56,677 nt of DNA, taken from positions 1 through 56,677 of the forward strand of contig JAENWJ010000007.1 of the NCBI GenBank assembly GCA_016649995.1, given 5' to 3'. Position 1 is the stretch's first letter. Every line of letters begins with the position of its first letter. Position numbers and translations under genes: made by a program. The notes under the pieces are model-generated. The model did not search any database. It had not been told where the DNA came from and saw only the letters and a program-made list of their open reading frames with translations. This document shows, one piece after another, positions 1-56,677 of the stretch. Origin of the DNA: Peptostreptococcaceae bacterium (lineage in GTDB: Bacteria > Bacillota > Clostridia > Peptostreptococcales > BM714).

Positions 1-433
1 CTACACCAATTGTACCTATAGTGGCCCAGGAACTACCTGTAAGTAGAGCCATTACACTAGAAAGTAACAGAATTAGTGGTAAAAACCATCGAGCCACTAA
101 AAGTTTAAGGCCAAAATACATTATAGCAGGAACAATGCCACTAGCTATCCAGACTCCGACTAACATTCCTATTATAAGAAGGATAATCAGCGATGGAATC
201 GTACGAGCAATTGCGTTTTTAAATCCGTCTCTGATTGTTATCCAGGAAAATCCATAAAGATAGGCACATAATCCAGCGGTAGCACCACCCAAAAATAGTG
301 AAAAATGAGGTTGAGCGTCTAGTATAAAAACTGAATACCCAAGAATAATGATTGTAACAATTATTGGGATAAGTGCTAACCATAATGGTGGTGTAGATAA
401 ATTTTCTTTTTTAGTGGAGGTCTTTTTCTTCAT
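1..433 (-). CDS. nhaC: NhaC-type Na+/H+ antiporter, N-terminal part (runs off window)
   Basis: The minus strand reads open from an ATG at 433 to the window edge, about 144 residues. After a charged start (MKKKTSTKKE) come hydrophobic segments separated by short loops, and the visible part ends with TGSSWATIGTIGV, which is typical of the NhaC family (sodium-proton or related antiport in the cytoplasmic membrane). A GAAGGAG ribosome site precedes the ATG. The 3' part lies outside the window, so intactness and operon partners are unknown. NhaC relatives also include malate/lactate and amino-acid-linked antiporters, so the substrate is open. Confidence 0.85.
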   Translation of the reverse strand, partial: MKKKTSTKKENLSTPPLWLALIPIIVTIIILGYSVFILDAQPHFSLFLGGATAGLCAYLYGFSWITIRDGFKNAIARTIPSLIILLIIGMLVGVWIASGIVPAIMYFGLKLLVARWFLPLILLLSSVMALLTGSSWATIGTIGV

Positions 434-453
434 AATAAAAAATTCTCCTTCTT

Positions 454-642
454 CTATCCTGCGAGTACAGTTGCTTCATTGAAAGTGACACCAGTTGCAA
501 TATCAGATCCGGTACACAAGCTATAATATTGTACCACATATCCATTGGCTAATCTTCTTGATTTATAAACGCGCGGGTTGAAACGCTTGTGCGCGTCCCT
601 TTTAGTGGAAGCCCTATTACATTTTTGGATGTAGTAGACGAT
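454..642 (-). pseudogene. Unidentified open-frame remnant, 62 codons
   Basis: The minus strand stays open for 62 codons without a plausible start and ends in a protein-like tail (GVTFNEATVLAG then stop). No family was recognised. It lies between the nhaC start and transposase debris and is most likely a leftover 3' end. It could also be chance. Confidence 0.25.
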
Positions 643-690
643 TTATGGAATAAAACATGAGATGAATGTAGGTAGTTTTGGAAATCATGA

Positions 691-1008
691 AACAAGAGTC
701 TTAGAGTTTATTCTGATGAATCAGCTTCGGCGAAAATCTTTATTAAGTTCATTGCTCTTATTATTAGAAGTAAAATATATATTTGTCTTAAAGATGAAAT
801 GAAAAAACTTGATAAAAAACCGAACTATATGACTGTACCAGCTGCGTTGAAGGAGCTTGAAAAGATAGAGATGGTAAGGCAACTTGATAATAGATACCGT
901 CTTGATCATGCAGTGATAGCAATGCCGAAAAAAATATTGAAGGCATTCGGAATGGATGCAGCATATGTAAAATATAGAGCGACTGAAATAAGTGAACAGC
1001 TTAAGTAA
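691..1008 (+). pseudogene. 3' fragment of a DDE transposase (IS1634/IS4-like)
   Basis: The frame opens after a stop at 688-690 and reads through SDESASAKIFIKFIALIIRS and later TVPAALKELEKIEMV and YRLDHAV to a stop at 1008, the look of the C-terminal end of IS1634/IS4-type transposases. The DDE catalytic core and N-terminus are missing and no ribosome site precedes the internal ATG at 799, so this is a relic rather than a 69-residue gene. The family assignment is from recalled similarity. Confidence 0.6.
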
Positions 1009-1042
1009 GATTCCAACAAAAATGATTAGGAGGCGGAGCGAT

Positions 1043-1273
1043 ATGGCAAGGACTATAGGAATAGAAGCTCTCGAATCAAAGATTTAGAAAGCTCAGATGG
1101 ATGTAGTTAAAACAAAGCAGAAGTACGATGTAGCAGTCGCAAAACATGAAGACCTGATGGATAAAAGAGACGCACTAAAAAAAGATGAACTTGTAACAGC
1201 GATTATGAAAAGGGGTAAATCATATAGTGAGATTCTTAGATTCATTAATGATGATGACAGTCAAGAAGAGTAA
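1043..1273 (+). pseudogene. Small charged coiled-coil protein of mobile elements, interrupted by TAG
   Basis: An AGGAGG site leads to ATG at 1043 and a 76-codon frame with an in-frame TAG at 1085-1087 (codon 15). Reading through the TAG gives a Lys/Glu-rich helical protein ending SEILRFINDDDSQEE, like small proteins that travel with conjugative elements in Clostridia. The strong ribosome site, the continuous frame on both sides and the single stop point to a recent nonsense mutation. Restart at ATG 1097 is possible but has no visible ribosome site. The next 290 bases hold no gene that I can support. Confidence 0.5.
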
Positions 1274-1567
1274 GATGGGGAATTCAAATTAAGGTCAACA
1301 AAAACAGCTCTAATGGTTTATTCATATAGGGTTGTTTGCTTTTAGTCGGAAATTTCCTGGAAGTTCACAACAATAGATTTACGGCACATGTGGAAATATT
1401 GACAAGAAACAACTTTAGGTGTATCATTAGGTTGTTACTAACATGTATAAAATATATTATATAAAAGAGGGAGTGAAGACATGCTGTGATAGATATATAG
1501 TTTGTTTATCACCCCCTAAATAATATACAAATAAACGTACTATCTAGTACCTAGGAGGTACAAAATC

Positions 1568-1909
1568 ATGGATAAAAAACCTGAAGTAACACAAGGTAAT
1601 ATAAAAGCGAGAAAAATCGTCTATTATATACTCGGTGTTTTAGAAACACTTTTTACTTTTAGACTTATTTTTAAAATACTTGGTGCAAATCCGCAAAGTG
1701 TATTTGTTAAAATAATCTATGCAATAACAAGTCTATTTTTGGCGCCATTTGATGGCATATTTAGAAATGCAGTAGCAGATGGTGCAGAAACCCAAGCTGT
1801 TTTAGAACCAAAATTATTGATTGCCATGGTTTCATATGTAGTACTTGTATGGGGCATAATAAAAATGATTGAATTAAAAGGCAAACAAAAGGATATAAAT
1901 AATTCTTAA
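1568..1909 (+). CDS. YggT-like small membrane protein
   Basis: This 113-residue protein has two long hydrophobic stretches (about residues 17-40 and 80-102). Between them is a motif typical of YggT-type proteins, FRLIFKILGANP followed by FLAPFDGIF. The C-terminus is basic and cytoplasmic. YggT proteins are small integral membrane proteins linked to osmotic adaptation and cell division; the function here is not shown. The start is supported by CTAGGAGG eight bases upstream. The next gene begins 18 bases after the stop, so the two are probably co-transcribed. Confidence 0.7.
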   Translation: MDKKPEVTQGNIKARKIVYYILGVLETLFTFRLIFKILGANPQSVFVKIIYAITSLFLAPFDGIFRNAVADGAETQAVLEPKLLIAMVSYVVLVWGIIKMIELKGKQKDINNS

Positions 1910-1927
1910 AAAGAGAAGGTGATTGTA

Positions 1928-2050
1928 ATGTTAGAAACTATTGCGATTATATTAGTAGTTTTATGGTTATTGGGCATAGTTACAGCACACACAATGGGTG
2001 GATTTATTCACATACTTATTGTAATTGCCATTATTAGCATATTACTAAAA
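1928..2050 (+). CDS. lmo0937-like membrane miniprotein with altered C-terminus
   Basis: This is a 40-residue hydrophobic protein (MLETIAIILVVLWLLGIVT then GGFIHILIVIAIISI) of the lmo0937/DUF5670 type, found widely in Firmicutes and unknown in function. AGAAGGTG is the ribosome site. The family normally ends in a short basic tail. Here the frame ends early as YY-stop, while the next frame carries the expected LLKIIR-stop at 2062-2064. The shift can be explained by one extra TA in the ATATAT run near 2039-2044. The transmembrane part is intact, so the product may still work. Confidence 0.6.
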
Positions 2051-2326
2051 ATAATAAGGTAAAGAAATATTTTGATTTCAGAATAAGCATATACTTCAAT
2101 AATGTAGTAAGTAATACGGCATACAAATATAGATTTGACAGAAATCATAAATCATATTAGATTATCAATGATTTGTAAAGTTCCTGTGTAATAGTGGAAC
2201 TGCGTTCTTTATTTACGTTAGCAAGGTTGGTTATTAATAATATTAGATTTACCATATCAGTTTTTTATGAGTGGAAGCATTAGAGCTTCTATGCACGGGA
2301 AAAATGATTAAGAGGAGGGCAACAAA

Positions 2327-3919
2327 ATGACGAAATTTTTCAAAAAACCATTTATGCTGATTTTAAGTTGTGTAATGGTTTTATCTGTGTCCGTACCGGT
2401 TTTCGGTGCAGTAACAACGAGTGATTATGGGTCACATTGGGCTAGTAATACAATACAATCTGCTATAGATTCAGGAATGGCGAAAGGATATCCTGATGGG
2501 ACATTCAAGCCGGACAATGAAATTACTCGTAGCGAGTTTTTTTCGTTTGTGAATAATGCGTTTGATTTCACAGCCGAATCTGAAGACACATATACGGATG
2601 TTATAGCCGATGCCTGGTATGCGCCTGTCATTGCGAAAGCAAAAGCAGCAGGGTATATAGAGGGGTATCCAGATGGCGGCATTCATCCGGAAATAGAAAT
2701 TTCCCGTCAGGAAGCAGCAATTATTCTTAACCGACTTGAATCACTGACACCGGTAGGAAGCACATTGGCTTATACCGATGCATCAGCAGTTGCTGATTGG
2801 AGTAAAGAGGCCATTATCGCTATGTTTGAAGCAAAAGTCATGATTGGTTACCCAGACGGCAGTTTCAAGCCCGAGAAGCAGATTACACGGGCAGAAGCTG
2901 TAGTAGCTTTGAATAACCTCTTGAATTATCAAGAACTGACCATAGAGACTGAAAATGTAAGTGTAGAAACTCCTAGTGTGGATCAGAAAACAATGACACT
3001 GACAGTGGGCGGAGAAACAGATACAATCATATTTGACAATGCAACTAACGAAGATATTAACTGGACTTCAAGTGATACAGATGTGGCAACTGTCGAGGAT
3101 GGCATAGTCACACCTGTAGGCGTAGGAACTGCAGAAATAACCGGTTCGTCGGCAGAGGATGGGACTATAATGGTAACGACCCTCGCGACGGTGAATGAAG
3201 AAGAGACGGTTACACCACCGGTTACACCACCGGTTACATCAGTGGTTACATCAGTGGGTAATCCTGTAGAGCTTGGTATAGCAGGCGACTACGTGGTTTT
3301 ATCAAAAGCAGGAATTTCCTCCGTGCCGAATTCTGACATAACAGGCAATATCGGAGTTAGCCCAATTGATTCGACAGCCATCACTGGTTTTTCACTGACT
3401 GTGGATGCATCAAACCAGTTTTCGATTTCCAGTCAGCTTACTGGCAAGGCATTTGCAGTAGACTATACAGCTCCAACACCTTCAAACCTTACAACAGCCA
3501 TCAGCAACATGGAAGCGGCTTATACCGATGCTGCTGGAAGAGCTGCTGATTATACAGAGCTTTATAGTGGCGACTTGAGTGGCAAAACACTTACAGCGGG
3601 TGTATACAAGTGGGGTACAGGGGTTCTGATCAATTCAGATGTAACACTTAGCGGTGGACCTGATGATGTGTTTATTTTACAAATTGGCCAAGGAATTACT
3701 CAAGCCAGTGGTACCAGAATCATCCTGGCAGATGGAGTGCAGGCTAAGAATATTTTCTGGCAGGCAGCTGAATCTGTTTCGATTGGTACCGGTGCACATT
3801 TAGAGGGAATCGTACTTAGTATGACAAATATCTCTTTGGATACCAATGCATCAGTTAATGGACGACTGTTGGCGCAAACTGCAGTCACTTTAGATCAGTC
3901 TACGGTTGTTGAACCTTAG
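2327..3919 (+). CDS. S-layer-anchored protein with DUF3494 ice-binding-type domain
   Basis: This 530-residue secreted protein has a signal peptide (residues 1-28, cut after VFGA), three SLH domains (about 33-77, 89-136, 149-197, each with a GYPDG...F.P...I.R.E core) and an Ig-like Big_2 domain (215-290). A Thr/Pro-rich linker with TPPVTPPVTSVV (295-310) follows, and the protein ends in a DUF3494 domain (313-527; G.Y..LS..GIS..P.S.ITGNIGVSP). SLH domains hold proteins to cell-wall polysaccharide. DUF3494 is the fold of bacterial ice-binding proteins and also occurs in adhesins of organisms that never meet ice. A strong AGGAGGG site precedes ATG 2327. The gene is monocistronic with its own terminator. 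Adhesin or surface-structure protein is as likely as true ice binding. Confidence 0.85.
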   Translation: MTKFFKKPFMLILSCVMVLSVSVPVFGAVTTSDYGSHWASNTIQSAIDSGMAKGYPDGTFKPDNEITRSEFFSFVNNAFDFTAESEDTYTDVIADAWYAPVIAKAKAAGYIEGYPDGGIHPEIEISRQEAAIILNRLESLTPVGSTLAYTDASAVADWSKEAIIAMFEAKVMIGYPDGSFKPEKQITRAEAVVALNNLLNYQELTIETENVSVETPSVDQKTMTLTVGGETDTIIFDNATNEDINWTSSDTDVATVEDGIVTPVGVGTAEITGSSAEDGTIMVTTLATVNEEETVTPPVTPPVTSVVTSVGNPVELGIAGDYVVLSKAGISSVPNSDITGNIGVSPIDSTAITGFSLTVDASNQFSISSQLTGKAFAVDYTAPTPSNLTTAISNMEAAYTDAAGRAADYTELYSGDLSGKTLTAGVYKWGTGVLINSDVTLSGGPDDVFILQIGQGITQASGTRIILADGVQAKNIFWQAAESVSIGTGAHLEGIVLSMTNISLDTNASVNGRLLAQTAVTLDQSTVVEP

Positions 3920-3973
3920 ACAATAAGTATTTGAATAAGCAATTAGAACAAACTTGCATGGAATACAGGTGAG

Positions 3974-4021
3974 AGTCCCGTGGGCAGAGTTGAAACAACT
4001 CGCCTGCGGGACTGTTTTTTT
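3974..4021 (+). terminator. Intrinsic terminator of the S-layer gene
   Basis: AGTCCCG pairs with CGGGACT around an inner GGGCAGAGTTG/CAACTCGCCT stem, followed by seven T. It lies 55 bases after the stop of the SLH gene. Confidence 0.85.
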
Positions 4022-4069
4022 ATCTGAGCTGAGGGAACTAAATGAATTTTTAGATGAAGAGCAGAAGAA

Positions 4070-4118
4070 AAATCACTGGGTAAATCACTGGGTAAATCAC
4101 TGGGTTAAATCACTGGGG
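4070..4118 (+). repeat. Four tandem copies of a 12-base unit (AAATCACTGGGT)
   Basis: Units start at 4070, 4082, 4094 and 4107. The last has one extra T before it and runs into GGGGACGGTTCTTTTTG, a sequence I associate with REP-like elements near Y1-type (RAYT) transposases in Clostridia. An open frame across it (71 codons, NHWVNHWVNHWV) has no ribosome site and is not called a gene. The remaining bases to 4356 hold nothing recognised. Confidence 0.6.
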
Positions 4119-4356
4119 ACGGTTCTTTTTGATTTTTGTGAATCAACAGGGGTAAAGTTATTAATGTAGTTTCGATATCAATTCTAATAGTTGTTACTAT
4201 AATCATACTGAAACGGGACTCATTTAAAAATTTTCATAGAAAGAAGATTGTTTAGTTTAAATATGCATATTTTAAGAAAAAATTTCAAGAAGAAAATCGA
4301 ATTGCAAATGGAGAGATATTCCACCTAAAAATTAATATAAATTGTCATAAAGCACG

Positions 4357-4374
4357 TATAATGATAACATTATA
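4357..4374 (+). promoter_or_regulatory. Palindromic operator over the -10 of the Doc toxin operon
   Basis: TATAATG-ATAA-CATTATA is a perfect 7-base inverted repeat that contains a consensus -10 (TATAAT), 26 bases before the antitoxin-like ATG. Position and symmetry suit autorepression by the upstream DNA-binding partner; the binding itself is inference. Confidence 0.55.
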
Positions 4375-4399
4375 AGACAATGAAGAGAGGTGAATAGGA

Positions 4400-5419
4400 A
4401 TGGCAAGAGATTTAACAAATTCAGATATTGATAGACAAAATATACTTAATAATGCAATTGCTTTAAATGAAATTCAAAAAACAGCGGATATTAAAGGCAT
4501 TATTTTTGAAGGAAAAATAATCTTTACCAAAGAGATGATAGCTGAATTCTATAATGTAGATATTAGAACTATTGTAAGATATACAACAAAGTTTTCTGAT
4601 GAGTTAAAAAGCAATGGATATGAGCTATTAAAAGGTAAGAGATTAAAAGATTTTTTAAAAGTGATAGTTGAGCAAAAGGTTCACGACATTACTGTCGCGA
4701 AGAGTACGCCACAGCTTGCAATTTATGACTTCAGAGCATTTTTGAATATTGGAATGTTACTTGTTGAAAGTGAAAATGCTCGTGTATTGCGTCAGATGAT
4801 GTTAGAAGTGGTTATTGATATTATTAATCAGAAAACAGGTGGTGCAACAAAATACATTAATCAAAGAGACCGTAATTTTTTAGGTTCTTTTTTGCAAGAA
4901 GACGATTATCGTAGAGAATTTACGGATGCACTTAGAGATTATGTTGATATGGGTAGTTTTAAATATGCTAGATATACGGATATGATTTATCAAAGTATCT
5001 TTAAAGAAAAAGCTAAAGAATATCGTGAAATATTAAAGTTAAAGAGTAAAGATAAAGTAAGGGATACATTTTATTCTGAAATTTTAGATCTAGTTGCTTC
5101 TTATGAATGTGGATTGGCTGAATTATTAAAACAGAAGTATCAAGCAATAGATAGACAACTTACAAGTTGGGAAGTAGATGATTTATTCTATCAGTTTGAA
5201 AGTTTGCCTCATTGGAAACCATTAGTTACAAGCGGAAGAAGTAAGATGGCAAGTAGAGATCTTGCTCTTAGGGATGCTTTTCATATGCAGTTAGAGGAAT
5301 ACATTAAGCCTTTAGAAGACAAAGAATATGAGCGTTTCTTGGGATCTGAGGGAGACGAAATTGAGAAGTTAATGAAAGATAATGCCGATGTTCTTAAAAG
5401 GTTAAAGGAGCGTGAATAA
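4400..5419 (+). CDS. HTH DNA-binding protein, probable antitoxin partner of the Doc toxin
   Basis: This 339-residue protein has an N-terminal winged/HTH-like segment (about residues 35-75, IFTKEMIAEFYNVDIRTIVRYTTKF) that resembles the DNA-binding part of RhuM-type virulence proteins. An all-helical, charged C-terminal region of unknown fold follows. It directly precedes a Doc-type Fic protein (2-base gap between stop and the chosen toxin start), an arrangement usual for toxin-antitoxin pairs in which the larger HTH protein represses the operon and binds the toxin. AGAGAGGTG provides the ribosome site. The palindrome at 4357-4374 is the likely operator. The antitoxin role is inferred from position. 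Confidence 0.6.
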   Translation: MARDLTNSDIDRQNILNNAIALNEIQKTADIKGIIFEGKIIFTKEMIAEFYNVDIRTIVRYTTKFSDELKSNGYELLKGKRLKDFLKVIVEQKVHDITVAKSTPQLAIYDFRAFLNIGMLLVESENARVLRQMMLEVVIDIINQKTGGATKYINQRDRNFLGSFLQEDDYRREFTDALRDYVDMGSFKYARYTDMIYQSIFKEKAKEYREILKLKSKDKVRDTFYSEILDLVASYECGLAELLKQKYQAIDRQLTSWEVDDLFYQFESLPHWKPLVTSGRSKMASRDLALRDAFHMQLEEYIKPLEDKEYERFLGSEGDEIEKLMKDNADVLKRLKERE

Positions 5420-5420
5420 T

Positions 5421-5861
5421 ATGAATTCTTACGCTTATATAACTATAGAAGAAGCATTACATATTCATAGAAAGACAATTGAAAATAGTGGAGGGGGTAT
5501 GATTCAGTGTATTGATAGTAATAAATTAGATAGCGTGCTGAATCACATACAGAATGATGATTATTACCCTGAATTTGTTGACAAGTTAACCCATTTATTT
5601 TTTTGTGCCTGTCAATTTCATTGTTTTGCTGATGGCAATAAGAGAATAGCTATTACATTGTCTACAGAATTTCTACTCAGGAACGGATACATGTTTATAG
5701 CAAAGGATTTTATTGCTAAGATGGAGAATATCAGCTATCATGTTGCAGCAGGAAAAATAGATAAAGAGTTACTTTATAAAATAATTAAATTATTACTTAA
5801 TGGTGAATATGATATAAATGAAGAAATTAAACTTGAAATATACAATGTTATAAAAGATTAA
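5421..5861 (+). CDS. doc: Doc/Fic-family toxin
   Basis: This is a 146-residue Fic-fold protein with the catalytic loop HCFADGNKRIA (about residues 70-80), the HxFx(D/N)(G/A)NKR signature. Its small size fits the Doc branch. Doc enzymes transfer phosphate to elongation factor Tu, while other Fic enzymes AMPylate; which applies here cannot be told. ATG 5421 is preferred because AAAGGAG at 5404-5410 lies 10 bases upstream; a GTG at 5412 would be almost on top of that site. No inhibitory (S/T)xxxE(G/N) helix is obvious in the protein, so inhibition presumably comes from the upstream partner. Confidence 0.8.
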   Translation: MNSYAYITIEEALHIHRKTIENSGGGMIQCIDSNKLDSVLNHIQNDDYYPEFVDKLTHLFFCACQFHCFADGNKRIAITLSTEFLLRNGYMFIAKDFIAKMENISYHVAAGKIDKELLYKIIKLLLNGEYDINEEIKLEIYNVIKD

Positions 5862-5875
5862 AAAAGGGGGATAAC

Positions 5876-5998
5876 ATGTACTACAATTTTGATTTCCTAA
5901 AAAAAGAAGATAAGTACAAAGACTTTACATATGCCTGTATTGAAGCTGAAAGTACAAAGAAATGGATTAAAATGATCTTGGAAAAGGAGGGATTATAG
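5876..5998 (+). pseudogene. N-terminal stub resembling a type I restriction R subunit (DUF4145-like)
   Basis: A 40-codon frame behind AAAAAGGGGGATAAC begins MYYNFDFLKKEDKYKDFTYACIEAE, like the first residues of DUF4145/HsdR-type restriction subunits that are normally hundreds of residues long. After IEAE the resemblance stops and the frame ends KWIKMILEKEGL. It follows the toxin gene by 14 bases. I read it as the 5' end of a lost restriction gene joined to a foreign tail by deletion. It may still be translated. Confidence 0.4.
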
Positions 5999-6010
5999 TT
6001 GAAAAGTGTG

Positions 6011-6039
6011 TTGACCAAACCGTTATCATGTGTTAGTAT
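6011..6039 (+). promoter_or_regulatory. Sigma-A promoter of the thiamine operon
   Basis: TTGACC (6011-6016), a 17-base spacer and TAGTAT (6034-6039) place transcription start near 6046, just upstream of the TPP aptamer. Confidence 0.7.
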
Positions 6040-6065
6040 TATCACGAATTGAATACCACAATCCG

Positions 6066-6157
6066 TACTGGGGGAGCTGGGAGGCCAGCTGAGATAAAGA
6101 CCTGTTAAAGTCTTTGACCCTTTACCTGATCTGGATAATGCCAGCGTAGGGAAGTTA
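6066..6157 (+). promoter_or_regulatory. TPP riboswitch (THI element)
   Basis: The conserved segments appear in order: ACTGGGGGAGCTGG, GCTGAGATAAAGAC, GACCCTTTACCTGATCTGG and ATAATGCCAGCGTAGGGAAG. The CTGAGA loop binds the pyrimidine of thiamine pyrophosphate and the ACCTGATC.GGATAATGCCAGCG arm binds the diphosphate. A terminator follows at once, so TPP binding should stop transcription before thiW. Confidence 0.95.
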
Positions 6158-6170
6158 CATTTTTATGCGA

Positions 6171-6211
6171 AAAAAGCATAAATCCTTATGAATGGGGATT
6201 TATGCTTTTTT
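6171..6211 (+). terminator. Riboswitch-controlled terminator
   Basis: AAAAAGCATAAATCC pairs with GGATTTATGCTTTTT (15 bp) around a 10-base loop, followed by TATTTTT. It lies between the TPP aptamer and thiW and is the expected expression platform. Confidence 0.85.
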
Positions 6212-6257
6212 ATTTTTCCTTTTCCCCGTACGGAAAATTTCAAGGGAGAGATTATTT

Positions 6258-6755
6258 ATGGAAACAAGAAAACTCACGACTTCAGCACTGCTCATCGCCC
6301 TAGGAACCGTCGCCGGGCACATGATCTACATACCGGTGGGGATTGCAAAATGTTTTCCTGTGCAGCACACTATCAACGTCCTCTCAGCCGTGTTGCTGGG
6401 GCCATGGTACGGTGTTGCAAATGCCTTCGTAATCTCACTGCTGCGAAACATTTTAGGTACAGGGTCGCTTCTGGCCTTTCCGGGCAGCATGATTGGCGCT
6501 CTTCTTTCTGGATTGCTTTTTCAAAAATATGGAAAGAAGATCTGGGCCCTTGCCGGGGAAATCTTCGGAACCGGTATCATAGGCGGCATTTTAGCCTTTC
6601 CGATTTCAAGATTCCTCTTAGGCAAGGAATTCACAGCTTTCTTCTTCATTATTCCGTTTCTGGCAAGCACTATCGGCGGCAGCTTGATTGGCTATGTATT
6701 GCTGAGCGTAATGGAAAAAAACAAATCCATGAAAACAATTATTAATCGGAGATGA
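6258..6755 (+). CDS. thiW: ThiW, S component of an ECF transporter for the thiazole precursor
   Basis: This 165-residue polytopic membrane protein has five to six hydrophobic segments (begins METRKLTTSALLIALG; contains VQHTINVLSAVLLGPWYG). ThiW proteins are substrate-capture subunits that use the shared EcfAAT energizing module, encoded elsewhere. ATG 6258 is chosen because AAGGGAGAG lies 8 bases upstream; frames starting earlier overlap the terminator. First gene after the TPP riboswitch and followed by thiD after 4 bases. Codons are rich in G/C at third positions compared with genes on either side of the operon. Confidence 0.85.
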   Translation: METRKLTTSALLIALGTVAGHMIYIPVGIAKCFPVQHTINVLSAVLLGPWYGVANAFVISLLRNILGTGSLLAFPGSMIGALLSGLLFQKYGKKIWALAGEIFGTGIIGGILAFPISRFLLGKEFTAFFFIIPFLASTIGGSLIGYVLLSVMEKNKSMKTIINRR

Positions 6756-6759
6756 CCCC

Positions 6760-7566
6760 ATGAAAAAAGCATTGACAATTGCCGGTTCTGACAGCAGCGG
6801 TGGCGCCGGTATACAGGCTGATTTAAAAACCTTTTCCGCCCACGGAATATTTGGAATGAGTGTCATCACAGCTGTCACAGCCCAAAATACCCAGGGTGTT
6901 TTAGCTGTGCAGGATATCACACCTGAAATCATCCAGAAACAGATCGAAGCTATTTTCGATGACATCGCTGTAGATGCCTTGAAAATCGGCATGGTATCCC
7001 AAACAGAAACCATAAATATCATCGGGTCCACTTTGAAAATTTACAATCCGAAATCCATTGTCTTGGATCCTGTGATGATATCCAAGAGCGGCTGCAATTT
7101 GCTTCAGCCTGAAGCGACGGAAGCCTTGATTCGGATTCTGCTGCCCCTGGCAATAATCATCACCCCCAATATCCCCGAGGCGGAAGTTCTAACCGGCATG
7201 AAAATCGGCAGCCTTAAGGATATGGAATCAGCCGCCCGGCGCATACACGACATGGGTCCTCAAAACGTCCTCATAAAAGGGGGGCACCGCATTGATGATG
7301 CAACGGATATTTTTTGGGACGGCGCCAATTTCAAGCGTCTAAGCAGCCGGAGAATCGTCACCAAGAATACTCATGGTACGGGATGTACCCTGTCCTCAGC
7401 CATTGCTTCCAATCTGGCGACGGGTTTCGGTATCGAAGAAGCGGTAGTAAAGGCAAAAGCATATATAACTATAGCCATCGAGCACTCCCTGTCCATTGGA
7501 AAGGGCGTAGGGCCTACCCATCACTTCTACGAATTATATGAAAAGGCAGGTATGAATAATGAATGA
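6760..7566 (+). CDS. thiD: ThiD, HMP/HMP-phosphate kinase
   Basis: This 268-residue cytoplasmic ribokinase-fold enzyme phosphorylates 4-amino-5-hydroxymethyl-2-methylpyrimidine and its monophosphate to the diphosphate that ThiE couples to the thiazole unit. The substrate motif AGSDSSGGAGIQADLKTF is at residues 7-24, KIGM follows near 73, and the anion-hole/catalytic motif NTHGTGCTLSSAIA near 204. Length is normal for ThiD. It overlaps cytX by 8 bases, as expected of translational coupling. Transcription is governed by the upstream TPP riboswitch. Confidence 0.95.
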   Translation: MKKALTIAGSDSSGGAGIQADLKTFSAHGIFGMSVITAVTAQNTQGVLAVQDITPEIIQKQIEAIFDDIAVDALKIGMVSQTETINIIGSTLKIYNPKSIVLDPVMISKSGCNLLQPEATEALIRILLPLAIIITPNIPEAEVLTGMKIGSLKDMESAARRIHDMGPQNVLIKGGHRIDDATDIFWDGANFKRLSSRRIVTKNTHGTGCTLSSAIASNLATGFGIEEAVVKAKAYITIAIEHSLSIGKGVGPTHHFYELYEKAGMNNE

Positions 7567-8797
7567 TGCAAACAAAAACAATCTTTCTTTTTTAAGCTTT
7601 TTAGGTCTTTGGTTTGGGGCTTCCATATCCATCGCCGAAATCATGACGGGTGGTCTTTTGGCTCCCATGGGTTTTAAGACCGGAGTCATAGCCATTCTTT
7701 CAGGACACCTTATAGGGACTGGCATTCTTGCCCTAGGCGGCATCATCGGAACCGAAGAAAGACTTCCTTCCATTATGTCCACCCGAATATCTTTCGGATT
7801 ATACGGCTCTTACCTGTTTTCAATATTCAATGTCCTGCAATTAATCGGGTGGACGGCTGTCATGATAATTTCTGGCGCACGTTCCGTCAACCTTATTTCA
7901 AAAGCACTCTGGGACTTCGACAATACTTCCTTTTGGAGCATAATCATCGGTGGACTCATCTGCCTTTGGATTGTCATGGGCAAGAACGGCTGGAAAAAAA
8001 TCAACATCATAGCCGCGGGCCTGCTCTTCTTGCTCACCATCGTACTCAGTTATGTCGTATTTGGAGATGCTCACCTGCTAACAAATACTGTTTCTGGTGA
8101 AATGTCCTTCGGAACAGCTCTTGAACTGAGTATAATCATGCCTCTTTCATGGCTTCCATTGATTGCAGATTACACGCGATTCGCCAAAAGCAAAAAAGGC
8201 GGCATATCCGGCAGCTTCATAGGCTATTTTGTAGGAAGTTCATGGATGTACATAATCGGCCTTGGAGCGGCTATTGTAGCCAAGAACCCAGATCCGGGAG
8301 CAATGATGCTTGCAGCGAACCTAGGATTTGCAGCCCTCGGAGTAGTTGTCCTTTCCACTATAACGACCACCTTCCTCGATGCTTATTCTGCTGGCGTTAC
8401 CTTTCTCAATCTGCTCCCGAAATTGGACGAAAAAAAAGTCGCCTTGGCTATGGGATTAATCGGTACGCTAATCGCACTGGTCTTTCCTATTGAGTCATAT
8501 GAAAACTTCCTATATGCTTTAGGGTCAGTATTTGCACCTATGTTTGCCATTCTGTTAACTGACTACTTCATCATTAGGAAAAGCAGACAGCTCCAAAAGG
8601 ATCTTTTGGTGAATTGGGGAGCTACTATAGTTTGGGTGTTCGGCATTTTCATGTATTATCGATTCATCGAATATGATTTTGCCTTCGGCGCCACCCTGCC
8701 GGTCATGATAGTAACCGGCACCATTTACACCTTGGGATGGAGGTGGATGGCAAATTGGAAATACTCGAAGAAGCTGGAAACCTCCTGCAAATCCTAA
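7559..8797 (+). CDS. cytX: CytX, putative hydroxymethylpyrimidine permease (NCS1 family)
   Basis: This 412-residue membrane protein of the nucleobase:cation symporter-1 family has about 12 hydrophobic segments and begins LSFLSFLGLWFGASISIAE. CytX members occur almost only in TPP-riboswitch operons next to thiD and are assigned to uptake of the HMP moiety of thiamine. The substrate is a genome-context prediction for the family. It overlaps thiD by 8 bases and its 3' end overlaps the chosen thiM start by 61 bases. Confidence 0.9.
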   Translation: MNDANKNNLSFLSFLGLWFGASISIAEIMTGGLLAPMGFKTGVIAILSGHLIGTGILALGGIIGTEERLPSIMSTRISFGLYGSYLFSIFNVLQLIGWTAVMIISGARSVNLISKALWDFDNTSFWSIIIGGLICLWIVMGKNGWKKINIIAAGLLFLLTIVLSYVVFGDAHLLTNTVSGEMSFGTALELSIIMPLSWLPLIADYTRFAKSKKGGISGSFIGYFVGSSWMYIIGLGAAIVAKNPDPGAMMLAANLGFAALGVVVLSTITTTFLDAYSAGVTFLNLLPKLDEKKVALAMGLIGTLIALVFPIESYENFLYALGSVFAPMFAILLTDYFIIRKSRQLQKDLLVNWGATIVWVFGIFMYYRFIEYDFAFGATLPVMIVTGTIYTLGWRWMANWKYSKKLETSCKS

Positions 8798-9567
8798 GAG
8801 AAAAGAATCCATTGATTCATCATATAACCAATCCAGTAACCATAAATGACAGTGCCAACATAGTCCTAGCCATGGGAGGCTCCCCCATTATGGCCGACGA
8901 TCCTTCAGAAGTAGAAGAAGTCGTCTCCATGGCATCGGCACTAGTCATCAACACAGGAATGCCTGAACCCAGAAAACTTAAGTCCATGATTCTCGCAGGT
9001 AAAAAAGCAAACGAATTAAGGATTCCCGTAGTTTTAGATCCTGTCGGGGGGGGACTTACAAAATTAAGAAAAGAGACCCTTGAAAACTTGCTCGGAACCA
9101 TGGTTTTTTCGGTAATCAAGGGTAACCAGGCCGAGATCCGACATCTGGCGAGTTACGAATACAGCCTAAATGGTGTTGATTCTCTTCCTGATAAGATGAA
9201 TGGAATTGAAGTCGCAAAGGCGGCTGCCCAAAAACACAAGTGCGTCATCGCAATGACAGGGAAAGAAGATATTATAACAGATGGAATACGAAGCTATTCC
9301 ATAGAAAATGGTCATTCCATGCTTTCAGCCATCACCGGCACCGGGTGCATGTCCGCTTCCCTTATCGCAGCCTTCTGCGGCGTCACAGAAGACTTTTTGT
9401 TGGCGGCCGTCAGCGGAATGCTATCCATGGGTATAGCTGGAGAATCTGCAGGCAGAAGTCTGTCTGTGGGGGAAGGCATCGGCTCCTTCAAAGTGAGATT
9501 TTTCGATCATATTCAGCTCACAAACAAAGATATATTAATTAAGGAGGGACGCATCCATGAGTTATAA
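8737..9567 (+). CDS. thiM: ThiM, hydroxyethylthiazole kinase
   Basis: This enzyme phosphorylates 4-methyl-5-(2-hydroxyethyl)thiazole to the partner used by ThiE. Diagnostic features are [14 protein letters not shown] near residue 25, VVLDPVGGG near 98 and the catalytic [16 protein letters not shown] near 192. The start is uncertain: ATG 8737 gives 276 residues, while TTG 8755, with GGAGGTGG at 8740-8747, gives 270 and removes residues not usual in the family. Either way the gene begins inside cytX, and its 3' end overlaps thiE by 11 bases. Confidence 0.93.
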
Positions 9568-10183
9568 GAACACAACAAATTATTCATTGTATTTGGTCAC
9601 TGATAGAGGTCTCCTGCAGGGCAGGGACCTCCTTGGCAGCATACGTGAAGCTATTGAAGGAGGCGCGACACTCGTCCAGTTAAGGGAAAAGGATCTTCCG
9701 GAGGAGGCCTTCTTAGATTTGGCTCTTAAGGTGAGACAACTCACGGACAGTTACGGCATCCCCCTCATCATCAATGACAACATTTCCATAGCCAAGGCCG
9801 TGGGTGCCGCCGGGGTTCACCTCGGGCCCGATGACTTATCCGTTTCCAATGCCAGACTTTTCTTAGGCGATAGCATGATTATCGGAGCTTCCGCCAATTG
9901 TTTAGCTGAAGCCCTTGCCTTCGAAAAAGAAGGCGCGGATTATCTGGGAGTGGGTGCATTATTTCCTACCGAAACCAAGAAAGATGCCGAGACCGTGAGC
10001 CTCGACACACTTCGCGCAATCAAAGATGCCGTCAATATTCCCATTGTAGGCATCGGCGGCATCGGCCTTGACAACGTCAGAGACGTCATGGCTTCCGGAG
10101 TTAATGGCATCGCAGTTGTTTCAGCAATACTCAAAGAAACGGATATAAAAAAAGCCACTTCCGATTTAAAAAGCATATTGTAA
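9557..10183 (+). CDS. thiE: ThiE, thiamine-phosphate synthase
   Basis: This 208-residue TIM-barrel enzyme joins HMP-diphosphate and thiazole-phosphate to give thiamine phosphate. Seen are LYLVTDR near residue 11, QLREKDLPE near 42, the Mg/diphosphate site INDN (about 72-75), GVHLGPDDL, and the phosphate-binding [10 protein letters not shown] near 170. With thiW/cytX uptake and the thiD/thiM kinases it completes salvage of both thiamine halves; no de novo genes (thiC, thiG) are present here. It is the last gene of the operon, and AAGGAGGG is its ribosome site. Confidence 0.95.
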
Positions 10184-10204
10184 CTCAAAAGGCCTTCGCC
10201 GATT

Positions 10205-10393
10205 TACCTGAAGTATTTCGATCTAAAATATGATGGCATCATTGAAGAAGCATTGAAAACGAATCCGATACAGGATAAACCCAAAGGTAAACGAGGTCGT
10301 CAGAAAAAAGGTAAAATAAGATCTTTAATCGAACGGTTTGCAACATACAAAGGTGAAATCTGCCTATTCATCAATGATTTTATAGTTCCATAG
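10205..10393 (+). pseudogene. C-terminal fragment of an IS66-family transposase
   Basis: Sixty-two codons just after thiE read as an IS66 transposase C-terminal region: YDGIIEEALKTNP, then KGKRGRQKKGKIRSLIERF, then CLFINDFIVP and a stop. Normal IS66 proteins continue with DNNQAERD, which is absent. There is no start codon or ribosome site. It marks the downstream edge of the thiamine operon. The AT-rich stretch from 10394 to the leader at 10640 shows no gene. Confidence 0.75.
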
Positions 10394-10639
10394 CGTGTAG
10401 TAATTTTTGTTTCATAGAACAGAAAGCAACTTATTGCATTTACTACTCTTGAGTATTTTGGAATTATACTAAAAATGTGTTATGATTAAATTATAGATTA
10501 GTGAAGTAATACTGTGATTATCTGAGGGATGAGTTGATATATGCATATCTAGAAATTAATTAGTCATTCATTCGTAGAGAAAGCAGATATGAAAAATTTA
10601 TAAGAATTGGGGTTTGCGTAGGACCATATGGAAATACGC

Positions 10640-10725
10640 TATACTATTTTAAAAATGGTATATTGTGAACTATTTAAGTGAAACTTAGACACTTAAACTC
10701 TTAATGGAGTTGGAGTGTTTTTTTT
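10640..10725 (+). promoter_or_regulatory. Leader with possible attenuator before the PLP/GNAT gene
   Basis: A -10 (TATACT, 10640-10645) is followed at 10655 by a nine-codon frame (MVYCELFK, stop TGA at 10679-10681). Its end overlaps a hairpin TTAAGTG/CACTTAA (10674-10680 with 10690-10696). That hairpin excludes a second, terminator-like hairpin (10689-10700 with 10706-10718, one mismatch and one G-U) that runs into eight T. Two exclusive stems with a minigene ending in the first arm is the layout of ribosome-dependent attenuation. The -35 is weak and the minigene has no clear ribosome site. Confidence 0.5.
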
Positions 10726-10743
10726 ATGTTTAAAGGAGGAATT

Positions 10744-12102
10744 ATGTTAAAGAGTGGTAGAACGCCATTAATACGTGCACGAAATCTAGAAAAGATATTG
10801 AATGTTGGAGAAATATATTTAAAGTTGGAAGGACAAAACCCAACAGGGCATAAGAACGATAGAATCGCAGAAGTGTTGGTCAAGAATGCGATGGCGCAAA
10901 ATAAAAGTCAGATTATAGCTTATGGGTCTCTAACCTATATAAGATCAATAATATATTTTGCGGAACTATACAATCTAAAAGCAATTGTTCCAATGTTTAA
11001 GAATGAAAGATGGAAGACAACTAAATTTGAGGATAAATATTTGATGGATTTTAGATATTCAAAAAATCCTAATAAAATTGAATTTATAAAAGAGTTGTCA
11101 GATGAAACGGGTGGTTTTATAGCAGCAGAAGGGTACAGCAATACTCATATAAGTCAAATGGTATTAGAAAATTTGATTAGTGAAATATTAGTTAAAGTTA
11201 AATATAAATTAGATACAGTTACAATTCAACTTGGCTATGGCTATACAATGACTAGTTTATATAACATTTTTTTAAAGAACTGGATGAATGATAATTTGTC
11301 AGCATTTCCAACTGTCTATTGTGGAACTTGGGCAGAGAATAAAAGTGTGTATAAAAAATATTTAGAATCAAACAATAAAGAATATTTGCCGGAGGACTTA
11401 GAAGAACTCAGTACTGATCACATGCCAAAAGAATCGTTTCAAATGGATGAGAAGCTTATAACGGATACCCATGAAGCTGTAACAGAGACTAATGGCGTAG
11501 TCATCGCTATTAATGAACAAGAATTAAAAAAAGCTTCTAAGTTGTTAAAGAAGACTGAAACAATAAGTACTGATTATAAAGAATCATATGCCCTAGCAGC
11601 GTTCATAAAACAGGTGGAGGCTGGAAAGATTAAAGAAGGAAAACATATAATTATTTTAAATGATGCAAAAACTATTGCGAGGGTAGAACAGTATGAGGCA
11701 TCAATGGGTATAGGAGTTGAAAAATTGATTAATATGACCACAAATTGGCTTGCTGAATACCGAGACTCTACGCTAGAAACTAAAGAAGCAGTTGAAAATG
11801 CGCTGGATAAAGGGTTTATACTATTAGCTTCAAGAGATGGTGAATATGAAGGTATTTGTGTGATTGTCAACACAGGATTTGATGCTTTTCTTCCGAAATA
11901 CCACCTAACTTATATTGGAACTTCGGATAAGATAAAAGGACGGGGTATTGGTAGTGAATTAATACAAAGAGCTATTGATTTAACTGAAGGTAATTTGTCA
12001 TTGCATGTTGACTTAGATAATAAAGGTGCAAAGAAAGTGTATGAAAAATATGGTTTTGAACACGTTTATAACAGGATGATTTATAAAGAGAGAGGATATT
12101 GA
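10744..12102 (+). CDS. Fold-type II PLP enzyme fused to a GNAT acetyltransferase domain
   Basis: This 452-residue protein has residues 1-310 resembling the threonine synthase/tryptophan synthase beta superfamily: TPLIRARNLEKIL, then LKLEGQNPTGHKNDRIA, where the Lys of HKNDR sits where the Schiff-base lysine of SFKDR lies in threonine synthase. Residues about 340-452 form a GNAT domain with the acetyl-CoA loop (KIKGRGIGSELIQRAI) and the C-terminal NKGAKKVYEKYGFEHV motif. ATG 10744 follows AAAGGAGG by 5 bases; an upstream ATG at 10726 lies in the leader and has no site. The natural substrate is unknown. The PLP half may make or break an amino-acid-like compound that the GNAT half acetylates. 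The stop TGA lies at the end of an IS605 relic. Confidence 0.75.
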   Translation: MLKSGRTPLIRARNLEKILNVGEIYLKLEGQNPTGHKNDRIAEVLVKNAMAQNKSQIIAYGSLTYIRSIIYFAELYNLKAIVPMFKNERWKTTKFEDKYLMDFRYSKNPNKIEFIKELSDETGGFIAAEGYSNTHISQMVLENLISEILVKVKYKLDTVTIQLGYGYTMTSLYNIFLKNWMNDNLSAFPTVYCGTWAENKSVYKKYLESNNKEYLPEDLEELSTDHMPKESFQMDEKLITDTHEAVTETNGVVIAINEQELKKASKLLKKTETISTDYKESYALAAFIKQVEAGKIKEGKHIIILNDAKTIARVEQYEASMGIGVEKLINMTTNWLAEYRDSTLETKEAVENALDKGFILLASRDGEYEGICVIVNTGFDAFLPKYHLTYIGTSDKIKGRGIGSELIQRAIDLTEGNLSLHVDLDNKGAKKVYEKYGFEHVYNRMIYKERGY

Positions 12103-12392
12103 ACCTCCCATGGCTAAAGTCACGAGATTCCTAGGAACAGAGCTTACTTGATGTCAAAACTTTGTATGATATCAGCGGTTTCTCTTATTAACTAAGCTAT
12201 CCCCGTCGTCCCGACGGTTCTGTTTGAGGCTTATGCTGATAACAACCGAAGACCCTCGCTGCGTATATTGACGCTGGCATTGATGTCCCGATCTAGAATA
12301 GAACCACAGTTTGGGCAAACCCACTCTCGGATATCTAGAGATTTTTTACCATCTCTATAGCCACATTCCGAACAGATTTGTGAGGTATAATA
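12103..12392 (-). mobile_element. IS200/IS605-type relic: tnpB 3' end with right end
   Basis: On the minus strand, from 12392 to a stop at 12231, about 53 codons encode the TnpB zinc ribbon and tail: [10 protein letters not shown], then [20 protein letters not shown]. Downstream to 12103 are a CCGTCGGGACGACGG hairpin and a terminal stem (CTCGTGA...CCATGGG) followed by AGGTTCAA, the form of an IS605-family right end. The RuvC residues D and E upstream and the tnpA gene are gone. The retained part corresponds to the region that encodes the omega RNA scaffold in this family. Confidence 0.75.
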
Positions 12393-12444
12393 TAACAATG
12401 GAGCGATATATTGAGACCGAAAATAATTGTAGTGGGGGATTTCA

Positions 12445-13497
12445 ATGGATAATCAAGAAGAAAAAAAGCATAAGCGCCGTGTTCGGTATAAAGGGACACA
12501 TCCTAAGTCGTTTAAAGAAAAATACAAAGAGCATCAACCAGATAAATATGCTGATACTGTGGCAAGGGTCATTGAAAAGGGCAGCACCCCTGCAGGCATG
12601 CATATTTCGATTTGTGTAAAAGAAATATTGGAATTTTTGCAAATCAAACCGGGACAAATAGGATTGGATGCTACACTTGGTTACGGTGGCCATGCATCAG
12701 AGATGCTTAAATGCTTGGAATTGAAAGGGCATCTGTATGCACTCGATATAGATCCAATTGAATTGCCGCGTACAAGGGAGCGTTTAGAGAATTTGGGTTA
12801 TGGCGCAGAAATTTTAACTATTAAGCAATTGAACTTTTCCAAAATAGATGAAATAACAATAGAATCAGGACCACTAAATTTTGTGTTAGCGGATTTGGGG
12901 GTTTCATCAATGCAAATTGATAATCCTGAAAGAGGATTTTCATATAAGAAGGATGGACCATTGGACTTGAGATTGAATCCTAGAAAAGGCATATCCGCTG
13001 CTGAGCGTTTGAAAAATATTTCGCAAGATGAGCTAGAAGGCATGTTGATAGAAAATGCTGATGAACCAAATGCCGAAGCAATAGCTCATGCTATTGTGTC
13101 TGAAATTAAAAAAGGAACGGACATTGCAACAACTACTCACCTGCAACAAATAATATTTGATGCATTGAATTTTATTCCGGCAGACAAGAGAAAAAACGAA
13201 GTCAAAAAATCTTGCCAAAGATCTTTTCAAGCATTGAGAATTGATGTAAATGATGAATTCGAAGCACTAAATGAATTTTTGAAAAAACTACCAGGAACTC
13301 TTGCTGAGGGTGGACGGGTTGCGATACTTTCTTTTCATTCGGGCGAAGACCGTCTTGTTAAAAAATCGTTCAAACGGTTATTCCGTGAAGGTATCTACCG
13401 GGAAATTGCTACTGATATTATAAGACCATCAGCGGAAGAATGCCATATTAATAGTCGTGCGAGTTCCACAAAAATGCGTTGGGCGATAAAAGCATAA
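12445..13497 (+). CDS. rsmH: RsmH-family 16S rRNA methyltransferase, long form with basic N-terminus
   Basis: RsmH methylates N4 of C1402 in the decoding centre of 16S rRNA using S-adenosylmethionine. The SAM motif [15 protein letters not shown] is near residue 75, followed by [23 protein letters not shown] and the C-terminal [14 protein letters not shown]. An extension of about 50 residues rich in Lys/Arg (begins [15 protein letters not shown]) precedes the usual start, and the gene lies outside a cell-wall/division (dcw) cluster, which suggests a second, divergent copy. GGGGGA at 12433-12438 precedes ATG 12445. It stands alone with its own terminator and next to an IS605 relic. Whether it modifies the same base as the housekeeping enzyme is unknown. 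Confidence 0.85.
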
Positions 13498-13591
13498 TGA
13501 ATTTTAATTTGAAAGCAATTCTGCTCCAAAGTATATTCATCTAGCAAGTGGAATGCTCGGACATGCAGTGTTATGAAATGAAAGAATTTTG

Positions 13592-13619
13592 GCCGTGATT
13601 AATTTAATCACGGCTTTTT
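13592..13619 (+). terminator. Terminator between convergent rsmH and fni
   Basis: GCCGTGATT and AATCACGGC form a 9-bp stem around a five-base loop, followed by five T. It ends just before the stop of fni on the other strand. Confidence 0.75.
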
Positions 13620-13626
13620 GCAGCTT

Positions 13627-14670
13627 TTATTGATGGATTAAATCTCGAAGATCGCCTTTTATGTATGCATTGACATTTTTCAATTCCGATATCGTTTTGC
13701 AACCGGTCAATAGCATTATTATTTGTATCTTATGAAGAAATCCATCTAAAAATTTTTCGCTTGCGACATATCCGTTTAAAAGAAGTTCCCTTAGTAAAAC
13801 ACCTGATATGGCGGCCATTTTACCTCCAAGGCATAATGATTTGACCGCATCTTCGGCTTTGAAAATTCCACCGCTGGAAATGATATTCATTTCCGGAGAT
13901 GCTTTAACGCATTGAATCAGGCTCATAGGTGTTGGAAGCCCCCAATCATAAAGATCGGAGAAATCAGTATCATTGTTTCTCATATCTTCTATTTCGATGA
14001 AGTTTGTTCCGCCTTTTCCTCCAATGTCTATGTATCTTATGCCTATTTCAAATAATTGATTTGCAGCTTTTCCGGATAAGCCGAAACCCACTTCTTTGAT
14101 GATAACAGGGACTGAGATAGACTTTTCGATATTTTTTATGTTTTCAAGTGTTCCCTTGAAATTTCTATCGCCTTCGCTCATGCACATTTCTTGGGCGGCA
14201 TTTAAGTGAAGCTGTACCGCATCGGCATTTATCATATCTATCGCAGTTCTGACCATTTCAGGACTTGTATTTGCTGAAACATTTGAAATGACTGTACCGT
14301 TTTCCATGATGTCGCGTACAATCCTGTAGGTTTCCTGTCCGTATCCTTTGATTCCAAGCGACTGGGATCCTACTGCAATGGGGAGGTTGAATTCTTTAGC
14401 CAAAGATGCAAGATTTTTGTTGATTTCCAGAGCGCCAACGAATCCTCCGGTAATTGCATTTATCATAATGGGGTAATCCGTTTTTTTATTTAGAAAGACA
14501 CAGCTTGTATCAATTTCAGCAAAATTCAGCTCGGGTATGGAATTGTTCTCTAAAACTATGTCGTCAAAATAATTTACTGATTTGCTTTTGCTCTTTAAGA
14601 AGTTCTCGATATGCTGTTTTTTTCTTGATTTTGCGGTTTCCATTTTGGGGTCTATATTTGCATTATGCAA
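13627..14670 (-). CDS. fni: Type 2 isopentenyl-diphosphate delta-isomerase
   Basis: This 347-residue FMN-dependent TIM-barrel enzyme interconverts isopentenyl and dimethylallyl diphosphate. Seen are MINAITGG near residue 73, AVGSQSLG near 100, LHLNAAQE near 154 (family metal/substrate region), IIKEVGFGLS near 190 and the FMN phosphate site DIGGKGGTNF near 218 and SSGGI near 267. The most probable start is TTG 14670, with AAGGAG upstream; ATG 14643 would shorten it by nine residues. It has its own minus-strand promoter (14713-14741). Type 2 isomerase is essential only with the mevalonate route; no other isoprenoid gene is here to tell which route is used. Confidence 0.9.
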   Translation of the reverse strand: MHNANIDPKMETAKSRKKQHIENFLKSKSKSVNYFDDIVLENNSIPELNFAEIDTSCVFLNKKTDYPIMINAITGGFVGALEINKNLASLAKEFNLPIAVGSQSLGIKGYGQETYRIVRDIMENGTVISNVSANTSPEMVRTAIDMINADAVQLHLNAAQEMCMSEGDRNFKGTLENIKNIEKSISVPVIIKEVGFGLSGKAANQLFEIGIRYIDIGGKGGTNFIEIEDMRNNDTDFSDLYDWGLPTPMSLIQCVKASPEMNIISSGGIFKAEDAVKSLCLGGKMAAISGVLLRELLLNGYVASEKFLDGFLHKIQIIMLLTGCKTISELKNVNAYIKGDLRDLIHQ

Positions 14671-14712
14671 GGGGGATCTCCTTTTTCTTGAGATTTTAAT
14701 CGATACATTAAT

Positions 14713-14741
14713 ATTATCTGCAATTATAAAACCCGTGTCAA
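14713..14741 (-). promoter_or_regulatory. Sigma-A promoter of fni
   Basis: On the minus strand TTGACA (14741-14736), a 17-base spacer and GATAAT (14718-14713) give a near-consensus promoter about 40 bases before the TTG start. Confidence 0.7.
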
Positions 14742-14744
14742 TAT

Positions 14745-15072
14745 GTGGCAGTCAAATATTGCGTATTTTGTTCAATGTACAAAGACTATGAATATAGCGA
14801 AGTCCCATTTTCGGATATAGAAATGCATTTAATTAATGGTTATGCGTACACCGAAAAAGTATTCTTGACAGGCGCGGATCCATTGACGATAGGATTTGAA
14901 AAAATGAAGCACTTGCTAGAAATGATACATAAGCATTTGCCTTATTGCGCATGTGTGGCTTCATATGCATCGATAAAGAGCATTAGGGTATACTCCGGTT
15001 AAGAAACTGTCAATTCTACACGATTTGGGGCTTAGATTTATTGAACAAGTGACAAACTGCATGAAAGCTTAG
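14745..15072 (+). pseudogene. Radical SAM protein fragment, frameshifted
   Basis: The frame starts abruptly with KYCVFCSMYKDYEYSEVPFSD, the end of a radical SAM CxxxCxxC-type cluster motif, and continues with YTEKVFLTGADPLTIGFEKM, typical of the family. It stops after RVYSG at 15002, but the next frame carries the continuation KKLSILHDLGLRFIEQV up to 15072. The 5' end is cut where the fni promoter lies and the 3' end is lost, so it is a relic without function. Confidence 0.75.
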
Positions 15073-15215
15073 AAATGATTTTTAGTTAATCATGGAATAT
15101 TTGAAAAGATGGTGGGTTAATACATATTGACATACAAGAAGAAACGATATATTATGATTGGAGTTTATAAATAGTAAACAAAATACTTGATATTTGACTT
15201 ACATGGAGAAGCGAG

Positions 15216-15755
15216 ATGAAAATTGGAGAAAAAATTAAAGAATTGAGATTGAAGCATAATTTAACACAAGAGGAACTTGCGGGCAGAGTGGAATTGTCGA
15301 AAGGTTTTATAAGTCAGCTTGAAAGAGACTTGACGTCTCCGTCGATTGCTACATTGATTGATATATTGCAGTGCCTTGGAACGGATCTTAAAGGGTTTTT
15401 TAGCGATTTTAAAGATACCCAGGTAGTTTTTCACAAGAATGATTATTTTGTCAAAGAGGACGAAGAACTTGGAAACATAATCGAATGGATTGTTCCAAAT
15501 GCCCAGAAGAATGAAATGGAACCCATGCTTTTAACTTTGGCTGCAGGAGGCAAAACATCCTTGGACAATCCACATCAAGGGGAAGAGTTCGGATATGTAA
15601 TAAAAGGAACAGTTTTAATATTCAAAGGAAACGAAATTTATAAAGCGCGAAAAGGCGAATCGTTTTACTTTGCGGCAACAAAACAGCATCATATCGAAAA
15701 TATCGGTAGCGGCGAGGCTAAAATTATATGGGTGAGTTCTCCGCCAAGCTTCTAG
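15216..15755 (+). CDS. XRE-cupin transcriptional regulator (polyamine-operon type)
   Basis: This 179-residue regulator has an N-terminal HTH_3 domain (residues 5-60, IKELRLKHNLTQEELAGRVELSKGFISQLERD) and a C-terminal cupin effector domain (about 105-176, PHQGEEFGYVIKGTV...YFAATKQHHIEN). Proteins of this exact layout sit in front of potABCD in many Clostridia and are thought to sense polyamines. Here it is followed after 8 bases by a broken potA/potD remnant, so its usual target has gone, unless it acts elsewhere. GAAGCGAG is a modest ribosome site. The frame is intact and shows no sign of decay. Confidence 0.85.
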   Translation: MKIGEKIKELRLKHNLTQEELAGRVELSKGFISQLERDLTSPSIATLIDILQCLGTDLKGFFSDFKDTQVVFHKNDYFVKEDEELGNIIEWIVPNAQKNEMEPMLLTLAAGGKTSLDNPHQGEEFGYVIKGTVLIFKGNEIYKARKGESFYFAATKQHHIENIGSGEAKIIWVSSPPSF

Positions 15756-15763
15756 GGGGTTGA

Positions 15764-16486
15764 GTGATGAAGGAAAAAGTTTTGATAAGACTCAATAATA
15801 TAAGCAAATCATTTGAAGCTCATGTGGTTTTAGACAACATAAGTCTTAGCATTAGAAAAAACGAATTTCTTACCCTGCTTGGACCTAGCGGATGCGGCAA
15901 GACTACTATGCTTCGTATTCTTGGCGGTTTTGAAAAACCCGATGATGGGCGAGTTTTTCATGGAGGTAAAGATATCGCGGATATTCCTCCATATAAAAGA
16001 AACATAAATACCGTTTTTTAAAGATATGCCTTGTTTCCTCAGCTGAAAACTTTGCAACAGAAGCCTGGAATTACATTTATTTATGTCACCCATGACCAGG
16101 AAGAAGCATTAACCATGAGTGATTTTGAAGCAATATTTACAGCCGATGAAAATGAAGATCTTTCTTTTGCCATTCCCAAGGAAGGAACTAATCTTTGGTT
16201 TGATTCAATGGTAATACCAAAATCGAGTAAAAACCGGGAAGCGGCTGAAGCTTTCATAAACTTCATGTGCGATCCTGAAACAGCATTTAACAACGCGGAT
16301 TATATAGGCTACTCCACTCCGCATAAAGAGGCCAAGGAAATGCTTTCGGACGAGGTTAAGAATGATCCCGCGGCATATCCATCAAAAGAAATATTGGATA
16401 ATTGTGAGGTGTTCGTTAATTTGGGAGCAGAGATGACGGAATACTATAATGAAAAATGGAATGAATTGAAAGCGTCATTGAATTAG
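15764..16486 (+). pseudogene. potA/potD: Collapsed spermidine/putrescine ABC operon: potA joined to the potD end
   Basis: One reading frame of 241 codons holds parts of two proteins. Codons 1-85 are the PotA N-terminus with Walker A GPSGCGKTT. A TAA at 16019-16021 stands where PotA has Gln (VF[12 protein letters not shown], CAA to TAA). Then LFPQLKT jumps to [19 protein letters not shown], skipping the signature and Walker B region (about 90 residues). Directly after it comes the C-terminal third of PotD ([20 protein letters not shown]...[11 protein letters not shown]). potB, potC and most of potD are gone. Both joins keep frame. No transport function is possible. Confidence 0.85.
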
Positions 16487-16506
16487 AATTTGATTTATAC
16501 GAGATG

Positions 16507-16540
16507 ATAAAGCTGTCCTTTGGGGCAGCTTTATTTTGTT
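16507..16540 (+). terminator. Terminator after the pot remnant
   Basis: ATAAAGCTGTCC pairs with GGGCAGCTTTAT (one G-U) around a short loop, followed by a T-rich run. It is probably the original terminator of the pot operon. Confidence 0.7.
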
Positions 16541-16574
16541 TTGCCAAATGAATTATAGACAAAGTAAAACTGCA

Positions 16575-16616
16575 TTGACACATTTGTCTAATTGTATTAG
16601 ACTGATTGTAGTCTAA
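16575..16616 (+). promoter_or_regulatory. Promoter and operator of the BlaI/BlaR1-like pair
   Basis: TTGACA (16575-16580), a 17-base spacer and TAGACT (16598-16603). Three half-sites GTCTAA (16586-16591), TTAGAC (16597-16602) and GTCTAA (16611-16616) form two overlapping palindromes that cover the spacer, the -10 and the start region, as expected for autorepression by the BlaI-type dimer encoded next. Confidence 0.65.
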
Positions 16617-16641
16617 CAACATACGACAGGAGGTTATTATA

Positions 16642-17010
16642 TTGGAAAAATATAAATTAGGCGTTAAGGAACGGAAATTTGCCGACATTATTTGGCAGAA
16701 TGAACCGGTAAGCTCGCGTGAGCTTACTGAGCTATGCGCAAAGGAGTTTGATTGGAAGCGTACAACTACATACACTATGCTTAAGCGTCTTTGCGACCGA
16801 AATATATTTGTAAATAATAACGGAACGGTCTATTCTATTATGAGGAAGAATGAATTTTTAACGGCACAAGGAGAGCAGTTCATCAATAATTCATTTGGGG
16901 GTTCACTTCCGCAGTTTGTTGCCGCGTTTACGCGTCGCAACAAACTGAGCGATAAAGATATAAAAGAAATGCAGCGTTTGATTGATGCTCATAAGGAGGA
17001 GGCTGAATAA
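16642..17010 (+). CDS. blaI: BlaI/MecI/CopY-family repressor
   Basis: This 122-residue winged-helix repressor has its recognition part at about residues 17-55 (VSSRELTELCAKEFDWKRTTTYTMLKRLCD) and a C-terminal dimerization/cleavage region (FINNSFGGSLPQFVAAF). The start is TTG 16642, supported by AGGAGG 9 bases upstream. The stop overlaps the ATG of the membrane sensor gene by one base (TAATG), so the two are translationally coupled. Such repressors leave DNA when the partner M56 protease is activated, often by beta-lactams; the signal here is not known. Confidence 0.88.
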   Translation: MEKYKLGVKERKFADIIWQNEPVSSRELTELCAKEFDWKRTTTYTMLKRLCDRNIFVNNNGTVYSIMRKNEFLTAQGEQFINNSFGGSLPQFVAAFTRRNKLSDKDIKEMQRLIDAHKEEAE

Positions 17011-18725
17011 TGGATAGCTTGTTTATCAAAATTGTCAACATGAGCATAACTAGCGGATTTGTCATTATTTTTATAATCATAGCTAGGCTTTTTCTGAAAA
17101 GAGTACCCAAAATATTCGCTTATGCGCTTTGGAGTGCGGCGTTGTTCCGCCTGATTTGCCCGTTTTCTGTTGAAAGCATGTTGAGCATAATTCCAATAAA
17201 TTCAGAATCGGTTTCAAAGGACATTATTTATGCCAAGGTACCTCAAATAAACATGGGTATAACAAGCATAGACAATGCTGTAAATGCGTATCTGCCTGAG
17301 GGTACTCCGCAGGCAAGCGTAAATCCTTTGCAAATATGGACTCTTATTGGTGAAAGCATTTGGATAATAGGTATTGCCGTAATTTTGCTATATGGTCTGA
17401 TTTCTTATGCAAAGTTGAAAAACCGTCTAAAAAATGCCGTTAACGAAAAAGGAAACATATACGTTTGCAAAAGCATTGAAACACCGTTTGTGCTTGGACT
17501 TATTCGCCCGAAGATATATTTGCCGGCATCGCTTGGAATATATGAAAAAGAATACATACTTTTGCATGAGCAAACACATATCAAGAGATTGGATCATGTG
17601 GTTAGAATCTTAAGTTTTTTAGTGCTATGTATTCATTGGTTCAATCCGCTCGTTTGGGTTGTATTTTTTCTTAGCGGAAAGGATATGGAGATGTCCTGCG
17701 ACGAGGCAGTAATCAAAAGGCTTGGGAGCGAAGTCAAAAGTGAATATTCATCTTCATTGCTAGCTCTTGCGACAGGTAGGAGAATTCTTGGTGCTACTCC
17801 GCTTGCATTCGGAGAGGGTGAGACTAAGGGACGGGTAAAGAATGTTCTGAGATACAAAAAACCATCGTTTTGGGTGATTGTTGCAGCGGTGATAGTTTGT
17901 TCGGCAATTGCCTTTAGCTTGATGACAAATCCTAAGACACCTCAGAAAGTATCGGATGATACCAACAACATAAACGATATTAATACAATGGATATTGCTA
18001 TTTCAAAGGCAATCAATGAACAAAATACAAATCGTGATTCCGATTTCGCCGCCGAGTCCCATGTCATTCTTGGAACGGAAGCAGGCGGTCCGGCGGATGG
18101 AAACATTGTGGATACCGTTACTGTGTTCGCTATGGCAATGAATATGGAGTTTGATTATTCGGGCGGATGGTTTGAGGAAACCGGAGGCAGCCATATGCCG
18201 GTTGCAATAAGCTTTGATGTAAATGAAAAAGAAGAGTATTTGCTAAAGGAATACTGGATGCCAATGGATGGAGCAGGTTATGGTCCTTCTATAAAAGAAA
18301 AGTTTCCATCCGGACTTTATGAAGACGCAATATATACGCAAAAGTATGTGCGTGGGCAAATAATGGATTGCTACGATGATGCAATTAACTATTGGGAAAT
18401 TGGTCAATCTGATGTTGGAAACAGAATTGAAGAACTGCTTGAGATAATAATGTCTTCTCCTATGGGAAATTCAAACCCACAGGCATACATTGATGAACAT
18501 CATATAGAATACAGGGAGATTGTCTTCATTGGCCGTCATGCTATTGATTATTGTTTCTCGGAGTTTGACAAGGGAAATGAAACGGGACTTAAAGGACATA
18601 TTATGGCTTCCGCCTGTTGTGATATAATGGCGGTTTACGGAGAAGAATTCGAGGATAATTTCAATACCGGACAGGAATGGTATGATGCCTACATGAATCT
18701 TGTTTCCCAAAAAGAAGATAATTAA
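17010..18725 (+). CDS. BlaR1-like M56 membrane metallopeptidase with unusual C-terminal domain
   Basis: This 571-residue protein has transmembrane helices near residues 8-30, 36-60, 112-135 and 284-305. Between them is the zinc protease domain with HEQTH (about 191-195) and the downstream MSCDEAVI motif. In classical BlaR1/MecR1 the external C-terminus is a penicillin-binding domain. Here the roughly 265 external residues lack any SxxK/SxN/KTG pattern I can see; instead they are acidic, Tyr- and Trp-rich and not recognised. The ligand is therefore probably not a beta-lactam. It should release the repressor encoded immediately upstream. No resistance gene follows. Confidence 0.8.
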   Translation: MDSLFIKIVNMSITSGFVIIFIIIARLFLKRVPKIFAYALWSAALFRLICPFSVESMLSIIPINSESVSKDIIYAKVPQINMGITSIDNAVNAYLPEGTPQASVNPLQIWTLIGESIWIIGIAVILLYGLISYAKLKNRLKNAVNEKGNIYVCKSIETPFVLGLIRPKIYLPASLGIYEKEYILLHEQTHIKRLDHVVRILSFLVLCIHWFNPLVWVVFFLSGKDMEMSCDEAVIKRLGSEVKSEYSSSLLALATGRRILGATPLAFGEGETKGRVKNVLRYKKPSFWVIVAAVIVCSAIAFSLMTNPKTPQKVSDDTNNINDINTMDIAISKAINEQNTNRDSDFAAESHVILGTEAGGPADGNIVDTVTVFAMAMNMEFDYSGGWFEETGGSHMPVAISFDVNEKEEYLLKEYWMPMDGAGYGPSIKEKFPSGLYEDAIYTQKYVRGQIMDCYDDAINYWEIGQSDVGNRIEELLEIIMSSPMGNSNPQAYIDEHHIEYREIVFIGRHAIDYCFSEFDKGNETGLKGHIMASACCDIMAVYGEEFEDNFNTGQEWYDAYMNLVSQKEDN

Positions 18726-18807
18726 GTCAATCGGTAATATGCAATTGCGAGCTTGTAAATCCGAAGAATATATGAAATGCATCATTATGGTATAAGGGGT
18801 AAATTAA

Positions 18808-19671
18808 ATGAAAAAACCATACAATAAATCCAAACGATTAAAATCGACCTTCGTTTCCATCCCTTTGATAATTGCGTTTTGCATGTGGCAGAACAATAGC
18901 ATCGTTGTTTCAAACTCCGATTATTCTAGCGCAAATGTGCCTGTGGAATTTGACGGTTTCAAGATAGTTCAAATTTCAGATTTGCACAATAAAATGTTTG
19001 GGAAAGACCAAATAAGGCTGTTGGAAAAAATGGAAAGCTTGTCGCCGGATATAATAGTAGTTACCGGAGACTTAATTGACAGACGAAGGTTCGATTTAGA
19101 AACAGCCATGTGCTTTATCGAAGGCGCGGTTAAAATTTCTCCCGTTTATTATGTTTCAGGGAACCACGAGGCGTGGTTCGGAAAATATTCTGAAATAACT
19201 AATCAACTTATTGATGCCGGCGTTAGAGTCATGGATGATGATTCAATTGAACTTAAAAAGGGCAGCGATGTGATACAAATAATCGGCTCGCCAAATCCCG
19301 ATCTGTTTTCATCAAGTTCATTGGACGGTTCAAAAACTGATGAATTGGACACCCAGTTGAAGATGTTGCGGCGCAATGATGTCTTTAGTATATTGCTTGC
19401 ACATCACCCGGAGTTTTTTGATATATATCATGAGAATAGAATGGATTTGATTTTTGCGGGTCATGCACATGGCGGTCAATTTAGAATACCGTTTATAGGC
19501 GGTTTGTTTGCTCCGGACCAAGGCCTTTTTCCGGGATATACGAGCGGGTGCTACGTAAAAGGGACGTCAACGATGTTTGTTAGCAGAGGGTTGGGAAACA
19601 GTATAATTCCAATTAGAATAAACAATCCTCCTGAAATAGTTGAGGTCACGCTAAAAAGTGTTGAAGGATAG
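18808..19671 (+). CDS. Membrane-anchored metallophosphoesterase (YkuE-like)
   Basis: This 287-residue protein has an N-terminal membrane anchor (about 10-30). A calcineurin-like phosphoesterase domain carries the five metal motifs in order: ISDLHN (D.H), VTGDLIDRR (GD), GNHEAW (GNHE), LLAHHPE (H) and GHAHGGQF (GH.H). The active site should face outside. Homologues such as YkuE act on lipid or nucleotide phosphodiesters, but the substrate here is unknown. AAGGGG is the ribosome site. It starts 82 bases after the BlaR1-like gene and is followed by a 165-base gap with no clear terminator. Confidence 0.85.
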   Translation: MKKPYNKSKRLKSTFVSIPLIIAFCMWQNNSIVVSNSDYSSANVPVEFDGFKIVQISDLHNKMFGKDQIRLLEKMESLSPDIIVVTGDLIDRRRFDLETAMCFIEGAVKISPVYYVSGNHEAWFGKYSEITNQLIDAGVRVMDDDSIELKKGSDVIQIIGSPNPDLFSSSSLDGSKTDELDTQLKMLRRNDVFSILLAHHPEFFDIYHENRMDLIFAGHAHGGQFRIPFIGGLFAPDQGLFPGYTSGCYVKGTSTMFVSRGLGNSIIPIRINNPPEIVEVTLKSVEG

Positions 19672-19836
19672 TTCGTGAGATAAAGGGCAGGTAATGTTTT
19701 CATTTAATTCAAGAAGGTATGGGATTTGATTGACGTTTTGATACAATGTAACTAAGCAAATCATCATTAAACAATTCAAATATGATGTTAAATCAGAATC
19801 CTTGGAATAAAAGAATCCGCAAAAGGAGGCACATCG

Positions 19837-21096
19837 ATGAACATTGGATATGCATGCTTGACGGTTGGCGTTAAGGATACTTCAATGAAACGCTGCAATA
19901 AAAAAAATGCTAGCCAAAGCCGGCTTAAGGAACTTATTGCTGACAATCTTAAGTCGCTTGAAAACATTATCGACTATAACATCATGAATGGAATCAAGCT
20001 GTTCAGGATAAGTTCGGATTTTATTCCCTTTGGCTCCAGTCCTGTTAACAGTCTTAAATGGTGGGAAATTTACGATGAAGAGTTTCTGCATATTGGGAAT
20101 AAAATTCGAGACAACAATATCAGGATTTCAATGCACCCTGGCCAGTATACGGTATTGAATTCTAAAGATAAGAGTGTTGTGGAAAGAGCCATTGATGATT
20201 TGGAATATCATTCTCGTGTTTTGGATAGTTTGAAGGCTGGACCTGAGAATAAGATAGTTCTGCATATAGGCGGGGTATACAACGAAAAAAAGTCTTCTAT
20301 AGAAAGGTTTGTTGAAAATTATCATATGTTGTCAAACCGTGTAAAGCGAAGGCTTATAATTGAAAACGATGACAAATCATATAATATAAGCGAAGTGCTT
20401 GAAATAGGGAAGAGAATTGGAGCTCCTGTTGTTTTTGATAATCTGCATAATTCGTCGAATCCGTCTGATCCTTTAAAAACAGAAAAATTTTGGATAAACG
20501 AATGTAGGCCTACTTGGCAGGAAAAGGATGGAAACCAAAAGATTCATTACTCGCAACAGGCAAAAGACAAAAGGCAGGGAGCACATTCAAACAGTATAAA
20601 CGTAGGTGATTTTTTAGCTTTTACTGCAAGCATAGAAAGGTCTGACATAGACATAATGCTTGAAGTAAAGGACAAAAATCTTTCTGCTATCAAATGTATA
20701 AATAGTATTTCGATGGATAAAAAAATAAAAGTACTTGAATCGGAATGGAGTAAATACAAGTATAATGTTTTAGAAAAATCCCCTTCAAGCTATAATAAAA
20801 TTAGAGAACTTCTAAAAAACAAACAAGAATACCCTGCTGTTCAGTTTTACAATATTTTGGAAACTGCCATGGAACAGTCGGAGGATGTTGGGAAGGCGAT
20901 AAACGCTGCCATGCATGTATTCGGCTATTTTAAAAAAGATTCATCAGAATCCGAAAAAACTAAAATCATGGATAAAATTCAAAATTATCGTGATAGCAAA
21001 ATTCCGCTAAGAATGCTCAAAGGAAGTTTGCTTAAAATGGCGATCAAATATAACAAAAATTATTTATTGGAGTCATATTATTTTATATTGCAATAA
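19837..21096 (+). CDS. uvsE: UV damage endonuclease UvsE fused to a DUF1722 (YbgA-like) domain
   Basis: UvsE nicks DNA 5' of UV photoproducts and other lesions. The TIM-barrel part covers about residues 1-300: NIGYACLT at the start, FRISSDFIPFGS, ISMHPGQYTVLNS, LHIGGVYN, ENDDKSYN and DNLHNSSNP, the last few holding metal-binding His/Glu/Asp. Residues about 303-419 are an added domain (EWSKYKYNVLEKSPSSYNKI, GYFKKDSSESEKTKIM, NYRDSKIPLRML, YLLESYYF) that follows the DUF1722/YbgA pattern. In E. coli, ybgA is the neighbour of the photolyase gene phr. The gene stands 54 bases before a deoxyinosine glycosylase. AAAGGAGG is the ribosome site. Confidence 0.85.
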   Translation: MNIGYACLTVGVKDTSMKRCNKKNASQSRLKELIADNLKSLENIIDYNIMNGIKLFRISSDFIPFGSSPVNSLKWWEIYDEEFLHIGNKIRDNNIRISMHPGQYTVLNSKDKSVVERAIDDLEYHSRVLDSLKAGPENKIVLHIGGVYNEKKSSIERFVENYHMLSNRVKRRLIIENDDKSYNISEVLEIGKRIGAPVVFDNLHNSSNPSDPLKTEKFWINECRPTWQEKDGNQKIHYSQQAKDKRQGAHSNSINVGDFLAFTASIERSDIDIMLEVKDKNLSAIKCINSISMDKKIKVLESEWSKYKYNVLEKSPSSYNKIRELLKNKQEYPAVQFYNILETAMEQSEDVGKAINAAMHVFGYFKKDSSESEKTKIMDKIQNYRDSKIPLRMLKGSLLKMAIKYNKNYLLESYYFILQ

Positions 21097-21150
21097 TATC
21101 GAAGACTTCTTTAAAATCGAACAAAAATTATGCTGATATTGAGGTGCCAC

Positions 21151-21651
21151 ATGAGTAGAATAAAAGCTTTTGATCCCATTGTAGGAGAAAATCCCCGAGT
21201 TTTAATATTGGGGACAATGCCGAGTGTAAAATCTCTTGAACATGAAGAGTATTATGGGCATGGAAGAAATCAATTTTGGAAAATAATGGGCGATTTATTC
21301 GGATTTGAGCGCAATGACGACTACGAACTGCGTAAGCTCAGATTGATTGAAAAAGGCATCGCAGTTTGGGACGTCGTTTTTTCCTGTGAACGGAAAGGGA
21401 GTCTGGACAAGGATATTAAGAACGCTGAATATAACGATGTAATCGGTTTCATAAAGGAGCATCCATCGATAATTAAGGTTGTACTAAATGGCGGAAAAGC
21501 AAGAGACATATACAAAAAACGATTTGAACCATATCTTCCGGATGTTGAGATTATTGCGTTATATTCAACAAGTCCTGCCAATGCCATTTCATACGAAAGA
21601 AAATTTGGCCAATGGAAAAACTCGGGGATTGTGAGGGGGAATGAAAATTGA
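21151..21651 (+). CDS. DNA-deoxyinosine (hypoxanthine) glycosylase, UDG superfamily family 6
   Basis: This 166-residue protein has the uracil-DNA-glycosylase-superfamily motif ILGTMPSVKSLEHEEYYGHGRNQFW (residues about 17-41) and a C-terminal loop STSPANA. This layout matches the HDG family that removes hypoxanthine (deaminated adenine). ATG 21151 is chosen, with GAGGTG 5 bases upstream; a frame start at 21130 has no site. With uvsE it forms a small base/UV-damage repair unit, probably one transcript. Confidence 0.8.
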   Translation: MSRIKAFDPIVGENPRVLILGTMPSVKSLEHEEYYGHGRNQFWKIMGDLFGFERNDDYELRKLRLIEKGIAVWDVVFSCERKGSLDKDIKNAEYNDVIGFIKEHPSIIKVVLNGGKARDIYKKRFEPYLPDVEIIALYSTSPANAISYERKFGQWKNSGIVRGNEN

Positions 21652-21713
21652 GCAACTTGAAAAAATACGGGACAACAGAAAGATATGTTGTAGAGGCAAC
21701 AATGTATCCTGAA

Positions 21714-22733
21714 TTATTTTGATTTGTAAAGCAACGAACTGCCTTTTTCCTTAAGATCCTGCAGGTTTGAACAGCCTGAAAGCAGCATAGACTGTACGAA
21801 CTGGTATTTTATCTTTTCTATATATTCTCCCACTCCGTTTTTCAAGTCGCCCATGGCGTTTGTGGTAAAGGGTCTTCCTATAAGAACTGCATCTGCGCCG
21901 AGTGCCATCATCTTCAGCATGTCGAAACCTGAACGAACACCTCCGTCAACAAGAACAGGAACTCTTCCATTTACTGCGTTGACAATTCCGGGCAAGGCTG
22001 AAACGGTGCTTCTCGAGTGGTCGAGTATTCTGCCTCCGTGGTTTGAAACAATTATTCCTGCAACTCCCATATCTACGCACTTATCAGCTTCATCGGGATC
22101 CATTATGCCTTTGATAATCACTTTAAAAGGAAGTCTTTTTATCAATTCTTTGTATTGGACTGCATTGCGGGTTGGCATGCTGCCTCCGTTTACCTTAACA
22201 TTTATAAGGCCAATAGAATCTATGTCCATTCCTATATACTCGCATCCAATAGCCTTTGCTTTTTCGAGCCTTTCCAGCAATAATTCGTCTTCCCATGGTT
22301 TTATAAAGGGAATGCCTTCCCCATCGGCATCTCTTATAGCTTTTAATCCTGCTTTTAAAACATAATCTTGCGGACCATCACCGGTACACCCGATTATTCC
22401 TTTCGATTTGCACCCGTCTACTATAGCTTTGGCGTACTCATACTCGGCAACAGTTTTGCTCATGTTGAACGATGCTCCGCCTAATGGAGCGGCAAGCAGT
22501 GGGAAAGATAGGTTGAAACCGAATAATTCAATTGATGGATCGGGTTCGGTTTCACAGGACATTACCTTCATATTGATTTTATATTCTTTGAGGTCGCTTA
22601 CATTCGTGATGAATGATGATCCGCTTCCAACACCGCCCATGCCTGGAACTTGGCCGGCACAAGCCCTACCATCGCAAATCGGGCATACATTGCAGAAGCC
22701 CTTCATGTTTTCCAATGCTTTTTCCCTGTTCAT
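21714..22733 (-). CDS. FMN-dependent alpha-hydroxy-acid dehydrogenase family protein
   Basis: This 339-residue TIM-barrel flavoprotein of the lactate oxidase/glycolate oxidase family carries the conserved active-site block GIIVSNHGGRILDHSRS (about 237-253; catalytic His and substrate-binding Arg) and the FMN phosphate site LVDGGVRSGFDMLKMMALGADAV (about 266-288). An N-terminal Cys-rich stretch (CNVCPICDGRAC) is typical of the clostridial branch and could bind a metal or FeS cluster. The substrate is a 2-hydroxy acid of unknown identity. GGAGTATAT is the ribosome site. It is monocistronic on the minus strand, with no clear regulator beside it. Confidence 0.82.
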   Translation of the reverse strand: MNREKALENMKGFCNVCPICDGRACAGQVPGMGGVGSGSSFITNVSDLKEYKINMKVMSCETEPDPSIELFGFNLSFPLLAAPLGGASFNMSKTVAEYEYAKAIVDGCKSKGIIGCTGDGPQDYVLKAGLKAIRDADGEGIPFIKPWEDELLLERLEKAKAIGCEYIGMDIDSIGLINVKVNGGSMPTRNAVQYKELIKRLPFKVIIKGIMDPDEADKCVDMGVAGIIVSNHGGRILDHSRSTVSALPGIVNAVNGRVPVLVDGGVRSGFDMLKMMALGADAVLIGRPFTTNAMGDLKNGVGEYIEKIKYQFVQSMLLSGCSNLQDLKEKGSSLLYKSK

Positions 22734-23159
22734 ATATACTCCTTTGAAATAGCTTGTTTATTGTTATGTTCATTACAGTAAAGATGTGTGTATTGACTGA
22801 CAAAAGGTATGTTTAATTTGAGCGTAATATAATCTTATCATTGCATTGCGGATTGTCAATAAAAGAGGCAGAGAAACTGCTTTTGATGGAGTATAATAAT
22901 TAAGTATGGGATAATAAAGAAGGCAAACAAATAATAAAGTTGATGCCTGATTATAGTAGTCTAATGCTGTTTTGAGTGTATTTTGATTCCCGTAAAACCA
23001 ATAGGGTATTTTAATAAGTGAATAGGTTGCATAACGCTTTGCATCTTGAGTAGTTATTGGAAACAAGCGGTTTGAAAATAAAAAAGTATTTGCACGTGTG
23101 ATATGCTTGAATCATAGGTTTTATTCAAATTAATCGTATTTAAATTAGGGGGTGGCAAA
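22734..23159 (+). other. Intergenic region, no gene seen
   Basis: This 426-base AT-rich divergent region lies between the hydroxy-acid dehydrogenase (minus) and the DUF4153 gene (plus). It must hold both promoters, but I find no near-consensus pair. A 97-codon minus-strand frame has no ribosome site and atypical composition and is not called. Confidence 0.5.
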
Positions 23160-25019
23160 ATGAATGCTTTCACAAAATCCATTATGAGAATCTACAAAGG
23201 CTCGATAGAGGCCTTCCAAACATTTCCGGCATCAATTGCAAGCGCTTTGGCTTTTGCAATTGTTACAATGGTAAGGATACAGCTTGATTGGCCCGAACAG
23301 GAGGCATATAATTTCCTATTCAACTGCCTTCACTGGGCATTTGCGCTTGGAGCCATATTCGGGTTGGCGTCAATAACGTTTGCTCAGAGCCGCAGCAATA
23401 ATGCAAAGTCTTTCAAGACTGCAAATCTGCTTGGACTTTTGGTTGTTGCGGGTGCGTTTGCCACGCTTTATTTATTCGGAGCTGGAGATGCTGCAACCGA
23501 AACGACGCGGTTTTTAAGGGTTTCAGAAATTGCTTCGGTGCGGGTTTTAGCCGCATTGATTGTGAGCTTTTTGGCTTTTATAGTTCTTGCAGGCTTTCCA
23601 AAAGAAGAATCTGATTTTGCTCAATCGTTTTTTATGACCCACAAGGCCTTTTTCATAGCGGCGATTTATGGAATAGTAATAATGGGCGGAGCTTCCGGTG
23701 TAGCAGGCGCCATTCAAGCCTTGCTTTACAATGATATGAGTGAAAAGGTATATATGTATATTGCTACAATAGCCGGTTTCTTGGCTTTCACAATTTTTGT
23801 GGGATATTTCCCTGATTTTCGCAAAGGGAAAACCGATGAACACCGCAATATTGCCCAAAAGCAACCGCGCTTTGTTGAAATTCTGTTTGAATTCATAATG
23901 GTTCCAATAATAATAGCTATGACTGCGGTTCTTATTGCTTGGTCGGGGCGTACTATTATTACGGGCGACTGGCCTCCATTTGAAGAGCTCTCGAGCATTG
24001 CTACAGCCTATGCGTTTGGGGGGATATGGCTCCATGTGATGGTGACGCATGGAAAATCGGGATTGACCAAATTCTATCGAAAGGTTTACCCGATTGCGGC
24101 AATTGTTATTCTCGCTTTCGAGGCATGGGCAATCATGGATCAGCTTGGCAGGTTTGGTCTTAAAACAATCGAATACTATTTTATATTGACATGGATAGTC
24201 GCTGCTTCTGCTTCGGTTTTTTTGCTTTTAATGAAGGGAAAAGCACATAGAGCAATCGTTTTCGTCATATGTGCCGTGATTATAGTTTCAGTTTTACCTG
24301 TAGCGGGATACAATGTTTTGCCTGTAAATATGCAGGCCAACCGATTGGAGGGCTTGCTTGAAAACGAGGGGATGTTTAAGGAGGGACAGATTGTTCCTGC
24401 AAATGATGAGCCGAAACAGTCTGTTATGGAATCCATTACGGATTCGGTAATCTTTATTGCCAGTGCAGATGATGCGGATTTACCGGGATGGTTTGATGAG
24501 CGACTTGCCGAGAAAAATGTTTTTGAGGAGAAATTGGGATTTAAGCAGATTTGGCCTGAGAATGACAATTATTATAGTGGGAAGGGAACATATATGGGAA
24601 CATCACTTTTCTTGACCCGCGAACCCATAGATATAGAAGATTACAAATGGGCATTTAATGATATTAGTCTCTATGATGGAGAAGAGGAATCAGTCAGTTT
24701 AAATGGCGAAAGAGGCGTGTATAGATTCTATTGGAGAATGGGAAGAGACAGCGAGATTCCATCGCTTGAAATAACATTGGATGGTGCGACAATTATCAAT
24801 GAAGACATGAATGATTATTTAGACCGCATATTGGAAGAATATCCAATTGGGAGCAGAGAGAAGCAAGAAACTCCGTTAAAGGATATGAGCATGAGTATTG
24901 AAACCCCTGAGGCAGAAGTGCTTTTGGTTTTCAGACATGTTGAGGCAAATGTAGATCCACAAGATGACATTATCAATTATTGGATTGATTTAGATGCAGT
25001 ATATTTCAATGAAAAGTAA
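23160..25019 (+). CDS. DUF4153-type polytopic membrane protein
   Basis: This 619-residue protein has about 11-12 hydrophobic segments in the first 390 residues and a soluble, probably external, acidic C-terminal domain of about 220 residues that includes YRFYWRMGRDSEIP. The membrane part follows the DUF4153 pattern (ASALAFAIVTMVRIQLDWPEQ near the start). DUF4153 proteins are of unknown function. GGGGGTGG is a strong ribosome site. It is followed 38 bases later by a small metallopeptidase gene, so the two may share a transcript. Confidence 0.7.
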   Translation: MNAFTKSIMRIYKGSIEAFQTFPASIASALAFAIVTMVRIQLDWPEQEAYNFLFNCLHWAFALGAIFGLASITFAQSRSNNAKSFKTANLLGLLVVAGAFATLYLFGAGDAATETTRFLRVSEIASVRVLAALIVSFLAFIVLAGFPKEESDFAQSFFMTHKAFFIAAIYGIVIMGGASGVAGAIQALLYNDMSEKVYMYIATIAGFLAFTIFVGYFPDFRKGKTDEHRNIAQKQPRFVEILFEFIMVPIIIAMTAVLIAWSGRTIITGDWPPFEELSSIATAYAFGGIWLHVMVTHGKSGLTKFYRKVYPIAAIVILAFEAWAIMDQLGRFGLKTIEYYFILTWIVAASASVFLLLMKGKAHRAIVFVICAVIIVSVLPVAGYNVLPVNMQANRLEGLLENEGMFKEGQIVPANDEPKQSVMESITDSVIFIASADDADLPGWFDERLAEKNVFEEKLGFKQIWPENDNYYSGKGTYMGTSLFLTREPIDIEDYKWAFNDISLYDGEEESVSLNGERGVYRFYWRMGRDSEIPSLEITLDGATIINEDMNDYLDRILEEYPIGSREKQETPLKDMSMSIETPEAEVLLVFRHVEANVDPQDDIINYWIDLDAVYFNEK

Positions 25020-25057
25020 AAGATTTATGAAATAGTATTTCCGGAGGAGGCGATTGA

Positions 25058-25426
25058 GTGGTATCTTTGGAAGAAATGGAATCTATTCTGGATGAAGTAA
25101 CAGTCGGGTTTCCACAGGAACTTTTCAAGGAATTGAATGGTGGGATTCTGCTTTTTCCGGAAACGAAACATAATCCGGTAGGAAGGAAGAATGATCTTTT
25201 CATATTGGGAGAGTATCATAGAGGCGGAAACATGGGCAGGTATATAGTCATATACTATGGATCTTTCATGAAGGTGTACGGTCGGCTCGAAAAGGAAGCC
25301 TTGAGAGGCAGGTTGATTCATACACTGAAACATGAATTTACCCATCACCTTGAATCACTTGCGGGTGAAAGAGGACTTGAAATTGAAGATGCACGGTATT
25401 TAGAGAATTATTTGAGAAAAATTTAG
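25058..25426 (+). CDS. Small zincin-type metallopeptidase
   Basis: This 122-residue cytoplasmic protein has a single zinc-binding helix TLKHEFTHHLESLAG (HEFTHH, about residues 90-95) and a family-typical IVIYYGSFMKVYG strand before it, as in the zincin_1 (PF06262) family of small minimal metallopeptidases. Substrate unknown. The start is GTG 25058, with GGAGGAGG 8 bases upstream. A strong bidirectional terminator follows. Confidence 0.75.
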   Translation: MVSLEEMESILDEVTVGFPQELFKELNGGILLFPETKHNPVGRKNDLFILGEYHRGGNMGRYIVIYYGSFMKVYGRLEKEALRGRLIHTLKHEFTHHLESLAGERGLEIEDARYLENYLRKI

Positions 25427-25472
25427 ATGTAAAAGCGGATCGACATGAAATAAAAGAATTTTGAAATCTTTG

Positions 25473-25506
25473 GCAAAGGACTGCATGCGTGCATGCAGTC
25501 CTTTGC
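25473..25506. terminator. Bidirectional terminator between convergent genes
   Basis: GCAAAGGACTGCATGC and GCATGCAGTCCTTTGC form a perfect 16-bp stem with a 2-base centre. A-rich and T-rich flanks suit both the peptidase gene (plus) and the ABC-F gene (minus). Confidence 0.8.
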
Positions 25507-25544
25507 TTATTTTAATTGAATGAATATCAAACTATCAATGAATA

Positions 25545-27101
25545 TCAAACTATCTTGGTTGTCCAGTTTTCGACATTCCAAATGTCGGTGACCCAGTCGC
25601 TGTAGAAGCTGGGTTCGTGGGAGACAATTAAAATGGTACCCTTGAATTTGATCAGCGCTTTTTTTAATTCTTCTTTGGCTTGGCTGTCAAGATGGTTTGT
25701 GGGTTCATCCAAAACGAGCCAATTTATGTTCTTGAGCATAAGCTTGCATAATCTGACTTTCGCGTTTTCTCCGCCGCTTAGAACTCTCATTTGGCTTGTT
25801 ATATGTTCATTATTTAGTCCGCAGCCTGCAAGTGCAGAACGTACCCCTCTGTTTTCCATGGAAGGGTATTCTTTCCATATTTCTTCGAGCGCTGTATTTG
25901 AATTTGCGAGGTTTGATTCTTGCTCGAAATATCCGGGTGATAGAAATTCTCCTGGATATATTTTGCCCGAGAATGGCTTGATAATTCCAAGCATCGTCTT
26001 TAGCAGGGTTGATTTACCCAGACCGTTTACACCGGTGATGGCGATTTTCTTGTTTCTCTCCAATACGACATCGACAGGTTTTGTAAGTGGTTCATCATAT
26101 CCCAGAACTAGATTCTTGGCTTCAAAAATAAATCTGCCGGGTGTGCGAGCTTCTTTGAATGAGAAGGATGGCTTTATTTTTTCCCTGGGTTTGTCAATTA
26201 TTTCAATCTTGTCAAGCCTTTTCTGCCGGCTGTTTGCAATCCCTCTTGTCGCGACACGTGCCTTGTTCCTGACGATGAAATCCTCCAGCTTGTTTATTTC
26301 CTGCTTTTGGCGTGCATAGGCCTTTAGTTGTTGTTCTTTTCTTGCGGCATGCATTTTCTCGAATTGTTCATAATTTCCAGAGTATCTTGTAAGACTTCCA
26401 TTTTCAACATGATAGATCACATTGACTACCTCATTTAGAAAGGCTACATCATGGGATATCAAAAGGAAGCTGTTGTCGTATTCCTGCAAATACCTCTTTA
26501 GCCATTCTATATGCTCAAAGTCGAGGAAGTTTGTAGGTTCGTCAAGAAGCATTATCGTGGGGTTTTGGAGTAGCAACTTTGTCAGCAGTACCTTTGTCCG
26601 CTGGCCTCCGCTTAGAGCAGATACTTCTTTCTCTAATCCAACGTCACCAAGTCCCAATCCGTTGGCAACCTCTTCTATTTTAGCGTTAAGCATATAAAAG
26701 CCGCTATGTTCAAGGAAGTTTTGTATCTCTCCCACATCTTCCATCAATATTTTAAGTTCTTTTGGATCGGCAGCTCCCATTTTTTCGTAAATGGAAAGCA
26801 TTTCAGCTTCCATGTCGAACATGCCTTGGAAGGCTTCCTCAAGCACGTTTCTTATGGTTTTGCCCTTCTTGAGGACAGAATGCTGGTCGAGATATCCTAC
26901 GGTCGCTCTTTTTGACCACTCTATCCTGCCTTCATCCGGGGTGACTTTGCCTGTTATTATATTGAGGAAGGTGGATTTTCCTTCGCCGTTGGCGCCTATA
27001 AGTCCTACATGTTCGCCCTTTTGGAGTCTGAAGGAAGCTTCTCCAAGAATTTTTCTTGCACCGAAACCGTGGGAAACATTGTCTGCTGTCAATACACTCA
27101 T
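25545..27101 (-). CDS. ABC-F ribosome-associated ATPase
   Basis: This 518-residue soluble protein has two ABC domains and no membrane part. Walker A is GANGEGKST and GVNGLGKST; signatures are LSGGQRTKV and LSGGENAKV; Walker B plus Glu is MLLDEPTNFLD and LVLDEPTNHLD. The linker between the domains (about residues 235-310, rich in Lys/Arg) enters the ribosomal E site toward the peptidyl transferase centre in this family. ATG 27101 follows AAAGGAG; an ATG six codons earlier contains that site. The branch also includes clostridial antibiotic-resistance factors, so resistance is possible but not shown. It has no neighbours on its strand. Confidence 0.88.
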   Translation of the reverse strand: MSVLTADNVSHGFGARKILGEASFRLQKGEHVGLIGANGEGKSTFLNIITGKVTPDEGRIEWSKRATVGYLDQHSVLKKGKTIRNVLEEAFQGMFDMEAEMLSIYEKMGAADPKELKILMEDVGEIQNFLEHSGFYMLNAKIEEVANGLGLGDVGLEKEVSALSGGQRTKVLLTKLLLQNPTIMLLDEPTNFLDFEHIEWLKRYLQEYDNSFLLISHDVAFLNEVVNVIYHVENGSLTRYSGNYEQFEKMHAARKEQQLKAYARQKQEINKLEDFIVRNKARVATRGIANSRQKRLDKIEIIDKPREKIKPSFSFKEARTPGRFIFEAKNLVLGYDEPLTKPVDVVLERNKKIAITGVNGLGKSTLLKTMLGIIKPFSGKIYPGEFLSPGYFEQESNLANSNTALEEIWKEYPSMENRGVRSALAGCGLNNEHITSQMRVLSGGENAKVRLCKLMLKNINWLVLDEPTNHLDSQAKEELKKALIKFKGTILIVSHEPSFYSDWVTDIWNVENWTTKIV

Positions 27102-27314
27102 TTGAATCTCCTTTAACAATAAAGCTATTTTTTTGTACTTTTATATATTATCCATTTTATGCAGAACTGTCAAAGCAATTTAGAATTGATGAAAAGAAGA
27201 AATTAATTAATTATTTAAGAAAAGTATGGCATAATTAATTTAGACGGATGCTTGATTGAATATATTTAAAAACGTAGCTTTGCATGGACAAAATGTGAAA
27301 TGGGAGAGTAAAAT

Positions 27315-28505
27315 ATGAATACATTGTCAACATACATTTTAAATATAGTATCAAATTTACCATACAAGATGGTTATAAGCAGTCCTGCCCAAAAGACGGC
27401 ACAATACAGGAAAATAGTAATAGGTCTCAAGAAAGGCTATTACCAAGTGGAAAAGTATACACAGAAACAGGTGTTTCATGAAAACATTGAACATGAATCG
27501 ATTGCGAGTTATTGCGCCAGATTGCTTTCAAGTGAATATAGAGAGCTTAACGCTTGGGACGAAAACTATAAATACAATATCAAGATATCGAAAAAAGGAA
27601 AGGTCTTTTTCGGGAAATCAAAAGAAATAGATTCGCCTTCGCTATCTCTTGAGCACAATAGAAAGAAAAAATATATTCTTGCGGAAGGCAAGACCATAGA
27701 ACCGTTGATAGACATGGGGATATTCACGAAGGATGGGAAGATAGTCAATTCTATGCAGGACAAGTACAGGCAAATAAACCGGTTTGTTGAAATCATAGAC
27801 GATGCGATTAGGGGAAGAGAAACAAAGAAGCTTAATGTAATAGATTTCGGATGCGGGAAATCCTATCTGACCTTCATTTTGTATTACTATTTTACGGAAA
27901 TAAAAGGCATAGAAGTGAACATGGTCGGGCTCGACTTGAAGGAAGACGTAATAGAAAAATGCAATTTGACAAGCAAAAAATACGGGTACGGCAAGCTGCA
28001 TTTTGAAGTTGGAGATATCAATGGTTATAAAAGCCCTGAGCCGGTGGACATGGTGATTACTCTGCATGCCTGCGACACAGCAACGGATTATGCTTTATAC
28101 AATGCAATCAAATGGGATGCCGAAATGATATTTTCCGCGCCTTGTTGCCAGCATGAACTTAATTCTCAGATGAAGAGCGATGCGTTCTCGATATTGACCC
28201 GTTACGGATTAATAAAGGAGCGGGTGGCTGCGCTTTTTACCGATTCGATAAGGGGGAATTTGCTTGAATATTGTGGATATAAAACTCAGCTGCTCGAATT
28301 TATCGACTATGGACACACGCCAAAGAACATAATGATAAGAGCAGTAAAGTCGAACATGCCCCAAAAGCGTCGAGATGAAGTGCTGAGTGAGGTTGTGCGT
28401 ATTAACGAAGAGTTCAGTCTTAGGCCAAAATTGCTTGAACTGCTTAAAGATGGTAATATGATAACGGTTTCAGAGATGGAAAAGAGCAAAGGAGGTATGG
28501 AATAA
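27315..28505 (+). CDS. Class I SAM-dependent methyltransferase (Methyltransf_32 type)
   Basis: This 396-residue protein has the SAM-binding motif VIDFGCGKSYLTF near residue 176, the acidic end of strand 2 in MVGLDLKED and a VGDING motif. A DMVITLHACDTATDYAL segment and the following APCCQHEL are typical of the Methyltransf_32 group, which includes RNA-modifying relatives such as METTL25-type proteins. A roughly 165-residue N-terminal domain precedes it. The target (RNA, protein or small molecule) is unknown. The ATG of the next gene lies at its stop, so the two are coupled. Confidence 0.75.
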   Translation: MNTLSTYILNIVSNLPYKMVISSPAQKTAQYRKIVIGLKKGYYQVEKYTQKQVFHENIEHESIASYCARLLSSEYRELNAWDENYKYNIKISKKGKVFFGKSKEIDSPSLSLEHNRKKKYILAEGKTIEPLIDMGIFTKDGKIVNSMQDKYRQINRFVEIIDDAIRGRETKKLNVIDFGCGKSYLTFILYYYFTEIKGIEVNMVGLDLKEDVIEKCNLTSKKYGYGKLHFEVGDINGYKSPEPVDMVITLHACDTATDYALYNAIKWDAEMIFSAPCCQHELNSQMKSDAFSILTRYGLIKERVAALFTDSIRGNLLEYCGYKTQLLEFIDYGHTPKNIMIRAVKSNMPQKRRDEVLSEVVRINEEFSLRPKLLELLKDGNMITVSEMEKSKGGME

Positions 28506-28729
28506 TGAAAATGTTTCGAATAGAAATTCAAGATGAATTTGAAGCCGACATTTTTGCCAATATCCTTGCCGAAGAGGGGATTCCCCATTCGGTAACGGGC
28601 AATGAAAGTTTGGTGTATGATGGGTTATTTAAAATGACTATGGGTTGGGGTCATGTTGAAATACCTGAAGAATACAAGGAAAAAGCCTTGGAACTCCATA
28701 GGAAATACAAGGAATCCATTTCAGAGTGA
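28505..28729 (+). CDS. DUF2007-like small protein
   Basis: This 74-residue protein has a ferredoxin-like layout (FRIEIQDEFEADIFANILAEEG...VEIPEEYKEKALEL) as in DUF2007, a family sometimes called putative signal-transducing proteins. GGAGG lies 8 bases before ATG 28505, inside the end of the methyltransferase gene, so expression is probably coupled. Function unknown. Confidence 0.6.
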   Translation: MKMFRIEIQDEFEADIFANILAEEGIPHSVTGNESLVYDGLFKMTMGWGHVEIPEEYKEKALELHRKYKESISE

Positions 28730-28757
28730 CATAAGATCATTCAAATATGCAATTAAG

Positions 28758-28784
28758 AAGGGACCGGCTGTTTGCCGGTCCCTT
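28758..28784. terminator. Terminator after the DUF2007 gene, also before the porB stop
   Basis: AAGGGACCGGC pairs with GCCGGTCCCTT around TGTTT. It is symmetric and lies between two convergent operons. Confidence 0.75.
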
Positions 28785-28815
28785 TGGTATGGGGGTGTTT
28801 ATTTGTTTGGCCTTA

Positions 28816-29751
28816 TTATAGTTCTCCGCACTTCTTGAGAAGCGATTCCCATTTTCTGTCGACTTTCTTCTGGATGTCTGCAATCAAGTGCTCGTTGCCC
28901 GGTTTGAAAAGATGCTTGAATCGTCCTTGAGGTTTTAAATATTCTTCTATTGGAAGTTTGTTTTTCGGTTTGTAAGTTAGCTTCCATTCGCCGTTGACTA
29001 CTTCGAAAAGTGGCCAGAAACATGTATCTACTGCAAGCTTGCAAATTTCCATTAATTCTTCAGGTTCATATCTCCAACCTCTGGGACAAGGTGCTAATAC
29101 GTTTAAGAAAGCGGGTCCTTTAGTATAGATTGCTTTCTCGGCTTTTTCGTGGATATCTTTGAAGTTGCCCATGAATGTTGTTTGGGCAACGTAAGGGATT
29201 TCGTGAGCAACCATGATTTGAGATAAATCTTTTCTGAATTGTTGCTTGCCAGGTACAACGGTACCTGCTGGAGTAGTTGTTGTATCCGCATACTTTGGAG
29301 TTGCAGAAGAACGTTGTATGCCTGTGTTCATATAGGCATTGTTGTCATAGCATACATATACCATATCATGACCACGTTCCATCGCACCTGACAACGATTG
29401 GAAACCGATATCATAGGTTCCACCGTCTCCACCGAAAGTGATGAATTTATATGTTTCGTCAATTTTGTTTTTGCGACGAAGGGCGTTATATGCCGCTTCT
29501 GCACCGGAAATAGTAGCTGCAGCGTTTTCGAATGCATTATGGATAAAAGAGTCTTTCCATGCAACATACGGGTAGGTGAAGGTTGAAACCTCAAGACAAC
29601 TTGTTGCTGATCCAATGACAGCTTTATCATCTTCCTTTAATGCACGCAGTACAGCTCTGACGGCCAAAGGAGCGCCACAACCGGCACACATTCTATGGCC
29701 ACCTGTCAGTCGTTCGGGTTTGTTCATTACTTCTTTAAATTGATATGCCAT
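28816..29751 (-). CDS. porB: 2-oxoacid:ferredoxin oxidoreductase beta (TPP) subunit, operon 1
   Basis: This catalytic subunit binds thiamine diphosphate and decarboxylates the 2-oxoacid. It carries an N-terminal Cys motif MCAGCGAP near residue 22 and a further Cys in TSCLE, probably for a 4Fe-4S cluster. The TPP/Mg motif is GDGGTYDIGFQSLSG...NNAYMNTG (about 108-144). ATG 29751 has AGGAG 8 bases upstream; a GTG three codons earlier is less likely. It is the last gene of porGDAB (minus strand). Pyruvate is the default substrate for this gene order, but branched-chain or aryl 2-oxoacids cannot be excluded from sequence. Confidence 0.88.
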   Translation of the reverse strand: MAYQFKEVMNKPERLTGGHRMCAGCGAPLAVRAVLRALKEDDKAVIGSATSCLEVSTFTYPYVAWKDSFIHNAFENAAATISGAEAAYNALRRKNKIDETYKFITFGGDGGTYDIGFQSLSGAMERGHDMVYVCYDNNAYMNTGIQRSSATPKYADTTTTPAGTVVPGKQQFRKDLSQIMVAHEIPYVAQTTFMGNFKDIHEKAEKAIYTKGPAFLNVLAPCPRGWRYEPEELMEICKLAVDTCFWPLFEVVNGEWKLTYKPKNKLPIEEYLKPQGRFKHLFKPGNEHLIADIQKKVDRKWESLLKKCGEL

Positions 29752-29762
29752 ATTATCCACTC

Positions 29763-30944
29763 CTATTCTCGGACGCCGAGGTAACGATAAGCCTCGCCCT
29801 GATTTTTACCATCTTTTATAGCAAGCAGTTCATTGAATATGGATTCGATGTGAATAGTTCTAACATCACGTCCACCCAGACCATAAATATAGCTGATTGT
29901 CTTTGGCGGATTAGGAAGATCATAAAGTGCTGTGCGGACTTCAGCAAATACAGGTCCGCCGATAGTGGAAAAACCGTCATGACGATCCATTACAGCGATA
30001 ACCTTGACATTTTTTAAAGCCGCAGCAATTTCCGCATCCGGAAAAGGTCTGAATACTCGTAGTTTTAGTAGGCCAACTTTTTTGCCGGCTGCTCTCATTG
30101 TATCAATTGCATCTTTCGTAGTTCCGGCAGCAGAGCTGAGAACGATAATGGCAACTTCAGCATCATCAAGTTTGTAAGCTTCAAAGAACTCATAGGGTCT
30201 ACCTGTCATTTCGCCAAATTCTTTTCCAATGGCTGAAATTATTGCTTTTGCATTTTTCATGGATTCCAATTGGTTTCGCTTGTGCTCGATGTAATATGCT
30301 GGACTATCGTAGGGACCTATGGCAATAGGCTCTTTGGAGTTCAGCATATATTGTTGTGGTTCATATTCGCCAACAAAATCTTTGACTTCTTTATCCTCAA
30401 TCAATTCGATATTTTCAACACCATGAGATGTGATAAAACCGTCCTGGCAGACCATTACGGGCAGTTGTACATCCGGGTGCTCGCCAATTCTAAAAGCTTG
30501 AATGAAATTATCGTATGCTTCTTGATTGTTTTCTGAATAAATTTGAATCCATCCTGAATCTCTAGCACCCATTGAGTCGCCGTGGTCGCAATTTATGTTG
30601 ATTGGTCCAGTCAGGGCTCTGTTGACACAGGCGAGGGTGATGGGTAATCTGGCGGATGCCGCCACATATAAAATTTCGTGCATCAAAGCCAAGCCTGCTG
30701 ATGAAGTTGCAGTTACAGTTCTTGCGCCTGCAGCCTGTGAACCCATGCATGCGCTAATGGCACTGTGTTCCGATTCTACAGGTACAAATTCAGTATCAAC
30801 TAATCCATTTGCTACAAATTGTGAAAAATATTGTGGTATTTCAGTTGATGGCGTTATTGGAAAGGCAGCCATAACATCTGGGTTAATCTGCTTCATTGCA
30901 GTTGCAATTGCTTCGTTACCGGACAATCTATCTCTAATTCCCAT
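29763..30944 (-). CDS. porA: 2-oxoacid:ferredoxin oxidoreductase alpha subunit, operon 1
   Basis: This 393-residue subunit includes the pyrimidine-binding side of the TPP site: AFPITPSTEIPQYFSQ near residue 27, the conserved Glu in PVESEHSAISACMGSQAAGAR, TATSSAGLALM, and the CoA/dimer region RVFRPFPDAEIA near 295. ATG 30944 has GGAGGG directly upstream; longer starts run through porD. It lies between porD (1-base gap) and porB (11 bases). Confidence 0.88.
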   Translation of the reverse strand: MGIRDRLSGNEAIATAMKQINPDVMAAFPITPSTEIPQYFSQFVANGLVDTEFVPVESEHSAISACMGSQAAGARTVTATSSAGLALMHEILYVAASARLPITLACVNRALTGPININCDHGDSMGARDSGWIQIYSENNQEAYDNFIQAFRIGEHPDVQLPVMVCQDGFITSHGVENIELIEDKEVKDFVGEYEPQQYMLNSKEPIAIGPYDSPAYYIEHKRNQLESMKNAKAIISAIGKEFGEMTGRPYEFFEAYKLDDAEVAIIVLSSAAGTTKDAIDTMRAAGKKVGLLKLRVFRPFPDAEIAAALKNVKVIAVMDRHDGFSTIGGPVFAEVRTALYDLPNPPKTISYIYGLGGRDVRTIHIESIFNELLAIKDGKNQGEAYRYLGVRE

Positions 30945-30945
30945 G

Positions 30946-31263
30946 TTATCCCTCCTTCTTCTCGTCTTTGATAAAATCGATAGCATCAAAAGGACATGCT
31001 TTTGCACATATTCCGCAACCCTTGCAATGATCGTAGTCAAAATCTAATCGTTTTTTGTTTTCGACTGGGATAGCTGAATCTGGACATACGGGAACACAAA
31101 GTAGGCATTGTTTGCACTTGTCTGCTTTGAAAATTGGAATCATAGTTCTCCAATCACCTGTTTTAAAAAAATGAGCGTTGCCAGATTGTGCAATCGTGCC
31201 TCCTGGGGTGATATCTTTCCAGCTGATGCTTTCATTGATATTTACGGGATTATTTTTGCTCAT
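30946..31263 (-). CDS. porD: 2-oxoacid:ferredoxin oxidoreductase delta subunit (2x[4Fe-4S]), operon 1
   Basis: This 105-residue ferredoxin-like subunit has two CxxCxxCxxxC clusters: CKQCLLCVPVCPD and CKGCGICAKACPF. It passes electrons from the TPP site to external ferredoxin. It overlaps the porG stop by one base. An N-terminal stretch of about 40 residues (SWKDITPGGTIAQSG) docks it to the other subunits in this family. Confidence 0.9.
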   Translation of the reverse strand: MSKNNPVNINESISWKDITPGGTIAQSGNAHFFKTGDWRTMIPIFKADKCKQCLLCVPVCPDSAIPVENKKRLDFDYDHCKGCGICAKACPFDAIDFIKDEKKEG

Positions 31264-31838
31264 TATTTAGCCACCTCCTGCATTGCTGTCTTGAGTGCGG
31301 CCATGTTGCCGCTTATGACTTCAGGCTTTGTAGCAAATTTATGATTGAATGAACCCTCCATTGCTTTGAGGAAGGTAGTTTCTTTCATAATCCCACTTAC
31401 CTTTACAACTGCACCTAGCATTGGTGTGTTTGGAAAGTTTCGGCCAAGAGTTTCTTCGGAAATCTTTCGTGCATCAATAGTGTAAATACGTCCATCGAAA
31501 TTTTTGATTTTAGATTTTATTTCTTCTACAGATTTTGGAGTATTGATGATAATAGCTCCTTCGGATTTTAAACCGGCTGTAACATCGACCGTCATAAGCA
31601 ATGTTTCGTCAACGACAACAACAAAATCCGGTTCGTAAATATTGGAATGTACTCTAAGGGGAACATCACTGATTCTGTTGTAGGCTGTAATTGGAGCCCC
31701 CATTCTTTCCGGACCGTATTCAGGAAAGCCTTGAACAAAATTGCCTGTGATGAATGCTGCATCCGCCAACAAGAGAGAAGCGGTTTTTGCACCTTGACCG
31801 CCTCTTCCATGCCAACGTATTTCTGTAAGATTTGACAT
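31263..31838 (-). CDS. porG: 2-oxoacid:ferredoxin oxidoreductase gamma subunit, operon 1
   Basis: This 191-residue subunit has the family start IRWHGRGGQGAKTAS and the FPEYGPERMGAPITAYNRIS motif that binds CoA. It is the first gene of a tight porG-porD-porA-porB operon. AAAGGAGG is the ribosome site. A -24/-12 element lies 35 bases upstream and the sigma-54 activator gene is divergent, so the operon is probably induced by that activator. Confidence 0.9.
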   Translation of the reverse strand: MSNLTEIRWHGRGGQGAKTASLLLADAAFITGNFVQGFPEYGPERMGAPITAYNRISDVPLRVHSNIYEPDFVVVVDETLLMTVDVTAGLKSEGAIIINTPKSVEEIKSKIKNFDGRIYTIDARKISEETLGRNFPNTPMLGAVVKVSGIMKETTFLKAMEGSFNHKFATKPEVISGNMAALKTAMQEVAK

Positions 31839-31872
31839 TCGGTATACCTCCTTTAAATTTATTAATTATATA

Positions 31873-31888
31873 TGCAAAAATGATGCCA
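31873..31888 (-). promoter_or_regulatory. Sigma-54 (-24/-12) promoter of porGDAB operon 1
   Basis: Read on the minus strand: TTGGCATCATTTTTGCAT. TGGCAT, five bases, TTGCA matches the TGGCAC-N5-TTGCW consensus with exact spacing between GG and GC. Transcription should begin near 31862, 24 bases before the porG ATG. An inverted repeat TTGG-N7-CCAA at 31897-31911 lies just upstream and could be an activator half-site pair. Confidence 0.75.
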
Positions 31889-31993
31889 AACTTACATTGG
31901 TGTATTTCCAAGGATGTCGTTGAATAGCAAAGTTTAATTTGTTAGAATAAATGTTATAATAACAATGAAATGTTAGAATATTGGAGGATTATA

Positions 31994-33400
31994 ATGTATA
32001 GAAAATTGTCGATCGAAATTGCGGATAGCGTCATGAACAAGTCGAATGATGGAATTAACGTTGTTGACAGGGAAGGAATTTTGCTTTATGTAAACAAGGT
32101 ATCGGCTGACTATGCAGGATACTCTATAGAAGAAATGGTCGGCAAGCATATTTCTCGCTACTATCCGATGGCTGTTCTCCTTAAGGTTTTAAAAGATCGC
32201 CAGCCTATTTTAGAAAAGCGAATCCATTATGTAAAAAGTAAAAGGTATGTGGTAAATTCTTATCCTTACTATTTGCAAGGCGAATTTGCAGGCGCTTTCT
32301 CAATATTTCGGAGCGTTAAGGAAATCGATGAGCTGAACAAGAAAATTAAATATTTGGAATTGCAGTTGGAGCTTAACTCAGTCGTAAATAGTGTTCAGTC
32401 AATTATAGGCAAAGATGGAAGCCTTAGTGATGTAATAAAGCAGGCCAGAAGGACGGTAGGATCACTGGGAGGGCCCCGGCATTCGATAATAATTGGAGAA
32501 TCGGGAACAGGGAAAACCATGGTTGCAAGTATGATCTATAATTATGCCAAGGACATAGGCGTAATAAGCCAAGATGCTCCGTATATTGAGATAAACTGTG
32601 CTCAATTCACAAATTCGGATATCGCAGCCGTTGAAATATTCGGAAGCGAAGAAGGAGCATATACAGGTTCGAAAAGAAAAAAAGGCCTTTTTGAGCAGGC
32701 AAATGGAGGTATTTTGTTTTTGGATGAGGCACATGCTCTTGAACACTATCAAAACTTGTTGCTAAAGGCAATTGAAACGGGAAAAGTACGCCGCGTGGGC
32801 GGATCGAGAGAACACAGGGTTAATGTGATTGTAATAGCGGCCTCTACAAGAAATCTTAAAATGGAATTGCTTCCGGAGCTCTACCAAAGGCTTGCGCAAT
32901 ATGAAATTTATATTCCATCGCTTGAAGAAAGGAAGTATCGGGAAAAAAGCCAATTGTTGGACTATTTTGTCGAGAGGTATCAGGAAGCGGTAAAAAATCT
33001 TCATGAAATCAACTATAAAGTTGTAATTCCGCCCGAAGTTAGAGAAATTCTTCTTAATGCCCACTATCCGAGGAATATTAGACAGATGAGAGATGTCATA
33101 AATTATAGCATCGACTCTGCATCGCCTTTAATTGACGATATAGATCTTGCAAACGATATAACAACTACAGTAAGGCTTAAGGACCTGCCGTTTGAATTGA
33201 TAGACAGGGAAGAGGGGGATAATACTGGGAAAATAGATAAGACTGTTGAAAGGCTTATTGACAATTATAAGACAGAAGGAATGGGCGCACGAAGAATTTC
33301 AAAGGAACTCAAAAAAATCGGACATAATATAGAGTATTACCAAGTTGCGTATTTTATGAAGAAAAAAAAGGATTCCGGAAAAAACGAATCACCATTTTAA
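31994..33400 (+). CDS. PAS-containing sigma-54-dependent activator
   Basis: This 468-residue protein has an N-terminal PAS domain (about 10-105, DGINVVDREGILLYVNKVSADYAGYSIEEM), a short coiled linker, a AAA+ domain with Walker A GESGTGKT (about 167-174), the sigma-54 contact loop GAYTGS (canonical GAFTGA) and Walker B GGILFLDEAHAL. The C-terminal HTH is in TEGMGARRISKELKKIGHNIEYY. It should hydrolyse ATP to open sigma-54 polymerase. It is divergent from porGDAB, whose promoter is of the -24/-12 type. GGAGG precedes ATG 31994. The signal seen by PAS is unknown; a 2-oxoacid or amino acid is plausible. Confidence 0.88.
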   Translation: MYRKLSIEIADSVMNKSNDGINVVDREGILLYVNKVSADYAGYSIEEMVGKHISRYYPMAVLLKVLKDRQPILEKRIHYVKSKRYVVNSYPYYLQGEFAGAFSIFRSVKEIDELNKKIKYLELQLELNSVVNSVQSIIGKDGSLSDVIKQARRTVGSLGGPRHSIIIGESGTGKTMVASMIYNYAKDIGVISQDAPYIEINCAQFTNSDIAAVEIFGSEEGAYTGSKRKKGLFEQANGGILFLDEAHALEHYQNLLLKAIETGKVRRVGGSREHRVNVIVIAASTRNLKMELLPELYQRLAQYEIYIPSLEERKYREKSQLLDYFVERYQEAVKNLHEINYKVVIPPEVREILLNAHYPRNIRQMRDVINYSIDSASPLIDDIDLANDITTTVRLKDLPFELIDREEGDNTGKIDKTVERLIDNYKTEGMGARRISKELKKIGHNIEYYQVAYFMKKKKDSGKNESPF

Positions 33401-33485
33401 TAGTTGGACATATTTTTGTAGTATAGTATAGATAGATGTGAATAAGTGGAAGAAATATAAATCGATTAATATGGAGGGTATTATA

Positions 33486-34700
33486 ATGCCGGAATTTGCA
33501 AAACGAATGTCGACAATGGAAGAATCAGCGACTGTCATTAGAAAATTGTTTGGAGCCATGAATGATCCAAATTTGATATCATTCGGAGGCGGAGCGCCGG
33601 CGGTGGAGGCTTTGCCGATAGATATCGTACGCGAAATCACAAACGATGTTATGAGGATTGACAAAAGAGGGGTGGAAGCCCTTCAATATGGCAATGTAAT
33701 GGGAGCGGAAGACTTGAGAAAAGTCATTGTAAACGAGCTTCTGAAACCAAAGGGTGTAGACGCTAGCATCGAAAACATTATTATAATAAACGGCGGGTTG
33801 GAAGCCATGAATTTGCTCTGCCAGTTATACATAGAACCGGGGGATGTCATATTGGTAGAATCGCCGTCCTTTGTTCATTCCGTAGAAATTTTCGACATGT
33901 TTGAAGCTAAGTGTATTGGAGTCGAAATGGACGAAGATGGAATGGTTACGGAGGACTTGGAAGAAAAAATCAGAAGATACAATCCTAAAATGATCTATGT
34001 TATTCCAACCTTCCATAATCCTACGGGCAGAACCCTGTCTCTCGAAAGAAGAAAAAAAATTGCTGAACTCGGAAGCCAATATGATGTAATTATTCTTGAA
34101 GACGATCCCTATAGGGATATAAGATACAGTGGAACGGATTTGTTGCCCATAAAGGCCTTCGACAAAACCGGGCATACTGTTCTTGTGAACAGTTTCTCAA
34201 AGATTTTTTCGCCTGGAAGTAGGCTCGGCTACATATTTGCAAACGATGAGATAACTAAAAAACTTTTTGCAGCAAAAACGGCTACGAATTCTCATACGTC
34301 TATGATTCCTCAAATATTATGTGCCGAATTCTTCAAGAGAGGGTATTACCCCGAGCATCATAAAAAGATATGCGACTTGTACAGGGAAAGAAGAGATACG
34401 ATGATAGAGTGCATAGACAAGTTCTTTCCCGTTGGCACAAAAAGAGTCTTTCCTGATGGAGGGTTGTTTACATGGGTTGAGTTGCCGGAAGGCATAAATA
34501 CCACGGAATTGCTGGTCGAAACCGTGAACAATCCGGATGTCAAAGTGGCTTTCGTTGCGGGAGAAGGGTTTTTTGTTGAAGGGAACGGAAAAGGAAATAA
34601 CTGCATGAGAATTAGTTTCGGAGGAGTTCCGCCCGAGAAAATAAGAATTGGGGCGGAAAAGCTTGGGAAGTATATTTGCGGAAAGCTTAAAGAGAATTAA
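33486..34700 (+). CDS. PLP-dependent aminotransferase (class I/II, 2-aminoadipate aminotransferase-like)
   Basis: This 404-residue fold-type I enzyme shows FGGGAPAVEALP near the N-terminus, the substrate loop YGNVMGAEDLR, PTFHNPTGRTLS (Asn and Thr/Gly of the cofactor site), ILEDDPYRDIRY (Asp binding the pyridine N), and the Schiff-base lysine in VNSFSKIFSPGSRLGY, with the C-terminal CMRISFGG Arg. Family members move amino groups from aromatic, branched or 2-aminoadipate-type substrates. GGAGGG precedes ATG 33486. Its place between the sigma-54 activator and the oxidoreductases fits supply of 2-oxoacids from amino acids. Confidence 0.85.
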   Translation: MPEFAKRMSTMEESATVIRKLFGAMNDPNLISFGGGAPAVEALPIDIVREITNDVMRIDKRGVEALQYGNVMGAEDLRKVIVNELLKPKGVDASIENIIIINGGLEAMNLLCQLYIEPGDVILVESPSFVHSVEIFDMFEAKCIGVEMDEDGMVTEDLEEKIRRYNPKMIYVIPTFHNPTGRTLSLERRKKIAELGSQYDVIILEDDPYRDIRYSGTDLLPIKAFDKTGHTVLVNSFSKIFSPGSRLGYIFANDEITKKLFAAKTATNSHTSMIPQILCAEFFKRGYYPEHHKKICDLYRERRDTMIECIDKFFPVGTKRVFPDGGLFTWVELPEGINTTELLVETVNNPDVKVAFVAGEGFFVEGNGKGNNCMRISFGGVPPEKIRIGAEKLGKYICGKLKEN

Positions 34701-34748
34701 ATAAGCGTGGAATAATATTTGTGAAGACTATTATTAGCGATATAGTAA

Positions 34749-34787
34749 AAAAAGATTCACCGGGGATTTCCCGATGAATCTTTTTTG
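34749..34787. terminator. Bidirectional terminator
   Basis: AAAAGATTCA pairs with TGAATCTTTT around an inner GGG/CCC stem, with A-rich and T-rich flanks. It separates the aminotransferase gene from the convergent glutamate-synthase-like gene. Confidence 0.8.
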
Positions 34788-34791
34788 CTGT

Positions 34792-36312
34792 TTACTCGAG
34801 CCATTTACCCTTTATCAAATCCTTTGCATCCCTTGTTAATGGAATTAAATCGGTTCTGTCCAAATAGCTTATATCAAATTTTCTATTGAGTGCTGCGAAA
34901 TGCTTAACGCCGAAAGCAATCTTGTTAAGATAGGAGAAAACTCCGATTGCACCGGGCGAGAAATTGTTTGCTTCTTTGCCATATATTGCTCGTAATTCGG
35001 CGAGGTCGCCGAATATTTCTTCGATTGAAGAACCGTATTTGCTGAATATTTTTGGAACATTGCCTTCATTTATCATTTCCCCTACTTTTTTACTGTTCAT
35101 CGCAGCCGCCATTGCCGCACGGCATATTCCTATAGCGGTCACATCACCGTCACCATATGCTATAGCCTTGAAAACCTGATCTTCGGAAGCGAATCCGCCT
35201 GTTATAGTTATTGCCGGAATCCATAGCCCTTCCTTTTTAAGTTTCTTGACTATGGTGCAAATTGCTTCCTCCATGACGACTGTGGGATATGCCCATTCGT
35301 TCATCATCTTGCATGGACTGTAGCCGCTGCCGCCGCCAGCTCCGTCAAAGGTAATCATGTCAACCCCTGCCTTGCTCCCCAGGCGTATCGATTTTTCAAG
35401 ATCTGAAGGATCGTAACCGGCCATTTTAAAGTAAACATTCTTTGCGCCCATTTCCCGTAGCTCTGCAACTCTTGGTACCAGATACTCTTCTGTCCAAAGA
35501 GGGAGCCTGGCATATACATAGAAGTTTGGGCATACGCCTTCTTTGTAGGCTTTTATGACCTCTGGGTCGATTGGATCGGGATGAACAAGATTGCCTGTTT
35601 CCTGCTTTTTGATTGCGTCTTCCATATTTTTAAGACGGACAATCGGTTGGGTTCCTTTGGCTCCCTGACCGAATTTTATTTCTATTGCCTCTGCTCCCTG
35701 TTCTTTTATAGCATACTCGGGGAGTCCAAGCATATTGTCTTCGACATTACACTGCAAAATTATCTGTCCATATCCTCGGTAGTATTTGTTGAAGGATGAT
35801 AGAATTTCTTTTAGCCATGGGAAATGCGTTATTTTGCCATTTTCTATCTTGAGTTCCGGGTCTTTATTTCTTGCATCTTCACCTATGACACAGCAAACGC
35901 CGGCCATTGCCGCTCCTGCAAAATAATCTTTCCAATTGAGCTTAATGAGAGCCGGAAGGATGACAGGCATCGCCAACTTAACGCGATTTACTTTGCCGAA
36001 TTCCTGCTCAATATTGACATTGAAAATATTTGCTTCTTCATATGTAGGATTAACGCCTGTAGCTCCGAAAACTCGTCCGTTGATATTGAAATTTGAATAA
36101 TCTAAAGGATAGTCTTTTTCCGAACCGACTTGGTTTGTTCCTGTAGTGGTAGGGTAGACGGTGCGCATGCCTAAAACCGCAGCCAATCCGAGTTCACAGG
36201 TTGTTGTACATTCCTCTGTGCATAGAGAACACATTCCTGATTGAGGCGAAAGTTTGTTGCTTCGATTCTTTGTATCATTGAAAGCCGATGACAATGCTGG
36301 TGAATAAGTCAT
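34792..36312 (-). CDS. Glutamate-synthase-like FMN/FeS protein (GltB central-domain family)
   Basis: This 506-residue protein starts with a Cys-rich motif CSLCTEECTTTCELG (about 28-42). A TIM-barrel domain as in the FMN part of glutamate synthase follows: FKMAGYDPSDLEKSIRLGSKAGVDMITFDGAGGGSG, ITGGFASEDQVFKAIAYGDGDVTAIGICRAAMAA. It lacks the glutaminase domain, so it cannot on its own use glutamine; archaeal-type GltB-like proteins have this layout. The likely role is redox chemistry in amino-acid metabolism. AAAGGGGG is the ribosome site. Monocistronic on the minus strand. Confidence 0.8.
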   Translation of the reverse strand: MTYSPALSSAFNDTKNRSNKLSPQSGMCSLCTEECTTTCELGLAAVLGMRTVYPTTTGTNQVGSEKDYPLDYSNFNINGRVFGATGVNPTYEEANIFNVNIEQEFGKVNRVKLAMPVILPALIKLNWKDYFAGAAMAGVCCVIGEDARNKDPELKIENGKITHFPWLKEILSSFNKYYRGYGQIILQCNVEDNMLGLPEYAIKEQGAEAIEIKFGQGAKGTQPIVRLKNMEDAIKKQETGNLVHPDPIDPEVIKAYKEGVCPNFYVYARLPLWTEEYLVPRVAELREMGAKNVYFKMAGYDPSDLEKSIRLGSKAGVDMITFDGAGGGSGYSPCKMMNEWAYPTVVMEEAICTIVKKLKKEGLWIPAITITGGFASEDQVFKAIAYGDGDVTAIGICRAAMAAAMNSKKVGEMINEGNVPKIFSKYGSSIEEIFGDLAELRAIYGKEANNFSPGAIGVFSYLNKIAFGVKHFAALNRKFDISYLDRTDLIPLTRDAKDLIKGKWLE

Positions 36313-36450
36313 TTTACATCCCCCTTTGCAGTATGGTTTTATGTGGATTTTAATGTAATAGGACTAAAATAATCCAATGGGGCAAATGCTCTTTACTGTC
36401 ATATTGTAACAAATGGTTTCATATAAGCAAGAATGCCGGGACGGCATCGT

Positions 36451-37131
36451 TTAGATTTCGATGTCGGTTTTTAAAGGCTCTTCGTTTTTATATTTAAAAA
36501 TGGCGCGCCAGGTTTGGCCGAGAGTGTTGTGTTGAATCATTGCAGGATCGAATTTAAACAGCTTGAAGGTCGTTTGTATACAAAAGCCGATTGCAAAGGC
36601 CGATATAATTGTGCCTAAACCGACCATGCCGCCCAAACGCCAACCGATAAAAACTGCTATAAGTTCGATGCTTCCGCGGCATATGCCAACTGAAAGTTTC
36701 GTTTTGCGAGTAAGAGCGACCATGAGGCTGTCTCTAGGGCCGGCTCCGAATCCGGAGCCGATATAGTAGTATGAAGCCAAGGAGATTATCATCATACCTG
36801 CAAACATCATAATCAAACCAAAAACGAAATTGCTTGCCGTGGGAATAAATTTGAACATAAGGATGACATCGAGGAATACGCCTATAAGAACCATGTTGAG
36901 AATAGTGCCCAGTCCAAGTTTTTCCCCGAGCATGATGGACAATATTCCAACGGCTAAGCCTGTAATAATGGAAGCAGTTCCTATGCTGATGCCTGCCGTA
37001 TTGGCAAACCCCACATGGAAGACTTCCCATGGAGCGTAGCCGATGTTTGCCTTTAAAGTGAAGACTATTCCAAGAGAGTACAGAAAAAGCCCCCACAGAA
37101 GCCTGAGTAGTCGCATATAGAATAATTTCAC
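36451..37131 (-). CDS. YczE/YyaS/YitT-family membrane protein, copy 1
   Basis: This 226-residue protein has about five hydrophobic helices and motifs LRLLWGLFLYSLGIVFTLKANIGYAPWEVFHVGFA and GSGFGAGPRDSLMVALTRKT, typical of YczE relatives (uncharacterised; sometimes next to transporters or antibiotic genes). The start is GTG 37131, with AAAGGGG 9 bases upstream. A close paralogue lies at 38009-38668 on the same strand, on the far side of gene debris. Confidence 0.75.
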   Translation of the reverse strand: MKLFYMRLLRLLWGLFLYSLGIVFTLKANIGYAPWEVFHVGFANTAGISIGTASIITGLAVGILSIMLGEKLGLGTILNMVLIGVFLDVILMFKFIPTASNFVFGLIMMFAGMMIISLASYYYIGSGFGAGPRDSLMVALTRKTKLSVGICRGSIELIAVFIGWRLGGMVGLGTIISAFAIGFCIQTTFKLFKFDPAMIQHNTLGQTWRAIFKYKNEEPLKTDIEI

Positions 37132-37205
37132 AAGAAAACCCCTTTCAATATTGTATGACTAATTAATGAATGAAGGCTATAGTCAATATATGACGATTAT
37201 CGAAT

Positions 37206-37354
37206 AAATAATTATTGGATATAGCTTTAATGATGTATTCAACTTAATTGTAGCTGTATTCAATAATAAGTCAATGGGATGGGTTAAGACCGACGAGGAA
37301 TTGATAAGAGGGCTTTCCATATTGGTTCGAATATTAAACAAGTCCTCCTTGTAG
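37206..37354 (+). pseudogene. C-terminal tail of an unidentified protein (possibly a TetR-type regulator)
   Basis: After a stop near 37205 an open frame reads GYSFNDVFNLIVAVFNNKS and GWVKTDEELIRGLSILVRIL before a stop at 37352-37354. The pattern looks like the effector-domain end of a TetR-type regulator, but the match is from general impression. No start is present. Confidence 0.3.
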
Positions 37355-37520
37355 ACATTTCCGGTAATGTGAAGCTATGGGTTGGTTCAAATATAATTAT
37401 TATTTATTTGAAGATTGATTTTTAAATTGGCGGCGGTCAGATTAATCGATTGAATTTTGTAAATACAATTACAAAATATGGAGTATAATAAAAGGGAATT
37501 GCCAAAGAGTCCTTGAATAA

Positions 37521-37709
37521 AAGCTATTTTTAAGGGAGAATATTGCGAAGGCTTTGCATGATACAAAAGGGTTTAAAGGGGTTTTGGGCGAATACAGTAT
37601 TGATGAAAGAGGCGATTTGTGGGGTAAGAATTATGCCTTGTATAAATATGAAGACGGTCAATTCGTGTTCATTGATTATGATGAAGAGACATTGAAGGGA
37701 AACGAATAA
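37521..37709 (+). pseudogene. C-terminal fragment of a branched-chain amino acid (LivK-type) binding protein
   Basis: From a stop at 37518-37520 to TAA 37707-37709 the frame encodes AKALHDTKGFKGVLGEYSID, GDLWGKNYALYKYEDGQFV, matching the end of LivK/LivJ-type solute-binding proteins (TKGF.GV.G.Y.FDE.GD). The signal peptide and first four fifths are missing. Its stop overlaps the next fragment's ATG. Confidence 0.65.
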
Positions 37710-37928
37710 ATGGCAAAAATCGAGTATAGAAAGAATTCGTTGGATAAGCTTTCATCTCCCGACAAACTTGATGAAGCAATAAAGGTCGTAACTCCGAAAC
37801 TTTGGATAATGCTTGCAGGGATATTCATTCTTCTGTGTACGTTTGCGGTATGGGGGATTTATGGTGAGATAGATGAAAATACTTTGTTGAAAATAAATTG
37901 CCACAGTTTTGATTCCCCACAAAGGTAA
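37710..37928 (+). pseudogene. N-terminal stub of an NHLM/NHLP-type bacteriocin secretion (HlyD-like) protein
   Basis: Residues 1-50 (YRKNSLDKLSSPDKLDEAI, VVTPKLWIMLAGIFILLC) match the start of membrane-fusion proteins in NHLP leader-peptide bacteriocin export systems: a cytoplasmic RLSSPEQLD-type motif, then one transmembrane helix and VWGIYGEI. The normal protein has 250 or more further residues. Here it ends after an unrelated 18-residue tail. This is the only trace of such a system in the window. Confidence 0.6.
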
Positions 37929-37950
37929 TACATATAAAAAACATAAATAA

Positions 37951-37986
37951 TAAAACTACCGATATTCAACATCGGTAGTTTTATTA
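37951..37986. terminator. Bidirectional terminator before yczE copy 2
   Basis: AATAAAACTACCGAT and ATCGGTAGTTTTATT form a 15-bp stem around ATTCAAC. Confidence 0.8.
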
Positions 37987-38008
37987 TTTATGCTGTGAAA
38001 TTTATCTT

Positions 38009-38668
38009 TTACTGTATTTTTTCTTTTCTTGCCCCAAGTTTTGCAAAAGTTTGAACGAATGTTTCGTGTTGCACCTCGGTCGGATCGAATTTTAAAAGCT
38101 TGAAAGTAATCTGTATGAAGTATCCTATGGCGAATGCCGAAACTATCGTTCCGACTCCGAACATTCCACCAAGTTTCCAACCTGCCAGCGCAGTGGTTAC
38201 TTCGATAGCGCCCCGGCAGACTCCTACCGGAAGCCCCGTCTTACGCGTAATGGCAACCATAAGGCTGTCCCTTGGTCCTGCACCGAAGGCAGAAGCAATA
38301 TAGTGGTAACTTCCATAGGATAGAATAAGCATGCCGCCTGACATCATTGCCAAACCGTATGCAAAATTATTTGCTGTCGGGATAATATTCATTGGAAGAA
38401 TTAAGTCAAGAAACAACCCGATTACAATCATGTTGAATATAGTTCCGATTCCTATCTTTTCTCCAAGAATGATAGTTGCAACACCGACAACCAGTCCGGT
38501 CAGTATAGATGCTATTCCTATTGTTGTGCCTATTGTATTGGCAAGCCCGGCATGGAATACATCCCAAGCAGGATAGCCTATGTTTGCTTTTAGCATAAAT
38601 ACAATTCCTATTGAACAGACAAAAAGCCCCAAATTCAGGCGAACAAAACGTACTATAAACGATTTCAT
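38009..38668 (-). CDS. YczE/YyaS/YitT-family membrane protein, copy 2
   Basis: This 219-residue protein aligns with copy 1 along its whole length by eye: GIVFMLKANIGYPAWDVFHAGLANT, LGEKIGIGTIFNM, ASAFGAGPRDSLMVAITRKT, FAIGYFIQITFKLLKFDP. A duplication is the simplest explanation. ATG 38668 is preferred, with GGAG 6 bases upstream; a TTG four codons earlier includes that site. Function unknown. Confidence 0.75.
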   Translation of the reverse strand: MKSFIVRFVRLNLGLFVCSIGIVFMLKANIGYPAWDVFHAGLANTIGTTIGIASILTGLVVGVATIILGEKIGIGTIFNMIVIGLFLDLILPMNIIPTANNFAYGLAMMSGGMLILSYGSYHYIASAFGAGPRDSLMVAITRKTGLPVGVCRGAIEVTTALAGWKLGGMFGVGTIVSAFAIGYFIQITFKLLKFDPTEVQHETFVQTFAKLGARKEKIQ

Positions 38669-38824
38669 AAAAAGCTCCAATCGGCACTAAAATTTACATT
38701 AATTCAATCTTCGGAAAGCAGTATTTTACTAATTTATGGCTCATGTTTGATCAATGCATGAATAAAATTCTATAGTTTTTTTGAAGAATGTCAATAGGAT
38801 AATAATATTGAAGGCAAGTAATGA

Positions 38825-38855
38825 TTGACGAGCTAATATATCGCTGATATATTAG
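38825..38855 (+). promoter_or_regulatory. Promoter with perfect palindromic operator before porGDAB operon 2
   Basis: TTGACG (38825-38830), a 17-base spacer and TATATT (38848-38853). CTAATATATC-GCT-GATATATTAG (38833-38855) is a perfect 10-bp inverted repeat inside the spacer and -10. A repressor bound there would block polymerase; the GntR/FCD regulator that ends the operon is the natural candidate. Confidence 0.7.
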
Positions 38856-38882
38856 AAGTATACTACCTGAGGAGGTATGAAA

Positions 38883-39425
38883 ATGATTGAAATCAGATGG
38901 CATGGACGCGGAGGTCAAGGTAGCTTTACTGCATCTCGTATTTTGGGAGCGGCGGCTTCTGTGCATGGCGGCAAGTATTCTATGGCTTTTCCTTCATTTG
39001 GACCGGAAAGACGAGGAGCTCCGGTAGCGGGCTTTACAAGAATTTCAGATGAAAAAATCACGGATCGCAGCGAAATAATTTCACCTGATTATGTAATTGT
39101 ATTAGATGAAACGCTTTGGGAAAATGGGGTGCTGAATGGATTAAAGGAAGATACTATTTTAATTATCAACACCGATAAACCGAATAAATATGAAAAGCTG
39201 ATACCGCAGAAGGTTATTTCGGTAGATGCCACATCAATTGCATTGGATGTTTTGGGTCTGCCCATAACAAATACGGCTATGATGGGCGCTTTTATTGCTG
39301 TAAGCGGTCTTGTTACGCTTGAAGATGCTAAAAAAGCTATAGATGACAACCTGAAACCCAAGGTTGCAAAGAAGAACAAAGAGCTTATAGAAAAAGTATA
39401 TGAATTGGTGAAAGGAGCTCAATGA
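38883..39425 (+). CDS. porG: 2-oxoacid:ferredoxin oxidoreductase gamma subunit, operon 2
   Basis: This 180-residue subunit begins IEIRWHGRGGQGSFTASRIL and has FPSFGPERRGAPVAGFTRIS. It is diverged from the operon 1 copy, though the fold and CoA motif are shared. ATG 38883 is chosen because GAGGAGG lies 6 bases upstream; ATG 38877 touches that site. First gene of porG-porD-porA-porB-gntR. Confidence 0.9.
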   Translation: MIEIRWHGRGGQGSFTASRILGAAASVHGGKYSMAFPSFGPERRGAPVAGFTRISDEKITDRSEIISPDYVIVLDETLWENGVLNGLKEDTILIINTDKPNKYEKLIPQKVISVDATSIALDVLGLPITNTAMMGAFIAVSGLVTLEDAKKAIDDNLKPKVAKKNKELIEKVYELVKGAQ

Positions 39426-39724
39426 TGGATAGACCAAAAGTTGAAGAATGGACTGCCCCGAAATCGGTTAGGGAGTATCCATTGGGTTCCACCTGCGCAA
39501 GTGGCCATTTAACAAGTATAAATGCAGGATGGAGAACATTCAGACCGGTTATTGATTATGATAAATGCGTTAATTGTCTTAGATGCTTCTTGGTTTGCCC
39601 CGATGGAGTCATAGATAAATCGGGAGAAAAGCTTGAAATTGATTACGATTACTGCAAGGGTTGCGGAATATGTGCAACTGAATGCAAATTCGGAGCCATA
39701 ACGATGGTTAAGGAGGTGAAATAA
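39425..39724 (+). CDS. porD: 2-oxoacid:ferredoxin oxidoreductase delta subunit, operon 2
   Basis: This 99-residue ferredoxin-like subunit has clusters CVNCLRCFLVCPD and CKGCGICATECKF (2x[4Fe-4S]). AAAGGAG lies at 39411-39417; ATG 39425 or 39422 are both possible. It overlaps the porG stop and is followed by porA after 1 base. Confidence 0.9.
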   Translation: MDRPKVEEWTAPKSVREYPLGSTCASGHLTSINAGWRTFRPVIDYDKCVNCLRCFLVCPDGVIDKSGEKLEIDYDYCKGCGICATECKFGAITMVKEVK

Positions 39725-39725
39725 C

Positions 39726-40913
39726 ATGGAGAAAAATATCAAGTTTATTTGCGGAGACGATGCAGTAGCGGAAGGTGTAAGACTGTCTAGGCCTCATGTT
39801 ATTTCTGCCTATCCAATAACGCCGCAGACAATTGTTGTTGAGAGGCTCTCCGAATTAGTTGAAGACGGATCCCTCAAAGCGGAGTACATGCATGTTGAAT
39901 CCGAGCATAGCGCAATGTCTTGTGCCATAGGCATAAGTGCTGTAGGCGCAAGAGCCTTTACAGCGACATCTTCGCAGGGACTTTTATACATGGCGGAAGC
40001 ATTGCCGTACGCAAGTGGTCAAAGGCTGCCTATTGTAATGATGAACGCAAATAGATCAATCGCAACTCCATGGAGCATTTTTGGGGACCATATGGACTCA
40101 ATGTTCCTTCTCAATTCAGGATGGATTCAATTCTATGTTGAGGATGCCCAGGAGGCTCTTGACATGACCATCCAGGCATATAGGATAGCAGAAACCAAAG
40201 AGGTAATGACACCGGTAATGGTAAATGTTGACGGTTTCGTATTGACACACACATACGAAATGGTTGAGATTCCTGAGCAGGAAAAGGTTGACGAGTTTCT
40301 GCCGCCCATATCTATGCCATGCAACAGCATGTCGCTGGAAAACCACAAAAGCCTGTGCATTTCTGCAGGAAAAGATACAAACATGGAATTCAATATGAAG
40401 AGGCATTTTGAAATGCTTGAATCAGAAAATTATATAGAAGCAATCGACAAGGAGTTTGGAGATGCTTTCGGAAGATACTATCATGGAATGATGGAAACAG
40501 TTTACATGGAAGATGCCGATGTAGCGCTTATTACAACAGGCAGCGTAACCGGTACCGCGAGGGTGGTTCTAGAGGAAATGAGGAAAGCAGGCAAGAAGGT
40601 AGGCCTCATAAAGCTCAGGGTTCTAAGACCTTTCCCGATGGACAAGATGGTAGATGCGCTTAAAAATGTAAAGGCTTTCGGAGTTCTGGACAAGAATATT
40701 TCGTTTGGCTACGAGGGAACTATATTTACCAATGTTAATTCATCAATAGTTGCAATGGAAAAACTTCCCAAAGCAATAAACTTCATTGGCGGAATCGGCG
40801 GAAAAGACATAACCCATGAAGATATTAAAAAGGCCTATGACGGGTTGCTTTCGGCAGCTGGCGGAAATTCGTTCGAACGTGTACAGTATATGAATGTGGG
40901 GTGTGACTACTAA
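39726..40913 (+). CDS. porA: 2-oxoacid:ferredoxin oxidoreductase alpha subunit, operon 2
   Basis: This 395-residue subunit carries SAYPITPQTIVVERLSE, HVESEHSAMSCAIGISAVGARAF and RVLRPFPMDKMVDAL. Compared with the operon 1 protein it has many substitutions in the substrate-facing part (YPITPQT instead of FPITPST), so a different 2-oxoacid, such as a branched-chain or aryl one, is plausible. AAGGAGG is the ribosome site. It ends on the porB start. Confidence 0.85.
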   Translation: MEKNIKFICGDDAVAEGVRLSRPHVISAYPITPQTIVVERLSELVEDGSLKAEYMHVESEHSAMSCAIGISAVGARAFTATSSQGLLYMAEALPYASGQRLPIVMMNANRSIATPWSIFGDHMDSMFLLNSGWIQFYVEDAQEALDMTIQAYRIAETKEVMTPVMVNVDGFVLTHTYEMVEIPEQEKVDEFLPPISMPCNSMSLENHKSLCISAGKDTNMEFNMKRHFEMLESENYIEAIDKEFGDAFGRYYHGMMETVYMEDADVALITTGSVTGTARVVLEEMRKAGKKVGLIKLRVLRPFPMDKMVDALKNVKAFGVLDKNISFGYEGTIFTNVNSSIVAMEKLPKAINFIGGIGGKDITHEDIKKAYDGLLSAAGGNSFERVQYMNVGCDY

Positions 40914-41806
40914 TGGCAAAACTAAATGCGCGTACAATAACAAACAAGGAATATTTTTACGGCCATAAGGCATGCGGTGGATGCGGCGAAAGCTTGGCAC
41001 TCAGGCATGCTATGAAGGTGCTCGGAGAGAACACATTTGCGGCTCTTCCTGCAGGGTGCATGGCGGCTGTGTCATTCATCTATCCACACATGGCATTTAC
41101 AACAAATGCCATGATTACACCATTTGCGGCAACAGGCGCAGTGGCTTCGGGGATGGCGGTTGGGCTTAAGGCTCTTGGCGTTGAAAATACCCAAACAATA
41201 GGATTCGCCGGAGATGGTGGAACTGCAGATATCGGATTTCAGGCCCTGTCGGGAGCCATCGACAGGAATGATGACATAATATATATGTGCACTGACAATG
41301 AAGCCTATATGAATACAGGTATTCAGAAGAGCGGATTGACACCATATGGTACGAAGACAACTACCTCTCCTGCAGGAAAGAACCTGCATGGAGCTATAAC
41401 TCACAAGAAGAATATGTTTGAAATAGTAGCGGCTCATGGAATATCTTATGCCGCAACTGCAAGCGTAGGTTATCTTGAAGACTTCCTTATGAAGGTGCAA
41501 AAGGCAAAGGATACGAAAGGAACATCTTTCATTCATGTGTTTGTACCGTGTCCTACAGGATGGGGTTATCCGGCTGATCAAACGGTAGCATTGGCTAAAG
41601 CCGTTGTCGACTCGGGACTTTGGTATCTTGCCGAATATGAAGACGGTGAATTCAAAGTGAATAAGAATCCAAAGGAATTCACATCAGCAAAAGATTACCT
41701 GAAGGTTCAGGGTAGATTTAAGCATTTGACGGATGATGACATTGCAGTTATTGAAGAACACAGAGACAAGAAGTGGGAAATGATAAGAAGAAAATGGAAC
41801 ATATAG
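40913..41806 (+). CDS. porB: 2-oxoacid:ferredoxin oxidoreductase beta (TPP) subunit, operon 2
   Basis: This 297-residue TPP subunit has a Cys motif ACGGCGESLALRHAM near residue 21 and a further Cys in PAGCMA. The cofactor motif is GDGGTADIGFQALSG...DNEAYMNTG (about 100-138). It overlaps the porA stop by one base. It closes the enzyme operon and is followed after 19 bases by the regulator gene. Confidence 0.88.
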   Translation: MAKLNARTITNKEYFYGHKACGGCGESLALRHAMKVLGENTFAALPAGCMAAVSFIYPHMAFTTNAMITPFAATGAVASGMAVGLKALGVENTQTIGFAGDGGTADIGFQALSGAIDRNDDIIYMCTDNEAYMNTGIQKSGLTPYGTKTTTSPAGKNLHGAITHKKNMFEIVAAHGISYAATASVGYLEDFLMKVQKAKDTKGTSFIHVFVPCPTGWGYPADQTVALAKAVVDSGLWYLAEYEDGEFKVNKNPKEFTSAKDYLKVQGRFKHLTDDDIAVIEEHRDKKWEMIRRKWNI

Positions 41807-41825
41807 ACCGATAGGAGAAATGATA

Positions 41826-42473
41826 ATGGCAGAACAGGCGAATGTGGGAATATTTCGTATTCTTAAGAAGAGAATAATAGAAATGGAATATGAACCGGGT
41901 ATGGCTATTTCGGAAAAAGCCCTTATAGAGGAGTTCGAAGTAAGCCGCACGCCTGTTAGAGAAGCCTTGCTGAAATTGTCGCAGATAGGGTTGATTGAGA
42001 TGGTTCCGCGGGTTGGCACCTTTGTTACGCAGATCAATCTTATGAAAGTCAAATATGCATACGAGGTAAAAAAGAACCTTGAAGGTTTGGCTGCCGAGCT
42101 GGCATGCGAGAGAGCATCGCAAGATGAGATAGACGAGTTATTTGAAATCATCGAGAGATTTTCAAAGTATGATATAGTCAAGGACTATAAATCTTGCATA
42201 CAGGACGATCAGAGATTTCATGCAATCGTCAGGCAAGCAGCAGGCAACCCGATTCTTTCAGAGACATTGGATGAGCTAAATACAAAGACAGCGAGATTCT
42301 TGCAGTATATTCACTATATAATAGATGATTACGAGTGGTTCAACTCGTCACTAAAAGAAATGGCGGATGCTATTAAAAGTCGAAATAAAGAATCGGCTCG
42401 CAAATCGACAGAAAGACATACCTTGAAATTTTTGGAACAGCTATCAAAGAATTTTTTCGGGAATCCTCAATAA
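41826..42473 (+). CDS. GntR-family regulator, FCD type
   Basis: This 215-residue regulator has an N-terminal winged helix (ISEKALIEEFEVSRTPVREALLKLSQIGLIEMVPRVG split over about residues 28-64). The FCD ligand domain has DDQRFHAIVRQAAGN and a later ERHTLKFL His, the residues that bind a metal and a carboxylate in FadR/LldR relatives. It most likely senses a 2-oxo- or 2-hydroxy acid and controls operon 2 through the palindrome at 38833-38855. ATG 41826 has AGGAG 8 bases upstream. Confidence 0.85.
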   Translation: MAEQANVGIFRILKKRIIEMEYEPGMAISEKALIEEFEVSRTPVREALLKLSQIGLIEMVPRVGTFVTQINLMKVKYAYEVKKNLEGLAAELACERASQDEIDELFEIIERFSKYDIVKDYKSCIQDDQRFHAIVRQAAGNPILSETLDELNTKTARFLQYIHYIIDDYEWFNSSLKEMADAIKSRNKESARKSTERHTLKFLEQLSKNFFGNPQ

Positions 42474-42490
42474 TTGAGGATTCCTTTTAT
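42460..42490 (+). terminator. Terminator overlapping the gntR stop codon
   Basis: GGAATCCTCAAT and ATTGAGGATTCC form a perfect 12-bp stem, followed by TTTTATTTTT. The TAA stop lies in the loop, so the last codons form the 5' arm. Confidence 0.85.
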
Positions 42491-42523
42491 TTTTGGGGTA
42501 GAAGTTAAAAAGGAGGGGATGGA

Positions 42524-43297
42524 ATGAAAAGGAATAATAATCTTAAAATTTTAGCCATTGTGAACGCATTACTATTTTTGGGAGTCATTGCTGTGAATTA
42601 TATGGCAAACGCATTGCCTATAAACGGATACAATACGGGAGAACTGTCGGACGATCTTCCTAACCTGTTTGTCCCTGCAGGGCTTACCTTTGCCATATGG
42701 GGGCTTATCTATGCCTTGCTTGCCATGTTTGTGCTGTATCAATTTCATGCGCTAAAAAAGCGGAATGGAAGGTTCATAGGGGATATAGGGATTTGGTTCG
42801 CGGTGTCGTCTATTGCAAATATCGGATGGATATTTGCGTGGCATTACAAACAGATTGCTCTGTCTTTAGTATTCATGCTTATAATTCTTTCAAGCCTTAT
42901 ATTGATTGTGTTGCGTTTGAGACCTAACAGAAAGTATTCTACCGGGCTTGAGAAGGTTGCTGTATACCATTCCTTCAGCGTATATCTGGGATGGATATCG
43001 GTGGCGACGATTGCAAACGTTACGGCAGTGCTTGTAACTATTAATTGGAATGGATTCGGAATAGGCCATGAATTTTGGACGGTTCTTGTCATCGGAGCCG
43101 CAATAATGCTTGCATGGCTCAGCTTGGCAAGATTCGGGGATATCCCTTACGCGCTTGTCATAGATTGGGCGCTTGTAGGAATTATAATGAAGAGATATCA
43201 AACCGGAGGATTGGAGTATATGTGGATTCTTATAATCGCAACTATAGGAGTTGTGTTTATAAGTTCGCTTAGCCTATATAAATTTGTTAGAAGATAA
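42524..43297 (+). CDS. TspO/MBR-related multi-pass membrane protein
   Basis: This 257-residue protein has about seven hydrophobic helices. The segment FVPAGLTFAIWGLIYALLAMFVLYQF and the later NIGWIFAWHYKQIALSL follow the pattern of the tryptophan-rich sensory (TspO-like) superfamily, though it is longer than classic TspO (about 160). Ligand and role are unknown. AAGGAGGGG is a strong ribosome site. Monocistronic between two terminators. Confidence 0.6.
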   Translation: MKRNNNLKILAIVNALLFLGVIAVNYMANALPINGYNTGELSDDLPNLFVPAGLTFAIWGLIYALLAMFVLYQFHALKKRNGRFIGDIGIWFAVSSIANIGWIFAWHYKQIALSLVFMLIILSSLILIVLRLRPNRKYSTGLEKVAVYHSFSVYLGWISVATIANVTAVLVTINWNGFGIGHEFWTVLVIGAAIMLAWLSLARFGDIPYALVIDWALVGIIMKRYQTGGLEYMWILIIATIGVVFISSLSLYKFVRR

Positions 43298-43314
43298 TTG
43301 CTATGTTACAAAAG

Positions 43315-43347
43315 GCCCATGAAAAGAATTTCCTTTCATGGGCTTCT
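43315..43347 (+). terminator. Terminator after the TspO-like gene
   Basis: AAGGCCCATGAAA pairs with TTTCATGGGCTT around AGAATTTCC, followed by CTCTTTT. Confidence 0.7.
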
Positions 43348-43541
43348 CTTTTAATGTAAAAATTAATGTTTGCAGGGAACGACTTTGATTAATGCGCGAT
43401 GCATGTCCGCCTTGACGGTTATTGACAATCGCTATATCATATAACAATATAATTGCTATGCGAAAGGTCTGGGAGAGTAAATAAATCACATTGAATATGT
43501 TAAGCGAGGATTCAAACAATAATTATTCTAAGGAGCAGTGC

Positions 43542-45458
43542 ATGAGCGTTCTGGTTGCGGAAAAAATAACAAAAAGCTATAGTGAGAAAATACTTTTCGA
43601 CAAGATATCATTAGCCATAAACGAGGGAGACAAGATAGGCCTTATAGGAATAAACGGCACAGGAAAATCGACCCTCCTCAAGGTGATTGCCGGAATGGAA
43701 AATGCCGATGAAGGAAGAATAATATGCGGTGGCGATATTAAAATAGAGTATCTGTTGCAAAGCCCCGAATTCAAGGATGGGACAACAGTACTTGAGCAGG
43801 TTTTCAAGGGGAACACACCGGTTATGAAACTGATTCGTGAATATGAGGATGCGCTTCAATTGCTTGATGCTAATCCTGGAGACAGCCATTTTGAAAAGAA
43901 ATTGATTCTACTGTCGCAGAAAATGGATAGCATGAATGCCTGGTCAATAGAGACCGAGGCAAAAAGAATTCTTACAAAGTTGGGGATTGATGATTTTAAA
44001 GCGGATGTTGGAAAGCTTTCAGGCGGGCAGCGAAAAAGGGTGGCGATGGCAGGCGTTCTGATAACCCCTGCTGATTTATTGATACTCGACGAACCTACAA
44101 ATCATATCGACAACGAAACAGTAGACTGGCTTGAGAGCTATATAAATAATAGGAAGGGCGCTCTTCTTATGGTTACCCATGATAGATATCTATTGGATAG
44201 GGTGGCAAACAGGATTATCGAACTTGACAGAGGAAAGCTTTACGCCTATCAGGCAAACTACACCAAGTATCTTGAAATGAAGATTGAAAGGGACGAAATC
44301 GAAGAGGCGTCCGAAAGTAAAAGGCAGAATCTTATCCGAAGAGAGCTTGAATGGATAAGAAGGGGAGCCCGTGCTCGATCGACAAAGCAAAAGGCAAGGA
44401 TTGAAAGATTTGATAATCTGACAAGTGACAACAAGTCATTTGATAACGGAACAGTTGAAATGCAGGGAACTTTTACACGCCTTGGCAGAAAGATAATCGA
44501 AATTGAAAATGTAAGCAAGAGTTTTTCATGCGGTGAAATTATTAAGGACTTCAGCTATGTGCTTTTGAGAACCGATAGAATAGGAATAATTGGGCCAAAC
44601 GGCGCCGGCAAGTCAACCCTTATGAAAATTGCGACGGGAATGATTGATCCGGACGATGGAGCAGTTGCTATAGGAGAGACCGTTAAGATAGGCTATTTTT
44701 CGCAGGAAAACGATGATATGGATCAAAGCATGAGGGTAATAGATTACATCAGGCAAAAGGCGGAATATGTGGATACCGGGGAGGGGCTGGCAAGCGCTTC
44801 ACAGATGCTTGAAAGATTCTTGTTTCCTCCGAGCGAACAGTGGACTCTTATTTCGAAATTGTCCGGTGGGGAAAAAAGGCGGCTGTACCTTCTGCGCATA
44901 CTAATGGAAGCCCCGAATATTCTTATGCTTGATGAACCGACAAATGACCTTGACATTCAAACGCTGACTGTTCTCGAAGGCTATCTGGATGAATTTCCGG
45001 GAGCGGTTGTTGCCATCTCCCATGACAGATATTTTCTTGATAGGGTAGTGGACAGAATATTTTCATTTGAGGGAAATGGTTTCATAAAGCAATATGCTGG
45101 AAATTACACCGACTATGGCGACTTTTTAAGGAAAATCCCTTCAAATGAAACGGATCTTGCTTTAGAAAAAAAATTAAAAACAAATACAATAATAGAAAAA
45201 AAGAATGAAAAAGCACTCAAGTTCACTTATAAGGAAAAAAAGGAATTCGATCAAATAGATGATTTTATTGCAGGGTTGGAAGAAAAGATAGAAAATATTA
45301 AAATCAGTATGCAGGAGGCTTCAAGCGACTTCGAAAGACTCCAGGCCCTAGCCGAGGAAAAAGAAAAATCGGAAAACGAACTGGAAGAAGCATTCGAGAG
45401 ATGGACATATTTGAATGAGCTTTATGAGGAGATTCAAATAAACCGAAGAGAAGAATAA
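43542..45458 (+). CDS. ABC-F ATPase of the Uup/YfmR type
   Basis: This 638-residue soluble protein has tandem ABC domains: GINGTGKST and GPNGAGKST (Walker A), LSGGQRKRV and LSGGEKRRL (signature), LILDEPTNHID and LMLDEPTNDLD (Walker B). A C-terminal coiled coil (about 560-638, EKIENIKISMQEASSDFE) is typical of Uup/YfmR, which act on stalled ribosomes or DNA structures. ATG 43542 has AAGGAG upstream; the longer frame from 43491 has none. It is distinct from the shorter ABC-F at 25545-27101, which lacks this coiled coil. Confidence 0.88.
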   Translation: MSVLVAEKITKSYSEKILFDKISLAINEGDKIGLIGINGTGKSTLLKVIAGMENADEGRIICGGDIKIEYLLQSPEFKDGTTVLEQVFKGNTPVMKLIREYEDALQLLDANPGDSHFEKKLILLSQKMDSMNAWSIETEAKRILTKLGIDDFKADVGKLSGGQRKRVAMAGVLITPADLLILDEPTNHIDNETVDWLESYINNRKGALLMVTHDRYLLDRVANRIIELDRGKLYAYQANYTKYLEMKIERDEIEEASESKRQNLIRRELEWIRRGARARSTKQKARIERFDNLTSDNKSFDNGTVEMQGTFTRLGRKIIEIENVSKSFSCGEIIKDFSYVLLRTDRIGIIGPNGAGKSTLMKIATGMIDPDDGAVAIGETVKIGYFSQENDDMDQSMRVIDYIRQKAEYVDTGEGLASASQMLERFLFPPSEQWTLISKLSGGEKRRLYLLRILMEAPNILMLDEPTNDLDIQTLTVLEGYLDEFPGAVVAISHDRYFLDRVVDRIFSFEGNGFIKQYAGNYTDYGDFLRKIPSNETDLALEKKLKTNTIIEKKNEKALKFTYKEKKEFDQIDDFIAGLEEKIENIKISMQEASSDFERLQALAEEKEKSENELEEAFERWTYLNELYEEIQINRREE

Positions 45459-45497
45459 CAAAAGGGAAGCGGATATATATCATCCGCTTCCCTTTTG
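45459..45497. terminator. Bidirectional terminator
   Basis: CAAAAGGGAAGCGGAT and ATCCGCTTCCCTTTTG form a 16-bp stem around ATATATC, between convergent genes. Confidence 0.85.
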
Positions 45498-45498
45498 T

Positions 45499-45654
45499 TT
45501 ATAGAGACAACTTGGTTTTGCAAATCTCGATAATATCTTTTTCTGAAAAATCGATATCCCCGTCAAGTATATAAATGTAAAGTCCGTTCTGTATGATTAT
45601 TTCGGATTTGTTATTGGAAAGGTAAAAGCCTCTGTTCATATTCCACAATTCCAT
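45499..45654 (-). pseudogene. C-terminal piece of an unidentified protein
   Basis: From ATG 45654 (GAGGAAAG upstream) 51 codons read FYLSNNKSEIIIQNGLYIYILDGDIDFSEKDIIEICKTK, which looks like the end of a DUF4367-type domain. It overlaps the end of the DUF2812-like frame in another phase. Either two broken genes were joined here or this is a very small gene. Confidence 0.35.
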
Positions 45655-45905
45655 CCGCTTTCCTCGCACAGCTCCCGGTAGTCTTTGTATTCCTCGTCGT
45701 TTGGATAATCGAACGGAGTCGATTTGTAAAAAAGGCTCACATTGAATGTGTAGTCTACGGGTTCGGATTTTTTGAAAACAAGAAAGGTTCTTTTGATTTC
45801 CGAAAGCATCCATCCCTTTGCTGCCATTTTTTCAAGACGCTTCTCCAGTGTTTTGTATTCTGTTATTGAAGTGAAAAAGAGCTGCTTTTTTATATTACTA
45901 TTCAT
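45636..45905 (-). CDS. DUF2812-like protein, C-terminally truncated
   Basis: This 89-residue protein has the DUF2812 opening (LEKRLEKMAAKGWMLSEIKRTFLVFKKSEPVDYTFNVSLF, split around residues 20-60) up to EESGWN, then ends abruptly with CGI. DUF2812 proteins usually go on for tens to hundreds of residues, often with membrane helices. Its ATG 45905 overlaps the TGA of the PadR gene (ATGA), with GGGGGGATGG upstream. PadR-DUF2812 pairs are common in Firmicutes, the PadR protein repressing the pair. The cut-off suggests a damaged partner. Confidence 0.6.
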   Translation of the reverse strand: MNSNIKKQLFFTSITEYKTLEKRLEKMAAKGWMLSEIKRTFLVFKKSEPVDYTFNVSLFYKSTPFDYPNDEEYKDYRELCEESGWNCGI

Positions 45906-46222
45906 TGTTTCCATCCCCCCAATGTCATATCGCCGTCTGAAACCAGTTTTTTCAGTCGTGTATGTTCCTTCATTAGAATTTCCATGCCTTTGTCAGTTAA
46001 TACATAGTTTTTTTTGCCTTCTTCCGCCAATGTTTTAACAACAATATCCTCTTTTTCAAATCGGGACAAGAGGGAATACAGCGTTCCGGGGCCAACTCTT
46101 ACACTGCCTTCGGTCATTTTTTCTATGTTCTTCATTATTCCGTATCCATGAATGGGACTGAGTAGACTTAAAAGAATATAATACATTGGTTCGGTTAGGT
46201 TCTGAAGCTGTTTTCTCGCCAT
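45902..46222 (-). CDS. PadR-family transcriptional repressor
   Basis: This 106-residue winged-helix protein of the short PadR class (PadR-s2 size) carries the family core EPMYYILLSLLSPIHGYGIMKNIE, VRVGPGTLYSLLSRFEKEDIVVK and KNYVLTDKGMEIL, with a C-terminal dimer helix. It is coupled to the DUF2812 gene by a 4-base overlap. GGAGGTAAG is the ribosome site. A long inverted repeat overlapping its own promoter (46238-46281) suggests autorepression. Confidence 0.88.
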   Translation of the reverse strand: MARKQLQNLTEPMYYILLSLLSPIHGYGIMKNIEKMTEGSVRVGPGTLYSLLSRFEKEDIVVKTLAEEGKKNYVLTDKGMEILMKEHTRLKKLVSDGDMTLGGWKQ

Positions 46223-46237
46223 TGCTTACCTCCGCAT

Positions 46238-46281
46238 ATCGAGTATGGATATACCATATATCAATACTCGATACATGTCAA
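46238..46281 (-). promoter_or_regulatory. padR promoter and inverted-repeat operator
   Basis: On the minus strand TTGACA (46281-46276), 17 bases, TATGGT. ATCGAGTAT (46238-46246) and ATACTCGAT (46264-46272) are perfect 9-base arms, 17 bases apart, flanking the -10. This is the typical size of a PadR site. Confidence 0.65.
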
Positions 46282-46532
46282 TACTGTATATATTTATTCG
46301 GGATGTTTTATATTTTAAAAGGATTTCCAATTAAAAAAGAATTTATCATGCATCAGAAAATCGTCTCGCGGTTAATTAAAGCTTGAGGCGATTTTTTTAT
46401 TAATTAACAATCGTCGTCAAATCATTGTCTGAAATCAAAATATGATATATATTCTAGAAGAACTTTAAAATTCAATTCGTTGAATATTATTGATAAATCC
46501 GATATTTTGGATGCGCGTTTATTAGCGACGGG

Positions 46533-47033
46533 ATGGATATGATGAAAAAACAAACTAACAGTCAATGCTATTATTTGGGGAAAGCTTACCCTTTATACAC
46601 AAAGGTTGATGCATCGGCAAAGAAAACTACAGTCGAGTGGGATGGAGAGGCATTTATCTGCATTTTGCCCAAAGATGATGAGAAAACCGATATTGCCGGG
46701 GCCATAAAACTGTTCTATAAAAGAGCAAGCCGAAAATTGATTGAGGAAAGACTGAGATTCTACCAGCCCGGATTTAAGGTGAAATATAGGTCATTCGCAA
46801 TAGAGGACAGCCTTGTGAAATGGGGAAGCTGCAATTCAAAGAGGAATCTGACCTTTCACTGGAGGCTTATGGCATATCCGATGGACGTGATTGACTATGT
46901 GGTTGTACATGAACTTTGCCATCTTGTACATATGAATCATGACAGATCGTTTTGGCGCCTGGTCGGGAAGGTCTATCCCGGATATAAAGAGGCGATGGAA
47001 ATATTGGGAACGGTCAAAACAAGGGATATTTAG
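46533..47033 (+). CDS. YgjP-like (DUF45) metal-dependent hydrolase, short N-terminus
   Basis: This 166-residue protein has the family C-terminal zinc site VVHELCHLVHMNHDRSFW (HELCH...H) preceded by RSFAIEDSLVKWGSCNSKRNLTFHWRLMAYP, as in YgjP/DUF45 (SprT-like) hydrolases. Family members are usually about 220-240 residues with an N-terminal beta domain of some 60 residues that is missing here. The sequence before ATG 46533 has stops in the expected frame and only a weak ribosome site, so it may be 5'-truncated. The catalytic part is complete. Function of the family is not established. Confidence 0.7.
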   Translation: MDMMKKQTNSQCYYLGKAYPLYTKVDASAKKTTVEWDGEAFICILPKDDEKTDIAGAIKLFYKRASRKLIEERLRFYQPGFKVKYRSFAIEDSLVKWGSCNSKRNLTFHWRLMAYPMDVIDYVVVHELCHLVHMNHDRSFWRLVGKVYPGYKEAMEILGTVKTRDI

Positions 47034-47068
47034 TGTTGTGTTAACAATAAGGAAAGAGGTGCGATATT

Positions 47069-47263
47069 TTGGATGGTACTAAGCGTACGAACATAAAGCC
47101 TGGAATGGCTGTAAGAGTAGTTCAAAAGCAAGACCAGCGTTCGGGAAAACTGACAGACGGCATTGTGCAGAGATTGCTCACAAAATCTCCAAATCATCCT
47201 CATGGCATTAAGGTAATGCTTGAAGACGGAATAGTGGGACGAGTAAAGGATATTATAGGTTAG
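47069..47263 (+). CDS. ywbE: YwbE-family protein (DUF2196)
   Basis: This 64-residue basic protein (GMAVRVVQKQDQRSGKLTDGIVQRLLTKSPNHPHGIKV split in two motifs) matches YwbE, an uncharacterised family conserved in Firmicutes and many other bacteria. The start is TTG 47069, with AAAGAGGTG upstream. It lies between the YgjP-like gene and the Crp/Fnr regulator. Confidence 0.8.
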   Translation: MDGTKRTNIKPGMAVRVVQKQDQRSGKLTDGIVQRLLTKSPNHPHGIKVMLEDGIVGRVKDIIG

Positions 47264-47297
47264 AACAATTTTTAATCGAAATGTTGCATTAAACAGA

Positions 47298-47366
47298 ATG
47301 GTGATTTTCTTTTTCATATGGTCTGCGATAGCCTTGGCAGTTGCTGTATGGCTTTTGAGGATATAA
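47298..47366 (+). CDS. Possible 22-residue single-helix membrane peptide
   Basis: ATG 47298 to TAA 47364-47366 encodes MVIFFFIWSAIALAVAVWLL plus RI, a perfect transmembrane-helix composition. No clear ribosome site precedes it. It fills the gap between ywbE and the regulator. It could equally be chance in an AT-rich spacer. Confidence 0.25.
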   Translation: MVIFFFIWSAIALAVAVWLLRI

Positions 47367-47381
47367 TTCAAAGGAGTTTTT

Positions 47382-48071
47382 ATGTACACAGAATGGTTGG
47401 ATTCATTAAAAAATGTAGAACTGTTTCAAAATATAGAAAAAGATGAACTTAACAGCATGCTGATGTGTTTCAATCCCAAAATTGAAACCTATCAAAAAAA
47501 AGAATATATAGCTATGGAAGGCGACCCATTCACGGGAGTCGGCGTTGTCATCGAGGGTGAAGTAACCATTACAAAAGACAATGCGGCCGGGGAAAGGGTT
47601 ATTATGACAAAGCTGAATGCCAATAGCATATTCGGAGAAATATTTGCATTTTCAAACAGCAAAATATGGGGAGTTACTGTTATAGCGGCAACGGACTGCA
47701 AGGTTTTATTCATTACACCAGAAAGAATAATCGGACATTGTAGAAACATGTGCATAGGGCACCACATTCTGATTCAAAACATGTTAAAAATCGTTTCGCA
47801 AAAGGCTCTTGGGCTGGACAAGAAAATCAGGTATCTTGCGATGAAAAGCATACGGACTAAAATAAGCTCCTTTCTGTTGGAGCAGCATAAACTGTCTGGA
47901 AGCAACAGGTTCATGATTTCATACAACAGGGAGGAATTGGCCGATTATCTGAACGTTTCCAGGCCTTCGTTGTCGAGGGAAATGATTAAAATGAGGGATG
48001 AGGGGATAATTGATTTTTACAAGGCGACATTTCAAATAATGGATATCGAGACTATAAAAATGAATATTTGA
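47382..48071 (+). CDS. Crp/Fnr-family regulator (HcpR-like candidate)
   Basis: This 229-residue protein has an N-terminal cyclic-nucleotide-type beta-barrel (about 15-130, with GDPFTGVGVVIEGEVTI and NSIFGEIFAF) and a C-terminal winged helix (about 165-220) with the recognition segment YNREELADYLNVSRPSLSREMIKM. There is no N-terminal Cys cluster of the FNR type; Cys are scattered (MCF, DCK, HCRNMC), so a haem or NO-sensing mode is possible but not shown. It stands directly upstream of the hcp-linked operon, and a 14-base dyad-like motif recurs before both units. AAAGGAG is the ribosome site. A strong terminator follows. Confidence 0.85.
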   Translation: MYTEWLDSLKNVELFQNIEKDELNSMLMCFNPKIETYQKKEYIAMEGDPFTGVGVVIEGEVTITKDNAAGERVIMTKLNANSIFGEIFAFSNSKIWGVTVIAATDCKVLFITPERIIGHCRNMCIGHHILIQNMLKIVSQKALGLDKKIRYLAMKSIRTKISSFLLEQHKLSGSNRFMISYNREELADYLNVSRPSLSREMIKMRDEGIIDFYKATFQIMDIETIKMNI

Positions 48072-48084
48072 ATTTATTTAGAAT

Positions 48085-48133
48085 AAAAAGCGACTAATCA
48101 GGTGAATATTTCACCTGATTAGTCGCTTTTTAT
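48085..48133. terminator. Strong terminator after the Crp/Fnr gene
   Basis: AAAAGCGACTAATCAGGTGAA pairs over about 21 bp with its complement (48110-48130) around a 3-base loop, then TTTATT. Confidence 0.9.
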
Positions 48134-48143
48134 TGTTTCTCTC

Positions 48144-48185
48144 GTAACATAGGATACGGAAATAAGATCGATCGGATGTTACAAT
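48144..48185 (+). promoter_or_regulatory. Crp-type motif and -10 before the hcp-linked operon
   Basis: GTAACATAGGATAC (48144-48157) is followed by GAAAT; a -10 TACAAT lies at 48180-48185. If transcription starts near 48192 the motif centre is at about -41.5, the class II activator position. The same sequence occurs at 51459-51472 before hcp. It resembles the GTAAC-N4-GTTAC type of site reported for HcpR in some Firmicutes, with one mismatch. Confidence 0.65.
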
Positions 48186-48236
48186 GACACAGAATCACGC
48201 GGAAACGCAAACGAAAATAATTGAAGAGGTGAAAAA

Positions 48237-49484
48237 ATGGACAATAAATATTTTAATTTGAGTGATACATTGTTTGATGTTACAGAAAAGCATGAGGAGG
48301 CAATCGATTTGCTTGTTTCCATAGGCTTTGAAAACATAAAAGATGAAAAGCAAAGAAATACAATTGGAAAATCAATCACATTGGAAGCGGCACTGAAGAT
48401 GAAAAAGATAAACGCGAAAATTTTCGAAAACCAGTTGGTGGATATCATTGAAACCGGCAAAAATAGTCAAGATGAGGTATTGGAGTCAAACGGAGCTTCG
48501 AAAGATGCCGATGTCAGAATTGAGGGTGTATTGCCTTGTCCCGTAAGGGTTCCGCTTATGGAGGCATTTCAAGAGTGGATGAAAGAAAACGATGATAAAA
48601 TAAATGCCACCGTAGGATATGAATTGAAGGCCGCCTCAATGGGCGTCGATTGGCTCAAGAAATCTTTGGAAAATGCCGATTCCGACGATGTGCTGGCAGA
48701 CATCTTCATATCGGCAGGTTTTGACCTTTTCTTCGATAAGGACCTTATCGGCAAGTACAAGGCTGAAAATGTATTTGAAGACATTACCGGTAATGAGAAT
48801 TACAATAAGGATTTCAATAATGAAAGTATAAGCTTGAAGGATCCTGACAGACAGTATTCAATGATAGGGGTAGTGCCGGCTGTATTTCTTATAAACACGG
48901 AAGAGCTGGGCGGCAGAAAAATGCCTTCAAGCTGGGAAGAAATATTGGGGGAGGAATTCGAAAACAAGGTTAGCCTGCCTATAGGGGATTTTGATTTGTT
49001 TAATGCCATATTGCTGAATATAAATAACAGATACGGAGAAGAAGGTGTAAAAAAGCTGGGCAGAAGCCTTTTGAGAAGCATGCATCCTTCGGAGATGGTA
49101 AAGTCGCACATAAAGAAATCGGAAAAGCCCATTGTTACAATAATGCCTTACTTCTTTACCAAGATGACTAAAAACGGGGGGCCGATGAAAGCCGTATGGC
49201 CCAAAGACGGCGCCATAATCAGTCCGATATTCATGCTTAGCAAAAGAAATAAAAAAGAAAAACTGCAACCATTTGTGGATTTTTTCTCTTCAAAAGAGGT
49301 TGGGGATATATTGTCGCACAATGGAAGATTCCCAAGCGTGAATCCGGAGGTTGATAATATGATTTCAAATGAGAATAAATACATGTGGTTGGGATGGGAG
49401 TACATCAAGAACAACGATATAGGGAGAATGCTTGTAAAATGCGAGAGGCTTTTTAGTGAAGCGGTCAATGAGGTGAAATCATGA
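48237..49484 (+). CDS. Cytoplasmic solute-binding-like protein with DUF1858-like N-terminus
   Basis: This 415-residue protein has residues 1-60 (YFNLSDTLFDVTEKHEEAIDLL, IGKSITLEAALKMKKI) of the DUF1858/hybrid-cluster-associated type. It lacks the CxxC pair that many members carry. Residues about 95-415 look like a type 2 periplasmic-binding fold of the iron/polyamine class (VLPCPVRVPLMEAF, IGVVPAVFLINTEELGGRKMPSSWEEI, GRFPSVNPEV). There is no signal peptide, lipobox or permease nearby, so it must work in the cytoplasm. The ATG has GAAGAGGTG upstream and its stop overlaps the GTPase start by 4 bases. The bound ligand is unknown. Confidence 0.75.
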   Translation: MDNKYFNLSDTLFDVTEKHEEAIDLLVSIGFENIKDEKQRNTIGKSITLEAALKMKKINAKIFENQLVDIIETGKNSQDEVLESNGASKDADVRIEGVLPCPVRVPLMEAFQEWMKENDDKINATVGYELKAASMGVDWLKKSLENADSDDVLADIFISAGFDLFFDKDLIGKYKAENVFEDITGNENYNKDFNNESISLKDPDRQYSMIGVVPAVFLINTEELGGRKMPSSWEEILGEEFENKVSLPIGDFDLFNAILLNINNRYGEEGVKKLGRSLLRSMHPSEMVKSHIKKSEKPIVTIMPYFFTKMTKNGGPMKAVWPKDGAIISPIFMLSKRNKKEKLQPFVDFFSSKEVGDILSHNGRFPSVNPEVDNMISNENKYMWLGWEYIKNNDIGRMLVKCERLFSEAVNEVKS

Positions 49485-50182
49485 ATTTGATAACCGTATC
49501 GGGACCTCCGTCATCAGGAAAAACATCGATAGTGCTTAAGACGATTCGTGCCTTGCATCAAAGAAGTTTGAAGGTGGGCGTAGTCAAATTCGATTGCCTG
49601 TATACGGACGACGACATACTTTATAAAAATGCGGGAGTTCCTGTTAAGAAAGGCTTATCCGGGTCTTTGTGTCCTGACCATTACTTTGTGAGCAATATAG
49701 AAGAGGTAGTGCAATGGGGCAGAAAGGAAGAACTGGATGTGCTAATAACAGAAAGTGCGGGACTTTGCAACAGATGTTCGCCCTATATAAAAGACATCAA
49801 AGCCGTATGCGTAATAGATAATCTGAGCGGTATAAATACGCCGAAAAAAATCGGGCCAATGCTTAAGACGGCGGATATTGTTGTGATAACGAAGGGCGAC
49901 ATAGTTTCACAGGCGGAAAGGGAAGTGTTTGCTTCAAAAGTTCATTCGGTAAATCCAAAGGCGATAACGATGCACATTAACGGATTGACAGGTCAGGGTG
50001 CGTTTGAACTCAGCACATTGCTTTACGATGAGAAGGAAGATATTGAAACGGTAAAGGGAAAAGAACTGAGGTTCTCGATGCCGTCTGCACTTTGTTCGTA
50101 TTGTCTTGGAGAAAAAAGAATTGGAGATGATTATCAGATGGGGAATATCAGAAAAATCAAGTTGAGTGATAGCGATGACTAA
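49481..50182 (+). CDS. SIMIBI-type P-loop GTPase/ATPase (HypB/CobW-like)
   Basis: This 233-residue protein has Walker A GPPSSGKTS near residue 8, a switch-like region DCLYTDDD near 38, Walker B-like LITESAGLCNRCSPY near 88, and a TKGD base motif near 137 (cf. NKxD). Two Cys pairs (LCNRC and, near the C-terminus, LCSYC) could hold a metal. HypB, UreG and CobW relatives use GTP to load nickel, cobalt or zinc into enzymes. It is coupled to both neighbours by 4- and 8-base overlaps. A metallochaperone-like role in this operon is inference. Confidence 0.75.
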   Translation: MNLITVSGPPSSGKTSIVLKTIRALHQRSLKVGVVKFDCLYTDDDILYKNAGVPVKKGLSGSLCPDHYFVSNIEEVVQWGRKEELDVLITESAGLCNRCSPYIKDIKAVCVIDNLSGINTPKKIGPMLKTADIVVITKGDIVSQAEREVFASKVHSVNPKAITMHINGLTGQGAFELSTLLYDEKEDIETVKGKELRFSMPSALCSYCLGEKRIGDDYQMGNIRKIKLSDSDD

Positions 50183-51215
50183 TATGAGGTATATTGAAAA
50201 GATGAAAATAAGTGAAATTGAAAACAAATATCCGTTTTCCGTTTCGTTTTTTGAAAACAATAATTTGGATATCGAAGGACATGAAGACAGCACTTTAGAG
50301 CAATATCTTGGTCACTTTAGTGAGGAGGAAATTGAGGATTGGGCAATAGACATCGAAAAAATAAAAACGGATTTCACGGTCTATATTGAAGAAACACTTG
50401 AATTTTTGGGTATAACAGACGAAGAGAAGGTTGATTCTTTGACAATTGCCGCAGGGAGAGACAAAGACGGAAACAAAGAGAATTTCGAGACGATTACAAT
50501 AAACAAGAGTGAAATAGTTTCAATAGTCGGTGCCACCGGCTCGGGGAAAAGTCGCCTTCTGGCAGATATAGAATGGGTTGCCAACAAAGATACGCCAACG
50601 GAAAGAAAAATTACCATCAACGGAAAAATTCCCGACAGCAAATGGAGATTTTCATCTTCAAACAAGCTTGTTGCGCAATTATCCCAAAACATGAATTTTG
50701 TAATGGATTTGTCTGTAAGAGAATTCATAGGGCTGCACGCACAAAGCAGGATGGTTAAAAATGAAGAGGAAATCATTGTAAGGATAATAGATGCGGCCAA
50801 TTATTTGGCGGGCGAGCATTTTAATCTTGATACGCCTATTACGAGCTTAAGCGGAGGTCAGTCCAGAGCGCTTATGATTGCTGATACTGCCATACTGAGC
50901 ACTTCTCCGATTGTTTTAATCGATGAAATAGAAAATGCCGGCATAGACAGGAAAAAAGCTCTTAATCTTCTTGTCAGCGAAGAAAAGATAGTTCTAATGG
51001 CCACACATGATCCAAGTCTTGCTTTGATGGCGGGAAAGAGGATAGTAATTAAAAATGGAGGAATCTCAAATGTCATCGAAACCAGCAAGGAAGAAAGAGG
51101 GATGCTGGTGGAGTTGGAGAAAATGGATAAAATTGTAAATGATCTCAGAACGAGTCTAAGAAAAGGCGAAATATTGGAAAACATGGAATGGGAAGAGGTT
51201 ATGCAAAATGCATGA
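50175..51215 (+). CDS. ABC ATPase with ScdA_N-like N-terminal domain
   Basis: This 346-residue protein has residues about 9-60 (MKISEIENKYPFSVSFFENN, LDIEGHEDSTLEQYL) following the ScdA_N/DUF542 pattern seen in RIC iron-centre repair proteins, but the usual Cys pair is replaced (LDIEGHE). Residues about 105-320 are an ABC ATPase: Walker A GATGSGKS (119-126), Q-loop AQLSQN, signature LSGGQ (225-229), Walker B IVLIDE (246-251) and switch His in ATHDP (278). No membrane domain is fused or adjacent. ATG 50175 overlaps the GTPase by 8 bases; GTG 50166 is an alternative. Confidence 0.75.
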   Translation: MTNMRYIEKMKISEIENKYPFSVSFFENNNLDIEGHEDSTLEQYLGHFSEEEIEDWAIDIEKIKTDFTVYIEETLEFLGITDEEKVDSLTIAAGRDKDGNKENFETITINKSEIVSIVGATGSGKSRLLADIEWVANKDTPTERKITINGKIPDSKWRFSSSNKLVAQLSQNMNFVMDLSVREFIGLHAQSRMVKNEEEIIVRIIDAANYLAGEHFNLDTPITSLSGGQSRALMIADTAILSTSPIVLIDEIENAGIDRKKALNLLVSEEKIVLMATHDPSLALMAGKRIVIKNGGISNVIETSKEERGMLVELEKMDKIVNDLRTSLRKGEILENMEWEEVMQNA

Positions 51216-51450
51216 TGGATGTAGCGGGAGTTTTGAAAATGGGAAGCAAACTGTAGACAAAGTGAGAATGATGGGTTTTTCGAATCAATATATGCCAATG
51301 CCGCTTAATGTAGTATGCGGAGAGTGCAATAAGACATTTGAGATGAGTACTTTTGAGGGCAAGTGTTCACATTGCGGATCGGTGCATGGGGTAACGCCAT
51401 GTCATGCTTTCGATCCTGAAAATGTAAAAGCGGCTGGAAAAGATTATTAG
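51208..51450 (+). CDS. Small zinc-ribbon protein of the hcp-linked operon
   Basis: This 80-residue protein has CGECNKTFEMSTFEGKCSHCG (about 37-57, two CxxC pairs, zinc-ribbon spacing) and an extra Cys/His pair in TPCH, as well as Cys5 near the start. It overlaps the ABC ATPase gene by 8 bases. It could be a metal- or redox-handling adaptor for the complex. No named family was recognised with certainty. The hcp promoter region follows. Confidence 0.7.
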   Translation: MHDGCSGSFENGKQTVDKVRMMGFSNQYMPMPLNVVCGECNKTFEMSTFEGKCSHCGSVHGVTPCHAFDPENVKAAGKDY

Positions 51451-51458
51451 TTCGATTT

Positions 51459-51511
51459 GTAACATAGGATACTGAAATGCTTTCAAGGTTGCGATATGCT
51501 GAATGTATAAT
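51459..51511 (+). promoter_or_regulatory. hcp promoter with Crp-type motif
   Basis: GTAACATAGGATAC (51459-51472), then TGAAAT, nearly identical over 19 bases to 48144-48162. A consensus -10 TATAAT lies at 51506-51511. The motif-to-(-10) distance is 11 bases longer than at 48144, about one helical turn, so the regulator would bind the same DNA face. Confidence 0.65.
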
Positions 51512-51544
51512 CAATAGCATTTATAAAAAAAAGGAGGAATTAAA

Positions 51545-53191
51545 ATGAGCATGTTTTGTTATCAATGTCAAGAAGCAGCAAAAGGAACGGGTTGTACAAT
51601 AAAGGGTATGTGTGGCAAACCGGAAGATGTTGCAAATTTTCAGGATTTACTTATTTATACACTTAAAGGAATCGCTTTAGTGAAGGTAGAAGGGGAAAAA
51701 GCAGGTCTTAAATTCCATGCTGCCGACCATTTCACGATGGAAGGGCTTTTCATGACAATCACGAATGCCAATTTTGATGATGAGATGTTTAGAGTAAAAA
51801 TAAAAGCAGGTCTTGCATTAAGAGAAGAAATGAAGAAAGAAATAAGCGCAAAGGGTATCGAACTCAAGGGTTTGCACGATGCCGCAAGGTGGACGGCTGA
51901 TTCTGCATCTGCAATGCAGGCTAAGGCGGATTCGGTTCAAGTGGGTGTCTTGGCTACTGAGAATGAAGATGTTCGTTCTCTCAGAGAATTAATAATTTAC
52001 GGGGTTAAGGGAATTGCGGCTTATGCCGAGCATGCATCCAATCTGGGCAAGGAAGATAAAAACGTTTATTCTTTCATAACGAAAGCTTTGACATCAACAT
52101 TGGATGATACATTGAGTGTTGACGAATTGGTTGCATTGACACTTGAAACAGGCAAATTTGGCGTAGATGTAATGGCTCTTTTGGATGATGCCAACACGAG
52201 CGCATATGGCAACCCTGAGATAACAGAAGTAAACATAGGCGTAGGAAAAAATCCGGGAATTCTTATCACCGGCCATGACTTGAAAGACATGGAGCAACTT
52301 TTGGAACAGACGAAAGGTACGGGAGTAGATGTGTATACTCACGGTGAAATGTTGCCTGCCAACTACTATCCGGCATTCAAGAAGTATGACCATTTCTTTG
52401 GAAACTACGGAAATGCGTGGTGGAAGCAGAAGGAAGAATTTACAACCTTTAATGGACCGATTTTGTTCACAACGAACTGTATTGTTCCACCAAAAGCTGA
52501 TCAAATAGAAAGAATTTATACAACTGGATCAGCCGGATATCCGGGATGCACGCACATTGTGCCGGACGAAAACGGAATGAAAGATTTTTCCGAGATAATC
52601 GAGCAGGCAAAAACATTGGATCCACCAATCGAAATCGAAAACGGAACAATCGTTGGCGGATTCGCGCATGCGCAAGTCTTCGCATTGGCTGACAAGGTTG
52701 TTGAAGCTGTGAAGTCCGGAGCAATCAAGAAGTTTTTCGTAATGGCCGGTTGCGATGGCAGAATGAAGTCGCGAGACTACTACACTGATTTCGCCGAGAA
52801 ATTACCGAAGGACACAATAATATTAACTGCGGGTTGCGCAAAATTCCGCTACAACAAATTGAAGCTTGGAGATATCGGTGGAATTCCGAGAGTTCTTGAT
52901 GCAGGACAGTGCAACGACTCCTACTCATTGGCTGTAATCGCACTTAAGCTTAAAGAAATCTTCGAACTGAATGATATTAATGAATTGCCGATTGCCTACA
53001 ATATTGCATGGTATGAGCAGAAGGCGGTAATAGTGTTGCTTGCTCTTCTATCCCTTGGAGTCAAGAATATCAAGCTTGGACCGACTCTTCCAGCTTTCCT
53101 TTCACCGAATGTTGCAAAAGTGCTTGTTGAGACCTTTGGAATAAACGGAATAGGCAGTGTAGATGAAGACATGGAGCAGTTCTTGGGATAA
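51545..53191 (+). CDS. hcp: Hybrid cluster protein, class I
   Basis: This 548-residue enzyme has an N-terminal cluster motif C-YQ-C-(8)-C-(5)-C ([21 protein letters not shown], shown in part), the class I spacing. Hybrid-cluster ligands are spread in the rest: [21 protein letters not shown] (His), [12 protein letters not shown] (Glu), [50 protein letters not shown]. Hcp reduces NO to N2O in vivo and hydroxylamine in vitro, protecting anaerobes from nitrosative stress. AAGGAGG is the ribosome site. It has its own promoter and terminator but shares a motif with the operon upstream. Confidence 0.97.
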
Positions 53192-53218
53192 TAATTGTTA
53201 AGGATTGTAAAGTAATTT

Positions 53219-53264
53219 TAAAAGGGACGATTCGAGAATATTTTTCTCGAATCGTCCCTTTTTT
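53219..53264 (+). terminator. hcp terminator
   Basis: AAAAGGGACGATTCGAGAA pairs with TTCTCGAATCGTCCCTTTT over 19 bp around a 5-base loop, followed by T-run. Confidence 0.9.
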
Positions 53265-53293
53265 AACAGTAAACAAAACTTTATTGGAATTGG

Positions 53294-53476
53294 CTATGCA
53301 AGCAAAATCATTATGCGTGTTTTGAGTTTTTCTTCGGGTACTTGTGAAGGATCATTCAGATAAAACTCATATTTAAGCCCGATTATTTGTTTTGAAAAGG
53401 ATTGGCCTAAAAGGGAAAAGGTGCCGAGTGTTGCCCTGAGTCGTGGCTTTTGAGGAACAAATGATAGGAGCTTATA
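53294..53476 (-). pseudogene. C-terminal fragment of a GyrI-like effector-binding protein
   Basis: The minus strand encodes about 60 codons ending LKYEFYLNDPSQVPEEKLKTRIMILLA-stop, the typical end of GyrI-like/AraC-effector domains (YE.YLNDP..TP.E.L.T.I). There is no start or N-terminal half; a stop lies just upstream. Confidence 0.6.
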
Positions 53477-53631
53477 TAATTATTGAGGATGAAAAAACAG
53501 AGTTAAGGTGAGTTGACATTTTGCCTAAAAGTTGATAATATGTTAACGAAGTTGAAAGTTCCAAAATCACCGAGTTTTTTCTTTGTGGATTTGGACAAAT
53601 AAAAATATGACCTTACGAAAAAGAAAATTCT

Positions 53632-53730
53632 GATTCGGAAAGGGAGTAGGACATATCGTTTCGCATAAGGCAGAAAAAAATGCCTATGTGTCAATCGACC
53701 ATGCAGCCTTCCTTTTGGGAGGCTTTTATA
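53632..53730 (+). promoter_or_regulatory. Structured leader with terminator before the NitT/TauT ABC operon (possible riboswitch)
   Basis: GGAAAGGGAGTAGG (53638-53651) can pair with GCCTTCC (53706-53712), closing an arm that holds a hairpin CATAAGGCA/TGCCTATG (53664-53688) and a GACA/TGTC helix. GCCTTCC is also the 5' half of a terminator GCCTTCC-TTTT-GGGAGGC (53706-53723), followed by TTTTATATTTGTGTTTTTA. The two pairings exclude each other, as in a transcription-controlling riboswitch that turns genes on when the outer arm forms. The class is not recognised. The 155 bases before it hold no gene. Confidence 0.5.
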
Positions 53731-53767
53731 TTTGTGTTTTTATTACAGGCAGAAGGGGAAAGAAACG

Positions 53768-54559
53768 ATGAAAAAATATAGAGGCTTTGTTTTTCCACTT
53801 GCCCTAATACTATTGTGGGCGGTAGGCTCCGAACTAGGGTGGTTCAATTCATACATAGTACCGCACCCGATGAGGGTACTTGAAACGGGAATTTCGCTTA
53901 CAAAAAAAGGGATACTCGCAAAGCATCTGGGCATAAGTCTTTTTAGGGTTCTTGCGGGTTTTGTTTTAACATTTTCAATCGCATTTCCTTTGGCCATATT
54001 GGTTGGCTTGAACAAAAAAACATACGAATATCTATCGCCATCTTTGGAATTTGTAAGGCATATTCCCCCGATAGCAATGATACCGCTACTCATACTATGG
54101 TTTGGAATAGGAGAAATCTCTAAGATTGCGGTAATTATATTGGCGACATTCTTCCCCATTTTCATAAACACAGTAAGTGGAATTGCCGGATGTGACAATG
54201 GACTTGTTGAAGTGGGAAAAACCTACGGATTCACGAAGTGGCAAACGCTCGTAAAAATAATTCTTCCACAGGCGCTTCCTTCTATTTTATCAGGCATGCA
54301 GCTGGGGCTTGGATACAGCTGGAGGTCACTAATGGGAGCTGAACTTATTGCGGCTTCTTCGGGTATTGGCTATATGATAATAGAAGCAGAGCAATTGTCT
54401 CGGATCGATATCATTTTTGTTGGAATAATAGTAATTGGAGCATTGGGCTACGGTATCGATTACATTTTCTTCAAGGCTACAGACAGATTTTTAAAATGGG
54501 AGGACATAAACCATGACAGGGATAAAAATAAGGAACTTATCAAAGACTTTTATGCTTAG
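53768..54559 (+). CDS. ABC transporter permease, NitT/TauT (SsuC/TauC) family
   Basis: This 263-residue membrane protein has about six helices and the cytoplasmic EAA-like loop VEVGKTYGFTKWQTLVKIILPQALPSILSGMQLGLGYSWRSLMGAE (split motif near residues 155-200), which docks to the ATPase. The family imports sulfonates, nitrate, pyrimidine precursors or other small anions. ATG 53768 has GAAGGGGAAAG upstream. Its 3' end overlaps the ATPase gene by 47 bases. The substrate may be hinted at by the leader, but that class is unknown. Confidence 0.85.
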   Translation: MKKYRGFVFPLALILLWAVGSELGWFNSYIVPHPMRVLETGISLTKKGILAKHLGISLFRVLAGFVLTFSIAFPLAILVGLNKKTYEYLSPSLEFVRHIPPIAMIPLLILWFGIGEISKIAVIILATFFPIFINTVSGIAGCDNGLVEVGKTYGFTKWQTLVKIILPQALPSILSGMQLGLGYSWRSLMGAELIAASSGIGYMIIEAEQLSRIDIIFVGIIVIGALGYGIDYIFFKATDRFLKWEDINHDRDKNKELIKDFYA

Positions 54560-55277
54560 AAATAGAGCAATACCTGTATTTGAAGGTATTGACTTGAATA
54601 TTGAAAAGGAAAGTTTTACTACCATCATTGGAAAAAGTGGATGCGGAAAGACAACGTTGCTGAGAATTCTATGCGGTCTTGAAGAAAAAACTGGCGGGGA
54701 AGTTTCCTATATGGAAAATGGGAGCAAAAGCGACAAGTGTCTTAAAATATCTATAGTTTTTCAGGAACCGCGTCTTATGCCGTGGCTGACGGTTAAGCAG
54801 AATATGGCATTCTCGTTGGAATGTGAAAAAGACAAGATAAAGGTAGAAGAAATAGTAAACCGATATCTTAAGATATTGGATTTGGAGGAGTTTCAAGATG
54901 CATATCCAAGCCAAATATCAGGCGGAATGGCACAAAGAACGGCGTTGGGTAGAACCCTTTGCTATGAACCGGATGTAATACTGATGGATGAGCCTTTGGG
55001 GGCCCTTGACGCATACAATAGAAGAATTCTGCAAGATGAACTGATACATATTTTCAAGACATGTAAAAAAACAATCGTATTCGTAACCCATGACATCGAC
55101 GAAGCTCTCTATATGGGTCAAAGACTTGTTGTAATAGACAAGGGTAAAATACTTGACGTGATTGTGATTGGGGAAAACTATCCCCGTGACATATATTCTG
55201 CAAAGTTTGCGAGGCTTAGAGAAAAAACAATGAATTCCATCATGGCCTCGAAAGATAGCATTGCAGTTGCTCTATAA
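54513..55277 (+). CDS. ABC transporter ATPase, NitT/TauT family
   Basis: This 254-residue ATPase has Walker A GKSGCGKTT (about 38-46), Q-loop VFQEPRLMPWLTVKQN, signature QISGGMAQRTALGR, Walker B VILMDEPLGALD and switch His in VTHDIDEALYMG. It forms a dimer on the permease encoded upstream. GGGAGGACATAAACC precedes ATG 54513. A 73-base spacer with a GGGGGACAGTAGGGAC REP-like scar separates it from the binding protein gene. Confidence 0.9.
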   Translation: MTGIKIRNLSKTFMLRNRAIPVFEGIDLNIEKESFTTIIGKSGCGKTTLLRILCGLEEKTGGEVSYMENGSKSDKCLKISIVFQEPRLMPWLTVKQNMAFSLECEKDKIKVEEIVNRYLKILDLEEFQDAYPSQISGGMAQRTALGRTLCYEPDVILMDEPLGALDAYNRRILQDELIHIFKTCKKTIVFVTHDIDEALYMGQRLVVIDKGKILDVIVIGENYPRDIYSAKFARLREKTMNSIMASKDSIAVAL

Positions 55278-55350
55278 AAAATGTGAAAAGGGGGACAGTA
55301 GGGACAAAATCGGTGTAAATTGAAATTATCAGGGGAAAATGGAGGGTGTT

Positions 55351-56322
55351 ATGAAAAAAATATCATTATTTATTGCATTGCTGATTATGGTTATGACTGT
55401 TATGTCGGGCTGCGCAAGCGGAGCGGGAGATGTTGCAGAAGTGCCGCAAAAGGAAAAAGTGAATATTTCCTATGTGAAATTGCCGCTTAATGTTCCATCA
55501 ATCATTGAAAAGAATAAAATGCTTTTTGAAGATACCTTTGTCGGAAAGAATATCGAAGTGGCTTTCCCGGAAATCACTCAAGGTTCCAAGATGACCGAAG
55601 CACTCGCGTCGGGTTCATTAGACTTCTGTAACGCTCTCGGAGGAACCTCTGCGATATTAGCGGCGGCAAATGGTGTTGATGTGAAAATTATCGGCATTTA
55701 TAGCAGGGCGCCAAAAGCTTTTACTATCATGGCCAAGGACGATTCGATTGTCGGAATAAATGATTTAAGAGGCAAGAAAATAGTAGGACCAAAGGGAACC
55801 ATACTTCACCAGTTGCTTTTAGCTGCTTTGGTTGAAAATGGTATGACTATGGACGATGTTGAATTTATAAACATGGGGATAGGTGATGGAATGGCGGCGC
55901 TTTCTTCAGGAAACGCGGATGCAGTACTAGTCGCAGGTCCTGCAGTCACAATAGCCATTGAAGACGGTAACAGGGTAATAGAAACCGGAGAAGGTCTGCT
56001 AGATGCTACAATTGTCATAGCGACAAGTGGTAATATGATTGAAAATTATCCGGAAATTGTGGATACATATATGGATGTGCATAGTAAAAGTCTTGAATAT
56101 ATGAAAAACAATCCTGAGGATACATTCGCCATTACAGCTGAAGAAACAAACATAGATGTCGAGGCTGTAAAAACGATGTATGCATGGTATGATTTCAATC
56201 CGCAAATCAGCGATAAGGATATAGATGACCTAATAAAAACACAGGAATTTCTTATTGAAAACGGGATGCTTGAAAATGAAATTGATATAAATGACATTAT
56301 CGTAGACACGTTCGTTAAATAA
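55351..56322 (+). CDS. Solute-binding lipoprotein, NitT/TauT/NMT1-like
   Basis: This 323-residue exported lipoprotein has signal peptide MKKISLFIALLIMVMTVMSG followed by Cys (lipobox MSGC). A type 2 binding fold carries YVKLPLNVPS, ITQGSKMTEALASGSLDFCNALGGTSAILAAANGVDVKIIGI (motif parts), DLRGKKIVGPKGTILHQLL and GNADAVLVAGPA. This pattern fits the aliphatic sulfonate/nitrate/HMP-precursor (NMT1-like) class. ATG 55351 has GGAGGG upstream; ATG 55339 includes that site. With the two preceding genes it completes the importer. Confidence 0.88.
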   Translation: MKKISLFIALLIMVMTVMSGCASGAGDVAEVPQKEKVNISYVKLPLNVPSIIEKNKMLFEDTFVGKNIEVAFPEITQGSKMTEALASGSLDFCNALGGTSAILAAANGVDVKIIGIYSRAPKAFTIMAKDDSIVGINDLRGKKIVGPKGTILHQLLLAALVENGMTMDDVEFINMGIGDGMAALSSGNADAVLVAGPAVTIAIEDGNRVIETGEGLLDATIVIATSGNMIENYPEIVDTYMDVHSKSLEYMKNNPEDTFAITAEETNIDVEAVKTMYAWYDFNPQISDKDIDDLIKTQEFLIENGMLENEIDINDIIVDTFVK

Positions 56323-56361
56323 AGAATAAAAAGTTTTATAAAGATTATATATTGGAAACAC

Positions 56362-56408
56362 AACCCATGGCTGGACGATATCTCCCCTGTCCAGCCATGG
56401 GTTTTTTA
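56362..56408 (+). terminator. Terminator of the ABC importer operon
   Basis: ACCCATGGCTGGAC pairs with GTCCAGCCATGGGT around GATATCTCCCCT, followed by TTTTTT. Confidence 0.9.
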
Positions 56409-56493
56409 TATGTCAATTGCATAATTAGCATTAATAGATGCTTTTAAATTCGGTATTTAAGCAAAACGTGTTTTGTGAGTTTATATAAAAAAG

Positions 56494-56520
56494 AACGAGT
56501 CAGCTATTGCTGACTCGTTT
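56494..56520. terminator. Terminator near the window end, probably for the minus-strand gene
   Basis: AACGAGTCAGC and GCTGACTCGTT form an 11-bp stem around TATT. The minus-strand side runs into a T-rich stretch (complement of TATAAAAAAG), just beyond the stop of the partial minus-strand gene. Confidence 0.75.
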
Positions 56521-56542
56521 GTTTACTTAAACAATCAATTAC

Positions 56543-56677
56543 TCAACTTTCGCACTTAAATTCACCCAGCAATACTTTGATATAACTGGGTTGAGCATCA
56601 ATCCATTGTAATACTTGACTTGAAATATCTACTTTCATAGCTTTTTTAGTCGTATTTTTAAAATCTATTAAGAAAGA
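56543..56677 (-). CDS. 3' end of an unidentified gene (runs off window)
   Basis: The minus strand is open from the window edge to TGA at 56545-56543, giving 44 residues that include KKAMKVDISSQVLQWIDAQP and VLLGEFKCES. The composition is protein-like and a terminator follows at the right distance. No family recognised. Confidence 0.5.
   Translation of the reverse strand, partial: SFLIDFKNTTKKAMKVDISSQVLQWIDAQPSYIKVLLGEFKCES

Follow-up and report, generated by a model that had tools for sequence, protein, structure and literature searches.

Not many RNAs are known that sense salt or osmotic state. The Na+-I riboswitch (DUF1646 motif, RF03071) is a terminator-type ON switch with a two-stem architecture that acts on osmotic-stress genes including ablA, and a c-di-AMP OFF switch acting on ablA has also been described (PMC9337991). 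Two riboswitch candidates precede genes encoding betaine/proline-type transporters, both of them acting on the ribosome site: the proX motif, found in 17 copies in Spiribacter (PMC8632094), and the opuB motif of Enterobacteriaceae, which has five stems and a ligand said to be shikimate-related (PMC11109978).

The window analysed here, which is the whole stretch of 56,677 nucleotides of contig JAENWJ010000007.1 from a Peptostreptococcaceae bacterium, contains a leader RNA located 5' of a gene encoding a PALP-GNAT fusion protein. Like the Na+-I riboswitch this element is a terminator-type leader of osmotic-stress genes, ablA among them, but it does not share the two stems reported for that riboswitch (PMC9337991) and the RF03071 model matched neither the element nor any place in 21 element-bearing genomes. 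With Na+-I present in 0 of 21 carriers, the element may replace it in these lineages. The c-di-AMP riboswitch (ydaO-yuaA, RF00379) is similar in that it controls termination at Bacillota osmolyte and cell-wall genes, but it is an OFF switch and showed no match in sequence or structure to the element, although it is present elsewhere in the genome in 8 of 20 element-bearing genomes. The proX and opuB motifs also precede betaine/proline-type transporter genes and are set apart by their published descriptions, which give other taxa, another architecture and another expression platform.

No match to the element was obtained with Rfam 15 at curated (gathering) scores in the window or in 40 copy-bearing loci, and permissive E-values gave the element chance-level scores only. 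The sole curated match in the copy-bearing loci was a T-box situated elsewhere in its locus (L038). No description of the element was found in the open-licence papers, a literature that is not searchable by motif. Leaving aside the identity of the ligand and the role of the enzyme, we consider it probable that this is an unlisted terminator-switch RNA which senses an osmotic-state signal on behalf of osmolyte genes. Such a sensor would be common, being found in about 8% of the sampled Bacillota genomes.

Structure and conservation of the leader

The initial annotation of this locus had proposed a possibly near-leaderless message, with a minigene whose translation decides between a terminator and a hairpin that excludes it. 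The features recognized in the present analysis are the following, with the kind of evidence in brackets.

10598-10725, + strand: whole leader element, a structured RNA in which stem P0 encloses the three hairpins P1-P3, with a terminator, 5' of the PALP-GNAT gene
10603-10611, + strand: 5' core AGAA(C/T)TGGG, upstream of the P0 strand (conservation over 87 copies)
10612-10615, + strand: 5' strand of P0, GTTT, partner 10687-10690 (covariation)
10616-10639, + strand: hairpin P1, GCGTA 10616-10620 with TACGC 10635-10639, inner CC/GG 10624-10625 with 10630-10631 (covariation)
10640-10662, + strand: hairpin P2, 10640-10646 with 10656-10662, holding the previously annotated -10 and minigene start (covariation)
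10663-10686, + strand: P3, 10669-10671 with 10677-10679 and 10665 with 10684, internal loop GTGA/GAAAC (mutual information, covariation, held-out model)
10687-10690, + strand: switch strand AGAC, which is the P0 3' strand and the 5' base of the terminator (columns covary with both partners)
10689-10725, + strand: intrinsic terminator, stem 10689-10701/10706-10718, T-tract 10718-10725 (folding, covariation)
10655-10681, + strand: annotated minigene MVYCELFK, judged to be a by-product of P2 and P3 (frame comparison across copies)
10732-10739, + strand: Shine-Dalgarno AAAGGAGG serving the start at 10744 (sequence reading)
10744-12102, + strand: degenerate PALP-like domain fused to a GNAT acetyltransferase, 452 aa, with Asn38 in the position of the PLP lysine (profile matches, alignment)

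A homologous leader precedes the PALP-GNAT gene of genome G151, whose protein is 48% identical to that of the window. Between these two leaders alone six pairs are altered on both sides, with paired changes in P1 (GCGTA/TACGC versus GCACA/TGTGC), P2, P3 and the terminator. The covariance model built from these two detected copies in 37 of 297 genomes from the order, the majority with E <1e-7. A second model, made from 33 matches (30 full copies and three short terminator fragments), located the element in 17 of the 391 genomes searched in the class and in 27 of 348 across the phylum, and a further search of the phylum with more copies located it in 31 of 398. Carriers of the exact pattern include Fusibacter bizertensis, F. 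paucivorans, F. ferrireducens, Fusibacter sp. 3D3 and Clostridium ganghwense, as well as a strain deposited as Lutibacter sp. B2. When a model was made from 83 copies, leaving out the window and its two nearest copies (the G151 homologue and one in G133), it gave the window copy a score of 101 bits (E = 2.5e-26), and the runner-up place in the 56.7 kb had an E of 0.0049.

Covariation was assessed in an alignment of 87 full copies across Bacillota, for which the aligning model did not include P0. Over stems P0-P3, 96.6% of the cells are paired, compared with 30-44% in slid controls, and both partners have changed in 23 of the 25 pairs; none of 500 shuffles reached the observed values. P0 (columns 15-18 with 90-93) is 98.9% paired, both-side changes are seen in all four of its pairs (GC/AU; CG/UA/UG; CG/UA/UG; UA/UG/CG) and the four are intact together in 83 of the 87 copies. 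P1 is 97% paired with all five outer pairs covarying, and P2 is 98.8% paired with both-side changes in six of its seven pairs; P3 shows the same behaviour. A mutual-information scan recovered P0 and the outer P3 pairs, both of which were absent from the aligning model. A conserved and covarying folded core, as is required of a riboswitch class, is thus present in this 5' leader, and from the alignment a real conserved RNA structure is as good as certain.

In the 5' core most positions are conserved in at least 90% of the 87 copies and the window deviates at column 10 only, where C is replaced by T. P0 could possibly be extended by 10609-10610 pairing with 10692-10693, which flank a G.A mismatch. 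The two outermost pairs of P3 are mismatched in the window, and the window copy, lacking these pairs and having an AT-rich competing hairpin, could be weakened. Two copies found 5' of ablB-type genes (L058 and L062) have an altered core, AGAGATG..ATTC instead of AGAACTGGGGTCT; this subtype might differ in ligand preference.

The annotated promoter and minigene

The covariation also bears on the promoter and the minigene that had been annotated. The supposed -10 (TATACT, 10640-10645) forms the 5' arm of P2, and the ATG of the minigene is located at the 3' arm; since both belong to one covarying hairpin, transcription must start upstream of about 10603 and a near-leaderless message is not supported. 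In a promoter scan 5' of the element no consistent -35/-10 pair was found. A MerR-type operator between -35 and -10, an idea suggested by the inverted repeat GCGTA/TACGC, was dropped as the repeat covaries as an RNA stem.

Ribosome-mediated attenuation, in which stalling of a ribosome on MVYCELFK would release or block the terminator, draws on features that are all present in the window. The frame can be read from ATG to TGA (nine codons, that is eight and a stop, 10655-10681), the overlapping hairpin 10673-10680/10690-10697 forms eight of eight pairs, and the terminator is strong. The comparison of copies argues against it, as the hairpin has at least seven pairs in just one other of the 87 copies and the start of the frame is inside a covarying stem. 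At the place of the ATG the copies have ATG (44), GTG (37) or TTG (3) interchangeably, and other codons in three cases. A stop codon is spelled by the P2 arm together with the next base, so that in 70 of the 84 copies with a possible start the frame has two codons only (NTG GTA TAA, or with a similar codon in second place); the frame of the window is longer because a TAA is lost there. No Shine-Dalgarno precedes the minigene ATG in the window, no peptide is conserved among the copies, and the letters of the frame are explained by base pairing. The check that had been suggested, aligning the leaders of orthologues, did reveal a leader that is conserved and covaries in some of them, but neither the minigene nor the antiterminator hairpin was conserved. 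Since it is P0 that is conserved instead, control by stalling is unsupported and we regard it as very unlikely. The case shows how a conserved hairpin can mimic a -10 box and a leader gene.

Terminator and switch geometry

The proposal of a cis-acting terminator switch upstream of the PALP-GNAT fusion was right, and folding against shuffles confirmed that its terminator is intrinsic and strong (-13.9 kcal/mol, z -4.6, with 0 of 200 shuffles of its own sequence as good). Over the copies 94.3% pairing is seen in the terminator (columns 90-106 with 113-129), and 0 of 500 shuffles reached the observed values. Columns 90-93 covary with two partners, the P0 5' strand and the terminator's 3' foot. 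As the P0 3' strand consists of the first columns of the terminator, P0 and the complete terminator are mutually exclusive, so that the stem closing the putative aptamer and the terminator form an expression platform. Base-pair covariation shows that stems P0-P3 and the terminator exist and that the strand closing the junction doubles as the terminator foot. It is very likely that the terminator controls transcription of the gene.

In minimum-energy folds the base of the terminator was formed in 78 of 83 copies, and forcing P0 had a median cost of 6.9 kcal/mol, these energies leaving out tertiary contacts. The predicted preference for the terminator over P0 is as expected for a switch that only a ligand keeps open. 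We propose that when the signal is missing the more stable terminator would form and transcription would stop before the gene, and that binding of the signal would hold the junction and P0 together, sequestering the terminator foot and letting RNA polymerase read through. This ON polarity, deduced from geometry only, seems likely. The opposite polarity would have a ligand such as c-di-AMP or the accumulated solute disrupt P0 and let the terminator form, and is in agreement with the fact that c-di-AMP and end-product feedback usually repress osmolyte genes. However, P0 closes a conserved junction and a ligand is therefore expected to stabilise it, and the element is unlike RF00379, which sits at other places in those carriers that have it; an OFF switch is accordingly thought rather unlikely.

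By eye, the 5' flank AGAACUGGGGU (columns 6-16) can be aligned with the terminator arm ACUCUAACUCU (columns 94-104) at 9 of 11 positions, both strands being too conserved for a covariation test. This pairing may be a further part of the switch.

Compact terminator leaders of similar size, such as the LicT/BglG and PyrR sites, can be protein targets. The same structured RNA might in this way be the antiterminator site of a regulatory protein and not the receptor of a small molecule, and weak scores to the PyrR and bglG leaders were indeed obtained. These scores, 15-22 bits against cut-offs of 54-80, are at chance level, no regulator gene was noticed adjoining the copies, and the element spans many families of the phylum and several gene types. 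A conserved core of four helices is also typical for aptamers. Overall a protein site appears improbable, and direct sensing of the ligand by the RNA is, on these sequence grounds, quite probable.

Genes downstream of the element

The genes located first downstream of the 87 copies are consistent and functionally linked. Family-3 solute-binding proteins of amino-acid ABC transporters (SBP_bac_3) are encoded in 26 cases, BCCT betaine/choline/carnitine transporters in 18, lysine 2,3-aminomutase AblA in 15, a ProV-type betaine/proline ABC ATPase in 14 and an ABC permease in four. The beta-lysine N-acetyltransferase AblB was confirmed in four cases, with a fifth (L062) assigned by resemblance only. 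A PALP-GNAT gene follows directly in two copies and behind an M20 hydrolase in one, and two misfits encode a PHP-domain protein and a protein with no family match. By inspection, three copies found later precede two SBP_bac_3-like genes and one ProV-like gene. Genome G408 has a pair of copies on opposite strands, separated by about 2 kb, of which one precedes ablA and the other an amino-acid transporter gene. In the window's genus no convincing copy was found 5' of a BCCT gene (G001) or of an ablA gene (G000).

A signal of osmotic or ionic nature is, in our opinion, likely. It would be a small molecule or an ion reporting osmotic or ionic stress, with Na+ or K+ as the first candidates and a compatible solute or its precursor as the next. 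As for single ligands, Na+ is a tentative first guess, a solute or a lysine derivative seems less likely, another ion less so again, and c-di-AMP is the least probable of these. Taken more broadly, there is somewhat better than an even chance that the element represents an unlisted Bacillota-wide riboswitch class in which an osmotic-stress signal (an ion such as Na+ or K+, or a compatible solute) switches on betaine import, import of lysine-family amino acids and synthesis of N-acetyl-beta-lysine; in a few genomes it would also switch on a new enzyme for acetylated solutes, derived from a pseudoenzyme resembling PLP enzymes. So coherent an osmolyte regulon narrows the ligand to a small set that can be tested. 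The element also flags unstudied genes as likely contributors to osmoadaptation, namely the lysine-less PALP-GNAT family and certain amino-acid ABC transporters.

The PALP-GNAT protein

The copy in the window would govern a single gene. Its frame (10726-12102, 458 codons) matches PALP (E 2.7e-23) and GNAT (Acetyltransf_1, E 3.6e-11), and the start is probably at 10744, behind the Shine-Dalgarno, and not at 10726 as annotated. Both domains of the annotated fusion were therefore found, but with the PLP lysine missing from the entire family it is doubtful that a PLP enzyme takes part in "making and acetylating" a compound. Over its full length the PALP domain can be recognised as that of threonine synthase-like fold-type II PLP enzymes (PF00291; PDB 2zsj, 6cgq). 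Unlike threonine synthase, with its motif NPTGSFKDR, the PALP-GNAT members have no PLP-binding lysine: it was replaced (by N, Y, F, I, L, E, M, T, A or V) in 30 of 30 readable members, and the loop after this position is also altered. In the window protein Asn38 is found where the catalytic lysine was expected and the Schiff-base lysine of the xKDR motif is missing, while a related Cytobacillus protein retains NPTGSHKDR. From these substitutions we infer that the PALP domain may be a pseudoenzyme domain which positions the substrate for the GNAT domain. Structure prediction from two sequences gave a mean pLDDT of 37 and was not used.

The genes of the AblAB pathway for N-epsilon-acetyl-beta-lysine (TIGR03820, TIGR03827) are frequent targets of the element, and AblB is also a GNAT enzyme. 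The window protein differs from AblB in having an additional PALP-like domain and no match to TIGR03827. Because of the regulator of its gene, the likeliest product would be an acetylated compatible solute of amino-acid-like nature, and the enzyme would then acetylate such a solute or its precursor. That PALP-GNAT is a solute acetyltransferase we take to be an evenly balanced proposition. In one locus (L086) the element is followed in one operon by an M20-type hydrolase (RocB/ArgE/DapE-like, 1246-2907) and PALP-GNAT (2911-4272), a pairing of deacylase and acetylase that suggests turnover of an acetylated amino acid.

About 30 full-length PALP-GNAT relatives with 33-54% identity were found in 198 genomes of the order. 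These lysine-less fusions are common in the order (G000 to G190), mostly as single genes with varied neighbours, too mixed to indicate function. Three PALP-GNAT genes only have this leader, and the remaining loci examined were without the element.

Genomic neighbourhood

Other features of the window around the PALP-GNAT gene are listed below.

6060-6169: TPP riboswitch, upstream of the thiamine cluster
6192-10183: thiamine gene cluster (transporter, ThiD-like, permease, ThiM-like, ThiE-like)
10184-10393: 69-codon remnant resembling the tail of an IS66-type transposase, with no Pfam match
12234-12443, - strand: partial TnpB-type transposon protein (PF07282, E 8e-16), adjacent to the PALP-GNAT gene on its 3' side

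The PALP-GNAT gene and its leader have a G+C content of 32% compared with 46% for the upstream thiamine genes; together with the TnpB fragment this contrast hints at transfer of the gene and its leader. Searches of viral, phage and plasmid collections yielded no close relatives apart from a mislabelled Acetoanaerobium chromosome. Possible transfer, with an AT-rich gene and leader adjoined on the 3' side by the TnpB fragment, would suit an acetyltransferase for antibiotic resistance or detoxification that captured the leader by chance, and a resistance gene was among the settings suggested in the initial annotation. Nevertheless, related genes in two other genomes (48% and 53% identity) carry the same RNA, one of them via an operon, and the RNA's other targets are, with few exceptions, genes for osmolytes or amino acids. 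A resistance gene is not supported, the leader being one of an RNA family found with osmolyte genes, and we hold chance capture to be unlikely.

In three loci of a related clade (L028, L029 and L030) another short leader is found, between about 50 and 15 bases upstream of the PALP-GNAT start. It has a good promoter followed by a hairpin, GCATTTCAAC..GTTGAGATGC, with TTTTGTTTT abutting the ribosome site, and is possibly another attenuator of the PALP-GNAT gene.

Follow-up and report, generated by a model that had tools for sequence, protein, structure and literature searches.

Organisation of the por1 locus

The window, a stretch of 56,677 nucleotides from contig JAENWJ010000007.1 of Peptostreptococcaceae bacterium (GCA_016649995.1), carries two porGDAB operons for 2-oxoacid:ferredoxin oxidoreductases, the first of which (por1) is read divergently from a gene for a predicted sigma-54 activator. 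On the minus strand, por1 opens with porG1 (31263-31838), the gamma subunit gene, whose product scores above the cut-offs of PF01558 and TIGR02175, followed by porD1 (30946-31263; a reading frame for a ferredoxin-like delta subunit of 105 aa), porA1 (29763-31040; alpha subunit, PF01855/PF17147), and porB1 (28816-29760; beta, TPP-binding subunit, PF02775). Gamma, delta, alpha, and beta subunits are all present, with POR, Fer4, POR_N/PFOR_II, and TPP domains, porD1 being assigned by position and similarity to porD2 of the second operon alone; orthologues at the same place also resemble porD2. Judging by the starts of its orthologues, porA1 probably begins near 30944, after porD1.

The nearest solved structure to PorA1 is the alpha chain of a pyruvate:ferredoxin oxidoreductase (9bt4_B), and the protein retains the threonine of FPITPST and the arginine of NRAL, which we take to be the pyruvate-type catalytic positions of the PorA family. 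PorA2 keeps both as well, so these residues do not separate the specificities of por1 and por2, and the strict pyruvate:ferredoxin oxidoreductase equivalogue scores below its cut-off. Compared with porGDAB/VOR-type oxidoreductases, por1 has the four subunits in the usual order and the same threonine and arginine, with no structural difference seen.

Upstream of porG1, a -24/-12 element, TTGGCATCATTTTTGCA (TTGGCAT-N5-TTGCA), occupies 31873-31889 of the minus strand, with its GG at 31887/31886 and its GC at 31875/31874, exactly 10 nt apart. The -12 element ends 35 nt short of the porG1 ATG (31838), and transcription is predicted to start at 31862, about 12 nt past the GC. The coordinates thus bear out the exact spacing and the distance of 35 bases given in a first-pass annotation of this DNA, which had also described a PAS-type sigma-54 activator on the opposite strand; PAS and Sigma54_activat domains are indeed found in the product of that gene (31994-33400, plus strand), whose identification also draws on orthologues and a tree. 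Its reading frame opens at 31970 (476 aa), and the ATG at 31994, which would give 468 aa, is probably the start codon because GGAGG stands at 31983-31987 and the N-termini of the orthologues agree.

Conservation of activator, promoter and operon

Orthologues of the activator were sought in about 1,300 genomes, yielding a group of 17 members, the window's own included, which forms a single branch in the tree (support 100/100); some of the 17 loci belong to close relatives and are hence not independent. In 12 genomes, namely the window's and those of 11 orthologues (57-80% identity to the window's activator) that belong either to the window's own order or to another order of its class, the activator gene and this porG-D-A-B operon point away from each other, with a TGGCAY-N5-TTGC site 34-83 nt 5' of porG in every case. 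Identity to the window is 68-90% for PorG1 and 73-89% for PorB1 in the other divergent-layout genomes, and 67-89% for PorB1 over all other por-linked ones. The thirteenth por-linked genome, G600, has its activator gene upstream of por in the same direction, yet porG retains a -24/-12 site and TGTTA repeats in front of it. The set of promoter, activator, and enzyme is common to the window and a dozen other bacteria.

The four remaining orthologues are more distant (47-53% identity), and each is encoded at the end of an operon that also specifies a TRAP transporter, a nickel-pincer isomerase, and several unclassified proteins. An exact sigma-54 site lies upstream of three of these operons and a weak one upstream of the fourth. 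Genome G1132 fits poorly, with a weak -24/-12 site and one distant repeat. Within the TRAP operon (loci L085-L088; L084:318-2341), the isomerase matches NF052515 (nickel-pincer isomerase group 22) and is accompanied by a MoaB-like protein, while conserved proteins of about 126, 340, 120, and 193 aa have no NCBIfam match; genes of this kind, for 126, 340, and 195 aa, come after porB in G600.

A direct-repeat array upstream of the promoter

Direct repeats of the form TTATAACA/TTCTAACA recur every 10-12 bp upstream of the promoter as a conserved array. Given on the plus strand, the window copies are repeat 1, TGTTAGAAT (TTCTAACA on the por strand; 31940-31948); repeat 2, TGTTATAAT (31952-31960), found in all 12 divergent por-linked genomes; and repeat 3, again TGTTAGAAT (31971-31979), immediately 5' of the activator's ribosome-binding site. 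Their distances to the -24 element are 58, 70, and 89 bp. All nine intergenic regions first compared carried TGTTATAAT and related copies of TGTTAGAAT on the activator strand, and the three divergent por-linked genomes added later likewise had TGTTATAAT.

On the por strand, the repeat pattern takes the form T[AC][CT]AAC[AG]; over the 200 bp that precede each of the 17 sites, it gave 49 copies against 2.9 +/- 1.6 in shuffled sequences, with a strand bias of 49:7 in favour of the por strand. Spacings were mostly 10-12 bp, with many copies at distances of 57-60 and 67-72 bp from the -24 element. The pattern had been chosen after the first alignment of nine loci, then fixed and tested on eight new ones, where 24 copies were counted against 1.4 +/- 1.2, a number reached in none of 2000 shuffles; this hold-out answers in part the post hoc choice of pattern. 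On the por strand, no copy was found at seven further sigma-54 promoters of this genome, and G600 has a single repeat match on each strand. A test of helical phase between the -12 element and TGTTATAAT gave p of about 0.004 (0.02 on distinct values) and was set aside, since its rows are related and the test itself was chosen post hoc; the repeat ladder is relied on instead.

The array might alternatively consist of sigma-A promoter elements of the activator gene in AT-rich DNA, with the enhancer elsewhere. TGTTATAAT does fit an extended -10 (TGnTATAAT) of that gene in all 12 divergent cases, so that conservation of the array may in part be conservation of a promoter in this layout. The TRAP operons speak against such a reading: the activator is the last gene there, with no promoter of its own at the ladder, yet the repeats recur in three of the four (at 57/67/77 bp in G920, 60/70 bp in G1086, and 69/92/103 bp in G681), at distances similar to those before por, which indicates that the array follows the protein. 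Moreover, promoters do not feature tandem copies one turn apart, and the array is missing from the seven other sigma-54 promoters. The promoter-element explanation is consequently considered unlikely, and the repeats are better read as a putative binding array of the activator, in which the overlap of repeat 2 with the extended -10 may couple binding to autoregulation. As the tandem pattern is found once in the genome, the activator probably acts on one target there.

An activator with a LevR-type engine

The activator combines a PAS domain with Sigma54_activat (PF00158, 125 bits) and keeps the Walker A motif GESGTGKT and the Walker B motif FLDE. As the first-pass annotation had pointed out, its sigma-54 interaction loop reads GAYTGS in place of GAFTGA. 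This is the typical variant of the clade (GAYTGS in 11 of the 17 members, GAFTGS in two, GSFTGS in one, plain GAFTGA in three), and it retains the threonine and an aromatic residue; GAYTGS is also given for DVU0679, a mapped activator of Desulfovibrio (PMC4641369). A defect owing to GAYTGS was rejected for a variant that sits within a clade with GAFTGA members.

The arginine fingers of PspF, R162 and R168, both lie within RxDLYYR (PMC12054792). All 17 clade members have this segment shortened to LLPELYQRL (FIPELYQRL in one), with one arginine finger absent, whereas 26 of 28 other activators have RxDLYYR and the other two RKDFxYR, both arginines being kept in all 28. LevR-type proteins show the same shortening together with a DE-x-H Walker B and a retained GAFTGA, and the clade's AAA+ engine groups with theirs in the tree (support 99/98), a grouping drawn from two LevR-type proteins, in which long terminal branches surround a short internal one. 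From the shared shortening and the tree, the gap is read as a LevR trait and not as a defect, and its occurrence in LevR-type proteins also removed the loss of the first finger as a unique novelty.

The C-terminal domain was modelled as three helices with a pLDDT of 77, the full-length model being of low confidence (pLDDT 39.7). The Fis-type domain HTH_8 (PF02954) had no match in the C-termini of 11 orthologues, even at E 5, and an assignment as Fis-type was discarded on that ground. None of the Pfam matches shown for this domain reached its cut-off, a fold search returned weak HTH-like matches only (E 0.76 and above), and the best hit of a profile search against the PDB was RecX (E 0.059). 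Among NCBIfam families, the best match of the activator is PrdR (NF041552), the proline reductase activator, likewise a regulator of anaerobic amino-acid metabolism; the score of 192.6 bits falls far short of the 795 required, and identity with PrdR was rejected.

Could the divergent protein be a sigma-54-independent regulator, in the fashion of TyrR, with another activator driving the por promoter? The altered AAA+ domain, with GAYTGS in the window protein and the RxDLYYR segment lost throughout the clade, would suit such a role, and the genome holds ten other canonical activators. However, orthologues with the same missing segment have plain GAFTGA, LevR-type activators lack the segment and keep GAFTGA too, GAYTGS occurs in the Desulfovibrio activator, and the -24/-12 site and the repeat array accompany the clade even at an unrelated operon. 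This alternative is accordingly given even less weight than a promoter origin of the repeats, and the divergent protein is taken as the probable sigma-54 activator of por1.

Sigma-54 and the porG1 promoter

Exact matches to TTGGCAYN5TTGCW number one in the window against 0.09 expected from shuffles, and TGGCAYN5TTGCW has 18 in the genome against 0-1 for a reversed control pattern. About eight of the 18 are intergenic; the remainder, about half, lie within reading frames and are presumably due to chance. A lone match is therefore little proof, and conservation has to decide. The site is kept at the same place in 13/13 por-linked genomes, in which most of the flanking DNA cannot be aligned. Despite the intragenic matches, it is thus scarcely credible that the element is a chance string and that the operon uses a sigma-A promoter.

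The absence of rpoN, named in the first-pass annotation as an observation that would speak against sigma-54 control, does not apply, as the genome encodes a single rpoN gene on contig C8 (Sigma54_DBD, PF04552, 208.7 bits). Reading the por1 promoter as sigma-54-dependent is strongly supported, and the control of the operon that had been suggested gains support from the joint conservation of operon, activator, site, and repeats.

The second por operon and other oxoacid oxidoreductases of the genome

The second operon, porG2-D2-A2-B2, lies at 38877-41806 on the plus strand, as defined by reading frames and domain matches. It had been described as having a sigma-A-type promoter with a palindrome, and both were recovered at 38825-38855 (plus strand): the hexamers of TTGACG-N17-TATATT (38825-38853) overlap a perfect 10-bp inverted repeat, CTAATATATC-GCT-GATATATTAG (38833-38855). 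In the nearest relative, the hexamers are retained and the inverted repeat partly so. A GntR/FCD regulator (41820-42473, plus strand; PF00392, PF07729) is encoded directly 3' of porB2 and is a candidate regulator of this operon, for which repressor-type control is plausible.

The earlier contention that only one of the two porGDAB operons is under sigma-54 control holds within the window but understates the genome, where at least three other oxoacid-oxidoreductase loci lie behind sigma-54 sites. Genome-wide, seven POR_N loci look intact, another is truncated at a contig end, and one more has decayed. Exact sigma-54 sites precede a ptb-buk-ferredoxin-vor-like run on contig C53, a ferredoxin-POR run on C87, and, on C13, a ptb gene with a decayed ior-like gene after it; on C72, an ior-like gene that begins at the contig end has a near-consensus site in front of it. 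The names ptb, buk, vor, and ior were given by sequence reading and not by a family scan. Sigma-54 control of 2-oxoacid:ferredoxin oxidoreductases therefore looks like a repeated theme in this genome.

On C53 (186-7763; L107), a gene for a PAS activator comes first, then the sigma-54 site and the ptb-buk-ferredoxin-vor-like operon, an arrangement of the branched-chain oxoacid pathway that recalls the sigma-L-controlled bkd operon of Bacillus. On C13 (23796-25500; L109:3797-5720), the sigma-54 site stands before an intact ptb-like gene, after which come remnants, disrupted by frameshifts, of iorAB-like genes for an indolepyruvate oxidoreductase.

Proposed mechanism

It is considered highly likely that porG1-D1-A1-B1 is transcribed from the promoter at 31873-31889 by sigma-54 polymerase, and solely when the divergent activator is switched on. 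The PAS domain would sense a signal in the cytoplasm, probably either the redox state or a product of amino-acid breakdown such as a 2-oxoacid. The C-terminal three-helix domain is expected to bind the TTATAACA/TTCTAACA array, which, with spacings of mostly about one helical turn, would place several activator subunits on the DNA. By analogy with its family, the LevR-type AAA+ ring would contact sigma-54 through GAYTGS and remodel the closed complex with ATP. With its middle repeat over the extended -10 of its own gene, bound activator would probably also limit its own expression. Por1 itself would oxidise a 2-oxoacid to acyl-CoA, with ferredoxin reduced, in the amino-acid fermentation of this anaerobe, and the second operon would be served by its sigma-A-type promoter with the operator-like inverted repeat.

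Relation to known systems

In LevR proteins, the DNA-binding part is N-terminal and the PTS/PRD domains are C-terminal. These PRD-containing activators and the window protein share an engine that lacks the segment ahead of the conserved RL/RI and has the DE-x-H extension of Walker B, but the layout differs, as the window protein has an N-terminal PAS domain and ends after its C-terminal three-helix domain. With NtrC/PspF-type activators it has in common the Walker A motif, the sigma-54 interaction loop, and the overall role, whereas it is without one of the two arginine fingers, has GAYTGS in the loop, and shows no detectable Fis domain. The control of por1 would therefore be a variant of a known mechanism, departing from the textbook NtrC/PspF engine in the finger segment and the loop. 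There is about an even chance that the clade represents a new sigma-54 activator architecture, in which a PAS domain, a three-helix DNA-binding domain of an unnamed family, and a LevR-type engine read a close one-turn ladder at a nearly fixed distance, in place of a dyad enhancer far away, and have been reused for por and for TRAP/nickel-pincer isomerase operons.

In Clostridiales, sigma-54 is an established regulator of Stickland and fermentation genes, including iorAB through ZypR, and the text of PMC6615313 describes 15 groups of activators with inverted TGT-N10-12-ACA sites, mostly 100-250 bp upstream. The por1 array is of a different type from these sites and closer to the promoter (PMC6615313). 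The closest parallel described there is ZypR, with its tyrB-iorAB-butK regulon: like por1, it joins sigma-54 and a one-component activator to a 2-oxoacid (indolepyruvate):ferredoxin oxidoreductase and to amino-acid catabolism, but its target belongs to a different enzyme family and its motif is the inverted TGT-N10-12-ACA, against direct repeats at 10-12 bp for por1 (PMC6615313). The text of Table 1 of PMC6615313 contains no porGDAB group and no porGDAB target of the present activator group, and among the other papers searched there was no prior report of sigma-54 with por-type oxidoreductases.

The locus would add to sigma-54-controlled amino-acid fermentation a pair of activator and operon, predicted here and retained in more than one order, at the oxidative 2-oxoacid step, and it points to a genome in which several oxoacid oxidoreductases may each be under sigma-54 control. 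The activator seems to recognise a ladder of direct repeats set close to the promoter at a nearly constant distance, and so short a natural promoter makes the geometry of enhancer-bound activation testable.

Neighbouring genes

Directly after the activator, 33486-34700 (plus strand) encodes an aminotransferase similar to the enzymatic portion of MocR/PdxR regulators, a position kept in the nearest relative only. On the minus strand, a protein of 505 aa (34792-36312) contains only a glutamate-synthase-like stretch (PF01645), has no NCBIfam match, and shows 81% identity to its counterpart in the nearest relative. Two paralogous YczE-like membrane proteins, both below the NCBIfam cut-off, are also encoded between the por operons (36451-37131 and 38009-38680, minus strand). 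Reading frames for 619 aa (23160-25019) and 257 aa (42524-43297), both on the plus strand, have no Pfam match.
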